This document shows, in pieces, positions 1-64,000 of a DNA stretch of 64,000 nucleotides. The notes beneath the pieces are model-generated. The model had not been told where the DNA came from. It worked only from the letters and a program-made list of their open reading frames with translations, and did no database searches. The position numbers were made by a program, and so were the translations under genes. Numbering within the stretch: position 1 is the stretch's first letter; each line of letters opens with the position of its first letter. This DNA comes from an uncultured Bacteroidota bacterium (GTDB lineage: Bacteria; Bacteroidota; Bacteroidia; Chitinophagales; Chitinophagaceae): contig CAIVEH010000119.1 of NCBI GenBank assembly GCA_903904855.1, forward strand, positions 1 through 64,000, read 5' to 3'.

Positions 1-43
1 AACTTTAAAGAATACAACACGGGAATCAAAATAAATAAATTAG

Positions 44-514
44 ATGTGGACCCCAAACGGATATCTTACCTTAGCAAATTACCAGAACTCAACTACAGAA
101 TTTATCCTTAATGGTGTACTTTATTTAATCAACATCACTAATACTAAAAACAAAGAAAAACTGCCGGTTCTGAACCCACTGAAAGGCGAGGGTATATATG
201 CCGCCATTTATGATGTGGTGCGCAGGGTGCCGACGGGCAGGGTAACCAGTTATGGCGCTGTAGCGGCGGCAATAGGCGCGGCTTCAGGGGCGCGGCTGGT
301 TGGGTATGCCATGAACCTATGCCATGACGTAACCCCTGCAGTGCCTGCCCACAGGGTAGTGAACCGAATTGGCCTGCTTACCGGCAAGCATCATTTTTCT
401 CCTCCCGAAAAGATGCAACAATTATTAGAAAAAGAAGGTGTAAAAGTAGTGGATGATAAAGTGGTGAATTTTGAGACACTCTTCTGGGATCCCCTCAGGG
501 AACTCGATTTCTGA
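44..514 (+). CDS. Alkyltransferase-like (ATL) protein, MGMT DNA-binding domain family; true start may be internal
   Basis: Motif GRVTSYGAVAAAIG...RLVGYAMN...PAHRVVNRIGLLTG; PAHRV replaces the catalytic PCHRV. Confidence 0.8.
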   Translation: MWTPNGYLTLANYQNSTTEFILNGVLYLINITNTKNKEKLPVLNPLKGEGIYAAIYDVVRRVPTGRVTSYGAVAAAIGAASGARLVGYAMNLCHDVTPAVPAHRVVNRIGLLTGKHHFSPPEKMQQLLEKEGVKVVDDKVVNFETLFWDPLRELDF

Positions 515-625
515 TAAAATTATTCCCCAATAGCCCGGAAATACGAAAGTGAGAGAAAAAATAATCTGAAATTATTTGTTTTTCATAAAATATTCATAAC
601 TTGTAATACCCTAAATAAAGGTCTT

Positions 626-955
626 ATGGTATTGCAACCGGAATCTCTTGGGAATTATGTGCTCTCTTTGCTGGATAACGGCCAGGGAAGGGAGACAATT
701 GAAAACTTATTGCTGGAAAAAGGCCATGATGAACGGTTTGTGAAAGAATTGGTTACAGAAACCATAAAGCTGCGGCAAACAAAGCGGCGGGCGCAGGGCC
801 TTACCTTTATACTTGTGGGGGCGGTTATCTGCCTTCTGAGTTGCATACTCACTATAACTTCTTCATTCAGCACTGAGTCCTTCCCATATGTATTGTATGG
901 TTTTACCAGCCTGGGTATTGTTGTTGTTTTTTTTGGTTTGATGAGGGTATTCTGA
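626..955 (+). CDS. Hypothetical membrane protein with two C-terminal TM segments
   Basis: ORF 109 aa, hydrophobic C-terminal half. Confidence 0.5.
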   Translation: MVLQPESLGNYVLSLLDNGQGRETIENLLLEKGHDERFVKELVTETIKLRQTKRRAQGLTFILVGAVICLLSCILTITSSFSTESFPYVLYGFTSLGIVVVFFGLMRVF

Positions 956-1075
956 CCTCCTGTTTTTGATCATAGTATTTCTGTTTCATTCAGTTTAATT
1001 TAGTGTTGAAATAATACCAATAGTGTTATTGTACGCACTTTTTTCGCTACTCAACTTAACTCAACATACAGAATT

Positions 1076-1399
1076 ATGCCAGTTACCATATTAGATGAAA
1101 CAGCGCTTGCCCTGCGTCAGGATTGGGACCTGGAGTTGCCAAACACTATTTCGGAAGAAGCTATTCTGCAATTGCTTGCCGAAAGGATTGTAACGATACT
1201 GGAGCGCGGCGCTGAAACATTTTACCAGCTTATGTACCGGCTCGATATTTCGGAGAAAAAACTCAATGCGATACTGGATGATGAAAATGTGCCCGCCAAA
1301 ATAGCCCGCCTCATATATGACCGCCAGCTGCAAAAAATAAAAAGCCGGCATGAGAACAGGATGCGGCGAGAAGATCTGGACCCGGAATTGCAATGGTGA
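1076..1399 (+). CDS. Hypothetical protein (107 aa)
   Basis: Intact ORF with no overlapping better candidate. Confidence 0.45.
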   Translation: MPVTILDETALALRQDWDLELPNTISEEAILQLLAERIVTILERGAETFYQLMYRLDISEKKLNAILDDENVPAKIARLIYDRQLQKIKSRHENRMRREDLDPELQW

Positions 1400-1508
1400 A
1401 AAAAACAATGAGATTATACTACTTATAGCCTATTAACAGATGTTTTCATGTACTTACCAAATTTAGCTGCTACGGCCAGCAATACTATCCCCTGATCATC
1501 TAGAAGAC

Positions 1509-2219
1509 TTACTTCGTAAACTTATACCCGATACCCCTGATACTGTGAAAATGTTTCGGGTTACGGCTGTCGGGTTCGAAAAATTTGCGGAAGTTGAGAA
1601 TAAAGTTGTCGATAGTGCGGGTGGTGGGGTATACATTGTAGCCCCATACTATCTGCAATATCTGCTCCCTGCTCACTACCTCACCTTCGTGTTCTACGAG
1701 CAGCTTCAATAATGCTGATTCTTTCTTGCTCAGCTCCTGTGGTTTGTTGTTTTTATCAATACACTCATGCCCTGCGAAATCTATTTTACAACCATCAAAC
1801 TCATAAATATCGCTCATGGCTTGTGGCTCGCGCATTTTCTTATTCTTGGTTACCAGTTTATCTACCCTCAGCAACAGCTCTTCCAGATTAAAGGGTTTGG
1901 TGAGGTAGTCATCGCCTCCTTTTTTGAGGCCCTCTACCCTGTCGGCGCTGCTGTTGCGTGCCGAAAGGAAGAGGATAGGGATATCGTTATGTTGCATCCT
2001 GATGGTTTCGCACACAGTAATCCCATCCATATCGGGCAGCATAATATCGAGGATAATGAGGTCGAAATATTCATTCTTCACCATCTTAATTACCCCCGGG
2101 CCGTTATCTACAGTTGTTACTTCATAACCTTCCAGCTCCAGATTCAGTTTCAGTCCCTCGCGCAGGCTTTCTTCATCTTCAGCAATAAGTAGGGAAGCTT
2201 TGTGTGTTTTGGTAACCAT
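1509..2219 (-). CDS. OmpR/PhoB-family response regulator
   Basis: REC domain (LLIAEDEESLREGL, DLIILDIMLPDMDG, KPF) plus winged-helix C-terminus (RTIDNFILNFRKFFE...IRGIGYKF). Confidence 0.93.
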   Translation of the reverse strand: MVTKTHKASLLIAEDEESLREGLKLNLELEGYEVTTVDNGPGVIKMVKNEYFDLIILDIMLPDMDGITVCETIRMQHNDIPILFLSARNSSADRVEGLKKGGDDYLTKPFNLEELLLRVDKLVTKNKKMREPQAMSDIYEFDGCKIDFAGHECIDKNNKPQELSKKESALLKLLVEHEGEVVSREQILQIVWGYNVYPTTRTIDNFILNFRKFFEPDSRNPKHFHSIRGIGYKFTK

Positions 2220-2864
2220 ATTGGTTTTTCTATTTTTATTAAGTGTAGTTTGTATTTTTAACCGGGAATTGCAGGTATTTCAAGGATACGCAATAATAGT
2301 ACATAAAGCTGATTTTTTTGTTATAGTTATAAAATATACTATAGTTCTGCACACTTTATAAGAAGAGGAGCAGGCAATGGCACGGAGGAGCAAACCTAAC
2401 ATCTGAGAATCAGCTGTTGAGCAATGTAAGTGATAAAATCCAACAGATTCACTTTGAGATTGCTTCAATTTTACTTCAAAACACTTCAAAAACGCTTCAA
2501 TTTTCTTCTAAAATTTCCGGTTGCAGGCTTTGAATGGTAATTTGTTTGCATTCTCTAACGAAATGTTATTATATCCTGTTATTCCGATTACCAATAGGAT
2601 AGTTTTCTCTTTTTCCTTAAGCTGGCATGAAAATTGATATATCTTTACTTCAGAATGGCTTGAATTAACATTCTGTTTGGCATTTTTGAATATACCATGA
2701 CGAATAAAAATACCTGATCAGCCAACTTTATTGGTAAATTTGGTGTCTATCATTAAAAAAGTTTCTGTTTATTTTTGAACGGGGAAATAAAAAAATACAT
2801 TATTTTTAAACCACTTATTAATATATATAATCACATTATTGAATAACTACTTATAATATACTCT

Positions 2865-5486
2865 ATGCGCCGTTTTTATAATTCAATACTTACAATGCTC
2901 ATCCTGATTTTACCGGGATGGAGCAATGCGTTTGCACAAACACTCTTTCCCGTGCCCAACATACCAGGTGTATGTGGTGTAAACGGGGTTATTGTTAACA
3001 TGACCGGCGGCAGCGGCGGCGCGAGTAACAGTAGCGGTACCGGCTTCCCTGATGGCGGCCCGGGCGGGAATGGCGGTTCGATTGTGTGTACTCTGAATGT
3101 AGCAACACCAGTTGTGATCACATCGCTTACTTACTATGTGGGAATGGCAGGAACTACCGGAGTACCCGTATTGACCGGAACAACCGGCGCAGCGGGCGGT
3201 ACAGGCTATGGCAATGGAGGCAATGCAGGCAGTTTTGCCGGACCTTCGGGAATTGTGGGCACTGATGTATGCGGCGGCGCTGGCGGCGGTTCATCGGCTG
3301 TATTGAATACAACAGGCTCTACTGTGCTGCTTGTAACAGGCGGCGGTGGCGGTGGCGGCGCATTATCGCCCACGGTGGGTGGCGGTGCAGCAGGCAACCC
3401 CGGCGCACCAGGTGGTAGTTTTGCTCCCAATTTTGGTGGCTCAGGTGGCACGCCGGGTACCTTTGGCGCTGCAGGAGGGATAGGCATTGCCAATAACGGT
3501 ATAGCCGCACAAGCTACAGCTCCGGGCAACGGCGGCGATGGTGGCGAGGGACTTACCGGCAGCCAGTCCGGTGGCGGTGGCGGGGCAGGTTATGGCGGCG
3601 GCGGCGGCGGCGGGGCCGGAAACACGTTTACTGCCGGTGTTAATACAGTTACTGCCGGCGGCGGCGGTGGATCCAACTATGTTAATCCTGCTGCCATAAC
3701 TACAGGGCTTTTCAATGGCACAGCCACCACAACAGGAGATGGAGCTGTTTCGCTTGTTGTATATCCGGATATTGCAACCACCACAGGAGTAATATTATGC
3801 AGCGGCGTAACATCAACTTTTACCGAAACAACACCCGGAGGCACGTGGAGTTCCTCCAACCCTTCCATTGCAACAGTAAGCGCTACAACAGGCACATCAA
3901 TTATTGTTACAGCGGGAACAACATCGGGAGTAGTAAATATTTCTTACACTGAACCAAGTGGTTACTGGTCTTATGTTACCGTTACGGTGAATCCGGGAGC
4001 TGCACCTATTACAGGCCCTGGTGAAGTATGCGTTTCACAAACCATAAGCCTGGTTGATACCACTGTAGGCGGAGCATGGACAAGCGGAAATCCAGCTGTT
4101 GCAACAGTTTCAGCTACAGGAGTGGTAACCGGTGTATCGGCAGGTACTGCTGATATCACCTATACCTTACCTCTTGGCTGCAATGCTACAACAACAATTA
4201 CAGTTTACCCTACGCCCGGTCCCATTACAGGAACATTGTCGGTATGTGTGGGCAATACAACACCGCTGTCTGATGCCGTAACAGGAGGGATCTGGAGCAG
4301 CTCTAATACTGCGGTCGGTTCGATAGATGCTGCTACCGGAGTGGTATCAGGAATATCTCCCGGTACTACTACCATTACTTATGGTTTTGCCGGACTATGC
4401 CTGACAACAGCAGAAGTTACCGTAAATCCATTGCCGGTTATCACAAGTACAGACTCAACAAACCCGACAACCTGCGGTGGATGGGATGGTACAATAACAT
4501 TGAATGGATTAGCTTCAGGCACTTCGTTTATAGTTAATTATGACTATAATGGCACACCAGCTCCAGCCCTGACAATAACAGCCGACAACGGCCACCTGAT
4601 TATTAACTTGCCAAATGCCAACCTTCTGGATACAGGAACCTATTCGAATATATATGTTACAAACGCAATTACAGGTTGCGTGTCCAACATCGTTGGGCCG
4701 ATAGTATTGGTAGACCCACCGAATCCACCAGCACCAGTAATTAGCAGTAATCAGCCACTATGTGTAAACCAGACATTATTTCTTTCAGGAACAGATGCTT
4801 TACCTGGAGGCTCCTATTCATGGTCAGGGCCGAACGGGTTTACATCAGGTATTCAGAATCCAACTATCATTCCGGCAACTTATGCCGACACCGGAACGTA
4901 TACGCTCATATACACACTGTTTAATTGTCAAAGCCTGCCAGCTACATCTGATATAGTGATAGTAGCGGCACCATCACTTACCAATGTTACTGTGAGCCAG
5001 ACAATACTATTGGGCAGCAGTGTTCAGCTGAACGCCGATAATGCTCTGCAGTACAGGTGGGTGCCTAATGATGGAACCTTGAGCAACCCGGATATAAATA
5101 ACCCAGTAGCTAAGCCCCTGGTAACCACTACTTATACAGTATATGGTATGAGCTTGTATGGATGCGTTGATTCGGCACAAGTAACTATATCAATTGATAA
5201 CGGCAATAGCGGAGGAATACCTACTGCATTTACTCCAAATAACGACGGGCGCAATGATGTGTTCCGCCCGGTAGGTATGCAATTCCGCAATATTGTTGAA
5301 TTCCGTGTTTACAACAGATGGGGGCAACAGGTATTCTATTCGAACAGTATGGACCATGGATGGGATGGTACCTTTAATGGTGTGCCACAGGAAACGGGCG
5401 ATTATTTTTACCAGATTATTGTAGCGCAGCCAGGAGCAAAAGCTGAGAACATATACTATAAAGGCGAGGTTACTCTGATACGGTAA
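2865..5486 (+). CDS. Secreted Gly-rich / Ig-like repeat protein with type B T9SS (gliding motility-associated) C-terminal domain
   Basis: Signal peptide, long GGGGGG stretches, repeated bacterial Ig-like units, C-term PTAFTPNNDGRNDVFRP...YNRWGQQVF...WDGTFNG...GDYFYQI. Confidence 0.88.
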   Translation: MRRFYNSILTMLILILPGWSNAFAQTLFPVPNIPGVCGVNGVIVNMTGGSGGASNSSGTGFPDGGPGGNGGSIVCTLNVATPVVITSLTYYVGMAGTTGVPVLTGTTGAAGGTGYGNGGNAGSFAGPSGIVGTDVCGGAGGGSSAVLNTTGSTVLLVTGGGGGGGALSPTVGGGAAGNPGAPGGSFAPNFGGSGGTPGTFGAAGGIGIANNGIAAQATAPGNGGDGGEGLTGSQSGGGGGAGYGGGGGGGAGNTFTAGVNTVTAGGGGGSNYVNPAAITTGLFNGTATTTGDGAVSLVVYPDIATTTGVILCSGVTSTFTETTPGGTWSSSNPSIATVSATTGTSIIVTAGTTSGVVNISYTEPSGYWSYVTVTVNPGAAPITGPGEVCVSQTISLVDTTVGGAWTSGNPAVATVSATGVVTGVSAGTADITYTLPLGCNATTTITVYPTPGPITGTLSVCVGNTTPLSDAVTGGIWSSSNTAVGSIDAATGVVSGISPGTTTITYGFAGLCLTTAEVTVNPLPVITSTDSTNPTTCGGWDGTITLNGLASGTSFIVNYDYNGTPAPALTITADNGHLIINLPNANLLDTGTYSNIYVTNAITGCVSNIVGPIVLVDPPNPPAPVISSNQPLCVNQTLFLSGTDALPGGSYSWSGPNGFTSGIQNPTIIPATYADTGTYTLIYTLFNCQSLPATSDIVIVAAPSLTNVTVSQTILLGSSVQLNADNALQYRWVPNDGTLSNPDINNPVAKPLVTTTYTVYGMSLYGCVDSAQVTISIDNGNSGGIPTAFTPNNDGRNDVFRPVGMQFRNIVEFRVYNRWGQQVFYSNSMDHGWDGTFNGVPQETGDYFYQIIVAQPGAKAENIYYKGEVTLIR

Positions 5487-5740
5487 GAGCCTGTGGCTAT
5501 GGTCAAAGTAAAAAACTCAATTTGTACATAAAAAGTATGCCCACGATTTCTAACATGGGCATTCTTTTTATGTCCATTTTCATTATTTACAGATATCCTA
5601 TACTTGTGCATTAATAGGTGGATTTATTGTGGATAAACTGTTACTATTCAGGCTGGTAATATTAACTTAACATTCCGGTAATATTGTATTTATACTAAAG
5701 TGGTCCCTTTGTGTAACCAAATGCTTCTTAGAAGGGAATA

Positions 5741-6652
5741 ATGGCTAAAAGAGAAGTGGATATCGTGGTGCTGTCGGACGTTCACCTGGGCACTTACGGA
5801 TGCCATGCAACCGAACTACTGCAATACCTGAAAAGTATAAAACCCAAAGCTGTTGTTCTGAACGGTGATATTATTGATATCTGGCAGTTCAGCAAGCGCT
5901 ACTGGCCTGCTACCCATATGATGGTGGTGAAGCACCTGATAGGGCTGATAGCCAAAGATACCCCTGTATATTATATACCCGGCAACCACGATGAGATGCT
6001 GAGGAAGTTTAAGGATTTCCAGCTGGGATCATTAAAAATAACGAATAAATTATCACTGAAAATAGATGGCAAGCGCCTGTGGATTTTTCATGGCGATGTA
6101 TTTGATGTGGTGATGCAGCACAGCCGGTGGCTGGCCAAACTGGGTGCGATAGGGTACGATTTTCTGATTCTAATCAACAGCCTGGCCAATTTTATATCTG
6201 CCAAACTGGGACAGGGAAAGATGTCGATCTCAAAAAAGGTGAAAAACAGTGTGAAGGGGGCAGTAAAATTCATCAACAAGTTTGAAGAGACAGTTTGCGA
6301 TATCGCAGCTGAAAACAAGTATGATTATGTGATCTGCGGCCATATACACCAGCCAGAGATACGGGATGTGCAAACGGCTACAGGCACAGTTACGTATATG
6401 AATTCTGGCGACTGGATTGAGAACCTGACTGCACTGGAATATGCCGATGCAAAATGGAGCATTTACAATTATTTTACAGATCCGGTGGCACAGGCTATTG
6501 ATGTGAGTAAGAAAAAAGGCAGTAAAGAATCGGCCAAAACCATGATGGCCAGCCTGATGCTGGAACTTAATATGAAGCAGGGCAAACCCAATGAGGACCT
6601 GGATGATAATGAAGAATATGAGGGCTTGGGCGCAGCAATAGAAGCCGCGTAA
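5741..6652 (+). CDS. UDP-2,3-diacylglucosamine diphosphatase-like metallophosphoesterase
   Basis: VVLSDVHLGT, LNGDIID, PGNHDE, FHGDVFD, CGHIHQP. Confidence 0.85.
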   Translation: MAKREVDIVVLSDVHLGTYGCHATELLQYLKSIKPKAVVLNGDIIDIWQFSKRYWPATHMMVVKHLIGLIAKDTPVYYIPGNHDEMLRKFKDFQLGSLKITNKLSLKIDGKRLWIFHGDVFDVVMQHSRWLAKLGAIGYDFLILINSLANFISAKLGQGKMSISKKVKNSVKGAVKFINKFEETVCDIAAENKYDYVICGHIHQPEIRDVQTATGTVTYMNSGDWIENLTALEYADAKWSIYNYFTDPVAQAIDVSKKKGSKESAKTMMASLMLELNMKQGKPNEDLDDNEEYEGLGAAIEAA

Positions 6653-6769
6653 GGGAAGTTAGCAATTGGCAGTTAACAATTTACAGTTGCCAGTATAGTT
6701 CACGGGTATAGGTAGAATGAGGTTATTTTAATAACGTTTCTCACAATCCATATCCTCAGCAGTTATAAA

Positions 6770-7801
6770 ATGAAAATACTTTTTGCAATACAGGGAACAG
6801 GTAATGGCCATCTGAGCAGGGCAAGAGATGTATACCCTGAACTGGTAAAATATGGCGAGGTGGATGTGCTGATAAGTGGCATACAGGCTGATGTGGAAGT
6901 TCCCTTTCCGGTAAAGTACCGGTTTTATGGCATGAGCTTCATCTTCGGCAAGAAGGGTGGTGTGGATCTGATAGCTACAGCAAAAACAGCAAAACTTTTC
7001 CGTTTACTTAAAGATATACGTGAGTTCCCGATTGAGCAATATGACCTGGTGATTAATGATTTTGAACCTGTATCATCCTGGGCCTGCAAGCGCAAACATC
7101 TGCCTTGCATATCTGTGAGCCACCAGTGTGCTGTATTGCATCCGGCTGCTCCCAAACCTGAATCAGGAGATATAATAGGTAAACTGGTGCTTCAGCGCTA
7201 TGCCCCTGTTACTGCCAGCTATGGCTTTCATTTCAAAGCGTTTGCCGAAAATATTTTCACTCCGGTTATACGGAAAGAAATAAGGGAGATGAAGGCGTCG
7301 GATAAAGGACACTATGCCGTTTACCTGCCTGCATACGACGATGCCACCATAGTTAAGCATCTGTCGCAGTTTCCCGATGCAAAATGGGATGTGTACTCGA
7401 AGCATAATAAAACGCCTGAAGTAATAGGGAATGTATCGCTGAAGAAAATAGACAACCGGGCTTTTATAGAAAGTATGGCTTCTTGCACCGGGTTGTTATG
7501 CGGAGCAGGTTTTGAAGGACCTGCCGAGGCAATGTACCTTAACAAAAAAGTGCTGGTGATACCTATGCTCACACAATACGAACAGCACTGCAATGCTGCA
7601 GGAGCTGCTGCTATGGGAGCCACTGTAATACAAACGCTGAGCGAAAAAAATTACCCTGCCATACGTGAATGGCTGGATAAGGGCAAAAAAATTGAAGTTA
7701 ACTACCCCGATATTACCGCTGAAATAATTGAGAAAATAATACAGGAAAATGTACCACTATTTAAACAACGACATAAAGCACCGGTTAGCATCGATTTTTA
7801 A
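6770..7801 (+). CDS. Glycosyltransferase-like protein (GT-B/MurG-like)
   Basis: FAIQGTGNGHLSRA N-terminus, C-terminal GLLCGAGFEGPAEAMYLNKKVLVIP. Confidence 0.75.
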   Translation: MKILFAIQGTGNGHLSRARDVYPELVKYGEVDVLISGIQADVEVPFPVKYRFYGMSFIFGKKGGVDLIATAKTAKLFRLLKDIREFPIEQYDLVINDFEPVSSWACKRKHLPCISVSHQCAVLHPAAPKPESGDIIGKLVLQRYAPVTASYGFHFKAFAENIFTPVIRKEIREMKASDKGHYAVYLPAYDDATIVKHLSQFPDAKWDVYSKHNKTPEVIGNVSLKKIDNRAFIESMASCTGLLCGAGFEGPAEAMYLNKKVLVIPMLTQYEQHCNAAGAAAMGATVIQTLSEKNYPAIREWLDKGKKIEVNYPDITAEIIEKIIQENVPLFKQRHKAPVSIDF

Positions 7802-7944
7802 CCGCAGCCTGGATTTGCTGGAGCATGCTACTGATATATTGCGGGCAATATTCCTTTAATTGTTGATTTCTGGAATTGCTGATTAAATAATCATTTTACG
7901 AAGACCAAGTAGGCCACTACCTCCATTCTTATAAACTTATGCTC

Positions 7945-8045
7945 ACACGAAAAGGTATTTCGCCCCTACAGGCTTGATTTCATTAAATATTTTATCGAGG
8001 GGCTTCACCCCTCGCTTCTGGATTATGCCCTTTCAGGGAGGTCAG
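7945..8045. repeat. Possible dispersed intergenic repeat (TTTCGCCCCTACAGG...GAGGGGCTTCACCCCTCGCTTCTGGATTATGCCCTTTCAGGG)
   Basis: Noncoding GC-rich block with internal GAGGGG/CCCCTC hairpin; resembles intergenic repeats in related genomes (recollection, not searched). Confidence 0.4.
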
Positions 8046-8108
8046 ACTGCTTAAGATAGGAATTGGGTATCACCCCCTTAAAAATAATGGGGTTTATCAT
8101 TATTCAGT

Positions 8109-8438
8109 TTAAATTTCAAAATACTGAACCATACATTCTTTTAACATTAGCTCCTGGGCTGCGATACCAGTTACAGGCATATGCATCAGTTGATGAAAAT
8201 GGGGCCAGCCTTCCTCATCGCGGCCAGCAAATTCGTAATAACCAAGCCGACATAATAAAGTACACACCCCTACATGAATAAGATCCTGCTTCTGCTCTTT
8301 CGAGAATTTTTTGGGCAAGTGGCTGCCCAGTTCGTTGATGCCTATCAGATAAAGAATACCTTCCATATCGGGCACTTTGCCAAACCGCTCTCTCAACAGG
8401 TTTTCAGTATCCAGCCACCTTTGTTCAAAATTTTCCAT
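8109..8438 (-). CDS. Hypothetical protein (109 aa)
   Basis: Intact ORF between converging genes. Confidence 0.5.
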   Translation of the reverse strand: MENFEQRWLDTENLLRERFGKVPDMEGILYLIGINELGSHLPKKFSKEQKQDLIHVGVCTLLCRLGYYEFAGRDEEGWPHFHQLMHMPVTGIAAQELMLKECMVQYFEI

Positions 8439-8686
8439 CGTTTAATAAGTCTAAAGTCGTAAGTCTGCTGTAGAAAGTAACAGGCTTTCATTGTCAAAGA
8501 TAGAATTCAAATGGGTGGTTACCTATTATTCTCCTGGTGAATAAAAACGGTAACTCTTAAAATTATTTTTAAAAAAAGTTAAAACTATTTTCTGCCTATC
8601 TTTATATAACTTTCCCTTTTTACTTTTGATTCTCCAAAATTTCATAAACAGGGAATCAGAAACAAAACGTTGAACTTTAATATTAT

Positions 8687-9691
8687 ATGGAAATCACATC
8701 ATCTGTCGACATCCGCGAACTGAATGAACGAATCCACCAACAAAGCGCTTTTATAGAGTTGCTGAACATGGAACTGAACAAGACGGTAGTAGGCCAGAAA
8801 ACAATGGTTGAACGCCTGATGATAGGTCTGCTTGCCAATGGCCATGTATTGCTTGAGGGTGTTCCCGGACTGGCAAAAACACTGGCTATCAAATCGTTGG
8901 CTACAGCTATACACGGCCGGTTTGCACGTATCCAGTTTACACCCGACCTGCTACCTGCCGACGTGCTGGGAACTATGGTTTACAATCCGCAGGCACATGA
9001 GTTTGCGGTGCGTAAAGGGCCCATTTTCGCCAACTTTATACTGGCCGATGAAATAAACCGCGCCCCGGCCAAGGTGCAGAGCGCCCTGCTAGAAGCAATG
9101 CAGGAACGCCAGGTAACTATAGGCGACCATACTTACCCGCTCGAAGAGCCTTTCCTGGTACTGGCAACACAGAACCCGATAGAGCAGGAAGGCACCTACG
9201 AACTGCCTGAAGCCCAGGTAGACCGGTTTATGCTGAAGATAGTTATCACCTACCCCAAAAAGGAAGAGGAGCGCCAGATAATACGCACCAACCTGAACCC
9301 CGGCGGCATGGTAAAAATAAACCCGGTAGTAACCACACAGGATATTATGAAGGCCCGCACCCTGGTGCGTGAGGTGTATATGGATGAAAAAATTGAGCAG
9401 TATATACTGGATATTGTTTTCGCTACCCGTTTCCCTGATGAGTATAAACTAGGCAAACTGAAGCCTTACATCAGTTATGGCGGTTCACCACGTGCCAGTA
9501 TCAATCTGGCTCTGGCGGCTAAAGCTTATGCATTTATCAAGCGTAGAGGCTATGTGATACCAGAGGATGTGCGTGCCATCTGTCATGATGTTATGCGCCA
9601 CCGTATAGGGCTTACTTATGAAGCCGAAGCAGAGAACATTACCAGCGAGCAGATACTGAATGAGATACTTAATGTCGTAGAAGTACCTTAA
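8687..9691 (+). CDS. MoxR-family AAA+ ATPase
   Basis: EGVPGLAKTLAIKSLA (Walker A), ILADEINRAPAKVQSALLEAMQE, ATQNPIEQEGTYELPEAQVDRF. Confidence 0.95.
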   Translation: MEITSSVDIRELNERIHQQSAFIELLNMELNKTVVGQKTMVERLMIGLLANGHVLLEGVPGLAKTLAIKSLATAIHGRFARIQFTPDLLPADVLGTMVYNPQAHEFAVRKGPIFANFILADEINRAPAKVQSALLEAMQERQVTIGDHTYPLEEPFLVLATQNPIEQEGTYELPEAQVDRFMLKIVITYPKKEEERQIIRTNLNPGGMVKINPVVTTQDIMKARTLVREVYMDEKIEQYILDIVFATRFPDEYKLGKLKPYISYGGSPRASINLALAAKAYAFIKRRGYVIPEDVRAICHDVMRHRIGLTYEAEAENITSEQILNEILNVVEVP

Positions 9692-9800
9692 ACCCCCAAA
9701 CCCCCTGAAGGGGGCTTAGCTGGAGAATATGTTTTGGGCTATGAAGCATAATTGGAGCTTGTTTTTTAATGATTCAAAAGATTATTAGAATTACCCGGTT

Positions 9801-10766
9801 TTATATCGGCAGGCTGATTTCAAATATTGATCCATTGGGCGTGTTATCTTTTACGGTAATGCGCCCTTTGTGTTGCATCACTATTTTGTTGGTGAGGTAT
9901 AGGCCCAGGCCGGTGCCTTTTGATTTACGACTCTCTTCATTGCCTACTCGGTAGAATTTGTTGAAAATCTTTTTCTTTTCAGGGTCGCTGATGCCTGATC
10001 CCTGGTCGGCAACACTTATGATTGCATTGCCGTTATTATTTTCGAGTGTTATCAGAATAGGTTTATCGGCAGGGGTATATTTTACTGCGTTTTCGAGCAG
10101 ATTATTGATGGCCATCTGCAGCATTATTTTATCGCCAGTCATGCGGATGCCGGGCATAATATCCTGTTCAAATTTGCGGGGGTAGCGGAGTGCATAATCG
10201 GTAACTGCATCTTCTACTTGCTCAGAGAGGAGGAACGATTCATTGGCGGGTTTGTACTGCCTGCCCTCCAGCTGCGATGCAAAGAGCATATTGCTGCAAA
10301 GGTCGTTGAGCCTGTTAGATTCTTTAATGCACCGGTCCAGCAACTGCTTACGCTGGGCCTCACTGAGCTGGTGTTTTTCCAGGGTCTGCATATTGAGTTT
10401 CATAGCGGCTATGGGCGATTTCAGTTCGTGGGTAACCGACAGCATGAAATTATTTTGCTGGCGTGACAGCATTATACGCCTTGCAAAAGAAGAATATACA
10501 ATAACAGCCCCGATGAGTATAACAATAAGAAATGCCGAACCCTCACCAATATATTGCTTAGTGCGGCCAGAATGTTTACGATTCAGTTGCTCCAGTTCGG
10601 TTATATAGGTGGCTGGTTGTGCAGCGCTATCTACCCTGCTTTTCAGGATGGTTACTTCCTGCTCATATATAAGTCCGCTCTGCTTCTGGAGGCTGAACTC
10701 CCAGAATACCAGGGCGGCAATAATGTAGCCGAGGAGCAGAATATGTACGGATGTGAAAAAGCGCAT
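9801..10766 (-). CDS. Sensor histidine kinase
   Basis: SVTHELKSPIAAMKLN (H box), NNLLENAVKYTP, DQGSGISDPEK, GTGLGLYL. Confidence 0.95.
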   Translation of the reverse strand: MRFFTSVHILLLGYIIAALVFWEFSLQKQSGLIYEQEVTILKSRVDSAAQPATYITELEQLNRKHSGRTKQYIGEGSAFLIVILIGAVIVYSSFARRIMLSRQQNNFMLSVTHELKSPIAAMKLNMQTLEKHQLSEAQRKQLLDRCIKESNRLNDLCSNMLFASQLEGRQYKPANESFLLSEQVEDAVTDYALRYPRKFEQDIMPGIRMTGDKIMLQMAINNLLENAVKYTPADKPILITLENNNGNAIISVADQGSGISDPEKKKIFNKFYRVGNEESRKSKGTGLGLYLTNKIVMQHKGRITVKDNTPNGSIFEISLPI

Positions 10767-11008
10767 TTTTTTTAGTCGTAAGTCGTGAGTATTTAGCTGT
10801 AAGTTGGCATCAAAAGTACGGATAAGTACAAAAGAAGGTTATGATATAGGTTATGAAATAATAATAGTATCTTGAATTAGGTAATTCAATTTTGAACCCA
10901 AAAGAAACAAAGAAAAAATTGAACAATCATGGCTGGTCTATAATTTTAATATAAATTGGATTTACAGCATGTGTATTACTATCTCCTGTTCGCCGGACTT
11001 TGATGTCA

Positions 11009-11431
11009 TCAAAAAAAAAATTTATCTCCGGATTTAAACCTATGACTAGCGGCTCCCAGATATTTCAGAAAATAAGATGAAATTTTATTACCAATGCCCT
11101 GATATGGCCCCATATAATTGCATGATTGAAAAGAAACCAAAAATGAAACGACTTCATAATCAGATCCTGGTAATACCCGAAGTCCGATTTCCAGATTGTC
11201 TCTAAATTCCTGATCTGTTGTCACAAAAGTATCTATATAACCCAATTGGGCTATTAATTCATTTCCGGTATAATCATGATGCTTTGAATTTTTTGCTCTG
11301 GCTGAATCACCCCTGATAATATTATGGTCAGGAATAGAATGAGTATATGTGGGGTGGGGTGCAATCTTGCCCAATCCATTAAAAGAAAGGGAAACAAGCA
11401 AAACAATATAGAGTTGTACCCTTATCATCAA
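11009..11431 (-). CDS. Hypothetical secreted protein
   Basis: ORF 140 aa with N-terminal signal-like segment. Confidence 0.45.
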   Translation of the reverse strand: MMIRVQLYIVLLVSLSFNGLGKIAPHPTYTHSIPDHNIIRGDSARAKNSKHHDYTGNELIAQLGYIDTFVTTDQEFRDNLEIGLRVLPGSDYEVVSFLVSFQSCNYMGPYQGIGNKISSYFLKYLGAASHRFKSGDKFFF

Positions 11432-11503
11432 TCAGATTGAGAATTAAAGATAATCATTAAAAGTAATTCTAACCGACATTCATTAGCAGTTTATGTATCA
11501 TGC

Positions 11504-11710
11504 TATAAAATTTTACTGCTTATCTGCTTCGTATAAGTCGAGACAAATAAAGTACAAAATTTATGTTTGGCTTTATAATGGGATAATATTTCTGGCGAGT
11601 CAACTTATCTCCTGAATTAAAGCAATATATGGTCTTCGTAGAGCAATATTTTCTACGTTAAGGATTAAAATCATCACTCACCTAAAGCAGATAAGCAGTA
11701 AAATTTTATA
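11504..11710. mobile_element. Candidate MITE-like element with perfect 25-bp terminal inverted repeats
   Basis: 11504-11528 TATAAAATTTTACTGCTTATCTGCT is the exact reverse complement of 11686-11710. Confidence 0.5.
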
Positions 11711-11781
11711 AGCAGCTGGTATAATTTGCCTCAATGTCTGAAACAAAAAACTGAAATTCGGAGAAGAAAAAATACTCAATA

Positions 11782-12336
11782 TTGCGCAATATTGACCTTT
11801 TACATAACTTTGCTTTAATGCAGGCTATATTACATATTCCGAAACGCAGGGTAATTATCGTTACCTGGAAGGGTGAGAACAAATCAACAGAAGTTTTTTC
11901 CAGCCTTAAAAATTTCTGCCTGAGTTATACCCAGTATAATTATCATTCACTTACCAACCATCTATCTAAAACTGACAAGTCATATGAAAATGAAACTATA
12001 AAAATTGAAAGGGCGCCCGTTTTTACAAAGCCCAAAGGAGTCGTTGCCAAACCTGATTTTTACAAGGCACTATTCTGGGACTTCGATTATGACAAAATAA
12101 ACTGGCAGCAAAGCTACCGCACTGTAATAGAAAGAGTTCTGGAAAGGGGAACACAAGCGGAAAGGGATGAATTATTGCGCTATTATGGAAAAGAAAAAGT
12201 TATCAGTACTTTGATGAACGAAATAAAGTATTTGCCTGACTATACTATTAATGATGTCTGTAGCTATTTCGGGCTAAAAAAAGAAGATATGGTATGTTAT
12301 GTAAGGATGCAGTCGCGAAAGGAACATTGGACCTGA
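11782..12336 (+). CDS. Putative antitoxin partner of AbiEii-type toxin
   Basis: Overlaps the downstream nucleotidyltransferase by 43 bp; C-terminal FWDFDYDKINWQQSYRTVIERVLERGTQAERDELLRYYGKEKV resembles proteins commonly found upstream of AbiEii in Bacteroidetes. Confidence 0.65.
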   Translation: MRNIDLLHNFALMQAILHIPKRRVIIVTWKGENKSTEVFSSLKNFCLSYTQYNYHSLTNHLSKTDKSYENETIKIERAPVFTKPKGVVAKPDFYKALFWDFDYDKINWQQSYRTVIERVLERGTQAERDELLRYYGKEKVISTLMNEIKYLPDYTINDVCSYFGLKKEDMVCYVRMQSRKEHWT

Positions 12337-12950
12337 TAAAACGGTTAATGGCTGATGAGGAGCTCGGGGAATTCAACCTTATCGGAGGAACAGCACTGGC
12401 ATTAAAAATCGGACATAGAGAATCTATTGATATTGATCTGTTTTGCAACAGCAGTTTTAATGCCGCTTGGATCGCAGAATATTTATCACATAAATATTCT
12501 GCTCAGCGAGTTAATAACCTTAAAAATGCTGTTTTCTGTTTTATAGAAGATGTGAAAATCGATCTGATTGCTCATCAATATCCGTTATTGCGCCCTGTGG
12601 AATTGGTTGAAGGAATCAGAATGTTATCTCTCAATGATATTGCTGCCATGAAATTACATGCAGTTGTAAATAACGGCACACGTCTGAAAGATTTTGCAGA
12701 CATCTATTTCCTGTTAGAACGGTTAGCAATGTCAGATATTTTACGAGACTATGAAATAAAATATGCCGAAACCAATACAATTATGGCAAGAACAGCATTA
12801 TTATATCACAATGACATAGACTTTAATGTGCCAATTGCATACATCACTAACAAAATAGAATGGTCATTAATTAATGCAAGGATAAATGAGGCACTAAACA
12901 AACCTGATAAACTATTCCCGAAAACAAAGATCAAGAAGAAAAAAAGATAG
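12294..12950 (+). CDS. Nucleotidyl transferase AbiEii/AbiGii toxin family protein
   Basis: FNLIGGTALALKIGHRESIDIDLF (NTase G-[ST]-A ... DxDL motif), DIAAMKLHAVVNNGTRLKDFADIYFLL. Confidence 0.88.
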   Translation: MLCKDAVAKGTLDLIKRLMADEELGEFNLIGGTALALKIGHRESIDIDLFCNSSFNAAWIAEYLSHKYSAQRVNNLKNAVFCFIEDVKIDLIAHQYPLLRPVELVEGIRMLSLNDIAAMKLHAVVNNGTRLKDFADIYFLLERLAMSDILRDYEIKYAETNTIMARTALLYHNDIDFNVPIAYITNKIEWSLINARINEALNKPDKLFPKTKIKKKKR

Positions 12951-12988
12951 CAGAGTGGTTAATATATCCTAAATAATTATTCTCAGGT

Positions 12989-13387
12989 TTAGGGTTTCTC
13001 CTGGCACAGCTCCACCAATACCCCATTTGTCCCCTTTGGGTGCAGGAAACAAACCAGTTTGTTATCGGCGCCGTTTTTAGGTATTGCGTTCAGCAGCTCA
13101 AAGCCGAGAGCGGCAAGGCGCTTCATTTCGGCTTCAATATTTTCTACTTCAAAGGCTATGTGGTGTATGCCTTCGCCTTTTTTAGCTATAAATTTAGCAA
13201 TGGGGCTGGCATCATGGGTGGCTTCCAGCAGTTCGATTTTAGATTCGCCGGTATGAAAAAAAGCGGTTTTAACCCCTTCAGTTGCAACCTCTTCCGTTTT
13301 GTAACAGGGCGTATTGAGCAGTTGCTCAAACAATTGTACAGATGCATTGATGTCCTTAACAGCAATTCCGAGGTGTTCAATTTTCAT
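12989..13387 (-). CDS. mce: Methylmalonyl-CoA epimerase
   Basis: IEHLGIAVKDINASVQLFEQLLN...GEGIHHIAFEVENIEAEM...HPKGTNGVLVELCQ. Confidence 0.9.
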   Translation of the reverse strand: MKIEHLGIAVKDINASVQLFEQLLNTPCYKTEEVATEGVKTAFFHTGESKIELLEATHDASPIAKFIAKKGEGIHHIAFEVENIEAEMKRLAALGFELLNAIPKNGADNKLVCFLHPKGTNGVLVELCQEKP

Positions 13388-13653
13388 TCAGGAACATTGA
13401 TTAAATAATACCTGCAAGGTAGCGAAGTTATTTTTTTTACAAGGCGTAAAATCTGCGAATAGTAAACTATTTAAATACTTTTACAACGAAGTAAAAAGGT
13501 AAATCAACGAGCTAAATTGCGGAAATTATTTAGTCATTGTTCCTGTCCTATAGTTTTTAACAATAGTAACATATAATCCCGCAATCAGCAGGACCCGCTA
13601 AAGTACCACTTTTGCAGTAACTTTGTGGGTTGAAAGTATATAAAGTAAAAAGT

Positions 13654-14874
13654 ATGGAACTGAAGTTACCGGTATATCTTGATAATAATGCCACCACACC
13701 CATGGACCCAAGGGTGCTGGAGGCGATGTTGCCCTATTTTGTAGAGAAATTCGGTAATGCCGCCAGCCGCAATCACTCTTTTGGCTGGGTAGCCGAAGAA
13801 GCTGTAGACTATGCACGCGAGCAGGTGGCCCGGCTCATCAATGCCGATCCCAAAGAGATTATCTTTACCTCTGGCGCTACCGAGGCCGATAACCTGGCCA
13901 TAAAGGGTGTATATGAAATGTATTCCTCAAAGGGCAATCATATCATAACTGCAACTACCGAGCACAAAGCAGTACTGGATACCTGCAAGCATATAGAAAA
14001 GATGGGTGGACAGGTAACTTACCTGAATGTGAAAGAAGACGGCCTGATAGACCTTGAAGAACTGGAAAAAGCCATTACCGATAAAACCATTCTTATTGCC
14101 ATTATGTATGGCAATAACGAAACCGGGGTTATTATGCCAATTCGTGAAATCAGTAAAATAGCGCGCAAACACGGCGTTCTGTTCTTTACAGATGGTACGC
14201 AGGCTGTAGGCAAAATACCGGTGGATGTAAATGCCGATGGTATAGATCTGATGGCTTTCAGCGGTCATAAAATGTATGGACCAAAGGGCGTAGGCGCTCT
14301 TTATGTGCGCAGGAAAAACCCACGTGTAAAGGTTACCAGTCAGATGGATGGCGGTGGCCATGAGCGCGGTATGAGAAGCGGCACACTCAATGTGCCTGGA
14401 ATAGTGGGACTGGGTAAGGCCTGCGAATTGTGCCTGCATGAAATGGAAAGCGAAGCTGCCCGACTGAGCAAAATGCGCGACAGACTTGAAAAATCATTAA
14501 TGGAGTTGGAAGAAACTTATGTGAACGGCAGCAGGGAGCACAGGTTACCACATGTATCGAATATCTCGTTCAAATACGTAGAAGGGGAAGGACTGATGAT
14601 GGGCTTTAATAAAAACATTGCCCTGAGCAGCGGTTCGGCCTGTACATCGGCATCACTGGAACCCTCATATGTATTGAAGGCTTTAGGACTGGGTGATGAC
14701 CTGGCGCATAGTTCACTGCGCTTTGGCCTTGGCAGATTTACTACCGACGAGCAGATTGATTTTACAATAGACGCTATCAAGACAACAGTAATCAAGCTGA
14801 GGGAAATGAGCCCGCTGTGGGAAATGTTTAAGGAAGGAGTGGATATTAATGCAATTGAGTGGGCGCATCATTAA
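13654..14874 (+). CDS. iscS: Cysteine desulfurase
   Basis: [71 protein letters not shown]. Confidence 0.95.
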
Positions 14875-15037
14875 CCCCTGAACCCCTAAAGGGGGACCTA
14901 ACATTTAGTCGAAATCAAGTCATTGGGGATTAGGGAATGATTGAGCAAAATAGTTTTTTAGATTAAGAATGCAATAATAAAATGTGCGGTTAAGACAGCA
15001 CAAATTTGATTTTTTATTTTTTTAATTTTAATTTTTT

Positions 15038-15454
15038 ATGGCATATTCTGATAAAGTTATTGACCACTATTCTAATCCGAAGAATGTGGGTACACTGGAC
15101 AAAGCAAAAACCAATGTGGGTACCGGCCTGGTGGGTGCGCCTGAATGCGGCGATGTAATGCGCCTGCAGATCGAGGTAGATGAAGAAAGCGGCCTGATAA
15201 GCGATGCCAAATTCAAGACTTTCGGTTGTGGCTCGGCTATTGCTTCATCATCGCTTGCTACCGAATGGCTCAAGGGTAAAACTGTAGACCAGGCGCTCAG
15301 CATTGATAATATGGATATTGTGGAAGAGCTGAATCTGCCCCCGGTTAAAATACATTGCTCCGTATTGGCTGAAGATGCCATTAAAGCGGCCATCAACGAT
15401 TACAGAGTGAAAAATGGCCTGCCAGAACTGGTAGCTGAGAAAAAAGCACATTAA
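15038..15454 (+). CDS. iscU: Fe-S cluster scaffold protein IscU
   Basis: YSDKVIDHYSNPKNVGTLD, GAPECGDVM, FKTFGCGSAIASSS, LPPVKIHCSVLAEDAIKAAI. Confidence 0.96.
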   Translation: MAYSDKVIDHYSNPKNVGTLDKAKTNVGTGLVGAPECGDVMRLQIEVDEESGLISDAKFKTFGCGSAIASSSLATEWLKGKTVDQALSIDNMDIVEELNLPPVKIHCSVLAEDAIKAAINDYRVKNGLPELVAEKKAH

Positions 15455-15612
15455 GTGAGTCGAAAGTCGTTAGTCTAAAGTCTGAAGTTCATATCTAAAA
15501 TGAATTCAGGTTTTAGATTAATGGCGAGGCTATACATTTTTTTATAATAAAAGGTCATTACTGAATACTTAACAGCTTTAGACTTGATACTAAATACTTT
15601 AGACTAAGAAAA

Positions 15613-15939
15613 ATGATTTACGTTAGTGACAAAGCGAAGGAAAAAGTAGTAAAACTAAAACAGGACTCCGGACTTGGAGATGAGTATTTCCTTCGCGTGA
15701 GTGTGGTGGGCGGCGGCTGTTCGGGCTTGTCTTACAAGCTTGATTTTGATAATGAAGCACAGCCCCGCGACCAGGTTTTTGAAGACCAGGGAGTGACGGT
15801 AGTTACCGATCTTAAAAGCTTCCTGTATCTCTGCGATACTACTTTAGATTTCTCAGACGGACTAAACGGCAAGGGCTTTCATTTCAGCAATCCCAATGCC
15901 AGTCGTAGCTGCGGTTGCGGAGAGAGTTTTGCGGTATAA
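15613..15939 (+). CDS. Fe-S assembly A-type carrier (IscA/HesB family)
   Basis: LRVSVVGGGCSGLSYKLDF, GKGFHFSNPNASRSCGCGESFAV. Confidence 0.95.
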   Translation: MIYVSDKAKEKVVKLKQDSGLGDEYFLRVSVVGGGCSGLSYKLDFDNEAQPRDQVFEDQGVTVVTDLKSFLYLCDTTLDFSDGLNGKGFHFSNPNASRSCGCGESFAV

Positions 15940-16138
15940 CCCATGACCGTGCCGAGTTGGGGTACCATCTATTGGGCTCAAGATCCTTATATTTTCAGCA
16001 GGTAAATAATTGAGCTATCCTGGTTTTCCCAAAATTGAGAAATGTGGCTTCCATACCTGCATTTTGGCATATAAACTCAGAAAATATTGTGATTGTATCC
16101 GCATAATTTTATCTTGCACTCTCAATAACCATTTTCTT

Positions 16139-16807
16139 ATGAAGAAAGGATTCCTGGCAATTTGTGCATTGCTTATTACATTCAGTGTTTCAGCCAAAAA
16201 ACATCCGTATAAAATAAAAATTGTAACAGATTCCGGCACCATTGAGCTGGTACTCTACAATAATACACCTCTTAACAGGGATAATATGCTTAAGCTGGCA
16301 AAGCAACATGCTTACGACAGCCTGCTCTTTCATCGTGTAATACCCAAATTTATGATACAGGGTGGCGACCCCACTTCTAAATATGCCAAACTGAGTGAGC
16401 ATCTGGGCAGTGGCGGACTGGATTATACAGTGCCTGCCGAAATAAATGATACAGATTTTCATAAACGCGGAGCGCTGGGAGTAGCCAGGGATGGCAATAA
16501 GGAGAAAGCGGGCTCCTCAAGCCAGTTCTATATAGTAACCGGTAAAACATTTACAGATGATGAGCTGGATAAGATAACCGCAAGATCGCATCATACCTGG
16601 ACAAAAGAGCAGAGGGAAATATATAAAACTGAAGGTGGAGCGCCACACCTGGATGGCGACTATACCGTTTTTGGTGAAGTGACAAAGGGCATGGACGTTG
16701 TTGATAAAATATCTTTAGTACCCCGTGAACCTGGTGACCGCCCTAAAAAGGATATCCGCATCATTAAACTGAGGATTAAGAAGCGGCATAGGTTCCTGTT
16801 TTTTTAA
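16139..16807 (+). CDS. Cyclophilin-type peptidyl-prolyl cis-trans isomerase, exported
   Basis: Signal peptide MKKGFLAICALLITFSVSA; YDSLLFHRVIPKFMIQGGDP, GSSSQFYIVTG. Confidence 0.93.
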   Translation: MKKGFLAICALLITFSVSAKKHPYKIKIVTDSGTIELVLYNNTPLNRDNMLKLAKQHAYDSLLFHRVIPKFMIQGGDPTSKYAKLSEHLGSGGLDYTVPAEINDTDFHKRGALGVARDGNKEKAGSSSQFYIVTGKTFTDDELDKITARSHHTWTKEQREIYKTEGGAPHLDGDYTVFGEVTKGMDVVDKISLVPREPGDRPKKDIRIIKLRIKKRHRFLFF

Positions 16808-16917
16808 AAGATTAAGTGTAAACAATAGAAAACACCATTTTTTTCTGCATTTGTCGGGAACTGGGAGGTTGGCTTTTTTTGATTGTTCTATATCGGACAA
16901 CTTTTATTGATTAAAAA

Positions 16918-17643
16918 ATGATCTCTGGTAGCACCTCTGTGACGATTACGCAAGCCATTAACCGCGGCTTGAAAAAAATCACTACGCCATCCAATATTAT
17001 ATTGTATTCAGCAACAGTTTTGTGCATACTCTTTTTAATTTGGGATTTTTCGTGGAGGGATTTATTAGCGATTCCGTTAGGACTTTTGGTATCTTATCTA
17101 TACTCAATGTACGCTACTCCAAAATGGAAAATCTGGGCCTATAGCAGCGTTACAGACATCCACCAGTTTCAGAGATCCGCAGAGCTTGCCGGGCTATTAT
17201 TGAAGGGGTCGCATGAAAGTACTTCTGGTGTTATGAACAGCCGCCAAAGGGAAATATTAAAAAAACTGCAAAAGAAATTTCTGGAAGAACCTGTATTTAC
17301 TGATGACCCTTCTATACCAGGCGAGACTGCTATTCCCGAAAAATCTTTTTTTGAAATAGTGAGCGAACCGATGATAGTTCTGAATGATTCTGGCTTGCAA
17401 CTCAGGTCAGCAGGATATTTTGAATGGAGCCAGATTGACAATGAGCATATTGCTAAAATATCGCTCAACAGATCTTACGGGAAAGAGGGTACAAACATCG
17501 AGATAAAGATTTTTTTCGTCTTTAACTCCCCGACTCAACATTTTGAAATACCTCTTTCCTCACTAAAAATCACTACATGGCAACTTGATCTGCTCCTTTA
17601 TATTTACAGAGGGCGATTTATGCAGAAGCAAACAGGCGATTGA
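16918..17643 (+). CDS. YcxB-like membrane protein
   Basis: Two TM segments then a YcxB-like C-terminal half. Confidence 0.5.
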   Translation: MISGSTSVTITQAINRGLKKITTPSNIILYSATVLCILFLIWDFSWRDLLAIPLGLLVSYLYSMYATPKWKIWAYSSVTDIHQFQRSAELAGLLLKGSHESTSGVMNSRQREILKKLQKKFLEEPVFTDDPSIPGETAIPEKSFFEIVSEPMIVLNDSGLQLRSAGYFEWSQIDNEHIAKISLNRSYGKEGTNIEIKIFFVFNSPTQHFEIPLSSLKITTWQLDLLLYIYRGRFMQKQTGD

Positions 17644-17695
17644 GCCATTATTTACTCAAACAATTGAGCCATTAAGCCATTGAGAAATTAATCCA

Positions 17696-18415
17696 TTACA
17701 CATTCACCTTCAGAACCTCAAGCCCCTTCTGCGCAGCTACCTGCCCGGCCTCTTTTTTATTATACCCCGATCCCTGTGCTACAAGTTCGTTATTGAGCAT
17801 AATGCCGATGGTAAATAACCGCCTGGTGCCTTCTGTTTTTTCCTCCAGCGTTTCGAAGGTGAGTTCATGATTGTTTCGCTGTGCCCAGCTTAGCAACTGG
17901 TTTTTGTAGTTGGTATCTGTGCTCTCCATAGTATCCAGGTCTATGTAAGGTCTTATGAGCTGGTTGAGAATAAACTTACGTGTTTTTATAAATCCCTGGT
18001 CCAGGTACACTGCACCTATCAATGCTTCCAGCGCATTGCCGAAGATATGGCTGCGGCTCAGTCCGCGGTCGTTCTGGTTGTATTGCACCAGTTTATTCAA
18101 TCCCATCCGTAGCGCCACATTATTCATAGTCTCCCGCCGCACTATTTTAGACCTTAGTTCGGTAAGGTAGCCTTCAGGCTGGTAGGGATATTTCTTAAAC
18201 AGGTATTCGGCAACAATTGCGCCCAGAATGGCATCGCCCAGAAACTCCAGCCGTTCATTGCTGTCGGTGGCGTCATCGGGTTTCGACCGGTGCATGAACG
18301 CAAGGTTGTAATACTCTATGTGCTTAGGCGTGAACCCTAAAAGATGTTCTAATTGCAGTATTAGCTGCTGTTGGGAGGATGATTTTTTAAAGATGCGATT
18401 GATAAGGCGCCTCAA
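17696..18415 (-). CDS. rnc: Ribonuclease III
   Basis: NERLEFLGDAILGAIVAEYLF, FGNALEALIGAVYLDQG, C-terminal dsRBD. Confidence 0.96.
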   Translation of the reverse strand: MRRLINRIFKKSSSQQQLILQLEHLLGFTPKHIEYYNLAFMHRSKPDDATDSNERLEFLGDAILGAIVAEYLFKKYPYQPEGYLTELRSKIVRRETMNNVALRMGLNKLVQYNQNDRGLSRSHIFGNALEALIGAVYLDQGFIKTRKFILNQLIRPYIDLDTMESTDTNYKNQLLSWAQRNNHELTFETLEEKTEGTRRLFTIGIMLNNELVAQGSGYNKKEAGQVAAQKGLEVLKVNV

Positions 18416-18417
18416 AA

Positions 18418-19677
18418 TTAATCAGAGGGTTTTTTGAAAATAACAGAAGCATTATGGCCCCCGAAACCAAAAGTATTGCTCAGGGCAGCATTTACAATCC
18501 GCTTCTGTGCAGTGTGGAATGTGAAATTCAACCTTGGATCAAATGTCGGATCATCTGTAAAATGGTTGATTGTAGGCGGTATTATGTCGTGAACTGTAGC
18601 AAGTATACCAGCTATAGCCTCAATAGCTCCGGCCGCACCCAGCAGATGACCTGTCATGGATTTGGTAGAACTGATATTTACATTATAGGCATGCTCACCA
18701 AAAACACGCTGAATGGCGGTTATCTCACTGATATCGCCAAGCGGTGTAGAAGTACCATGAACGTTGATGTAGTCAATATCTTCTGGTTTCATACCGGCAT
18801 CAGCCAATGCATTCTTCATTACATTATAGGCTCCCAAACCTTCGGGATGTGGAGCAGTAAGGTGATACGCATCAGCGCTCAGCCCGCCACCTGCCACTTC
18901 AGCAATGATAGTTGCACCCCGGCGCTTTGCATGTTCATATTCTTCAAGTACCAAAGCACCTGCACCTTCGCCCAATACAAAACCATCGCGGTTAAGATCA
19001 AACGGGCGGCTTGCAGTTTTGGGGTCATCATTCCTTTCAGAAAGCGCCTTCATTGCATTAAAGCCACCAATCCCTGCTTCAGTAACCACCGCCTCAGAGC
19101 CCCCGCAAATAAATGCATCAGCCTTACCAAGGCGGATATAATTCAATGCGTCTATTATAGAATTGGTTGATGATGCGCAAGCGCTTACTGTAGAGAAATT
19201 AGGCCCACGGAAACCATACTTCATAGATATATGCCCTGAAGCAATATCCAGTATAAGTTTTGGGATGAAGAAAGGATTAAACCTTGGGGTACCATCACCT
19301 TTACAGTAATTTTTCATCTCTTCGATGAAAGTGATCATTCCGCCGATACCTGAACCCCAGATAACGCCTACGCGGTCATGGTCAATACCTTCTTCTGTTA
19401 GCCTTGCTGCTTTAACCGCCTCATCGGCAGCCACAAGTGCTATCTGTGAAAAACGGTCAAGTTTGCGCGCCTCCTTGCGCTCAAAATAATCTTCAGGATT
19501 GAAGTCTTTGAGTTCGCAGGCAAACTTTGTCTTAAACTTGGTTACATCAAATTGCTTAATGAAGTCCGCGCCCGAAACGCCATTAACCAAACCATCCCAA
19601 TACGCGGGTATGCCGATGCCTAATGGCGTTACGGCGCCGAGACCCGTAACAACAACTCTTTTTAACGTTAAGTTCAT
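18418..19677 (-). CDS. fabF: Beta-ketoacyl-ACP synthase II
   Basis: RVVVTGLGAVTPLGIG, STVSACASSTNSI, NVHGTSTPLGDISE, STKSMTGHLLGAAGAIEAI. Confidence 0.97.
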   Translation of the reverse strand: MNLTLKRVVVTGLGAVTPLGIGIPAYWDGLVNGVSGADFIKQFDVTKFKTKFACELKDFNPEDYFERKEARKLDRFSQIALVAADEAVKAARLTEEGIDHDRVGVIWGSGIGGMITFIEEMKNYCKGDGTPRFNPFFIPKLILDIASGHISMKYGFRGPNFSTVSACASSTNSIIDALNYIRLGKADAFICGGSEAVVTEAGIGGFNAMKALSERNDDPKTASRPFDLNRDGFVLGEGAGALVLEEYEHAKRRGATIIAEVAGGGLSADAYHLTAPHPEGLGAYNVMKNALADAGMKPEDIDYINVHGTSTPLGDISEITAIQRVFGEHAYNVNISSTKSMTGHLLGAAGAIEAIAGILATVHDIIPPTINHFTDDPTFDPRLNFTFHTAQKRIVNAALSNTFGFGGHNASVIFKKPSD

Positions 19678-19713
19678 TGAACGATTTTCCAGGTACAGTG
19701 TTTTTTTAGCAGA

Positions 19714-19950
19714 TTACTTTACGTGTTCTTCCAGATAAGAAATAGCCTGGCCAACAGTTGTGATGGTTTCAGCTTGTTCGTCCGGAATAGAAATGTTGAA
19801 TTCCTTTTCAAATTCCATGATCAGTTCTACCGTATCTAATGAGTCAGCACCAAGGTCATTGGTAAAACTCGCTTCTGGTGTAACTTCTGCTTCGTCAACA
19901 CCCAATTTGTCCACGATAATTTTCTTAACGCGATTTGCAATTTCAGACAT
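19714..19950 (-). CDS. acpP: Acyl carrier protein
   Basis: [24 protein letters not shown] phosphopantetheine site. Confidence 0.97.
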
Positions 19951-20241
19951 AAATAATGCGTTTAATTTTTTTATGGTGCAAAAATATACTTTTTGGGAGA
20001 ATGATAAAGGATTATTTTATTTAGTTTTCAATTTTTGCTGGCACAATTTATAAATAATTTATTAAAATGCATAAATCTCCTGCATTATTACGGTACACAA
20101 GCCCTGCAAATAATTATAACTTTGAATATTACAGGTGCAATTCTGTACTATTTTTACAGGTAAAATTTATCCGGTTTTCTGAATCATTCAATGCCTGGCC
20201 TATATTCAGCCAACTTTAAATATCATAATACAATAAATAAA

Positions 20242-21123
20242 ATGAGTGTAAATAAAACCATTACTATAGCAGGCAAGAGCGGTCATCCACTTACTGTAAA
20301 CCGCCTTGGATATGGCACTATACGCCTTACGGGTGAGGGTATTTATGGCGAACCGCCCCGCAGGCAGGAGGCGCTTGATATTCTGAAACATGCAGTGAAC
20401 CATGGCGTCAACTTCCTGGATACTGCCGATTATTATGGTGATGATGTAACCAACAGGCTGATAGCAGAATCTATATATCCATACCCGGCTGGCCTGGTAA
20501 TCTGCACCAAGGTGGGTGGCGCAAGGAAACCAGATAAAAGCTGGATACCTTTTCATAAACCCGAAAACCTGCGCAGTAGTATCGACAACAATCTGCGCAC
20601 ACTGAAATTGGACCATATAACACTGGTACACTTCAGGGTAATAGGAGGTAGCATGGATTCATTTAAGGAATCGATGGAAACCATGTTTGCCATGCAGCAG
20701 GAAGGCAAGATCCTGCATGTGGGTGTAAGTAACGTAAGTCCGGAAGAGTTGAGTACCGCCATGAGCATGGGCCCCATAGCCACCGTAGAAAATATGTATG
20801 GCCACGGCCAAAGGACTAATCTCAATATGGGCCATTTTGAATCGAGGGGCGGAGCTGAGGTACTTGCTATCTGTGAGGAAAATGAAATACCCATGATACC
20901 CTATTTCTCCCTGCTTAACTCACTGAATAAAAAAGACCACAGAATAACGGAGATTGCCAAAAAACACAATGCCAGCGAGGCACAAATAGATATCGCATGG
21001 CTGCTGCACAAATCCCCCTGGATATTGCCAATTCCCGGTACTTCTCAAATGAAGCACCTGATTGAAAATCTGGGAGCGACAGATGTGCAGTTGACAGTGG
21101 AGGATATGGAATATCTGGAATAG
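20242..21123 (+). CDS. Aldo/keto reductase
   Basis: NFLDTADYYG, GVSNVSPEEL, WLLHKSPWILPIPGTSQMKHLIENLGA. Confidence 0.93.
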   Translation: MSVNKTITIAGKSGHPLTVNRLGYGTIRLTGEGIYGEPPRRQEALDILKHAVNHGVNFLDTADYYGDDVTNRLIAESIYPYPAGLVICTKVGGARKPDKSWIPFHKPENLRSSIDNNLRTLKLDHITLVHFRVIGGSMDSFKESMETMFAMQQEGKILHVGVSNVSPEELSTAMSMGPIATVENMYGHGQRTNLNMGHFESRGGAEVLAICEENEIPMIPYFSLLNSLNKKDHRITEIAKKHNASEAQIDIAWLLHKSPWILPIPGTSQMKHLIENLGATDVQLTVEDMEYLE

Positions 21124-21158
21124 CAAATAACTATTAATGAGCTATTAGTTCAGGGAGC

Positions 21159-24100
21159 TCACTTATTTTTAGTGTTTTTGATCAACTCCCATTTTTCAAT
21201 AATCTTAGACAACTCTTCATTGGCCTGCTTTACTGCTCCTTTGCATTGAGTTGTTGGCGCTATATCAGCCGACTGAAGTAAACCTATTAACCCTGATAAT
21301 TCATTATGAATTGCAGTTAAACTCTTGAGTCCGGATTCTTTTGTGGGCCTGAGTAACTCATTTATCTGTTTCAGAAGTGTATTTGTAGCAGACGATCCTG
21401 CTATATCACTATCTGTCAGCTTTTGTTTTAAGTGTGCCATTTCATTTAAGGTTTCTGTACACTTTACCTGGTTTTCATAACACTGATAAGACAAATCATG
21501 CTGTAGTTGCAAATCCTTTCTGCTGGTCTTTACCCTCGGGTCCATTCTTACTTTCAGATTCTTTTTATAAACCTGCCCGTTCACCGTCAGCCTTACAGTG
21601 TATATACCCGGCATAACCCATGGCGAAGTATAGGCTGGTGGCGTATCTTCATAAATGGCCGCCATAGAAAAAGATAGCGGCCCGGGTATGGGCTGGTAAT
21701 GCATATCCCACATAAACCGATGGCTGCCTGCCTCGCCAGATAGTATCTGTTGCGGCCTAACCCAGTAGGCAGGAATATTAAACTCAGGTAATGGCAGAAG
21801 CGTATCTTTTGAACTATATTTTCTGACCACTTTACCTTCTTCATTCATAATCTCCAGAGTTACCTCACCCTTTGCTCTTTCTGTAAGGTAGTAATCTATT
21901 ATAGCGCCATCGGGTGGGTTTTTTCCGGTAGGTTCATCAGGTGGGAGCGGGGTATCGGTGTTCATGTTCCATCTTACTCTGGTAGCGGTTTCGGGCTGGT
22001 AAAGGATTACTTTTTGCTTGGCTTTTCCATCTGCTATTTCTCTCAGTTGCATAATATCGTCAAGTATCCAGAATGATCGGCCATGGGTAGCAACTGCAAT
22101 ATCATCGTCCTTTATACACAGGTCGCGTATTGATGTAGCTGGCATATTCAGCCTTAATGATTGCCAGTGATCACCATTGTCAAATGACACATAGGCGGCT
22201 CTTTCTGATCCTGTAAAAAGCAGCCCAGGTGTTTTCGGGTCTTCCTTAACAGTGTTTATGGGCTCATCGGGCAGGCCGCTTACAATTTCCTGCCAGGTTT
22301 TGCCTCCATCTTTTGTACGGTAAATATGGGGGTGCAGGTCATCAAGTCTAATCCGGTTCACCGCTGCATAGGCAGTGCGTTTATCGGTATGGCTGGCTTC
22401 CATCATTGATATTTTGCTCCATGAGGTGAGGCTAGGAGGGGTTATATTGTTCCAGTCTTTACCGCCGTTATTGGTCACCCACATCAGGCCATCATCTGTT
22501 CCGGCCCATATAAGGTTGCTATCCAGGAGAGACAAAGCGAGTGTGTAGATTACTCCCCGTTGCGGCATGGTTTTCATGTCCTCCTTTTTGTATACGCCAA
22601 TGCAATCTGCCACATCATAAGATTTCCGGGTAAGGTCGGGGCTGATTACCTTCCATGAGTCACCTTTATTGTAAGATTTGAAGATCACATTCCCGGCATA
22701 AAACAGTGTCCTATTATCCACAGGCGAGAACACCATAGGAGCAGTACGTATAAACCTGTACTTACCTGAATGAATGGCTTCAGGCGATATGTTTACTACC
22801 TGTCCGTTGCGTTTATCATAGCGGCTAATTTTTCCGCCTATAATAATATTCGGGTCCAGAGGGTCGGCTACCACATAGCCATATTCCTCAGCGCTCACCG
22901 GGTGCCAGTCTCTGAAAGTAATAGCGCCGTCATTCCCCCGGGAGGCAATGCCCACCGAGCCGCTTTCCTGCTGGCCGCTGTAAAGGTTGTAAGGGAATGC
23001 ATTATCGGCGCTCACATGGTATAGCTGCGCTGTAGGCTGATTATACCAGCTGCTCCAGGTTTTGCCGCCGTTCACTGTTATTCCTGCCCCCTGGTCGCTG
23101 GCAAGTAGTATCACATCAGTATTTTCGGGGTTGATCCACAATCTGTGATAATCATCACCGCCAGGCGCGCCTTTCCATCCTGCCCATGTTTTGCCTCCAT
23201 CTTCCGATTTCCATACCACTACATTGGCATCATAAACAATATCTTCATTTTTCGGGTCCACTTTCACTTCAGCAAAATCATCACCCCTGTCCCAGAGGCG
23301 CATATCATCGCTCAGTTTGCGCCACGATTCACCGCCATTATCGCTCCGGTAAAAGCCGCCACTGCCAGCCTTGGCGCTCACTACTGCATACATCCGGTTG
23401 TGGTCAGATGGGGCAATGCAAAAACCTATTCGTCCCAGCCCGCTGTCAGTTGTGGGTAATCCTTTTTTCAATTGCCGCCAGGTATCGCCACCATCGGTCG
23501 ATTTGTACAGGCCGCTGTTCTTGCCCCACCATTCTCCATTCTCCCAGGGTGCAAGGCGGGAGGCATACATATCGGCATATACTATTTTAGGGTCTTTGGG
23601 GTCAATGGTAACCTGTATAGCGCCGGTGTTCTCATCTATGTACAATACTTTCTCCCAGTTTTTGCCGCCATCTCTCGACCTGAATACACCCCTCTCTTTA
23701 TTAGGACCATAAGGATGCCCCAGCACAGCAGCAAATACCCGGTTTTCATTCTTCTGGTCTATGGCCAGGCCACCTATCTGCAGGCCATCGCGCAGACAAA
23801 GGTGTGCCCATGTTTTGCCTGCATCAGTCGATTTATAAATACCATCGCCCACACTCAGATCCGGGCGCTGAATACCCTCTCCACTGGCCACATACACCGT
23901 ATTAGGATTAGAAGGCGCCACAGCCACATCCCCTATTGAACCTGTGGGCTGATCATCAAAAATGGGGTCCCAGGTGCGACCATAATCTGTGGTTTTCCAT
24001 ACGCCACCGTTATTTACGCCCATGTAAAATACATTGGGCTGTTGTCTGCTGCCCGATGCCCCCACTGTGCGCCCGCCCCTGAACGGGCCAACATTGCGCC

Positions 24101-24212
24101 ACTTCATGCAATTGAACATTGCAGGATTTACCACCTGGGCAAATGAAACATTTGCCGTAAGCAGCATAACCATAACCCACAGGAGGGCAAACCTTCTGAT
24201 TAAAAAAACCAT
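21159..24212 (-). CDS. Exported BNR/VPS10 (sortilin-type) beta-propeller protein
   Basis: Signal peptide; many S/T-x-D-G-G-x-T/S-W repeats. Confidence 0.9.
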   Translation of the reverse strand: MVFLIRRFALLWVMVMLLTANVSFAQVVNPAMFNCMKWRNVGPFRGGRTVGASGSRQQPNVFYMGVNNGGVWKTTDYGRTWDPIFDDQPTGSIGDVAVAPSNPNTVYVASGEGIQRPDLSVGDGIYKSTDAGKTWAHLCLRDGLQIGGLAIDQKNENRVFAAVLGHPYGPNKERGVFRSRDGGKNWEKVLYIDENTGAIQVTIDPKDPKIVYADMYASRLAPWENGEWWGKNSGLYKSTDGGDTWRQLKKGLPTTDSGLGRIGFCIAPSDHNRMYAVVSAKAGSGGFYRSDNGGESWRKLSDDMRLWDRGDDFAEVKVDPKNEDIVYDANVVVWKSEDGGKTWAGWKGAPGGDDYHRLWINPENTDVILLASDQGAGITVNGGKTWSSWYNQPTAQLYHVSADNAFPYNLYSGQQESGSVGIASRGNDGAITFRDWHPVSAEEYGYVVADPLDPNIIIGGKISRYDKRNGQVVNISPEAIHSGKYRFIRTAPMVFSPVDNRTLFYAGNVIFKSYNKGDSWKVISPDLTRKSYDVADCIGVYKKEDMKTMPQRGVIYTLALSLLDSNLIWAGTDDGLMWVTNNGGKDWNNITPPSLTSWSKISMMEASHTDKRTAYAAVNRIRLDDLHPHIYRTKDGGKTWQEIVSGLPDEPINTVKEDPKTPGLLFTGSERAAYVSFDNGDHWQSLRLNMPATSIRDLCIKDDDIAVATHGRSFWILDDIMQLREIADGKAKQKVILYQPETATRVRWNMNTDTPLPPDEPTGKNPPDGAIIDYYLTERAKGEVTLEIMNEEGKVVRKYSSKDTLLPLPEFNIPAYWVRPQQILSGEAGSHRFMWDMHYQPIPGPLSFSMAAIYEDTPPAYTSPWVMPGIYTVRLTVNGQVYKKNLKVRMDPRVKTSRKDLQLQHDLSYQCYENQVKCTETLNEMAHLKQKLTDSDIAGSSATNTLLKQINELLRPTKESGLKSLTAIHNELSGLIGLLQSADIAPTTQCKGAVKQANEELSKIIEKWELIKNTKNK

Positions 24213-24309
24213 TAATAAATCTCAATTAATCAATACAATATTCGGGAGGTAGCTGGTACAAACCCAATTACAACTCCCATAAATAAGCAGGCAAATTCCC
24301 AAAACAAAA

Positions 24310-24759
24310 TTACGCTCTGTGATTATCGGGCCGCCAGTTTTTTATCGCTTTCTTGATATCATCACCACTCATATTTTTTTCTGTAGCCTGCTGTGCCAAT
24401 GATACCATTTCATCGTCGGCTGCAAAACGCAAGGCAATAATCTGGCTCATCGTTATGCGACGGTCTATTGCCTTACCGGTAAGAATATAATATCTAAGGC
24501 TTTCTTCTGCCCTTATAGCCCTGTCCTGGGCCTTGAGTGCGAATTGCCGGCAATACCAGAACAACATGAGCAAAATAATACTCACTGTAAGCGGCATAAT
24601 AAAATAATAAACCAGGTGGGTAAACTTATGATGACTGAGTAGCAGTACCTTAACAATCTGGATGAGCCGGTAAATTAATAACAGCAGTATCAATGAGCCG
24701 GTAAAAAGATGAAAGGCAGGTACATACCTTCTGTGGTTTGAATAATTTTGTTGTTCCAT
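24310..24759 (-). CDS. DUF6526-like membrane protein
   Basis: MEQQNYSNHRRYVPAFHLFTG plus two TM segments; family from memory. Confidence 0.6.
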   Translation of the reverse strand: MEQQNYSNHRRYVPAFHLFTGSLILLLLIYRLIQIVKVLLLSHHKFTHLVYYFIMPLTVSIILLMLFWYCRQFALKAQDRAIRAEESLRYYILTGKAIDRRITMSQIIALRFAADDEMVSLAQQATEKNMSGDDIKKAIKNWRPDNHRA

Positions 24760-24851
24760 GAGTTTTTTTTGTGAATTTACTATTTTATTGCTTAGCCCGA
24801 TAGCTCAGGTCTAAAATTAATCAACAATTGCAGAGCCATTTGTCAGGATTA

Positions 24852-24885
24852 AAAAAGCCTCTGCTTTAAAAAAACAGAGGCTCAT
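24852..24885 (-). terminator. Rho-independent terminator of the 24919-29379 gene
   Basis: Minus strand reads GAGCCTCTG...CAGAGGCTTTTTT: stem plus U-tract. Confidence 0.85.
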
Positions 24886-24918
24886 GTTAATATGAAATTA
24901 TTCAATGATTATGAAACG

Positions 24919-27900
24919 TTACTCCGTAATAATCAATTTTGTGGTATAGCTTTTCTGCGCAGTAGCTGCAGTTACAAAATAAACACCCGGGGCCAGGTTT
25001 AATACCAGCTCTGCATCTTTATTAGTGGTTATTCTGAATTCCTTTACACGTTCGCCTACCACATTATTAATAACTACATCTGCGCTTTCACTAATATCAG
25101 ACAGGAATGAAATCGTAAACCTTCCGGGGTTCGGATTCGGATACAAATAGAAGCCTGTATTGTTGCGGGATAGCGGGTTGACTCCAACATTGCATCCATT
25201 TACTATTATCGGATATCTTGCAATTGCAGTTCCACAACTGTTGGTAACAGAATAAGTAACTGTATCCAGGCCCATATTGACAGCTGTTACAGTTCCTCCG
25301 GTTACAGTTACATTGGATGATGCACTGCCCCATGTGCCAGTGCCACCAGATGAAGTGTCGGTAAGCGATAGAGTGGAATCGAGACAAAGAACAGAGGATG
25401 CTCCGGTTATTGTACCTGCATCAGGTGCAGGGTTTACAGTAACAATCTTTGTCGCTACAGAATCGCCGCACAAATTGTTTACATCATAGCTTATAACAGC
25501 TGTTCCTCCTGCTATACCCGAAACATTCCCTGAGCCATCAACTGTAGCTACAGCAGGATCTGAAGAGATCCAGGTACCGGTTGTAGCCGGATCAGATAAT
25601 GTAATAGCGGCAGTGGCACAAACTGTACCAGGACCGGTAATAGTACCTGGTGAAGCCAGGGTATTTACAGTAACGGTGAGTGTGGTATACTCGGTATCGC
25701 AAGTGCCTGCAAGCATATACGTAATTGTAGCACTGCCTGCACTTATCGGGTTTACGTTTCCGCTAAAATCTACAGACGCTACAGATGGGTCGCTGCTGCT
25801 CCAGGAGCCACCAGGATAAGTGTCTGAGAAAGGTATGGTAACTCCACGGCATAAATTCGCCATACCTGAAATAGAAGCATCAAGGAAATTAACCACTTTG
25901 CGGATACGGTAATTGGTATACTCCCCTATATACAGATGATGAGCGGGGTCAATAGCTATACAATTTGGATTGACATGGGCATTTAAAGCAAGCATGCCGT
26001 CACCTGAATAGGTAGGGTATCCTATTCCTGCCACCCTTGTAATTGTACCATTGCTGACATTTATTTTCCTTACCGTAGACCATGCATATTCACCCACATA
26101 AACGTTGCCTGCGGCATCTGTACTCAAAGAGCTTGGTATCATGCCCGCATTTGTTGCTTGCCCGTTATCGCCAAAATACCCCCCCAGACCATTACCCGCT
26201 ACAGTACTGATAATGCCTGATGAATTTACTTTTCTTACTCTTCGGTTTGCATTGTCTGCTATATATACATTGCCAAAATGATCAGCCGCAACACCGGTTG
26301 GCGTATCCAGTTGGGCAAGGGTAGCAAGCCCGCCATCGCCACTGAAACCACTTACAGATGTACCTGCAAATGGGGTTACTGTACCTGAAGGATCAATTTT
26401 CCACACCCTTGCATTTCTTTCATCAGTAACATATACATTTCCTGAAGGGTCAATACTTAATTCTCTTGGATTGGATGATGGAATGTTGGCAAATAATGTA
26501 ATAATCCCCGAGCCATTTACTTTTCGGATATTGCCGTTAGGATATTCACCAATATATATATTTCCTGCTGCATCACAGGCTATGCCTGAAGGACCATACA
26601 GGCTTGCAGATACCGCCGGGCCACCATCACCTGCCGACCAGGCAGGCGAACCATAATAACCTGCGAACAATGAAATAACGCCGCTCGCATCTACCTTACG
26701 AACTACGCTATTTGTGCCATCTACGAAATACATATTCCCTGCACCATCAAAAGTAATACCCCAAATATCTGTAATCTGCGCATCGGTTGCCAGGCCTCCA
26801 TCACCAAATGAACCTGAAATACCCTCTCCTGCTACTGTGGCTATTAAATTATGGTATTCATCCATGTATCCTACCGTTACTGATACTGTTGCAGAAGTTG
26901 TAGCACATGCATTGGATACGGTATAGGTAATAGTATAAGTACCATTCCATACCCCTGTAATTTTTCCGGTCAGGGTATCTATATAAGCGCCAAGTGTATC
27001 ACTGGTGTGCCATATTCCGCCCGGAGATGCTCCTGTAAGTGTTATGGTATTGCCTTCACATACACTTATTGGTCCGGTTATGGGTCCTGCAGAGGCTGTT
27101 ACACTCACAGTTACAGGCAGAGTTACCCTGGCTGCGCAGGATGCATTGGTGGTGGTATAAGTAATAATTGACGTTCCGGCGGCAACTCCGTGAACGCTAC
27201 CTGAGGAACTGCCTACTGTTGCCACTGCAGGGGTGCCACTGGTCCATGTGCCACCAGGTACAGCATCGGTATAGGGTGTGGTTGTTCCTACACATATACC
27301 CGTTAATCCGGTTATGGCGCCAATAGCAGGTAAGGCATTCACTGTTACTGTTTTTGACGCTGCCACAGTACTGCATACATTTGTTTTAGTATAACTGATA
27401 ACTGCTGTTCCGGCCGATACACCCGTCACAATACCGCCTGTACCCACCGTTGCAATACCGGGGCTTACACTGCTCCAGGTGCCGCCTGTTGCTGTTTCTG
27501 TAAGTGTGGTAGTACTGCCCTGGCAGAAAGAAGTAGTGCCCCCTGTAATAGCATTTACAGTAGGCGTCACTACATTGGTAACTGCTGAGGTTGCATATAG
27601 GGTGCCGCAGGTACCTGTATAAGAATAGGAAATAACTGCTGAGCCCGCTGCTACTGATGATACAAGACCACTGCCGCTTACAGTTGCTGTAGCAGGTGCA
27701 CTGCTGATCCAGGAGCCGCCTGCCGGGCTGCCCGAAAATGTATGGGTAGTTCCAACACAAAAAGTATCTGGACCGGTTGGTGATATTGTTGGTGTAGAGC
27801 CAGAGAGCGTTCCCTCAATATCAACGGTAAATGGAGTATGTGTCGCTACCACTGTCTGTGAACAGGATGGGCTGCTTGTAACCCATTGGCTGGCACGAAG

Positions 27901-29379
27901 CTGAATTGGCAGCGTATAAGATGAGCAGCTGAATGCTGGTGCACATCCTGTTGAGCTCCAGCTGGCATACAAACCAAAAGACCAGAAGGATACAGTCGTC
28001 ATAGCGCAAACTGCACCGGTTATCAAGCCGGTACCAGTCCAGCTTGAGCAACGCATAGGTGACGACTCGCACATACCATTAATGGCAAAAGATGGATTAA
28101 CCTGTATATTCATTGCACCGGTTATTGCAGTATAGGAATAGGTAAGTACAATATCAGAAATTGTAGCTGCGGCCGGTATTGAAACATAGTTTGTGGTTTC
28201 ACAATAGGACGTACCTGATACAGAGTAAGTAAAACCGCTTGGCGCGGATGTTCCAATTACGAGCGGGTCTATAATGATTGGATAAGATGTACCAGCTTTA
28301 TTTAATAATGAACCAGGCACTATGATATCCAAAGAGTTATTATTTTGTGTTACATAGTTAAGATCTGAAGTAGTGGCTTTCCGATCATTCTGTTCAAAAG
28401 CAATTGCCTTCTGTGTCTGGTAAACCGGATTACCTGCATTGTCTGATAAAGTAATTGATCCTGCAAATGGCTGACTGCCATTAGTTTCAATACTAAGCCC
28501 GCTGCCAGGTTGTATATGGTCGCGGATTATCAGCTGGCCACCGGCATAAGTTGGCATTGCATGATTTACAACGAAGTCGGTATTGACACTGTTATATCCG
28601 ATGGCTATCTGCATATCTATTCCCGGCCATATATTATTCACCTGCATTCCATCATCTCCTCTTATGAAATTGTTCCAGTTGGCCTTGCCCAAAGAAGTTT
28701 CAGCGCCATCGGGTTGTATATAGATAAGCTCGAGGTTACGGTTATAAGTAAAATTACCTGCATCAGACGACAAGGTCAGGCTCCCTTCATGAGTGTCAAC
28801 CGATACATTGATGCTTCGGCCTACAGTTGCATAAACTCCAGCCTTTGACGAAGATGGTTCCAGGTGGTTATTGATACTGCGCCATTTGCCATTCGCATCT
28901 TTATAATGTATAGGGCTGCTGCCGGATTGCAGGTAAAAGTGATTGGACTGCGTTCCTTCTTTCACAAAATACTTTTGGGTCTCAGTACGTTTATTCAGCA
29001 ATTCATAACAACTGGTACAGGGCGCATCCGGATATAGTACCCCGAGTTCAGGGTCATTTTCATATCCTTTGTTGTTTTGGGCTACCTCCGGGTTACGGTT
29101 AAAAGAAACCTGAGAAAAGGAACTGTAATTATTTTCCGTTTTTTCTGACGATCCGGGTTGCCGCATACCTGGGTGTTTCGGTATTGATGGCCGGGTGATA
29201 GCTACATCTGAAGAACCGGATACAGTTTTATCTGTTCTTAGCCATGCAGAAGAATTCCCTGGCGCCATTATTGCAGAGCAGGCCTGGATTGGAAGAACAG
29301 GGTTACTCTGCTGAGCCCATGACTGGACAGTACATAAAGCAATTGCAATTGCACTTAGGATAATTACAGGTTTTTTCAT
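24919..29379 (-). CDS. Large secreted protein with Ig-like repeats, NHL-type propeller and type A T9SS sorting domain
   Basis: MKKPVIILSAIAIALCTVQSWAQ signal peptide; repeats of the form GDGGLATxAQL..P.GVAxDxxGNVYIADxxNxRVRKV; C-term NNTGFYLYPNPNPGRFTISF...YTTKLIITE. Confidence 0.9.
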   Translation of the reverse strand: MKKPVIILSAIAIALCTVQSWAQQSNPVLPIQACSAIMAPGNSSAWLRTDKTVSGSSDVAITRPSIPKHPGMRQPGSSEKTENNYSSFSQVSFNRNPEVAQNNKGYENDPELGVLYPDAPCTSCYELLNKRTETQKYFVKEGTQSNHFYLQSGSSPIHYKDANGKWRSINNHLEPSSSKAGVYATVGRSINVSVDTHEGSLTLSSDAGNFTYNRNLELIYIQPDGAETSLGKANWNNFIRGDDGMQVNNIWPGIDMQIAIGYNSVNTDFVVNHAMPTYAGGQLIIRDHIQPGSGLSIETNGSQPFAGSITLSDNAGNPVYQTQKAIAFEQNDRKATTSDLNYVTQNNNSLDIIVPGSLLNKAGTSYPIIIDPLVIGTSAPSGFTYSVSGTSYCETTNYVSIPAAATISDIVLTYSYTAITGAMNIQVNPSFAINGMCESSPMRCSSWTGTGLITGAVCAMTTVSFWSFGLYASWSSTGCAPAFSCSSYTLPIQLRASQWVTSSPSCSQTVVATHTPFTVDIEGTLSGSTPTISPTGPDTFCVGTTHTFSGSPAGGSWISSAPATATVSGSGLVSSVAAGSAVISYSYTGTCGTLYATSAVTNVVTPTVNAITGGTTSFCQGSTTTLTETATGGTWSSVSPGIATVGTGGIVTGVSAGTAVISYTKTNVCSTVAASKTVTVNALPAIGAITGLTGICVGTTTPYTDAVPGGTWTSGTPAVATVGSSSGSVHGVAAGTSIITYTTTNASCAARVTLPVTVSVTASAGPITGPISVCEGNTITLTGASPGGIWHTSDTLGAYIDTLTGKITGVWNGTYTITYTVSNACATTSATVSVTVGYMDEYHNLIATVAGEGISGSFGDGGLATDAQITDIWGITFDGAGNMYFVDGTNSVVRKVDASGVISLFAGYYGSPAWSAGDGGPAVSASLYGPSGIACDAAGNIYIGEYPNGNIRKVNGSGIITLFANIPSSNPRELSIDPSGNVYVTDERNARVWKIDPSGTVTPFAGTSVSGFSGDGGLATLAQLDTPTGVAADHFGNVYIADNANRRVRKVNSSGIISTVAGNGLGGYFGDNGQATNAGMIPSSLSTDAAGNVYVGEYAWSTVRKINVSNGTITRVAGIGYPTYSGDGMLALNAHVNPNCIAIDPAHHLYIGEYTNYRIRKVVNFLDASISGMANLCRGVTIPFSDTYPGGSWSSSDPSVASVDFSGNVNPISAGSATITYMLAGTCDTEYTTLTVTVNTLASPGTITGPGTVCATAAITLSDPATTGTWISSDPAVATVDGSGNVSGIAGGTAVISYDVNNLCGDSVATKIVTVNPAPDAGTITGASSVLCLDSTLSLTDTSSGGTGTWGSASSNVTVTGGTVTAVNMGLDTVTYSVTNSCGTAIARYPIIVNGCNVGVNPLSRNNTGFYLYPNPNPGRFTISFLSDISESADVVINNVVGERVKEFRITTNKDAELVLNLAPGVYFVTAATAQKSYTTKLIITE

Positions 29380-29602
29380 TAACATAATTTTTATGTGAAA
29401 AGTTATTTTCAGGACCAAAATTAAAGCAGAGCACCCAATAAATAAAATAAATCTTACATTGTTTATTCGGTCTAATACCTTACTAAGGACCTTTTACTAA
29501 TTGGTATTTTGACAGTGCAACTTAACTGCTGATTTATTTTTGTATAACTATTTCGCCGGATAATGTAGTTTTGTACTGCATCCTGTTTTATTCTGATTTT
29601 CC

Positions 29603-30076
29603 ATGCGCACTTTTTGTTTTTTGTTTTTTGTTTTTTGTTTTTTGATTAGTGGTTGCCTCCCTGCGCCCTATTTTCAGAAGGAGGCTTCCATACCTCAGTA
29701 TGCCTGGGCTTATAATTATAAACCTGCCTTTACTTTCGATATCACAGATACCACTGCTATATACCAGTCTTATTTTCTCATCCGCCATACCCAATCTTAC
29801 CCATACTGCAATATATGGATGTGGGTATACGTAAAAACTCCCGGTGACTCTATCCCTAAAAAAGAAAGAGTGAATATTACACTTGCTGAAAACAGCGGAA
29901 AATGGCTGGGCCGGGGTATGGGCGAAATCTATGAGCAACGTATGAAGGTTGATTTCAGCGACTCCATCAGGTTTCATAAGGCAGGTACCTATACTGTATC
30001 TATGGAGCAGAATATGCGTATCAACCCGCTGCCTGAGGTACTGAATGTGGGCTTCAGATTGGAGAAGAAGGGCTAG
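29603..30076 (+). CDS. gldH: Gliding motility lipoprotein GldH
   Basis: Lipobox LISGC; conserved YPYCNIWMWVYVKTPGDS / GMGEIYEQRM / INPLPEVLNVGFRLEK. Confidence 0.88.
   Translation: MRTFCFLFFVFCFLISGCLPAPYFQKEASIPQYAWAYNYKPAFTFDITDTTAIYQSYFLIRHTQSYPYCNIWMWVYVKTPGDSIPKKERVNITLAENSGKWLGRGMGEIYEQRMKVDFSDSIRFHKAGTYTVSMEQNMRINPLPEVLNVGFRLEKKG
29611..29643 (+). repeat. 7-bp microsatellite (TTTTTTG, about five units) within gldH signal-peptide codons
   Basis: ATGCGCAC-TTTTTG-(TTTTTTG)x4-ATTAGTGG. Confidence 0.95.
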
Positions 30077-30230
30077 CGGCATATGGTCTTGAAATATAAA
30101 GTCTTCCATCAATGGCTGGTTCCAGAAAAATCAGCAAATTCTGCAATTGCTGGTTTTGAAGTTATTTCTATTTGTTAATAATGTTTTATTACCTGCAACT
30201 TTTGCCTATATCTCAGTATCTTGCCCTGGT

Positions 30231-31004
30231 ATGTTTTCCAGATTTTTTAAGCGGGGCAAAAAGGAAGAAGATGAATACGGAAGTCAGGTAATTCCAGCTA
30301 ATGCCAACTGGGGTTTCCTGGGTGCCGACATGCATTCGCACCTCGTACCAGGAATAGACGACGGGGCCAAAACAATGCAGGAATCGATAACCCTTGTCCG
30401 TAACCTTGCAGATATGGGTTTCAAAACCATCATTACTACCCCGCACACAATGATTGATTTTTACCCCAATACCACACAGTCTATACAAAACGGGCTTAAT
30501 GACCTGCAACACGCTGTTAATGAACAAAAGATTCCGGTTTCAATAAAAGCAGCTTCTGAATATTATATTGATGAGCATTTCATTCAGCTGATCGATACTA
30601 CGCCATTGCTCACTATTTATAATAATGAGGTACTGGTAGAATTTTCCATGCTTTATGAGCCACCTATGCTGTTTGATGTTATTTACAAAATGCAGGTGGC
30701 AGGATACAAACCGGTTATTGCCCATCCCGAGCGGTACCTGTTCTTTCATAAGCAATTCCGTAAATACAGTGAATTAAAGGACCGGGGATGCCTGCTGCAG
30801 CTTAATATGCTCTCAGTATGCGGGTATTATGGCCGTAATATAAAGGCTATTGCTGATGAACTTTTATCGAAAAACCTGTATGATTACTGCGGCAGTGATA
30901 TGCATCACGAAAAACATGCTGCGGCTCTCAAGGCTATGGCTGGCACCAAAGATTACCATATCTTTGCAAACTATCCTTTTTTAAATCCAAGATTGTGTTT
31001 TTAA
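30231..31004 (+). CDS. CpsB/YwqE-type PHP protein-tyrosine phosphatase
   Basis: GADMHSHLVPGIDDGAKTMQESI, TTPHTM, IAHPERY, YDYCGSDMHHEKH. Confidence 0.9.
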   Translation: MFSRFFKRGKKEEDEYGSQVIPANANWGFLGADMHSHLVPGIDDGAKTMQESITLVRNLADMGFKTIITTPHTMIDFYPNTTQSIQNGLNDLQHAVNEQKIPVSIKAASEYYIDEHFIQLIDTTPLLTIYNNEVLVEFSMLYEPPMLFDVIYKMQVAGYKPVIAHPERYLFFHKQFRKYSELKDRGCLLQLNMLSVCGYYGRNIKAIADELLSKNLYDYCGSDMHHEKHAAALKAMAGTKDYHIFANYPFLNPRLCF

Positions 31005-31103
31005 GTTGCAGGAAACCTGAATAATAGTGCTGTACCTAAGAACATGTAAAAGTAAATTTTACTCAATAATATTATTATTTGTATTAATTGTTTTTTAGGT
31101 TTC

Positions 31104-32402
31104 ATGGAACAATCAAAATATTATATTTCAGTTATAGGGCTCGGTTATGTTGGCTTGCCGCTGGCTGTGGAGTTCAGCAAGTATTTTCCGGTTATTGGTT
31201 TTGATATCAATTCAAAAAGGATAAAGGAACTGCATAATGGCCATGATTCCACCCTGGAGGTAGACGATGATCTGATGGCAAAAGTTATCATGAATCATGC
31301 ACCTACTTTTGGCGAAATTGGCTTGTATTGCACAGATAATATGCAGCATCTGGGCAATTGCACTGTTTTCATAATTACTGTTCCTACCCCGGTTGACAAA
31401 AATAACAGGCCTGACCTTACCCCTCTTTATAAGGCAAGTGAAACTGTAGGCAAAGCACTGAAAAAAGGCGATATTGTAGTTTATGAATCAACCGTGTATC
31501 CGGGTGTTACAGAAGATGAATGCGTGCCTGTATTGGCACGGTTTTCGGGGCTTAAGTTTAATGAAGATTTTTTCTGTGGCTATTCACCCGAAAGGATCAA
31601 CCCGGGTGATAAGTTGCATACTGTATCGAAAATTAAAAAAATAACTTCTGGTTCTACACCTGAAACCGCTGATAAAGTAGATGAATTGTATCGTTCGGTA
31701 ATTACCGCCGGAACACACAAAGCGCCTAGCATTAAAGTTGCAGAGGCAGCTAAGGTTATTGAAAACTCTCAAAGGGATATCAATATTGCATTTGTAAATG
31801 AACTGGCGAAGATTTTTAACAGGTTGGGTATAGATACCCATGATGTGCTGGAAGCATCTGCAACTAAATGGAATTTCCTTCCATTTAAACCCGGTTTAGT
31901 AGGCGGACATTGTATTGGGGTCGACCCTTACTACCTGGCACAGAAAGCGCAGGAGTCGGGTTACCACCCTGAAATCATACTGGCCGGTCGCCGGCTGAAT
32001 GATGGTATGGGCGAATATATTGCAGGTGAAGTAGTGAAACTCATGATAAAAAATGATGTCGCAGTAAAAGGTGCTGATATTCTGATACTTGGAATTACAT
32101 TTAAAGAAAACTGCCCGGATGTACGAAATACCAGGGTGGTTGATATCATAAGTGAACTCAAATCCTATGGAGTGAATGTAACCATTTACGACCCATGGGC
32201 AAAACCTGAAGATGTAAAACACGAATATAGTATTGATATTATTTCTTCGCTTCCTGAAGGAAAACTTTTTGATTCACTTGTATTAGCAGTTGCCCACAGA
32301 GAATTTTTAACTGCCGACTGGAAAAAAATGGTAAAAAAGAATGGAATAGTATATGATGTTAAGGGTTGTCTTGAAAAAGGAATGATCAGCGCAAGGCTAT
32401 AA
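31104..32402 (+). CDS. UDP-sugar (nucleotide sugar) dehydrogenase, WbpA/TviB-type
   Basis: [62 protein letters not shown]. Confidence 0.95.
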
Positions 32403-32501
32403 TACTTCATTTCTTATTTATATTGGTTGGTTGCAGGTCAAGCACTCTGTTTCACTTTATTTTCTACTGGTTTTAAACTAATTTTGATAAAATTTTAAAA
32501 A

Positions 32502-33308
32502 ATGTCTGAATACTATAATAGAAGTTATACAGGTTTTCTGCTATTACTAATGCTGACCGCCAGTATGATATTCAATTCCTGCGTATCAATAAAGAAATAT
32601 GTTTATTTTAAGGATTTGCCCGATACTTCTTCAAAAAATATTGTTATTGAGCCGATTACACCATATGTAGATCCTAAAATAGAACCTGCTGATATATTAT
32701 CAATCACTGTTCAGCCAATGCTCAAAAATCTTGTTTCAGGTAATGATAATAATCAGGATGGTGGTAATACTGCCAAAATTGGGGGGCAGGCAAATCTTTT
32801 CCCGGTTGACAAAAATGGCTATATTGAGTATTCCCTGATAGGAAGACTAAAGGTTGCTGGTCTTTCGACAAGTGAAGCACGGGAACTTATTCGCGAAAAA
32901 TCTTTGTATTATTATAAAGATCCGGTAGTAAATGTACGCATAACTAATTTTCAAATAACTATTTTGGGTGACGTTAATAAACCCGGGAGATATACTTCTG
33001 AAAGTGAAAAAATGTCAATTGTGGATGCTATTGCTGAATCTGGTGATTTGCTTACTTCAGCAAAACGGGACAATATATTATTAATCAGATCTGAGGCAGA
33101 TCAGAAAATTTATTCACGGTTTGATCTTACCAACACAAAAATATTTAATAACCCCTATTATTATCTTAAACAGCATGACATAATTTACGTAGAACCCAAC
33201 AAATATAAGGTTCAGGGTAGCGACCAGAGTTTCATCCGCAATTTGGGAATATTATCGTCACTAATTTCTATAGCGTCATTGTTATTGGTTTACAAAAGCA
33301 TTAAATAA
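32502..33308 (+). CDS. Polysaccharide export lipoprotein (Wza/SLBB family)
   Basis: Lipobox FNSC; IEPADILSITVQPM..., VNVRITNFQITILGDVNKPGRYT. Confidence 0.92.
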   Translation: MSEYYNRSYTGFLLLLMLTASMIFNSCVSIKKYVYFKDLPDTSSKNIVIEPITPYVDPKIEPADILSITVQPMLKNLVSGNDNNQDGGNTAKIGGQANLFPVDKNGYIEYSLIGRLKVAGLSTSEARELIREKSLYYYKDPVVNVRITNFQITILGDVNKPGRYTSESEKMSIVDAIAESGDLLTSAKRDNILLIRSEADQKIYSRFDLTNTKIFNNPYYYLKQHDIIYVEPNKYKVQGSDQSFIRNLGILSSLISIASLLLVYKSIK

Positions 33309-33315
33309 TTACTGA

Positions 33316-35757
33316 ATGGAAAATGTTACTCCAAAAAATCCCGGAGAAATAGAAAAACCAAAGTCTGAAGAAATAAGTTCATTTAATTTAAAATGGCTGG
33401 TATCCACAATTCTGGCTATCTGGCCATGGCTGCTTGGCAGTTTGATTATTTCTTTAATTGTAGGTAATTTATATTTAAGGTATGCAACTCCTGTATTCAG
33501 ATCAACTGCTGAATTACTGATCATTGACTCGAAAAAAGGAACCGGCCAGGGTGAAGATGTATTAAAAGTTATTGGACTTAGTAATACTTCTATTAATATT
33601 GAAAATGAAATTGAATTGTTGAGGAGCCGCACTACAATGAGCAAAGTGGTTAAACGCCTGCATCTCAACATTTTCTATTCAATTGTCGGCCGATTTAAAA
33701 CTACTGATATATACGCTAATAAACCGTTTGAATTCATTATTGCCGATACCGCTGATGGCTATTTTAACTGTAAAGTTGATAACCTGACTAACAATGGATT
33801 CAGGCTGGTAGACCAAAAGGGTAAAGTAGTTAATGGCAAATGGGGTGATACACTCAACCTTGAATCTTTTGGTAATGTAATATTAAAAAAAGGTTTTGCA
33901 GGGGTGCCACCCAAGCTACAATTTACAGTAGCGGTAAGCCCGGTTATTGAAGTTGCCAAAAATTATATGTATTCCGTCGATGTTATCCTTCCCTCAAAGG
34001 CTGGCAGTTTTATTACACTTTCGATGCAGGATAATATACCTGAGCGGTCCATTGAAATTATCAATGAACTGATGAATATCTATATGGGCAATAATGTTGA
34101 TAGTAAAAACCGAATGTGGGACAGCACTATTAGCTTTATTAAACAAAGACTCGATACCGTGCTTGAAAAATTGAACACTGTGGAAAGTAACATTCTTCTC
34201 TATAAGCAAAAGCATAAAATTGCTGATATGAGTGCCCAGTCTTCCCACCTCATCAGTGCCGATGCATCGACTGAAGAAAAATTGCAGAATGCTGATATGG
34301 ATATGGAGATAATGAGAGCTGTCAGCCAATCACTGATAAACAATACTGATGATAAGCCAATTACATTACCCGCATCACTTATGGCAAATGCGGGTCTGGC
34401 TGAACTGATCAACAAATTAAATGCCCTGCAGAACACTATTGATAATGACCTGATTTCCCTGACTGAAAACAACCCTATTATCCTGACTTTAAAGGAGCAG
34501 AAAAAGAAGATGAAAAGGGATATCATCCAGTCTCTTGTAGCTACTGAAAAAGAAATTGAAGCAAAGAATAAAAAAATTAAAGAGCAACTCGGAGTGATTA
34601 GTGGTGGAATCAGGCAGGTGCCTTTGGTGGAAAAAGATTATATGGATTACAACCGCCTGATGAAAATTCATGAGGAGATGTATATTTTTCTGTTGAAAAA
34701 ACTCGAAGAAACACTCATACAGCGTGCTGCCACTGTTCCGGATGCTGCTATTATCGACCCGGCAATAACGATGGGGGCAGTCGCTCCAAATCATTCCAGG
34801 GCATTTATGATGTCTGTTATTTTCGGTCTTGCAATTCCATTTGGCATTATTCTCCTGCGCAGGGGGTTGAACATTAAAATTATCAGTAAGAGCGATATTA
34901 CTAAAGTAACCACCATCCCTGTTATTGGTGAAATAGGTAATAGTTTTGACAGTGAAGCGATTGCCGTTAAGAAAAACAGCAGAACAATTATTGCCGAGCA
35001 ATTCAGGGCTTTGCGTACCAATCTGCAATATATGCTTACCGACAAGAATGATAAGGTAATAATGATTACTTCAAGTATGAGTGGTGAGGGTAAATCCTTT
35101 ATTGCAGTTAATCTGTCGCTTACATTGGCTATGGCTGGTAAAAAAGTGGTTTTGATGGAACTTGACCTGAGAAAACCAAAAATTTCCAAAACCCTGAATC
35201 TTGATAACAGTATTGGTTTTTCCAGTTATTCAATTGGCAAGGCTACTTATGAAGATCTGATTGTGCCATCCGGGCTTGAAAACAATTTATTTATTATCCC
35301 ATCCGGCCCTGTTCCTCCAAATCCGGCTGAACTGATTCTGCTTCAAAAAACAGAAGATTTGTTTAAAAGGCTGAAGGAAGAATTTGATTATATAATTGTT
35401 GATACATCCCCTGTTGGACTGGTAACAGATGCCCAACTCATTAATAGATATGCTGATATATCTCTTTACATTGTCAGGCAGGGTTATACCTACAAGCAAC
35501 AGTTAAATATACCAAATGAACTGTTTTACAGCGGCAAAATTAAACGCATGAGCTTTATTGTAAATGATGTTGTTGCTAATCGTGGATTTGCTTATGGCTA
35601 TGGGTATGACGAAGGATACGGGTACAGTAATGGCTATGGGTATGGGTACGGTTATGGATACGGTTATGGTAATAGTTCCTATGGCAATGGTTATTATGTA
35701 GACGCTAAAAAGAAAGGAATCGCAAGCTGGTTTAAAGCCAGCAAGAAGAGTAAGTAA
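33316..35757 (+). CDS. Wzc-type tyrosine-protein kinase / chain-length determinant
   Basis: Wzz domain, ITSSMSGEGKSFIAVNLSLTLAMAGKKVVLMELDLRKP, FDYIIVDTSP, C-terminal Tyr-rich tail. Confidence 0.95.
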   Translation: MENVTPKNPGEIEKPKSEEISSFNLKWLVSTILAIWPWLLGSLIISLIVGNLYLRYATPVFRSTAELLIIDSKKGTGQGEDVLKVIGLSNTSINIENEIELLRSRTTMSKVVKRLHLNIFYSIVGRFKTTDIYANKPFEFIIADTADGYFNCKVDNLTNNGFRLVDQKGKVVNGKWGDTLNLESFGNVILKKGFAGVPPKLQFTVAVSPVIEVAKNYMYSVDVILPSKAGSFITLSMQDNIPERSIEIINELMNIYMGNNVDSKNRMWDSTISFIKQRLDTVLEKLNTVESNILLYKQKHKIADMSAQSSHLISADASTEEKLQNADMDMEIMRAVSQSLINNTDDKPITLPASLMANAGLAELINKLNALQNTIDNDLISLTENNPIILTLKEQKKKMKRDIIQSLVATEKEIEAKNKKIKEQLGVISGGIRQVPLVEKDYMDYNRLMKIHEEMYIFLLKKLEETLIQRAATVPDAAIIDPAITMGAVAPNHSRAFMMSVIFGLAIPFGIILLRRGLNIKIISKSDITKVTTIPVIGEIGNSFDSEAIAVKKNSRTIIAEQFRALRTNLQYMLTDKNDKVIMITSSMSGEGKSFIAVNLSLTLAMAGKKVVLMELDLRKPKISKTLNLDNSIGFSSYSIGKATYEDLIVPSGLENNLFIIPSGPVPPNPAELILLQKTEDLFKRLKEEFDYIIVDTSPVGLVTDAQLINRYADISLYIVRQGYTYKQQLNIPNELFYSGKIKRMSFIVNDVVANRGFAYGYGYDEGYGYSNGYGYGYGYGYGYGNSSYGNGYYVDAKKKGIASWFKASKKSK

Positions 35758-35801
35758 ACAAATTATTGCTATAACAGATTCCCCCGAAGCAGAAGGTAAC
35801 T

Positions 35802-36665
35802 ATGTCTGATCAAACTTTAAATAATGATAAGTGGGATATTAATATTTCATCTGGCCGTGGCTATATGGATATTAATGCAAAGGAAATCTGGCGTTACCGT
35901 GACCTACTAATGATGTTCGTTAAGAAAGACATCATAACTGTTTATAAGCAAACCATACTCGGCCCCATTTGGTTTGTAGTACAGCCCATTCTTACATCCT
36001 TCATGTTCCTCTTTATATTCTCGGGTATCGCCAAAATTCCTACTGGGGAAGGTATACCGCCGTTACTTTTTTATATGGCTGGAACCATTTTATGGAATTA
36101 CTTTGCTGACACACTCAATGTTACTTCCAAAACATTTACAGAAAATGCATCAATTTTCGGTAAGGTGTATTTTCCCAGAATTTTACTGCCACTCTCCAAG
36201 GTGGTATCCGGCCTAATAAAATTCTTGATTCAATTTGCTTTGTTTGCAGTTATCCTGCTTTATTTTATTTTCATTCAAAAATCTGTAACTCCCAACTGGT
36301 ATATTCTGCTGACACCAGTATGGTTAATGGTTGTAGTATTGATGAGCCTCGGTTTTGGTATCCTCATTACATCTCTTACTACCAAGTACCGCGACCTGAC
36401 CTTTCTTATTGCATTTGGGGTGCAGCTGGGCATGTATGCCACCCCTGTGATCTATCCTTTATCGCAGGTGCAAGGCTGGAAAAGAACGTTTGTACTGCTC
36501 AATCCGCTTACATCTTTATTCGAAGCCTTTAAGTACGGCTTTTTAGGGCAGGGATCAATCAATGTAATGGGTCTTATTTACAGCATAGTTTTTACCCTGA
36601 TTCTGCTGTTAAGTGGCATTATTATTTTCAACAAGGTTGAAAAACGTTTTATTGATACCGTTTAG
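35802..36665 (+). CDS. ABC-2 type polysaccharide exporter permease (Wzm-like)
   Basis: WRYRDLLMMFVKKDIITVYKQTILGPIWFVVQPILTSFMFLFIFSGIAKIPT. Confidence 0.93.
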   Translation: MSDQTLNNDKWDINISSGRGYMDINAKEIWRYRDLLMMFVKKDIITVYKQTILGPIWFVVQPILTSFMFLFIFSGIAKIPTGEGIPPLLFYMAGTILWNYFADTLNVTSKTFTENASIFGKVYFPRILLPLSKVVSGLIKFLIQFALFAVILLYFIFIQKSVTPNWYILLTPVWLMVVVLMSLGFGILITSLTTKYRDLTFLIAFGVQLGMYATPVIYPLSQVQGWKRTFVLLNPLTSLFEAFKYGFLGQGSINVMGLIYSIVFTLILLLSGIIIFNKVEKRFIDTV

Positions 36666-36735
36666 TTTTTTAAACCTCAATAATTAATAAATGACTTGAG
36701 GATCATCGGGTTGATCTTTGATACACTATAAAAGC

Positions 36736-37935
36736 TTAATCCTCGGTATCAAAACCATTATCCGCTGATACACCTTTTAGTATACTGAAGATAGCAGGCG
36801 CCTGGTGATAAACACTGTTGGTAAACCGGTTGCCAAGAACAATGATTGTCATATTGTCTTTTATAAAACGGTAAAACGAAGTGTTATTGCCATGCCACCA
36901 GCCATTATGATAAATGATCTTGTTGCCATTGGCAAAGCATAGCATGCGCCATCCCAATCCGTAATTTTTTATGCCCTTCTTTTCAAAAGAGCAGGGACCA
37001 TAGGCTAATTCAACTGTTTCATTATCCAGCAATTTATTCTGATAAAACGACTGGTCCCAGCGATACATATCTTCTGGCGTACTGTATATTCCCTTATCGC
37101 CATAAACCCCATCGGCAAACATATCGGGTTCGCGCCACCAGTTGTGTTTATAACTGAGGGCAGCATTTGGAGGTAACCCTTTTCCTGGGTTATAAACAAA
37201 AGTATGATCCATTCCCAGTGGTTTGAAAATATATTGCGACATAAAATCGTAAAAGCTGAGATTGGTTACCTTTTCTACAATCCGTGCCAGCACAGCAAAA
37301 TTGGTATTACAGTATTTGAACCGGCTATTAGGCCTGAACTCCAACCGGGGTTTATGTTCAGCCATCAGCGACATCATGGTGGCATTGTAGATAGGGGTTG
37401 TATGATTATGATTATATACTTCATACCACTTGGTATAATCGGGCAGGCCGGAGCGATGATTGAGCAGCATCTTCACTGTAATTCCAGGATAAGGAAATTC
37501 TTTTAGGTAATGCTGTACCGGCGAATCCAGACTTATATATTTACGCTGGTAAAGATATAGTATAGCCGCCCCTGTAAATGTTTTGGAAACAGACGCCAGC
37601 TGGCTCGAAGAATTTTGCCCAAATGGTATTTTCTTCTCCTTGTTGCTCAAACCGAAATAGCGTTCATAAATTACTTTACCACCAAAGCCAATCAGCACCC
37701 CGCCATTGAAACCAGCAGCTACCTGCCGCTTGTAGTACTGATCAAGTTGCTGGGTAATAATCCTCACTTTTTCATTGTTGGTATCATATGCCAGAGCAGC
37801 AGGTGCATAACGGGCAGCTGTATCATGAAACTTGGTATAATCTATTTTTTTGGCAACAGGCTGCGAGTTGGAATGGCAGGAAATGAATAAAAGCGGAAGT
37901 ATGGCAATTGCAATAATAGTATAAGTAGAACGCAT
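36736..37935 (-). CDS. Serine hydrolase, beta-lactamase/class C PBP family
   Basis: SQLASVSKTFTGAAILYLYQ (SxxK), FKYCNTNF (YxN), lipobox. Confidence 0.92.
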   Translation of the reverse strand: MRSTYTIIAIAILPLLFISCHSNSQPVAKKIDYTKFHDTAARYAPAALAYDTNNEKVRIITQQLDQYYKRQVAAGFNGGVLIGFGGKVIYERYFGLSNKEKKIPFGQNSSSQLASVSKTFTGAAILYLYQRKYISLDSPVQHYLKEFPYPGITVKMLLNHRSGLPDYTKWYEVYNHNHTTPIYNATMMSLMAEHKPRLEFRPNSRFKYCNTNFAVLARIVEKVTNLSFYDFMSQYIFKPLGMDHTFVYNPGKGLPPNAALSYKHNWWREPDMFADGVYGDKGIYSTPEDMYRWDQSFYQNKLLDNETVELAYGPCSFEKKGIKNYGLGWRMLCFANGNKIIYHNGWWHGNNTSFYRFIKDNMTIIVLGNRFTNSVYHQAPAIFSILKGVSADNGFDTED

Positions 37936-37968
37936 AAATTTTCGGGAATTGGCAAATATATACTGTTG

Positions 37969-38565
37969 TTAAGAAATCTGGTTGTTGGTTTCGGATTTAA
38001 CAAAACTAATAACATCGTCTATAAACTCATAATAGCACTGGTTCAGCTGGTAATACGACGAAATAAATATTTCATAGGCCTTATCAACCGGTGGCATATA
38101 CAGCGCCCTTCTGCCCAATCCAATCAGGGCGCGCTCAATGCCTTTTACTGTCCGGTAATTATAAAGCCAGTTATGTTGTTTCATTGATGGGAAATAGCTG
38201 GCAAATTTTTCAGGCATCCAGCCAATATTGTTATCCAGTTGCCTGTACACAGTTTGGGTAAACGATAAAAGAACCCGCTCATCAGGGAAAAATTTAGGGT
38301 CATTGGCCAGGAAATGGTCATAAAGCGTATCTACCACCGGCCCTGAATACAAACCGTAATGTTCCCTGAAAATTAGTTTAGCTCGGGCTGTAGCAGGGTG
38401 AATATCCGTCCTCTCATCAATTTTTCGGTGCAGTTCAATACCTCTTTTTATGCCCGGCGGATATTTATCAAGAGCCAGCTTACCCTTCACATGATCGGCA
38501 ATCATATTGCCGGTGAGAATATCACAGTCATTAAAGGAAAGAAAAGCATGGCCAAGATAATTCAT
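37969..38565 (-). CDS. ACP phosphodiesterase (AcpH-like)
   Basis: MNYLGHAFLSFNDCDILTGNMIADHVKGK...GIELHRKIDERTDIHP. Confidence 0.85.
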   Translation of the reverse strand: MNYLGHAFLSFNDCDILTGNMIADHVKGKLALDKYPPGIKRGIELHRKIDERTDIHPATARAKLIFREHYGLYSGPVVDTLYDHFLANDPKFFPDERVLLSFTQTVYRQLDNNIGWMPEKFASYFPSMKQHNWLYNYRTVKGIERALIGLGRRALYMPPVDKAYEIFISSYYQLNQCYYEFIDDVISFVKSETNNQIS

Positions 38566-38670
38566 CCATGCAAGTTACCATGCAAATCCATACACCACTA
38601 AAAAAAGCAAAAAGTGGTTTTGCAGATATGTGGATTTCGGATCCAATCTTATTGAAACCTGTAATCAGGT

Positions 38671-39423
38671 TTACAAAGCTGTCCACCAGGTATTCCTCGG
38701 CGCCAGTTTGCCCCAATCCTTAAAACTGCTTTTTACTGTTTCAAACAGTTCTTTCTGGGTTACTTTCTTTCCCTTGTCCGGCACCACAAAATCAGTTTCT
38801 TTTGGTGCTGTAAGCTCCACCTTATCTGCTACCCATGTAGTGTGCAACCTGGGCACTGCCAGTTCCATAATCATACCCGGCAGCCCGCCAAACATCTCCG
38901 GCCCGCCACTCACCACTATATCCTCTGTATAAAACGCTACCACATATACCGAATCACAGATGATACCCACTGCTTTGTGGCATTTATAATTAGCTATGGT
39001 TCGGATTTCATCTTTCTCATGCCATTCTATTTTCCGCAAACTGTCCTGCACCAGGAATTTCTGTTCATAAACCTTTTTATTGGCAGTAACCTTACCAGCT
39101 GCAAAGTCGGTAAATACTACATTCTCCATTGCCGGCCCTCCGCCAAACATTTTAAACATATTGTTGCCCTCTACTTCCTTTCCCGGTTTATAAATGCTCC
39201 GAGCAGTATCAAATATCATATCGAAAAACGAAGTACTGAACTTGGGTATCTGCGATTTGAGCTTCTCAAACCAGTCATTGTTGTCCATTTCAGCCATCTG
39301 GGCATATACGTTTACTTTGCGTTCATACTCTATTTTGCCAGCAGTAGTAAATTGTGCAGGTGCTGCAACCGAGAGGCAAATGAAAATATTCAGTATAAAA
39401 AAGGTTCGTTTCATAATTATCAA
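38671..39423 (-). CDS. GLPGLI family protein
   Basis: C-terminal FGGLPGMIMELAV motif. Confidence 0.85.
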   Translation of the reverse strand: MIIMKRTFFILNIFICLSVAAPAQFTTAGKIEYERKVNVYAQMAEMDNNDWFEKLKSQIPKFSTSFFDMIFDTARSIYKPGKEVEGNNMFKMFGGGPAMENVVFTDFAAGKVTANKKVYEQKFLVQDSLRKIEWHEKDEIRTIANYKCHKAVGIICDSVYVVAFYTEDIVVSGGPEMFGGLPGMIMELAVPRLHTTWVADKVELTAPKETDFVVPDKGKKVTQKELFETVKSSFKDWGKLAPRNTWWTAL

Positions 39424-39501
39424 AAATTTGGCACAGTGGTTATTCAGATCAACAGTTAAAATGAGTTGGTCAGCATTGGGTGAATCTGCTTAAACCGGTA
39501 T

Positions 39502-42399
39502 TTATTTCATTATCATCATGCCTCCCGATGGCGGTGGCGCTCCTGCTGGTGTATGCGTAAAGTTCCATATCAGTTGCAGCATTCCATATCTTCTTATTGT
39601 ATTATAATCGCTCTGTGTTATTACACCTGCCAGCGCAGTTCGGCTGTATCCAATGTTCTGGTTCAGGATGTCGTATACATTGGCCCGTAGCTCTAACTGA
39701 CCTTTTTTCAGGAATTTCTTTCCCAGGTAAGCATTCCATTTTACTACATTATTATTGGTAGTAAATACTGTAGTTTTTTCCCTGATCATAATATTTACCG
39801 AGCTGCTGATCTCAAATTTTTTGGGTAGTTGCACTGTTCCCGAAAAATCAGTAGTAAAGGCCCAATAGCTGGACGAAAATGTACTTATAGTTGATTTATT
39901 TTCGTTGTAATTGATATTAGGAGATAAAGAAAAATTGAACTTATCAGTTTTATCATAGTTCACATAGGGGCCCAGGCCATAGTTGTTGTTATCATTGCTG
40001 TTGTTATGAAAGACGGGCTGTAGCGTTGTTGGATCAATAGTCCCGATTTTGTTGTTGGTATGGTTTACTGAAGAGTTTATTTGTGCACCCACCATCAGGT
40101 CCAGCTTCTTTATCTTTCTCCCGTACCCAAAATAACCATTACCCGAATAATTCCCGTTAATATTTATATATCTCGTGGTATTTCCTCCTTTATAGGTTAG
40201 TTGCTCTGTGCTTATCGCATCCGATACAGTATTGAATGAAAAATTACCAAACAGGTATTGACTGGTTAGTACCTTGTAGTCATTAAAATTGAGCGAAAAC
40301 CTGTTGTTGAATTGTTGTTTAAGCGCGGGATTGCCTATGTATATATTCAGCGGATCGGTATTTTGTTTAAGTGGTGCAATCTGTGAAATAGATGGCTGCT
40401 GTGTACTGCCCATATAATAGAATTTCAGGCTCGATTGCTTGCTGAGTTTATAGGTAAAAGTCGCTTTGGGGTATATGTTCAGGAAGTTGTAATGGCTTGA
40501 TGTATCTCCATGAAGGTTGTCGGTTTGGAGATAATTGGCATTGGATGCGTCGCTACCAAACGAGAAATTAATGTTTTTGTAAACAAACTTAAAATTCAGT
40601 CCTCCCGTGTTGGTCAGTATATTGTATTTGTAATCGCTGCTGAATGTGTTATCCAGAACATCAGTATATCCGCCAGTACCATTTGAATTGTAAGTGGAAT
40701 TTATACTCCTGCTGTTATTGGCTGTTAGCCCGTAATCTAATTCTAAAAATGCAGTCTTCGATATAGGTTCAGTATAGGTCGCTTTGGCATAGAATGCAGC
40801 AATAATGCTCGATGTATTTTTTTTCTGATTTATTTTAGCCACTGAATCCTTAATATTTCCTGCTGTATCAACCGAATAGAAATCAGTTGAGGACTGCAAT
40901 GTTCCGTCACTTTTTGAGTCTTTATAATTTCCTTTTACATCTACTGATAACGTACGGCCTTTTTTATTGAATTTTTTCTTGTACAGCAGGTCTGCATTTA
41001 CATAGTTGGAAAAGGCGTTGCTGATTATAGTCCTGTTGTTGGTATTGAGCAATAAATTGTCATTGTTATTGCTGCTGCCGTTATACACAGACTTTATTTC
41101 TGATTGTTTATATCCACCGTCTGTTGTCAGTTTTAGAGAGGATGAACTATCAATCTTCCATTCGTACATATAATCTAGTCCATGTCTCTCACCCTTGCTG
41201 AACTGGTTTTTACTTTGGCTACTCACAAAGCCACTGTTTCCGGGAAGCACATATTGTGTGGTTGTATTGCCATTCAGTTCTACATTCTGCTCCGAAAACC
41301 TGTAATTGGCAGTAATGTGGTTTTTATCATTATTACCCCACTTGTCTGCAAAATGCGCTCCTCCGGTCCATGTTTCGGGCAATCCTTGTCCGTTATATTT
41401 CCCGTTCCAGCCTCCGAAATCCTGATCAGAACTACCTGAATAGGTAGTCGAAATTCCTCCTTCATCATTGATCATGGTAGTCCCGTTACCACTTCCGAAT
41501 TTATCATTGTCCTGCCAGCCCAGACCAACTTTATCTGTATTCGACATGACGCCAAATGCGGAGAATTGCCTTTTGGATTTAAATGAATTAATCATTGCCT
41601 GATCCTGAAAATAACCATCAGTGCCGCCGCCAGCATCCAGCTTGCCAAAATAACCCTTCTTTTTATCCTCCTTCAGTTCCAGGTTGATGGTCTTAATTTT
41701 CTGACCGTCATCTATACCTGTAAACTCAGCCTGGTCACTCTTTTTATCATAAACCTGCACTTTGTTCACAGCATTTGCCTGCAGCCCCTGGGTCACCACC
41801 TTCGGGTCATCGCTGAAAAACTCCTCGCCGTCCACCAGTATCTTCTGCACAGTCTCGCCCTGGGCTGTTATCTGTCCGCTTTTATCCACCTGTATACCCG
41901 GCAGTTTTTTCAGCAGGTCTTCCACATTGGCACCCTCCTTTACCTTAAAACTGTCGGCCATATACTCAGTGGTATCACCTTTGATTTTTATAGCAGCAAA
42001 TTGCTGCGTAAGTACAAACTCCTTCAGCAGGTGTTCTTTCGATACCATTGGAAGCATACCCAGGTCAGTACTGGTTTTCTTCACATTAATGACATCCACA
42101 AAATCAGCAAAACTTGGGAAGGTAATCCGCATGATATACTTTCCCTGCTTCGGCAATTTCAATTCAAATCTGCCATCAGGCCCCGTATGGGTATAGGCCT
42201 CAATAACAGAATCAGTTAGCCGAATCATTACCACAGAACCCCGGTACAGTGGATTATTGTTCAAAGTATCCATCACAGACCCTTTTACAATATAGGTTTG
42301 CCCGTTGCAGAATTGGGAAGCAAAAAGCAGGAAAAGTAGAGTTAATATGTACTTCATAAACAGTGTGTGTTCAGGCAAATAATAGAAAACATAAAGCAA
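39502..42399 (-). CDS. TonB-dependent-receptor-like outer membrane beta-barrel protein
   Basis: N-term CarboxypepD_reg-like fold, VEDLLKKLPGIQVDKSGQITAQGETVQKILVDGEEFF plug, beta-barrel. Confidence 0.9.
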   Translation of the reverse strand: MLYVFYYLPEHTLFMKYILTLLFLLFASQFCNGQTYIVKGSVMDTLNNNPLYRGSVVMIRLTDSVIEAYTHTGPDGRFELKLPKQGKYIMRITFPSFADFVDVINVKKTSTDLGMLPMVSKEHLLKEFVLTQQFAAIKIKGDTTEYMADSFKVKEGANVEDLLKKLPGIQVDKSGQITAQGETVQKILVDGEEFFSDDPKVVTQGLQANAVNKVQVYDKKSDQAEFTGIDDGQKIKTINLELKEDKKKGYFGKLDAGGGTDGYFQDQAMINSFKSKRQFSAFGVMSNTDKVGLGWQDNDKFGSGNGTTMINDEGGISTTYSGSSDQDFGGWNGKYNGQGLPETWTGGAHFADKWGNNDKNHITANYRFSEQNVELNGNTTTQYVLPGNSGFVSSQSKNQFSKGERHGLDYMYEWKIDSSSSLKLTTDGGYKQSEIKSVYNGSSNNNDNLLLNTNNRTIISNAFSNYVNADLLYKKKFNKKGRTLSVDVKGNYKDSKSDGTLQSSTDFYSVDTAGNIKDSVAKINQKKNTSSIIAAFYAKATYTEPISKTAFLELDYGLTANNSRSINSTYNSNGTGGYTDVLDNTFSSDYKYNILTNTGGLNFKFVYKNINFSFGSDASNANYLQTDNLHGDTSSHYNFLNIYPKATFTYKLSKQSSLKFYYMGSTQQPSISQIAPLKQNTDPLNIYIGNPALKQQFNNRFSLNFNDYKVLTSQYLFGNFSFNTVSDAISTEQLTYKGGNTTRYININGNYSGNGYFGYGRKIKKLDLMVGAQINSSVNHTNNKIGTIDPTTLQPVFHNNSNDNNNYGLGPYVNYDKTDKFNFSLSPNINYNENKSTISTFSSSYWAFTTDFSGTVQLPKKFEISSSVNIMIREKTTVFTTNNNVVKWNAYLGKKFLKKGQLELRANVYDILNQNIGYSRTALAGVITQSDYNTIRRYGMLQLIWNFTHTPAGAPPPSGGMMIMK

Positions 42400-42577
42400 C
42401 GGATTTTAAATTACTTCTTGTATGCCAATCAGGGGGATTTAGTTGGTTAGTTTTGAGATATTAACGTTTTGTTGGGGAAATAATTATGGTGTTTACTGTT
42501 CTTTTTTATGTAGCCATTCTCCATTAAAATAACTCGTTATTTTAAGCAGCCGCCATTTCTTGCTGGCCGGATAAAAA

Positions 42578-43144
42578 TCAGGGTGCCGCTACAGATTTCA
42601 TTTTCTTTTCAAATAACCGGGTAAGTATGTTTTTTTCTTCTGTTACTATTTCAGCCGTACCGTAAATAACTTTTGAGCCAGGAAACTTGCTACTGATAAC
42701 CGATTTGCCTGCTGCTGTTATTCGGATATCGGCAACGGGTGGCAGACTCTCCACTGCACTTTGCGGAAGGTTGATAACACCCTCAATAACACTACTTTCG
42801 TTGGCTGAATAATTGCTGATTTTTATAGTGACTTTATCATTATTTCTTAGCTTCTTAAAGTCAATTGCAGACAAAGCAGCGCTGGCATTTATTTCATTTC
42901 CGGTCATTTTAATCACGCATTTTGCTTCAACGGTGTCCCGGTATTTGAAAAAATAAGCTCCTGAGATCATTAGAAGGAATACCATAATCAGAACTAGCAT
43001 ACCACCCTTGAAAATCCACGAAGGCATGAGCCCTATTGTTTCTGTTATATCATCTGACTCGGGCTCTTGTATCAGCTCACCAGTGCTGCTTACCAGCAAC
43101 AACTTATCAGTATGTATAATGTTATCCGAATATTTTACCGTCAT
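42578..43144 (-). CDS. Short HlyD-like periplasmic adaptor of the lanthipeptide exporter
   Basis: Single TM, C-terminal GTAEIVTEEKNILTRLFEKKM typical of HlyD adaptors; adjacent to the C39-ABC transporter. Confidence 0.75.
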   Translation of the reverse strand: MTVKYSDNIIHTDKLLLVSSTGELIQEPESDDITETIGLMPSWIFKGGMLVLIMVFLLMISGAYFFKYRDTVEAKCVIKMTGNEINASAALSAIDFKKLRNNDKVTIKISNYSANESSVIEGVINLPQSAVESLPPVADIRITAAGKSVISSKFPGSKVIYGTAEIVTEEKNILTRLFEKKMKSVAAP

Positions 43145-43154
43145 CTTAATGTAT

Positions 43155-45380
43155 TTAGTTTCCTAGTTCAAGTTGATTCCTGATCAATTCGTAATAGTTG
43201 CCTTTTTTCAGGGAAAGGTTGGCATGAGTACCAACTTCAACTATTTTACCTTTTTCCAATACTATTATCTGGTCTGCATGTTTTACAGTACTTAATCTAT
43301 GTGCTATTACCACAACTGTCTTGTTTACGAAAAATTCATCCAGATTATTCATAATAATCCGCTCATTATTGGTATCAAGTGAGCTTGTAGCCTCGTCAAA
43401 AAACAGGTAAGACGGATTTTTATATACAGCCCGTGCAATAAGTATTCTTTGCTTCTGTCCGCTGCTAATACCATTGCCGGTGTTCCCTATCTTCGTGTTG
43501 TATTTAAGGGGCATATTTTCTATAAATTCCCGGATGTTGGCAATTTCTGCGGCCTTGGCTACTCTCTCCATATCCATTTCATTCTCCTTTACTGCAATGT
43601 TTTTCGCCATAGTATCCGAAAATATATAACCATCCTGCATCACAGATCCACATTGGTTGCGCCACCATCTTGGCGAAATACCATTCAGGTTCGTATCTCC
43701 TATGGCCAATTCTCCTGAAGTAGGTTCGTAAAATTTAAGCAGCAACTTAAGCAAGGTTGTCTTTCCGCTGCCACTGGTGCCTACTATTGCCGTTACTTTC
43801 CCTTTGGGTATTACCAGGTCGATGTCCTGCAATACAAATGGAGACTGCTTGCCTGCATACCTGAACGAAATATTCTTAAGCCTGATATCTGCTCCTTCCC
43901 ATCCGGCACCATATGATAAAAGCGTTGACTTCTTAGTTACTGGGTCTATTGGTTCCTCGTCTTCTTTGCTATGTATTTCGCTGATACGGTCTAAACTCAA
44001 TTTGGCATCCTGAACTGCCTGGGTAAGCCCAAGTAATTGTCCGATGGGGCCATTTAATTGTCCTACTATATAGCTTACACTCATCATCATTCCAAGGCTC
44101 ATATTACCTGTGATAACTTCTTTAGCTGTAATGTACGAAATAAATATATTTTTAAGCTGCGTAAAGATAAATGACCCCATTTCCTGGTATTGACCTAGCG
44201 CCATTCCCTGTATGCTTACTTTGTAAATATTTGCCTGTGCCTTTTCCCAATCTTTGCGCTTTTCGGTTTCGCAGTTGTTAAGTTTTATTTCCTGCATACC
44301 TGTTATAAGCTCATACATTACATTTTGATTTTCACTGGAACTTTGAAACCGGGCATAGTCAATTTCTTTCCGTTTCTTTAGGAAGAACAATATCCAGATG
44401 GTTGAAAATGTACTGAAAATAAAAAATACACAAATTATTTTCCAGCTATATGCAGTCAATATCCCAACAAATATAATCAGATTTGTAAATGAGAAAATCG
44501 TAGATAGGGTAGTCCCCGTTAAAAAGCTTTGAACACGCTGATGGTCGGCTATTCTTTGCTGTATATCTCCCATCATTTTTATATCGAAAAATCGTATGGG
44601 CAATTTCATTAATTTTATTAAAAAATCAGAAATTATTTTAATGTTTACCCGAGTGTTCATGTGTAGTACTACCCAATTCCTGATCATTTCAATTATTGTG
44701 CTCCCCGTAAACAGAAATAACTGAGAAATCAAAACGAGGTATACAAATGACAAATTTCGCTGGCCGATTCCTCTGTCTACCAATAATTGCGTTAGAAACG
44801 GAAATACCAGCGATAATAAGCTACCCAGCAACATGCTGCACAACAACTGAACAATGTACTTTTTGTAGGGAATAAAATATTTCAGGAAAAATAGTAATCC
44901 CTTCTGACGGCGGTTCTTTTCATAATTCTCCTTTATTTTATAGAATTCTTCAGTTGGCTCAAGCATTAATGCTACTCCCTCCGTATTTTCTGATCCCTGC
45001 CAGCATTTTAAAAAAGTTGCCTTATCTATTCTCATCAGACCATGTGCAGGGTCTGCAACCAATATTTTATCCCGTTTCTTATTTCGGTCATAATTTTGAG
45101 GCGGTATAACTACAAAATGATTATTGTTCCAATGTAAAATGCACGGTAAAATAGTTTGCTCATCAAGTAGTTCAAATGTCAGTTTTGCCGAGAATGTCTT
45201 AAATCCCAGCTCCTCCGCGGCTTCACTGATGCCAGCAATACTTACTCCTTCCCGGGTAATATTGGATAATTTACGTAAATGATCCAATGGATAGTCTTTA
45301 CCGTAAAATTTCGATACCATCCTTAAGCAGGTGGGTCCGCAATCCATTGAATCATGCTGTCTGAATGTCTGAAAACTCAT
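43155..45380 (-). CDS. Peptidase C39-domain ABC transporter (bacteriocin exporter/double-Gly leader peptidase)
   Basis: HDSMDCGPTCLRMVSKFYG, CILHWNNNHFVVI (C39), Walker A VGTSGSGKTTLLKL, SSGQKQRILIARAVYKNPSYLFFDEATSSLD. Confidence 0.96.
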   Translation of the reverse strand: MSFQTFRQHDSMDCGPTCLRMVSKFYGKDYPLDHLRKLSNITREGVSIAGISEAAEELGFKTFSAKLTFELLDEQTILPCILHWNNNHFVVIPPQNYDRNKKRDKILVADPAHGLMRIDKATFLKCWQGSENTEGVALMLEPTEEFYKIKENYEKNRRQKGLLFFLKYFIPYKKYIVQLLCSMLLGSLLSLVFPFLTQLLVDRGIGQRNLSFVYLVLISQLFLFTGSTIIEMIRNWVVLHMNTRVNIKIISDFLIKLMKLPIRFFDIKMMGDIQQRIADHQRVQSFLTGTTLSTIFSFTNLIIFVGILTAYSWKIICVFFIFSTFSTIWILFFLKKRKEIDYARFQSSSENQNVMYELITGMQEIKLNNCETEKRKDWEKAQANIYKVSIQGMALGQYQEMGSFIFTQLKNIFISYITAKEVITGNMSLGMMMSVSYIVGQLNGPIGQLLGLTQAVQDAKLSLDRISEIHSKEDEEPIDPVTKKSTLLSYGAGWEGADIRLKNISFRYAGKQSPFVLQDIDLVIPKGKVTAIVGTSGSGKTTLLKLLLKFYEPTSGELAIGDTNLNGISPRWWRNQCGSVMQDGYIFSDTMAKNIAVKENEMDMERVAKAAEIANIREFIENMPLKYNTKIGNTGNGISSGQKQRILIARAVYKNPSYLFFDEATSSLDTNNERIIMNNLDEFFVNKTVVVIAHRLSTVKHADQIIVLEKGKIVEVGTHANLSLKKGNYYELIRNQLELGN

Positions 45381-48300
45381 ACTGCCTGGGCTTTTTCTTT
45401 TATTGCATGAATTGAAGTATAATATTTATGTAGCAGGTGGTATGATGTCAGTTCGTATTTCCTGTTTTCAGAATGAAATAGCCTGTTCATAAACATATGC
45501 AGGTAACTCGGCATTAACTCATCTATTATATTTACTGAGTTACCTGCTTCTTTTATCTTCTTAAATACGGGTATATTCTGAATTGACCTTTCCTGGATTA
45601 CCGATTTATATTTATCTAATTCCTGGTTGTCAGACTTGAAAATGGCAAAAATTGGATCTTTTAAATTTCTGTACTTATCGTTCAAACTCCTTTGCAATGC
45701 CAGGCTTCCTCCGAATTCTGTAAAAAACCTTTTCTGCAACATGGTAGCCATCTCCAGTTTCTTTTTCAAATCATACCCTGCATCATTCATTAAAGCATCA
45801 ATAGCAATTAAGGCTATATTCCACCTTAATCTGTCCTCCGAATGTTCATTTATAAGATGGAGAATACTTAAATTAGCAAGGCTGTCATAATAAAATATAC
45901 TTTCAGAATCATCTATTGCCTTGCCACCATAGCGCTCTATTTCCCGCTCATAAGTATCTATCTGTAATTTACTGACCAATTTATCTTTGATTTGTTTATT
46001 AATACACTTTTTCATCATCTGAGAAACACTCAGAAAATTTTCTTCTTTCTTTAATTTAAATCGTACGCGTAAATGGAAATCCGGATCGGAGTATCTGATA
46101 AAGAAAAATTTATCTATTAGGCCCTTCTTCTTCAGAGACCCTACCAGTTTTTTAATAGTGCCATGTAATAATTCTTCCCCTGCATTCTGGCTACAGTATA
46201 TCTTATAAAATGCCCATTCCTCGCCTGGTACGAATACCCTTTTTATTTGGGCAATTTCATTTTCTGCAATTTTGAGACTCCCATTGTTTACGGTAGCTTC
46301 AATTTTAAGGGGTATCAGCAATTCGTTAGTATAACTGCCCTGGGCGCTTTTAATAAATGATTGCTTTTCATCTCCAAAAAATTCACACAGTGTTACAGCA
46401 CTGTGTTTTTCAATATAACCAATCAATATTTTTATGGAGTCCGCATAATTAAAATTTATAAGCAACTCATTATCTGATTGCTGAAACACCAGCAATTCAG
46501 GCATATGCCGCCTCGTCCTTAGTTTTGTAATAAACTCCTGGATTTCATTATCTTTCTTAGGCAAATTTGCAATATCATCTTTTGTTATTTTCCAGGTCGC
46601 TCTTTTTAATATAATGTTTTTATATGTTATCCTCGGGCTGAATGTCGGATTCGAACTAACCATATTGGCCCAGCTGATCCCACCAAAACATTGCTGATTC
46701 TGCAAATCGCAAAGAAATTTATATAACGGCAGACTGTTCATACTGTAATTGAGCGCTGTCGTAAATCTTGGGATAACTCTTTTTTTCAGCTTCTTGCTCA
46801 TCAGAATTATTTCACCACCCGATACCTTCACCATCAGATCGGTTATAGATAACTGATACTCTCTGGCTATTCCTGAATTGCCCAGATAAGGTATTTCATA
46901 GGCTCTGAGTAATGGCCTGGATATTATATTGCCAAGGCGCTCTTGTGGCAGATGCACGATTTCTGCAAATACTATATCCTGTGGCAATGATTGCTCTTCG
47001 TTTCTTGTCAGCGAACAAATCCAGTTTTCTATATCCTTATCTAGGTGGCTGAATCTTGCAAGTAAATTGGCATAAGATGTGCCTCCCAGCGATTTTATCA
47101 GAAACTTGAAGGATCCTTCTTCTGGGCTACCTTCGCTTGTTCCAAACAAACTGCCCATCATATAAACACTTTGCTGCAGACCAAAAGTGAATGGGAATGT
47201 TATTTTCTTCCCTTCTTTGATATTTATCTCTTTTGAGGTAATATCAATAGGATCATAATTTAATTGGAGTGAATCATTGAATTTGGTCTGTGCAATTTCA
47301 GCTATCGGGAATCCCTTTTCTGGTGTATCTGATGTGAAATTGAGATCACCGATAAAAGCATTAATGTTTTTGGAGAACTGACCATACCCTATGCCATTTT
47401 CAACATCAAGGGCATGGCTCAGTGGTATGGTTTGATTTTCATATTTTGCCGAAAATTGTTTGATAAATCTATCCAGGCTTTCCGGAATACCTGGCTTTTT
47501 ATACGAAGCATAAACCAGCTCATTTATCTGCTGGAGTATAGTGTCTATTACATTTTTAGAAATAGTGTTACTTTCAGTAGTAACTTTCAGGTCACACTGA
47601 AACAAAGTTTTTACTGCAGTTTTAATGCCTGCCGCATCTATCTGTTTGATTATATGTTCTAGTTCGGCCGGCTCATAATTATTATTTTGTAGTGTATTAT
47701 GTATTTGGGTTAATAACTGTGTGTAATTTTCAGTATGCTCGTATTTACTCAGTTGTTTACATAATGTATCAAATGGTTCTTCACCTGTTAGCGTAGGTTC
47801 CAGCTCACTTGTCAGCAGTTGCATACCTATTACATTGTTTATATAGGCCTGCGCTTCAGTTTCATCTATATCATATTGCATCAACAGGTGTACTAAATCT
47901 TTAATTGTGGCTCCCTTTCTGCAGAAATTTATTATTTCCTTCAGGTAAGGTGTTATCTCTGCTTCAGATAGCAAATAACTTCTTTTACCATGGAAATTAT
48001 AGCGCACATATCGGTATTGGTCGCCAAACGAATAAAGAGAATTATTTACAAAATAAATAATCTGCACCCTGATTTGCTCATCCTTATATATCTGGTCAAG
48101 TACTTTATGTATCAGGTCCATATCCAGCCTGCATACTGGTTCAAATTCGGTTGGCTGTTTTAAATAAATATCAGTCTTGTCTCCGAAAGTACCTAGCGAG
48201 CAACCTGCAAAATTGGCATACGGCGTGCATCTTGTACTGGCGCGAAGCCAGTATTTCTGTATAGAATTTATCATTTTGGGCGTTACTTTACCGCTCTCCA

Positions 48301-48469
48301 GTTGCCGGGTATATTCATCCAGCAGGTCTTTGGAGGCTATATAAAGCCCATACCTGAATTCAGGCCTGTTCATAATTAAACTTATATCTTCTTTAAAACA
48401 GTTGTCAGTAAACTGTAGTGGATACAAGGGAGTACGTAAAAAATAATGATTCCCAACAAGTTTTAGCAT
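45377..48469 (-). CDS. lanB: Class I lanthipeptide dehydratase (LanB), N-terminal dehydratase fused to C-terminal SpaB_C domain
   Basis: WLRASTRCTPYANFAGCSLGTFG; C-term EEWAFYKIYCSQNAGEELLHGTIKKLVGSLKKKGLIDKFFFIRYSDPDFHLRVRF; 4-bp overlap with the transporter gene. Confidence 0.93.
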   Translation of the reverse strand: MLKLVGNHYFLRTPLYPLQFTDNCFKEDISLIMNRPEFRYGLYIASKDLLDEYTRQLESGKVTPKMINSIQKYWLRASTRCTPYANFAGCSLGTFGDKTDIYLKQPTEFEPVCRLDMDLIHKVLDQIYKDEQIRVQIIYFVNNSLYSFGDQYRYVRYNFHGKRSYLLSEAEITPYLKEIINFCRKGATIKDLVHLLMQYDIDETEAQAYINNVIGMQLLTSELEPTLTGEEPFDTLCKQLSKYEHTENYTQLLTQIHNTLQNNNYEPAELEHIIKQIDAAGIKTAVKTLFQCDLKVTTESNTISKNVIDTILQQINELVYASYKKPGIPESLDRFIKQFSAKYENQTIPLSHALDVENGIGYGQFSKNINAFIGDLNFTSDTPEKGFPIAEIAQTKFNDSLQLNYDPIDITSKEINIKEGKKITFPFTFGLQQSVYMMGSLFGTSEGSPEEGSFKFLIKSLGGTSYANLLARFSHLDKDIENWICSLTRNEEQSLPQDIVFAEIVHLPQERLGNIISRPLLRAYEIPYLGNSGIAREYQLSITDLMVKVSGGEIILMSKKLKKRVIPRFTTALNYSMNSLPLYKFLCDLQNQQCFGGISWANMVSSNPTFSPRITYKNIILKRATWKITKDDIANLPKKDNEIQEFITKLRTRRHMPELLVFQQSDNELLINFNYADSIKILIGYIEKHSAVTLCEFFGDEKQSFIKSAQGSYTNELLIPLKIEATVNNGSLKIAENEIAQIKRVFVPGEEWAFYKIYCSQNAGEELLHGTIKKLVGSLKKKGLIDKFFFIRYSDPDFHLRVRFKLKKEENFLSVSQMMKKCINKQIKDKLVSKLQIDTYEREIERYGGKAIDDSESIFYYDSLANLSILHLINEHSEDRLRWNIALIAIDALMNDAGYDLKKKLEMATMLQKRFFTEFGGSLALQRSLNDKYRNLKDPIFAIFKSDNQELDKYKSVIQERSIQNIPVFKKIKEAGNSVNIIDELMPSYLHMFMNRLFHSENRKYELTSYHLLHKYYTSIHAIKEKAQAV

Positions 48470-48481
48470 AGTTTATTAAAT

Positions 48482-49741
48482 TTATAAGTTCAACAAAAAC
48501 ATTTCATCCCAATCTGGTCTTACTTCTGCCATCGCGCTCAGCAATGTAAGTCCTATTCCTGCTGTACCCGAAATAATATTTGTTTTATCTGACCAAAGCG
48601 TTATTTTTTTCTCCATAATATGGATTTTTAACACATCATCTTCCATCTTTACTTTTGGAAATATGTTCTTAAACCAGAAATCAGCTATTTCACGGTAATT
48701 TTCATTGCCGGTCATATTATACAACCGGTTGAATATATGGCCATTCCCACACATTCCATGACAAAAACTTCCATCAAATGTATATTGGAAATTTTCATAA
48801 TTATGATCGACTATGTACTTGAATAAATATTCTGCTTCTATTTTATATCTTTCATCTGGTATCACTTTATATGCATAGTGCAATGCTATTGCAATATCAA
48901 TATCTCCATAGCACCAGGCAATTCTTCCGGAACCATTAGGTTGCTCTGATATATCGTCTCTGTAACTGAATGGATATAAGCTGGAGGATCCGGGTTTTAG
49001 TTTTTTGTCCAATACAAAATTTACTACCTGTTCAATCAGTTTTTTGCACTTTTCTTGTGCTATCCCTTGTTCCCAGATTTTTGATAATACAGCGATAATT
49101 GAAGGCATTCCATGCGATAAACCCATCGAAATCCCTTTCTCATCTATTTTTTCAAAATCAATGATATAATACCACCATGCCATTTCACCCCCCCGAGTGG
49201 CTGAACTTATCAGCGCATCCACCATCAGTTCAAGATAATGATCATGTTTTGCAGTTCGTCTTTTAGATTCCAAAAGCGGAGATGCCATACTTAGCCCACC
49301 ATGCATGTAGTCATAATCGGCATGTTTTATTAGTTCAATACATCCGGTACAGAAAGCATCTATCAGCTCTTCATCAATCATCGTTCCGGCATCCGGAACA
49401 ATCTCCTTATTTTCAAGGTGATACAGCATCCATAGTAATCCGGGTACGCCCGTGCAGAAACCATGCATTCTGTTCCCCGTACTGATGGCTAACAGGGTTT
49501 CCAGACCTTCCAATGCCAGGTTATATATACTTTCATCTTCATTATACTCAGCTATATAGAACAGGTAAAGCAGATCACCTGCGGTTCCTCCCATTGCTCC
49601 AACACCTTCATATTGTAATGATGAAGGGTTTTTAATAAATCCGGAAACTTTTTGCACCAGCCCGGACGTAACCTGATCCATTAATTCTTTGTAAGCTCCG
49701 GCATGTTCCGGGCTTATGACAGGAATCCACTTTTTATTCAT
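48482..49741 (-). CDS. lanC: LanC-like lanthipeptide cyclase 1
   Basis: RIAWCYGDIDIA and DGSFCHGMCGNGHIFNRLYN zinc-ligand motifs. Confidence 0.93.
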   Translation of the reverse strand: MNKKWIPVISPEHAGAYKELMDQVTSGLVQKVSGFIKNPSSLQYEGVGAMGGTAGDLLYLFYIAEYNEDESIYNLALEGLETLLAISTGNRMHGFCTGVPGLLWMLYHLENKEIVPDAGTMIDEELIDAFCTGCIELIKHADYDYMHGGLSMASPLLESKRRTAKHDHYLELMVDALISSATRGGEMAWWYYIIDFEKIDEKGISMGLSHGMPSIIAVLSKIWEQGIAQEKCKKLIEQVVNFVLDKKLKPGSSSLYPFSYRDDISEQPNGSGRIAWCYGDIDIAIALHYAYKVIPDERYKIEAEYLFKYIVDHNYENFQYTFDGSFCHGMCGNGHIFNRLYNMTGNENYREIADFWFKNIFPKVKMEDDVLKIHIMEKKITLWSDKTNIISGTAGIGLTLLSAMAEVRPDWDEMFLLNL

Positions 49742-49810
49742 AAACCTTAAACTTATATTATTAGCTAAATGAAAAATATTAAATAAATATTAAAATAAAA
49801 TTTGTTTAAC

Positions 49811-51076
49811 TTATTGCAATTTAAGCAAAAATATATCATCCCAATCTGGCCTTATGTTATCCACCGCGCTGAGTAATGTAAGGCCAAGACCGGCAGTTCC
49901 CATAATTAAGTTGGTATTATCCGACCAGGTTGGTTCCTTATTTATTACACTTATAATCTTTAGCTTTTCATTTTCATATTTAACCTTTTCATCCAACTTT
50001 CCAAACCAGAAATTTGCCAGTTCTCTGAATTGTTTATTGCCGGTGTAGTTATAAAGCCTGTTAAACATATGGCCATTCCCACATGCGCCATGACAAAAAC
50101 TGCCATCGGTTGTATAGTAGGAATTAATATCGTTATGTTTCGCTATGAATTGCAATATAGAATCAGCTTGGTCCTTATATTCTTTCTTTTTTATTACTTT
50201 ATAGGCATACAATAACCCTATGGCAATATTTATATCGCCATAGCACCACGAAACTCTCCCCGAACCGCTATTAGGTATTTCTGCTTCATTATGCCTGTAC
50301 CTTGTCGGATACAATGAAGAATAACTCAGATTTAATTTTTTATCAAAAATAAAATTGATTGTTTTTTCAATTAAGTCTTTACACTCAACTACAGCTATCC
50401 CTTGCTGGCAAATTTTGCTTAGAATCGCAATTACACCCGGCAAGCCATGCGATAATCCCATAGAAACACATAACTCTTCTGGCTTTTCCTTCTCAAAAAC
50501 AGAATTCCAATAAACCTTATTGTCTTCTCGTATGGCGGTTTTGGCCAGTGCTTCCACCATCGTTGCCAGGTACTCATTCTGCCTGTCCGTTCTTCTTTTC
50601 GATTCCAGCAGCGGAATAGCCATACCTAACCCTCCGTGCATATAATCATAGTTACAATTTTCTATTTCATTAATGCAATTGATACAAAACTTATCTATCA
50701 GTTCGTCGTCTATCATTCCGCCAGCTCCAGGTATAATTTTTTTGTTTTCCAGGTGGTACAGTGTCCATACCAGGCCAGGTAATCCTGTACAAAAGGTATT
50801 AATTGTATCCTGATGTGCAACTGATACTGCCAATTCTATATTCTTTAGAGCAATATCATACAGGGCTTCATCATCTCTCCTTATGGAAGAATAAAATAAA
50901 TATAGAAGCTCCCCAGATACCCCGCCCATTACACCCATTCCCGCATTTACATAATAATAGGGATTTGATAACAGGCTTGTATACTTACTGAGTAGGCTGT
51001 CATCCACATGTTTGATCAGAGCCTCATAAGATGCTCTGTTATCCTGCTCAATTGATGGCTCCCATTTTTTTCTCAT
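49811..51076 (-). CDS. lanC: LanC-like lanthipeptide cyclase 2
   Basis: RVSWCYGDINIA and DGSFCHGACGNGHMFNRLYN. Confidence 0.93.
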   Translation of the reverse strand: MRKKWEPSIEQDNRASYEALIKHVDDSLLSKYTSLLSNPYYYVNAGMGVMGGVSGELLYLFYSSIRRDDEALYDIALKNIELAVSVAHQDTINTFCTGLPGLVWTLYHLENKKIIPGAGGMIDDELIDKFCINCINEIENCNYDYMHGGLGMAIPLLESKRRTDRQNEYLATMVEALAKTAIREDNKVYWNSVFEKEKPEELCVSMGLSHGLPGVIAILSKICQQGIAVVECKDLIEKTINFIFDKKLNLSYSSLYPTRYRHNEAEIPNSGSGRVSWCYGDINIAIGLLYAYKVIKKKEYKDQADSILQFIAKHNDINSYYTTDGSFCHGACGNGHMFNRLYNYTGNKQFRELANFWFGKLDEKVKYENEKLKIISVINKEPTWSDNTNLIMGTAGLGLTLLSAVDNIRPDWDDIFLLKLQ

Positions 51077-51095
51077 GTTTAATCTTTTCTTTTTA

Positions 51096-51129
51096 TAGGT
51101 AAGGTCGTTTATTAAAACAGCCTTACCTA
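51096..51129 (-). other. Intercistronic hairpin h0 just upstream of LanC2
   Basis: TAGGTAAGG...CCTTACCTA inverted repeat; no U-tract on the minus strand. Confidence 0.75.
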
Positions 51130-51275
51130 CCCAATTTTCTGATTATCAGAAGAAAATTAAAAACTCATTTCTGATAATCATATACCTTTCATATTTCAAC
51201 TCTTTCAGATTAATTCCAGGCTATTAAAACATTTTGCAGCAAGTTAACCTCCAGCGCGAATGTTTATCTCAAAAA

Positions 51276-51330
51276 CCGACGAATGGTAGGTTTTTGGGTG
51301 TGAAATGCATGATTTACCCGACGAATGGAA
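51276..51330 (-). promoter_or_regulatory. Putative LytTR-type operator upstream of the lanC2-lanC1-lanB-transporter operon
   Basis: Two CCGACGAATGG repeats starting at 51276 and 51318 (42 bp apart); nearly identical to 59355-59410. Confidence 0.6.
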
Positions 51331-51560
51331 TTTACATCCGTCAGATTTTTGTGTTTTTTAAATACATTCTCCATAACAAATCATTCTGTGGAAAAGACAA
51401 ATTTTAAAATAACAATCAGAATTAAAATATAATATAAATGCAACTATTTTAAGTCTTTATCTTATACTCACCTGGTTGTCCTTACCAAACCTCATTACCT
51501 GATCTTTCTTAAATCAATTGATTGCTTGTTATTTCTCACGGTCAATAATCAATTTTTTAA

Positions 51561-51590
51561 GGTTAGGTTGTTTAAATGAACAACCTAACC
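51561..51590 (-). other. Hairpin h1 downstream of precursor P1
   Basis: GGTTAGGTTGTT-TAAATG-AACAACCTAACC, 12-bp perfect stem. Confidence 0.85.
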
Positions 51591-51686
51591 GGATCAAAAC
51601 TTAATTACCAGATGAAAATTCAAAAACAGTTTTCTCTTTGCAATCATAGAGCAATTAAGGCATTATACGCAGCCGGTAGCAGGGCC

Positions 51687-51971
51687 CTAGCAGGTAACCC
51701 AACCTTGTGTGGGAGCACAAACCATGCAAAATGCATCAGTACCCAGCTGTGTGCAGGTAACTGGCTGAGTAGGCAGGCAGGTGTCCCAACCTTGTGTTGG
51801 TGCACATACAAAACATACATCAAAAGTTCCTAATTGTGTGCATGTCGGTGCATCAGTTGGGCAGCTCTGGGTTATATAGGTTGTCTTACCCCCTGTATAT
51901 TGTCCTCCATCCAATGACGATAAGTCTTTGACTCTTATAGTAAGCTTCCCACGCAATTGTTTCTTTTTCAT
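51687..51971 (-). CDS. Lanthipeptide precursor P1 (9 Cys in the core)
   Basis: Leader MKKKQLRGKLTIRVKDLSSLDGGQYTGG; core with duplicated TCTQLGT...C.VCAPTQGW.TC unit. Confidence 0.88.
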   Translation of the reverse strand: MKKKQLRGKLTIRVKDLSSLDGGQYTGGKTTYITQSCPTDAPTCTQLGTFDVCFVCAPTQGWDTCLPTQPVTCTQLGTDAFCMVCAPTQGWVTC

Positions 51972-52002
51972 TTGAATTGATTTTATAGTTAATAACTTTT
52001 TT

Positions 52003-52078
52003 CCTACTCTTGATCACGGGTTTTCAGATTCCCCCGGCTTGCTTATTCCAGTTGCAATGCACCTTCCTGATGGCCATT
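52003..52078 (-). promoter_or_regulatory. Conserved 5' element copy 1 (upstream of P1)
   Basis: Minus strand ATGGCCATCAGGAAGGTGCATTGCAACTGGAATAAGCAAGCCGGGGGAATCTGAAAACCCGTGATCAAGAGTAGG. Confidence 0.85.
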
Positions 52079-52544
52079 ATTTAGAAGATAGCACCCTATC
52101 TGTGATTTTGATAATGATATATCAATTAACTCAAAACGGCATTTAATCAGTTTTAACGAAAAATTACGTAAAAAATTGTAAATAAATCCCCACATTAAGT
52201 TTACTATATCATATTAACTTAACCATAACTAATTAAATACCGAAAGCAATATTGATGTTTTATATTAAATAGTAATATTATTTTATTAATTGATTTTCAA
52301 TGATAAATATTTTTATTGCTGTTTTTTTTACAAGTATTATGCTATTTTGGTTAATTTTTTGTCCCATTTTTACAACTATTTTTTATAAAAACAGATTTAT
52401 TCATGTCTAGAAAAGTATAGCAACAAACAGTTATTCTTATGGACTAATATAAGCAGATTTAATGTAAATAGCCTGAATTAGTGCTTATTTTAAATCAATA
52501 TCTGCTTCCATAATTATTTCATCTTTAATTGTCTCCTTTTAATA

Positions 52545-52576
52545 GGTTAGGCTGTTTCAAAAGAAACAACCTAACC
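52545..52576 (-). other. Hairpin h2 downstream of precursor P2
   Basis: GGTTAGGYTGTTTC...GAAACARCCTAACC; the one variant pair is G-U only in minus-strand RNA. Confidence 0.85.
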
Positions 52577-52642
52577 AACAGTAAATCTGATTTCAGTTGA
52601 AATATTAAAATTTAGTTTTCCCCTAAAATCATTTTGCTATTA

Positions 52643-52975
52643 TTAAATACAACCTTTGGCGCCTTCCTGAACAGAATGCAAACAAGCTACTCTAGGATCT
52701 AATTCCACTGTGCAGGTGAATGCCTCGGTAGGCAAGCATACCTGGCAAGTATCCCAACCTTGTGATGGGGCGCAAACAATACATACATCAATGGTACCAT
52801 ATTGTGTGCATGTATCCTGCGCTGATGGCGCACAGCCACAAACTGTTCCTGGCCGCCCAGAACATTCAAGCACGCTGCCGGTTCCACCAGCAATTTGCCC
52901 TTGTATATTACTATCCAGTGCCGACAGGTCTTTGATCTTCAGGGAAAGTTTCCCATGCAGATGTTTCTTTTTCAT
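52643..52975 (-). CDS. Lanthipeptide precursor P2 (11 Cys in the core)
   Basis: Leader MKKKHLHGKLSLKIKDLSALDSNIQGQIAGG; Cys/Thr-rich core. Confidence 0.9.
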   Translation of the reverse strand: MKKKHLHGKLSLKIKDLSALDSNIQGQIAGGTGSVLECSGRPGTVCGCAPSAQDTCTQYGTIDVCIVCAPSQGWDTCQVCLPTEAFTCTVELDPRVACLHSVQEGAKGCI

Positions 52976-53005
52976 TTGATTAAGTTATTTAGTTACTTAC
53001 TTTTT

Positions 53006-53081
53006 CCTACTCTGGATCACGGGTTTTCAGATTCCCCCGGCTTGCTTGTTTCAGTTGCAATTCACCTTCCTGATGGCCATT
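53006..53081 (-). promoter_or_regulatory. Conserved 5' element copy 2 (upstream of P2)
   Basis: Same consensus TTGCA-N-GCAAGCCGGGGGAATCTGAAAACCCGTGATCCAGAGTAGG. Confidence 0.85.
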
Positions 53082-53240
53082 CGCTATAGATTAAAAACCT
53101 GAAAATCTGTTTTGCAGTACCTGGTAATGAAATTTCTATTCCATTCATTACCCGATTTTTACAATACATTTTAGGTTCGTTCTGTTCAGATTAACTAATT
53201 AGTAGCAATTTAGCACAATGTGTAAATGCTTAACCAATCA

Positions 53241-53303
53241 TCTGCCGAATGTCAGGTTTCATCTGCCGAATGGTAGATTTCATCTGCCGAATGGTAATTT
53301 AAC
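53241..53303 (-). promoter_or_regulatory. Putative LytTR-type operator: three 21-bp tandem repeats upstream of P2
   Basis: TCTGCCGAATG... starts at 53241, 53262 and 53283. Confidence 0.65.
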
Positions 53304-53467
53304 CCATCAGAATTAAGGTGTTTTAAAAGGCTTTTTGAATAGCAAACCGGGTAAAAAAATAGCTTAATTTAAATGTTATATAAAACCTTTATACTTTTCG
53401 ATAGTTAGATATAATTGAAACAGTACAAAATAATTTGGAATGCTTTACAGAGGCACAATTTATACTG

Positions 53468-54727
53468 CTATATTCTCAACAGAAACATATCATCCCAATC
53501 TGGTGTTACTTCAGCTATAGCGCTGAGAAGCGTAAGGCCAAGGCCTGCTGTCCCCATTATTACATTAGTCTCATTCGACCATGTAGGTTTGTTATTTAGC
53601 TTAACACTTATTGTTAGTGCATTATTTTCATATTTTATTCTGTCGCAAACCTTACTAAACCAATATTGAGAGGCTGCAGCTAAAGATTGATTGCCGGTAT
53701 AATTATATAACCGGTTAAACATATGCCCGTTACCACAGGCGCCATGGCAAAAACTGCCATCAAAGGTATATTGGCTATTTACTTCATTATGGGTTACTAT
53801 ATAGTTGATTATAAAATCAGCTTCTTCTTTATAATTTATATTATTCAGTGCACCATAAGCGTGCAATAATGCAAAAACCAAATCTATATCACCATAGCAC
53901 CAGGCTACTCTTCCATATCCGTTTACATTACCAATTGAGCCAATATTATAAATTTGAGGGAAAAGACAATTAAATTTATTCTCCTGCTTTTTACTGAGTA
54001 TAAAATTTATTGATTTTTCAATCAGCTCTTTACATTTGTCAATTTCAATACCCAGCTTATATATTTTCGATAAAACAGCTATGATACCTGGCAATCCATG
54101 TGCCATGCCGAATGAAACAGTTCGTTCATTTGGCTTTTCAGGATCTTTTTTATCATAAAACAAGGCTGTATTTCCATTAAATTGAGCTATCCGGTACAAA
54201 GTAGATACCATCTCGGCCAGATAATCATCCTGGTTTTTAGTCCGCTTTTCAGATTGAAGTAATGCAAGTGCCATACCGAGGCCACCATACATTAAATCGA
54301 AGTTTCCTTCAGCTATCTGATCAATTGCCAGTTTGCAGTAATGATTAATTACTTCATCATCAATCATATTTCCGGCTCCCGGAACCATATCGGTATTTTC
54401 AAGGTGGTATAAAGTCCAGAGTAACCCAGGTACTCCTGCAGCAAATGATCCTGTTGAACTTTCATCTGTAACTGAAATAAGGTTTTCAAGGCTGGTTCGG
54501 GCAAGATTATACATCTCCTGATCATCCCGGTACATCGCCGAATAGAATAAATAAACCAATTCCCCAGATGCACAAGCCATAACTCCGGCGCTCTGCCTTT
54601 TCATTTCAGCTTGGCAAGCTCCTAATGTTTTATATTTAGCTAATAAACCGGCATCCACCCAATCCAGGGTCTGGTTATATTTTGTTCTTTCTCGCAAGGG
54701 TATTAAAGGAATCCATCTTTTAACCAT
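53468..54727 (-). CDS. lanC: LanC-like lanthipeptide cyclase 3
   Basis: RVAWCYGDIDLV and DGSFCHGACGNGHMFNRLYN. Confidence 0.93.
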   Translation of the reverse strand: MVKRWIPLIPLRERTKYNQTLDWVDAGLLAKYKTLGACQAEMKRQSAGVMACASGELVYLFYSAMYRDDQEMYNLARTSLENLISVTDESSTGSFAAGVPGLLWTLYHLENTDMVPGAGNMIDDEVINHYCKLAIDQIAEGNFDLMYGGLGMALALLQSEKRTKNQDDYLAEMVSTLYRIAQFNGNTALFYDKKDPEKPNERTVSFGMAHGLPGIIAVLSKIYKLGIEIDKCKELIEKSINFILSKKQENKFNCLFPQIYNIGSIGNVNGYGRVAWCYGDIDLVFALLHAYGALNNINYKEEADFIINYIVTHNEVNSQYTFDGSFCHGACGNGHMFNRLYNYTGNQSLAAASQYWFSKVCDRIKYENNALTISVKLNNKPTWSNETNVIMGTAGLGLTLLSAIAEVTPDWDDMFLLRI

Positions 54728-54927
54728 AATGTATTATTATAATATATATTATTGAAACTTTTTGTTTCCCATACAACTGCAATTATTGCATTAATTCATA
54801 GTAGTTATTTGTGTTTAATGCTCTTACCTTATGCTTGTTAATACCCTCCAATCAGCCAGACAATAAGAAATCAGATAGAGCTACTGAGTTACAGAGGACG
54901 CATTTTTCGGTTTTTTGCATTTATTCA

Positions 54928-54965
54928 GATAGGTCAGGCTATATAATAGAATAGCCTGACCTATC
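54928..54965 (-). other. Hairpin h3 between P3 and LanC3
   Basis: GATAGGTCAGGCTAT / ATAGCCTGACCTATC, perfect 15-bp stem, no U-tract. Confidence 0.85.
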
Positions 54966-55020
54966 AATCAAATTAATATATAAAATATACTAAATAGAAA
55001 TTTAAACAATCATACATTAA

Positions 55021-55350
55021 TTAAGGACATAAGCCTGCTTTAGTCATTCTGCAATCAGGGGTATCCGAAATACATACAGTAAACATCTCTGGTCTAGGGT
55101 CGCCTGGCTGGGTACAGAACTGGCAGGTAATAGCAATGGACGGGTTACAATCTGCCTGGCAACTAACACCAGTTCCATTCACAATAGTAGTATTGACGTT
55201 AGTGCCTGGATTTACCAACGCACAAATGGCTACATTACAGCTGGCGGTATCTATTTCACCTCCTTTTATTTGTCCCTGTGTATTACTGCTTAATGCCGAC
55301 AGATCTTTGATCTTCAGGGAAAGTTTCCCATGCAAATGTTTCTTTTTCAT
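55021..55350 (-). CDS. Lanthipeptide precursor P3 (9 Cys in the core)
   Basis: Leader MKKKHLHGKLSLKIKDLSALSSNTQGQIKGG. Confidence 0.9.
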   Translation of the reverse strand: MKKKHLHGKLSLKIKDLSALSSNTQGQIKGGEIDTASCNVAICALVNPGTNVNTTIVNGTGVSCQADCNPSIAITCQFCTQPGDPRPEMFTVCISDTPDCRMTKAGLCP

Positions 55351-55380
55351 TTGATTAAGTTATTTAGTTTCTTATTTTTT

Positions 55381-55455
55381 CCTACTCTGGATCACGGGTT
55401 TTCAGATTCCCCCGGTTTGCCTGTTACGGATGCAATACACCTTCCCGATGATCAT
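55381..55455 (-). promoter_or_regulatory. Conserved 5' element copy 3 (upstream of P3)
   Basis: TTGCATCCGTAACAGGCAAACCGGGGGAATCTGAAAACCCGTGATCCAGAGTAGG on minus strand. Confidence 0.85.
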
Positions 55456-55645
55456 ATCTTTAGAAATAATTTTAGTGACTTTTGTTAGCAACTCTTGTCT
55501 TGATTCATCATTTATTCGATTACTTAAACGGCTACACAATTCTGGATCATTATAGTATTTAGTATAGATTTCCTGAATCGTTTTAGGTCACGAATCGCTG
55601 ATTAATATGAAATTACAAATCCCGGCAACCAGTTAACAAATAAAT

Positions 55646-55677
55646 CTAACCAACGGGCGAAAAACCTAACCAACGGG
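55646..55677 (-). promoter_or_regulatory. Direct repeat CTAACCAACGGG x2 (20-bp period), putative LytTR-type operator upstream of P3
   Basis: CTAACCAACGGGCGAAAAACCTAACCAACGGG; reverse complement contains CCCGTTGGTTAG. Confidence 0.5.
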
Positions 55678-56034
55678 AAAAAGCAGACAATTAGGAAAGG
55701 AAGCTGATGATGGTGGTAATTAATTTTGTTCGCTTACTGGTGCTGCTCAGTTACCAGTTTAGCTAACCAGCTAACCAAAACATAACCTGTAGCAAAATGA
55801 TACGGATTGTGGCACAAATACCTCTTGGTGCATTTAATACACGTTTGGACATAAGGTAACAGGCCAGTAAAAACAATGATAATTATTGCACTATTGGCTT
55901 ATATGCAATACAAAGTAATGAATTGTCGGCATGTCTTTATTAAATCGTAAATCAAAAGTTGCCGGCAGTATAACTAGCATATCCGGCAAATAATTTCTCA
56001 TCAGAATTAACTCATTCCGGTATAAATTATTTGG

Positions 56035-57291
56035 CTATATTCTCAGCAGGAACATATCATCCCAATCTGGTGTTACTTCAGCTATAGCGCTTAGTAGTGT
56101 AAGGCCAAGGCCGGCGATGCCCATAATTACATTGGTATTACCTGACCAGGTTTTTTCATTTTTTATTCCGGTACTAATCTTGAGGGCATTATTTTCGAAT
56201 TTTATTTTTTCATAGGCTATTCTGAACCAGTATCGGGCAGCTTCTGCCAATGCCTCATTGCCGGTATAATTATAGAGCCTGCTGAACATATGGCCATTGC
56301 CGCATGCCCCATGGCAAAAACTGCCTTCAAAAGTATACTGGGTATTAACTACATTATGTGTTAGTATATAGTCTATTATATTATCAGCTTCCTCTTTATA
56401 GCTTTTAATTTTTAACGCATTAAAGGCATGAAATAAAGCAAATGCCATATCTATGTCACCTGTACACCAGGATATTCTACCAAAGCCGTTATGACTAGCA
56501 GTACTACCCGCTTTATAAATGGGTGGGAATAAACAGCTATATTTATTTTCCAGTTTTTTGCTGATTATAAGATTTACAAATTTTTCTATAAGTTCTTTAC
56601 AACGAGCCGTAGCAATATTTTGTAAGTAAATTTTAGAAAGAATGGCAATGATACCTGACAGGCCATGGGCCATTCCAAACGATATATATTTTTCATCTGG
56701 CTTTTCCAGATCACCTTTATAACATAAAAAAGCCTGATCGCTATCAAATTGGACTTGGTGATACAAAGCATCAACCATCCCAGTCAGGTATTCATTTTGA
56801 TTTTCTGTTCTTCTTTTTGATTCTAACAATGGAAGTGCCATACCCAAACCTCCATGCATAAAATCGTAATCTCCATCAGAAATTTTTTCTATTGCTATTT
56901 GGCAATAGTGATTAATTACTTCATCATCAATCATACTGCCTGCATCCGATACAATATCAGTATTTTCCAGGTGGTATAAAGTCCATAGCAGGCCCGGCAG
57001 GCCCGAAGCAAATGAACCGGAAGAATTTTTATCAGTGACAACTATAAGTTTTTCAAGGCTATTCAGGGCCAGGTTATAGTTCTCCTGGTTATCCCAGTAA
57101 ATGGATGAATAAAATAAACAGAGCAACTCGCCTGATGCACAAGCCATAACTCCAGCCCCCAACGTGCCGATTTCAGCAGGGTTGTATGCTATAGATTTAT
57201 ATTTAGTTTTTAGACCGAAATCCACCCAGGTCAGCGCTTGCTTATATTTGTCTATAAATTCAGGCAATATTACCGGATTCCAATCACTCAT
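56035..57291 (-). CDS. lanC: LanC-like lanthipeptide cyclase 4
   Basis: RISWCTGDIDMA (T in place of Y) and EGSFCHGACGNGHMFSRLYN. Confidence 0.93.
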   Translation of the reverse strand: MSDWNPVILPEFIDKYKQALTWVDFGLKTKYKSIAYNPAEIGTLGAGVMACASGELLCLFYSSIYWDNQENYNLALNSLEKLIVVTDKNSSGSFASGLPGLLWTLYHLENTDIVSDAGSMIDDEVINHYCQIAIEKISDGDYDFMHGGLGMALPLLESKRRTENQNEYLTGMVDALYHQVQFDSDQAFLCYKGDLEKPDEKYISFGMAHGLSGIIAILSKIYLQNIATARCKELIEKFVNLIISKKLENKYSCLFPPIYKAGSTASHNGFGRISWCTGDIDMAFALFHAFNALKIKSYKEEADNIIDYILTHNVVNTQYTFEGSFCHGACGNGHMFSRLYNYTGNEALAEAARYWFRIAYEKIKFENNALKISTGIKNEKTWSGNTNVIMGIAGLGLTLLSAIAEVTPDWDDMFLLRI

Positions 57292-57318
57292 TAACGTTAG
57301 TTAATTTTTTACTTAATA

Positions 57319-57348
57319 TAGATCAGACTACAATTGTAGTCTGATCTA
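57319..57348 (-). other. Hairpin h4 between P4 and LanC4
   Basis: TAGATCAGACTACAATTGTAGTCTGATCTA, perfect 30-bp palindrome, no U-tract. Confidence 0.85.
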
Positions 57349-57386
57349 ACATTTAAACTGCTTATGCTAATTTAATTAATATAAAA

Positions 57387-57737
57387 TCAACATTGACATT
57401 TTGAATCAAGATTCAAAGAAGCACAATATTCATAGCCAGAGAAGCAAACCTGCTGCTGACAAATTGCATCCGCTGTATCCGCATACAATTTGGTGCAATC
57501 TCTAAAACAAGTACCAGAACAATCAGCAGACACCGGACAGGGATTTGTTGGTACGCAACCGACCATTGATACTACTACATTACACAAAGGATCTCCACTG
57601 CCTGGAGGGAGGGTTCCTGGACCTCCTCCTGTTACATTTATTCCACCACCTAATACTTGCCCCTGTGTACTGCCGCTTAGTGACGACAGATCTTTTACTT
57701 TCAGGGAAAGCTTCCCATGCAAACTTTTCTTTTTCAT
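57387..57737 (-). CDS. Lanthipeptide precursor P4 (11 Cys in the core)
   Basis: Leader MKKKSLHGKLSLKVKDLSSLSGSTQGQVLGG. Confidence 0.9.
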   Translation of the reverse strand: MKKKSLHGKLSLKVKDLSSLSGSTQGQVLGGGINVTGGGPGTLPPGSGDPLCNVVVSMVGCVPTNPCPVSADCSGTCFRDCTKLYADTADAICQQQVCFSGYEYCASLNLDSKCQC

Positions 57738-57767
57738 ACGTTCTAGTTAAATAGTTATTTGTTTGTT

Positions 57768-57842
57768 CCTACTCTGGGTCACGGGTTTTCAGATTCCCCC
57801 AGCTTGCTTTTTACAGGTGCAATACACTTTCCTGATGGCCAT
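57768..57842 (-). promoter_or_regulatory. Conserved 5' element copy 4 (upstream of P4)
   Basis: TTGCACCTGTAAAAAGCAAGCTGGGGGAATCTGAAAACCCGTGACCCAGAGTAGG on minus strand. Confidence 0.85.
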
Positions 57843-58359
57843 TATTTATTTGGCAGTACACCTACCTGCTATTATGATTATGATTTTTTATGTAGCTCAA
57901 AATATCAATAACTTGTTTTTAACGAAAAATTACTAAAAATATTGTCGCTCAAATGCTAAACCCAAATTAAATTTCATTTTTAACTTTACTTTAACACTAT
58001 AAAAAGCATAACAATAGTTGATACCATACGCTATTTAGCATATTTGAAGATATTATTGTCTATTGGTTAATATTTGCAGTTACTCAGAACCATCTGCATT
58101 ATTTCATAAACTTGGGTGACTCACAATTTTTTTATTCCTCTAACCTCTCCCATTAATTTGATACTTTGATGGTTAATCCAAACAGCAGTGGATACAATCT
58201 CCACCTGTATTGTAACTAATACCTGTAATACTCTAAAAATCAGCCTGACAATGGCAATTGAGTACCTAAATCGGTAGTTTGCAAACCGCGACTGCGCTCA
58301 TGAGTCTCTAATTGCTAACTTTCATGCCTGTTAATCATTTCCTATGGGTATAAAATAAA

Positions 58360-58387
58360 ATTGGGCTATACTTGCGTATAGCCCAAT
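58360..58387 (-). terminator. Intrinsic terminator h6 downstream of the P5 unit
   Basis: Minus strand ATTGGGCTATACGCAAGTATAGCCCAATTTTATTTTA: stem plus T-rich tail. Confidence 0.7.
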
Positions 58388-58605
58388 AGGTCAATTGAAT
58401 CTAGCTCTTTTTGATTTTATTACATACAAAAATGCTGGTTTAACAATGCCCTTCTGTCCTGAGGGCCATTCATTGCTGGTTAAAAACCAATAATACCAAT
58501 TATTCCTATATCTGCAACTATGATCAAAGTGCCATAAGTCGCTCCGATTCACGGATCGATTGATGACACTTCTTTTCCTTCATATTTAATTGTATTTCTT
58601 TATTA

Positions 58606-58636
58606 GGTTAGGTTGCTTTTATAAAACAACCTAACC
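58606..58636 (-). other. Hairpin h5 downstream of precursor P5
   Basis: GGTTAGGTTG...CAACCTAACC stem, A-rich rather than U-rich 3' flank. Confidence 0.8.
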
Positions 58637-58730
58637 ATTAAAAAATTAGATTTTTAATACAAAATCTAAACCCATTTTCCCCTAACGACCATTAAACATA
58701 AAATGCTTACCAGACAGTTGGAGTAACGCC

Positions 58731-59093
58731 CTAACAGGTTGGGATGCCTGATGGCAATGCACAAGCTACGCAATATGGATTACTCCCTTGTCCAACTGTG
58801 CACGTAACAGGTTGCGAAGGCCCACATGTGTCAACTCCTGACGGCTCCGCTATGCAATGAGCGCAAATATTAACAGACCCCCCCAATATTGTACAGGTAA
58901 CAGCACAAGATGGTGATTTTGTACAATCTACCATCATCGATTGGTCACAAGTTGTACCTGGGCATGCAGAGCAAGATTCAATCGGCCCTGATTGTCCGGT
59001 ACCGCCAGCAATTTGTCCTTGCGCATTACCGTCTAAAGCCGATAGGTCTTTGATTTTCAGGGAAAGTTTCCCATGCAAACTTTTCTTTTTCAT
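58731..59093 (-). CDS. Lanthipeptide precursor P5 (13 Cys in the core)
   Basis: Leader MKKKSLHGKLSLKIKDLSALDGNAQGQIAGG; core with two TCT...C..C....G..TC units. Confidence 0.9.
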   Translation of the reverse strand: MKKKSLHGKLSLKIKDLSALDGNAQGQIAGGTGQSGPIESCSACPGTTCDQSMMVDCTKSPSCAVTCTILGGSVNICAHCIAEPSGVDTCGPSQPVTCTVGQGSNPYCVACALPSGIPTC

Positions 59094-59122
59094 ACGTTCT
59101 AGTTAAATAGTTATTTGTTTTT

Positions 59123-59193
59123 CCTACTCTGGATCACGGGTTTTCAGATTCCCCCGGCTTGCTTTTTACAGGTGCAAGCTGTGTCCTGATGCA
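59123..59193 (-). promoter_or_regulatory. Conserved 5' element copy 5 (upstream of P5)
   Basis: GCTTGCACCTGTAAAAAGCAAGCCGGGGGAATCTGAAAACCCGTGATCCAGAGTAGG on minus strand. Confidence 0.85.
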
Positions 59194-59354
59194 TTCGTTT
59201 ATAAATAATTTCCTGTTTGGCTTTCTCTGGTTTGCAGCAAAAAGTTTTGCTTGAAATTAAACCTGAATTATAATAATGTATTTAGGACTAATGATAAACA
59301 CCTTAATTAATTCAAAAGCAAATTAAAACACAGTGCGGTTGTTCAATCAACTTT

Positions 59355-59410
59355 CCGACGAATGGTAGGTTTTAGGGTGTGAAATGCACGAATTACCCGA
59401 CGAACGGTAA
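59355..59410 (-). promoter_or_regulatory. Putative LytTR-type operator upstream of P5
   Basis: CCGACGAATGG and CCGACGAACGG starting at 59355 and 59397 (42 bp apart); reverse complement of the second is CCGTTCGTCGG. Confidence 0.62.
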
Positions 59411-59616
59411 ATTATGCTGTTTCATTTGCTCCTTATTTATTTACTATCTCGTGATTAAATATTTAATTAACTATTTATAATCATATCACGTTTAAACCCT
59501 AATAATAATAGCATTTATCGATTTTTTTTGAGCAACCAACTTGAGTAAATCAACTGTCAAATTAAAAATCTGATAATTGCCGCCCACCCTACCTCAATTC
59601 CCGATTCTCTTTACCT

Positions 59617-60297
59617 TTGAACAACAATATGGAAACGGTAGCCCATTTCAGAAATGAAGTATTGGATAAATACCTGGCTTTGGGCTGGTTCAGAATGGTG
59701 GACAGAATGTTTACCACACCTTTTATCGAACTGGAGGACCAGGTACTTATGGTTTACTGGCTGCGATACAATATTGCAGCAGTGAAAGCAGGCAGAAAAC
59801 AAAAGGACCTGATAAACAGGAATAAAAATTTCAGTGTCACCTTTAAACCGCTGTACATTACCGCTGAGCTGGAAGCATTGTTTGCACAATATAAAAGGAT
59901 AAAGCCCTTTGTGGGTTATTACTCGCTATCAGAAGCTTTCAGAACCAATGGCCCGATATTTGATACCTGGGTAGCAGAAATAAGGACTGAAGACAATTTA
60001 CTGATAGCTGCAGGAATTTTTGACAGAGGTACCGAAAGCATTGCCGGAATAATGAATTTCTACCATCCTCTTTTTGAACGGTACAGCCTGGGCAAAATGC
60101 TGATGCTTGCAAAAATCCATTACTGCCGTCAGAATGGCTTTACGTATTATTATCCGGGTTACATCACCCTAGTGCCCTCCCGCTTCAACTATAAATTGTT
60201 CCCAGATAAATCGGCAGCAGAAATGTATGAATCGCATTCCCGCACCTGGCTGCCCTACAACTTGTGGAAGGAGAAAATGGTAGAAACAACAGAATGA
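59617..60297 (+). CDS. Arginyl-tRNA--protein transferase-like (ATE C-terminal/GNAT fold) protein
   Basis: YTYYYPGYITLVPSRFNYKLFP and FDRGTESIAGIMNFYHPLF resemble Bpt/Ate1 C-terminal domains. Confidence 0.6.
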   Translation: MNNNMETVAHFRNEVLDKYLALGWFRMVDRMFTTPFIELEDQVLMVYWLRYNIAAVKAGRKQKDLINRNKNFSVTFKPLYITAELEALFAQYKRIKPFVGYYSLSEAFRTNGPIFDTWVAEIRTEDNLLIAAGIFDRGTESIAGIMNFYHPLFERYSLGKMLMLAKIHYCRQNGFTYYYPGYITLVPSRFNYKLFPDKSAAEMYESHSRTWLPYNLWKEKMVETTE

Positions 60298-60416
60298 CAA
60301 AATGCCGGTATTTACCATGGCAGTATAAAAGCAGGCTGAATTGTCAAAATTATAAACCATCCAACTTGTCACTTTTCAACTTATCTCTTATCACCCAATC
60401 ACCCTACCTTTGCACT

Positions 60417-61499
60417 ATGTCTTTTTTCAAAAAAGCCAAACCTTTTATTATTGCCGGCCCATGCAGCGCCGAAACCCGCGAGCAGATAATGATCACTGCC
60501 GAAGCTTTATCGGCAATGGGTGTTCACTTGTACCGTGCCGGTGTGTGGAAACCCCGAACCAGACCCGGATCATTCGAAGGGAATGGTGCTAAGGCGCTGG
60601 AGTGGCTTTCTGAAGCAAAGAGTATGTACAACATACCTTTTACGGTAGAAGTTGCAGAACCAGCACATATAGAGCTGGCCCTGAAACATAATGCCGATGT
60701 ATTGTGGATCGGTGCCCGTACTACTGTTAATCCGTTCCAGGTGCAGCACCTTGCCGATGCATTAAAGGGTGTTAGTATCCCGGTAATGGTAAAAAACCCG
60801 GTTAATGCCGATGTAGATCTGTGGCAGGGTGCAATTGAACGTTTTGAGGTATCAGGCACCAGGGAAGTAGCTGCCATCCACCGTGGCTTTTCAGGATATT
60901 CTTCTGCTGCAGGATACCGTAACCAGCCCAACTGGCCTATACCTATAGAACTGAAACGCCGCAGACCGGAACTGACCATGATCTGCGACCCAAGCCATAT
61001 AACCGGCAACAGAAACCGGATTGCCGAAATAGCCCAGAAAGCTATGGACATGCATTTCGACGGGCTGATGATAGAAACCCATCCTGATCCGGATGCTGCA
61101 TGGACCGATGCTGCTCAGCAGGTAACTCCCGCTGCGCTCATGCTCATTATCCATAATCTAATTGTGCGGGAAGAATTTACGCAGGATATGAGCAGCCTGG
61201 TGCAACTGGAATATATACGCCAACTCATGGACAGCCTCGATGCAGAGATCATAGACCTCGTAGCCAAGCGTATGGAGCTAAGTGAAAAGATGGGCATTGT
61301 GAAACGCGAATGCAATCTCACAGCATTTCAGCCAGGCCGCTGGCGCGAGATTGTAGACAGGATAGGTGAGAGGGCTGAAAAACACCATCTGCCAAAAGAG
61401 TTTATTGTTGAACTTTACGAAAAGATCCACCACGAAAGTATACGACGCCAGCTTGCAGTACTGGAGCAGGATGATAAAGTTTTGAATGGAGATCGGTAG
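60417..61499 (+). CDS. Bifunctional 3-deoxy-7-phosphoheptulonate synthase / chorismate mutase type II
   Basis: FIIAGPCSAETREQI, MVKNPVNADVDLWQGA, ICDPSHITGNR; C-terminal LDAEIIDLVAKRMELSEKMGIVKRE chorismate mutase. Confidence 0.93.
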   Translation: MSFFKKAKPFIIAGPCSAETREQIMITAEALSAMGVHLYRAGVWKPRTRPGSFEGNGAKALEWLSEAKSMYNIPFTVEVAEPAHIELALKHNADVLWIGARTTVNPFQVQHLADALKGVSIPVMVKNPVNADVDLWQGAIERFEVSGTREVAAIHRGFSGYSSAAGYRNQPNWPIPIELKRRRPELTMICDPSHITGNRNRIAEIAQKAMDMHFDGLMIETHPDPDAAWTDAAQQVTPAALMLIIHNLIVREEFTQDMSSLVQLEYIRQLMDSLDAEIIDLVAKRMELSEKMGIVKRECNLTAFQPGRWREIVDRIGERAEKHHLPKEFIVELYEKIHHESIRRQLAVLEQDDKVLNGDR

Positions 61500-61519
61500 T
61501 TAAGTATTTGTGGCTGGAT

Positions 61520-62257
61520 TCACCTTTTACTGTTCCATATATTCCATGCTGCTTCCGCCTGCAATACCAGCATTTCATACCCGTTTTTTACAACTGCTCC
61601 TCTTGCATTACCCAGTTGCAGAAATTTTGTTTCAGCAGGGTTATATACCAGGTCAAAAAGTAAATGTTGCGCACTTATTCCCTCATAAGGTATCGCCGCC
61701 GCTGCATCGGTATTCGGGTATTGTCCGAGTGGAGTGGTATTAATGATCAGTTTGTATTGTGCAACTATTTCAGGCGTCAGTTCATCATAAGTAAGCTGCC
61801 CTTTGTGCTTACTCCGGGATACTTTTATAAAAGGTATACCCAGGTTTTTCAGTACCCATGCCACAGCTTTTGAAGAGCCACCTGTACCCAGTATCAATGC
61901 CTTATTATGATGTGGCTGCAACAAAGGGTTCAGGCTTTGCTCAAAACCAATAATATCAGTATTGTAGCCTTTCTTCAACCCCTTGGTTACTGCAATGCAA
62001 TTAACTGCGCCAATTGACTCAGCAGCCGCATCCAGTTCATCAAGATACGGAATAACCGACTCTTTATAGGGTATAGTAACGCTAAGCCCATTAATATCCG
62101 GATGAGTTGTAAGCAGCGCCGGAAATTCCTCTATTGAACCAAGGGAAAAAGAAGAATAAAAAGCATCAATACTTTCATTGGCAAATTTACTGTTGAAATA
62201 AGCCGGCGAAAAAGAATGGGTAAGCGGGAAACCAATTATTCCGTATTGATCTGGCAT
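61520..62257 (-). CDS. aroE: Shikimate dehydrogenase
   Basis: YGIIGFPLTHSFSPAYFN, LSVTIPYKESV, GAVNCI, LILGTGGSSKAVAWVL; start set at MPDQYG. Confidence 0.95.
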   Translation of the reverse strand: MPDQYGIIGFPLTHSFSPAYFNSKFANESIDAFYSSFSLGSIEEFPALLTTHPDINGLSVTIPYKESVIPYLDELDAAAESIGAVNCIAVTKGLKKGYNTDIIGFEQSLNPLLQPHHNKALILGTGGSSKAVAWVLKNLGIPFIKVSRSKHKGQLTYDELTPEIVAQYKLIINTTPLGQYPNTDAAAAIPYEGISAQHLLFDLVYNPAETKFLQLGNARGAVVKNGYEMLVLQAEAAWNIWNSKR

Positions 62258-62276
62258 TGTTTGTTTAAATGAATAA

Positions 62277-62302
62277 GAGCCAGACTTTGTCTGGCTCAAT
62301 TA
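62277..62302 (-). terminator. Hairpin/terminator between the ComA-like gene and aroE
   Basis: AGAGCCAGACTTTGTCTGGCTC stem directly after the stop of the upstream gene; orientation ambiguous. Confidence 0.55.
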
Positions 62303-62320
62303 TATTTTTCTAACTCAATA

Positions 62321-63109
62321 TTACCCATGGTGTGCTCTCATCTTCCCGTCACTGTCAAGGAACAACTCGAAAGTATCGCTGCGCAGGCCAACACGTGTTG
62401 ACTCCAGCGATATCACTTCGGCAGGCGCCAGGTTGCCCAGGTTTACGTTGGCTCCAAGCAATTCCAGGAAATAAATCTGCTGCGATTTTTGTGGCGCTTC
62501 CCACATGATCTTTTCATAAGGTATCTGTGTAAGTATTTCCTGAACCAGCCCTTCACGCACCTCGCCGGATGTGCGGTAAAGGCCCACATTACCGGCTTCC
62601 CTTGCCTCGGCTATTACATAGGTGGAACCTGCTTCCAGTTCTGCCCTCATCAATTCAATCCATTTATAAGGAGGCATGATGTGTGCGGCATCTTTTGAGC
62701 CCACCTCAGAAAGCACTGTAAAATGCTTTGCCAGCTTTTCAATATATCCCAGCTTCTCAATATGCGGAATGGTTATAGAGCCATCCGAAACTTCAACATG
62801 CCTGATACCATATTCATTGAGCACATTTACGTAATCATCAAACTGGTTGCGCACCAGGAAAGCTTCAAACAGTGTGCCACCAAAGTATACAGGCACTCCG
62901 TGAGCCTGGTAAATGGCTATTTTCTCCCTGAGATGACTGGTCACAAAGCTGGTACCAAAACCAAGTTTAACAACATCAGTAAAAGGTTCAGCTACCGAAA
63001 GGAAATCCCTGGTTCCTTCCAGTCCCATTCCTTTATCCATTACCATGGTCATACCATAAGAACGGGGTTTGGATGTACGCTGGGGAATATTCTTAAGATT
63101 AAAGTTCAT
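62321..63109 (-). CDS. comA: Phosphosulfolactate synthase (ComA family)
   Basis: RSYGMTMVMDKGMGL, VDVVKLGFGTS-like VVKLGFGTSFV, VSDGSITIP, EVGSKDA, MWEAPQKSQQIYFL. Confidence 0.88.
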   Translation of the reverse strand: MNFNLKNIPQRTSKPRSYGMTMVMDKGMGLEGTRDFLSVAEPFTDVVKLGFGTSFVTSHLREKIAIYQAHGVPVYFGGTLFEAFLVRNQFDDYVNVLNEYGIRHVEVSDGSITIPHIEKLGYIEKLAKHFTVLSEVGSKDAAHIMPPYKWIELMRAELEAGSTYVIAEAREAGNVGLYRTSGEVREGLVQEILTQIPYEKIMWEAPQKSQQIYFLELLGANVNLGNLAPAEVISLESTRVGLRSDTFELFLDSDGKMRAHHG

Positions 63110-63217
63110 GTGCAATCAATTTCGAAGATGCCGCAAAGATAAGTCATTCCCACTTTTAACACGAATAAGGCAAAAATGCGTTTATAGGTTTGTATATTGC
63201 AGCCTTAATTCTGATAT

Positions 63218-63508
63218 ATGAGATTGAATGTGCCTATAGTTGGTTTTCTTTTAGGACTGTTTTTGCCGCTGATAGGATTGTTTCTGGTATATACTTTTAA
63301 GGGCAACCATCAGGGTGTAATGCATTTTGCCAGTTCACTCACCAGCCAAAAAGGTGTGGCGGCAAAAGTAGTGTTACTGAGTGTACTTATCAATCTTATC
63401 CCGTTTGCTTATTTCAACATGAAACGCCTCGATTATGCTATGCGCGGAGTTTTCATAGCTACTATGCTTTATGCAATGCTGGTCATCATGTTAATGTTTG
63501 TATGGTAG
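63218..63508 (+). CDS. Small membrane protein
   Basis: 96 aa ORF with three TM segments. Confidence 0.6.
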   Translation: MRLNVPIVGFLLGLFLPLIGLFLVYTFKGNHQGVMHFASSLTSQKGVAAKVVLLSVLINLIPFAYFNMKRLDYAMRGVFIATMLYAMLVIMLMFVW

Positions 63509-63512
63509 GCCT

Positions 63513-64000
63513 ATGCGGTATTATCTCATAGCCGGCGAAGCCAGTGGCGACCTACATGGCAGCAATCTGATCAGGGCCTTGCATGATCAGGATCCACATG
63601 CTGATATCCGATGCTGGGGTGGCGACCGGATGCAGGCTGCCGGGGCAACGGTTGTAAAACACTACAGGGAGCTTGCATTTATGGGCTTTGTGGAGGTTAT
63701 TGTGCACCTCAGAACCATTCTTAGTAATATTGATTTCTGCAAAAAAGATATTACCCTCTTTAAACCAGATGTGCTGGTTCTCATCGATTACCCTGGTTTC
63801 AATATGCGCATTGCCGGATGGGCAAAAAAAGCAGGAATAAAAGTCGTTTACTACATATCTCCGCAAATCTGGGCCTGGAAAGAAAACAGGGTACATAAAA
63901 TAAAACGGGATGTTGATAAAATGTTGGTAATACTGCCCTTTGAGGTGGAATTTTATAAGAAGTGGAATTTTGATGTTACCTATGTCGGCCATCCGCTGGT
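63513..64000 (+). CDS. lpxB: Lipid-A-disaccharide synthase, partial (runs off window; absent from ORF track)
   Basis: My translation: MRYYLIAGEASGDLHGSNLIRALHDQDPHADIRCWGGDRMQAAGATVVKHYRELAFMGFVEV...LVLIDYPGFNMRIAGWAKKAGIKVVYYISPQIWAWKENR. Confidence 0.95.
   Translation, partial: MRYYLIAGEASGDLHGSNLIRALHDQDPHADIRCWGGDRMQAAGATVVKHYRELAFMGFVEVIVHLRTILSNIDFCKKDITLFKPDVLVLIDYPGFNMRIAGWAKKAGIKVVYYISPQIWAWKENRVHKIKRDVDKMLVILPFEVEFYKKWNFDVTYVGHPL

Follow-up and report, generated by a model that had tools for sequence, protein, structure and literature searches.

The window, a stretch of 64,000 nucleotides from an uncultured bacterium of the Chitinophagaceae (Bacteroidota), carries a lanthipeptide cluster in which the core of one precursor, P1, consists of two copies of a Cys/Thr module that recurs in two further precursors, P2 and P5 (Table 1). 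The duplication within P1 is old. We favor, with moderate confidence, the view that P1, P2, and P5 are paralogs of an ancestor with two tandem modules of about 29 residues, which was copied whole.

Table 1. Features of the cluster in the window and of loci compared with it.
Feature	Locus	Position	Strand	Description
Exporter	window	43155..45380	-	C39 peptidase-ABC exporter, predicted to cleave after GG
LanB	window	45377..48469	-	dehydratase, full length, Lant_dehydr_N + Lant_dehydr_C
LanC1	window	48482..49741	-	cyclase
LanC2	window	49811..51076	-	cyclase
P1	window	51687..51971	-	precursor gene, 94 aa, GG leader + two-module core
P1a	window	51777..51860	-	module a, PTDAPTCTQLGTFDVCFVCAPTQGWDTC
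P1b	window	51690..51773	-	module b, PTQPVTCTQLGTDAFCMVCAPTQGWVTC
P1 5'UTR RNA	window	52001..52037	-	DUF805b-like
P2	window	52643..52975	-	precursor gene, 110 aa
P2a	window	52745..52828	-	module a, PSAQDTCTQYGTIDVCIVCAPSQGWDTC
P2b	window	52649..52732	-	module b, degenerate, PTEAFTCTVELDPRVACLHSVQEGAKGC
P2 5'UTR RNA	window	53004..53040	-	DUF805b-like
LanC3	window	53468..54727	-	cyclase, adjoins P3 downstream
P3	window	55021..55350	-	precursor, leader as in other precursors, core unrelated
P3 5'UTR RNA	window	55379..55415	-	DUF805b-like
LanC4	window	56035..57291	-	cyclase, adjoins P4 downstream
P4	window	57387..57737	-	precursor, leader as in other precursors, core unrelated
P4 5'UTR RNA	window	57766..57802	-	DUF805b-like
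P5	window	58731..59093	-	precursor gene, 120 aa
P5a	window	58824..58913	-	module a, PSCAVTCTILGGSVNICAHCIAEPSGVDTC
P5b	window	58734..58820	-	module b, PSQPVTCTVGQGSNPYCVACALPSGIPTC
P5 5'UTR RNA	window	59121..59157	-	DUF805b-like
Precursor	G035 L068	8680-8901		core repeat DSICVFCTPTFTQQPV/DSLCVFCTPTSTQPGY
RNA	L052	13452-13484		DUF805b-like hit
RNA	L053	14798-14834		DUF805b-like hit
RNA	L067	8514-8549		DUF805b-like hit
RNA	L072	6645-6680		DUF805b-like hit
RNA	L084	1800, 2148		DUF805b-like hits
RNA	L086	17950, 18296, 18648		DUF805b-like hits
RNA	L088	556		DUF805b-like hit
RNA	L089	18814		DUF805b-like hit
RNA	L147			DUF805b-like
RNA	L148			DUF805b-like

In order of transcription the cluster, which lies on the minus strand, reads P5, P4, LanC4, P3, LanC3, P2, P1, LanC2, LanC1, LanB, and the C39-ABC exporter. 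LanB combines PF04738 (E 7e-120) and PF14028 (E 5e-63), the glutamylation and elimination domains, in a single protein of 1030 aa, and the exporter matched PF03412 (E 7e-33). LanC1 and LanC2 were recognized by PF05147, and LanC3 and LanC4 by a LanM C-terminal match (Pfam, NCBIfam). An alignment of the four paralogs showed WC(Y/T)GD and CHG, the established zinc-ligand motifs of LanC, in each of them. A full-length LanB accompanied by separate LanCs with the Cys and Cys-His ligands marks the cluster as class I; all five leaders end in GG and a C39 peptidase is encoded alongside, as in the GG-leader members of that class. A 188-aa protein encoded after the exporter (42578-43144, minus strand) had no Pfam or NCBIfam match.

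The leaders of P2 to P5 matched lant_leader_L1a (NF038153) end to end at 17.7-19.6 bits, below the curated cut-off of 22 bits, while the P1 leader did not match this model. The leader sequence LSLKIKDLSAL keeps the spacing of LxLxKx5L with I/V in place of K, a departure from the motif itself. It could be argued from the cysteine-rich cores, the missing family match of P1 and the low scores of the other leaders that the precursors are ordinary disulfide-rich secreted peptides and the repeat a disulfide domain. This is very improbable, as the P2 to P5 leaders fit the family model over its whole length, the precursor genes are interleaved with one LanB and four LanC genes, and similar leaders adjoin the closest LanB relatives. 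Judged from gene content and leaders, P1 to P5 are predicted to be the peptides that this class I lanthipeptide cluster modifies.

A preliminary description of this DNA had reported an internal duplication of 87 bp (29 codons) in P1, and our analysis bears this out. The two units, which are displaced by exactly 29 codons, agree at 18 of 23 amino acids and 50 of 69 nucleotides. None of 20,000 composition-preserving shuffles of the core reached 18 matching residues (the best had 12), which rules out chance similarity as the source of the repeat. All of the sequences quoted in that description are present on the minus strand, and the window contains exactly three copies of the 12-mer CCCAACCTTGTG, two in P1 (51698 and 51785) and, as had been stated, one in P2 (52753). 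The shared unit that it had proposed, TCT-x(n)-C-x2-C-x(n)-G-x2-TC, is real but too short: when the alignment was extended outward the unit began earlier, at P-[ST]-x3-T-C-T, and took the form P[ST]x3-TCT-x(2,3)-G[ST]-x3-C-x2-C-x(4,5)-Gx2TC, with a length of 28-30 residues. A homologous Cys/Thr module with conserved spacing of donors and cysteines is indeed repeated both within and between precursors; P1 and P5 each have two intact copies and P2 has one, to which it adds a degenerate copy.

The two units of P5 are diverged, as described. P2 had been credited with one unit, and that copy is clear, but the gene also begins a second (LPTEAFTCTV...), which is degenerate behind TCT and whose linker can be aligned with P1 at the DNA level. 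Scores of P2b against the other modules were reached by 7 to 201 of 2000 shuffles, weak support when taken alone. The core alignments P1-P2, P1-P5, and P2-P5 each beat 1000 of 1000 shuffles, and all three genes have a linker after the first module (LPTQPV in P1, LPTEAF in P2, and GPSQPV in P5). Since P2 carries both the linker and the start of a second unit, P1, P2, and P5 all look like two-module precursors. Alignment of the P3 and P4 cores against shuffles detected no relation to the module.

Comparison of P1a with P1b gave a dN of 0.24, a dS of 1.55 (about 1.6) and a pS of 0.66, rough estimates from 28 codons. P1a is nearer to P2a (62 of 84 nt, 74%) than to P1b (58 of 84 nt, 69%), and this, together with silent sites near saturation, indicates that the P1 duplication is old. 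The low replacement divergence over the same interval indicates that the module has been under selection since then. The tandem duplication claimed earlier therefore stands as an intragenic event at some point in the past but not as a recent origin of the P1 pair; Tandem Repeats Finder did not call the array.

Independent duplications are expected to leave same-position and cross similarity equal, while a simple ancestral duplication is expected to make same-position similarity the highest. In the P1/P5 quartet, same-position pairs (a-a plus b-b) shared 95 identities compared to 82 for the cross pairs (bootstrap 0.99), and the within-gene pairs were the most alike, with 104. These data match neither expectation cleanly; they fit a two-module ancestor with some homogenization, and the high within-gene similarity means that either homogenization or independent duplications are needed in addition. 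One possibility is that P1 and P5 underwent separate intragenic tandem duplications from one-module ancestors and that P2 is a one-module gene with an unrelated tail. The within-gene excess would agree with this, and amino-acid trees join P5a with P5b and hold P1a, P1b, and P2a together. We nevertheless consider it unlikely, because it does not predict the excess of same-position over cross similarity, linker and module order are common to the three genes, and the DNA alignment of P2 with P1 spans the linker and reaches the second module. Among the six-module topologies compared none was rejected; with the five modules other than P2b, an amino-acid AU test disfavored the purely positional tree (p 0.04).

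Another possibility, close to the earlier proposal that modules were shuffled between precursors, is shuffling or gene conversion between neighboring genes, such as an exchange between P1a and P2a. The greater closeness of P1a to P2a than to P1b is what such an exchange would produce. On the other hand, P1 and P2 are about equally identical in leader (71%) and module (74%), so that no recent exchanged tract is needed, and the alignment shows no evident sharp recombination edge. Whole-gene duplication of a two-module ancestor would account for the module order and linker that the genes have in common and for their same-position similarity, and we regard shuffling as quite improbable. The data are better explained by wholesale copying of such an ancestor, with some homogenization, than by a recent tandem duplication combined with shuffling. 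By this history an intragenic duplication would have given rise to the ancestral two-module core, and the gene would then have been duplicated whole, its leader and 5'UTR included; both of these are common to all five precursor genes. Amino-acid selection, perhaps aided by a degree of gene conversion, would have kept the P1 copies alike; the P5 modules would have diverged and the second copy in P2 decayed.

Other Bacteroidetes precursors, to which the preliminary description had pointed as a place to seek the module, yielded none: an alignment of P1, P2, and P5 searched against 398 other genomes of the order found no relative of the module and a single leader-only match, in G227. In the named genomes, the precursor-alignment search gave no confirmed relative and the LanB search only relatives 29-36% identical. 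LanB had a match in 46 of 399 genomes of the family, the window's own included, and in none of the same-genus genomes listed. Its best relatives were in G227 (45% identical) and G391 (42%), whose precursor cores gave no signal against the module in a shuffle test. Because these searches supplied no outside relative, the module cannot be rooted.

Significant internal core repeats were found by shuffling in 5 of the 55 precursors examined (P1, P5, two from G035, and one from G468), so core repetition is recurrent but not common. The strongest cases were P1 and one G035 gene. Like P1, the precursors at G035 L068, G035 L183, and G468 L184 combine lanthipeptide-type leaders with significant core repeats; their periods are 16, 30, and 8 residues, respectively, and their sequences are independent. 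The L068 precursor, with its 16-residue core duplication and C-x2-C-TPT, weakly resembles P1 and P2a through C-x2-C-[AT]P[TS] (2 to 19 of 1000 shuffles). G035, G489, and G576, all of genus g2, each have at least 25 lanthipeptide-leader genes spread over many contigs.

In the phylogeny all four LanCs fall into a single clade (support 99), a monophyletic expansion within the cluster; LanC3 and LanC4 are its closest pair, at 65% identity. These two genes stand immediately downstream of P3 and P4, respectively. No other pair of leaders is as little diverged at silent sites as those of P3 and P4 (dS 0.46). These observations suggest that precursor and cyclase were copied together as cassettes. Among the loci of relatives that were examined, none had more than one LanC per LanB except in G576, where two neighboring LanB genes are surrounded by three LanCs. 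With four cyclases and one dehydratase, the cluster permits tests of cyclase-precursor pairing.

Two donor-acceptor spacings are kept in P1a, P1b, P2a, P5a, and P5b: the unit opens with [ST]-x4-C, and [ST]-x3-C precedes C-x2-C. On sequence grounds these are the likeliest rings. With a third, [ST]-x4/5-C, closing the unit, each module offers three obvious candidate thioether rings. Ser/Thr residues would be glutamylated and eliminated by LanB, and at least one of the four LanCs would then join Cys to the resulting dehydro residues. Cleavage after GG and secretion by the C39 exporter would yield a peptide in which two similar ring domains follow each other, possibly with an antagonistic function. 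If both modules form the same rings, this would be a natural two-domain lanthipeptide that tests LanB and LanC on repeated substrates.

The 5'UTRs of P1 to P5 are nearly identical and match the Rfam family DUF805b (RF02914) end to end at 28.2-33.8 bits, below its gathering score of 35.6. The genome as a whole has 33 DUF805b matches, 16 of them above that score. Across 23 of its copies, which had been chosen with the Rfam model, the putative stem comprised only three pairs, each of which showed double changes. A pattern search on primary sequence had made the 5'UTR appear unique to this genome, a reading that we dropped because covariance models found copies elsewhere. A model built exclusively from copies outside the window recovered the five copies of the window and gave additional hits next to LanB relatives; for 11 of these additional hits, a small precursor-like gene has its ATG 20-24 nt downstream. 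The genes behind the hits in L052, L053, L067, and L072 have lanthipeptide-type leaders (that of L053 under the cut-off), and those in L084, L086, L088, and L089 encode GG-type peptides. The best hits in G035 and G576 precede the ATG of lanthipeptide-leader genes by 25-28 nt; overall, the distance from RNA to start codon is about 20-28 nt in P1 to P5 and in precursors from other genera.

DUF805b is not a universal lanthipeptide element, since a minority of 30 loci sampled by leader family carry it. Its other targets in this genome, judged by eye, are lipase-like, lectin-like, and other exported or small proteins. The Rfam entry describes it only as a cis-regulatory RNA, whereas here it precedes lanthipeptide genes; a literature search within a limited collection found no paper on it. 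The link gives an orphan RNA family concrete target genes and a testable regulon, and it may prove the more useful lead.

Direct repeats of CGACGAAYGG, 42 bp apart, occur at 51277/51319 and 59356/59398, and others at 53245/53266/53287 (21 bp apart) and 55649/55669 (20 bp apart). Spaced by about two or four helical turns, they lie some 200-300 bp upstream of LanC2, P5, P2, and P3. The sequences GACGAACGGT and ACCGTTCGTC are complements, and the latter resembles a LytTR/AlgR-type site. The repeats are probably transcription-factor sites.

It could be speculated that the cluster represents a family of bivalent lanthipeptides, each bearing one ring domain twice in tandem, whose cyclases duplicated and specialized with their precursors, and that DUF805b exerts family-wide control over secreted peptides and exoproteins; we offer this only tentatively, as a doubtful extension. 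Class I lanthipeptides of Bacteroidetes whose GG leaders follow LxLxKx5L have been described (Walker et al. 2020, PMC7268733). Like them, the cluster in the window combines LanB, LanC, and a C39 exporter with GG leaders and diverse Cys/Thr cores; it differs in having I/V for K, four LanC paralogs, and two-module cores in three precursors. The pinensins of Chitinophaga pinensis, as cited in PMC7268733, are class I lanthipeptides from the same phylum that use a split LanB; the LanB in the window, a single full-length protein of 1030 aa, is not of that split type. The cluster is a variant of the known Bacteroidota class I lanthipeptide type.
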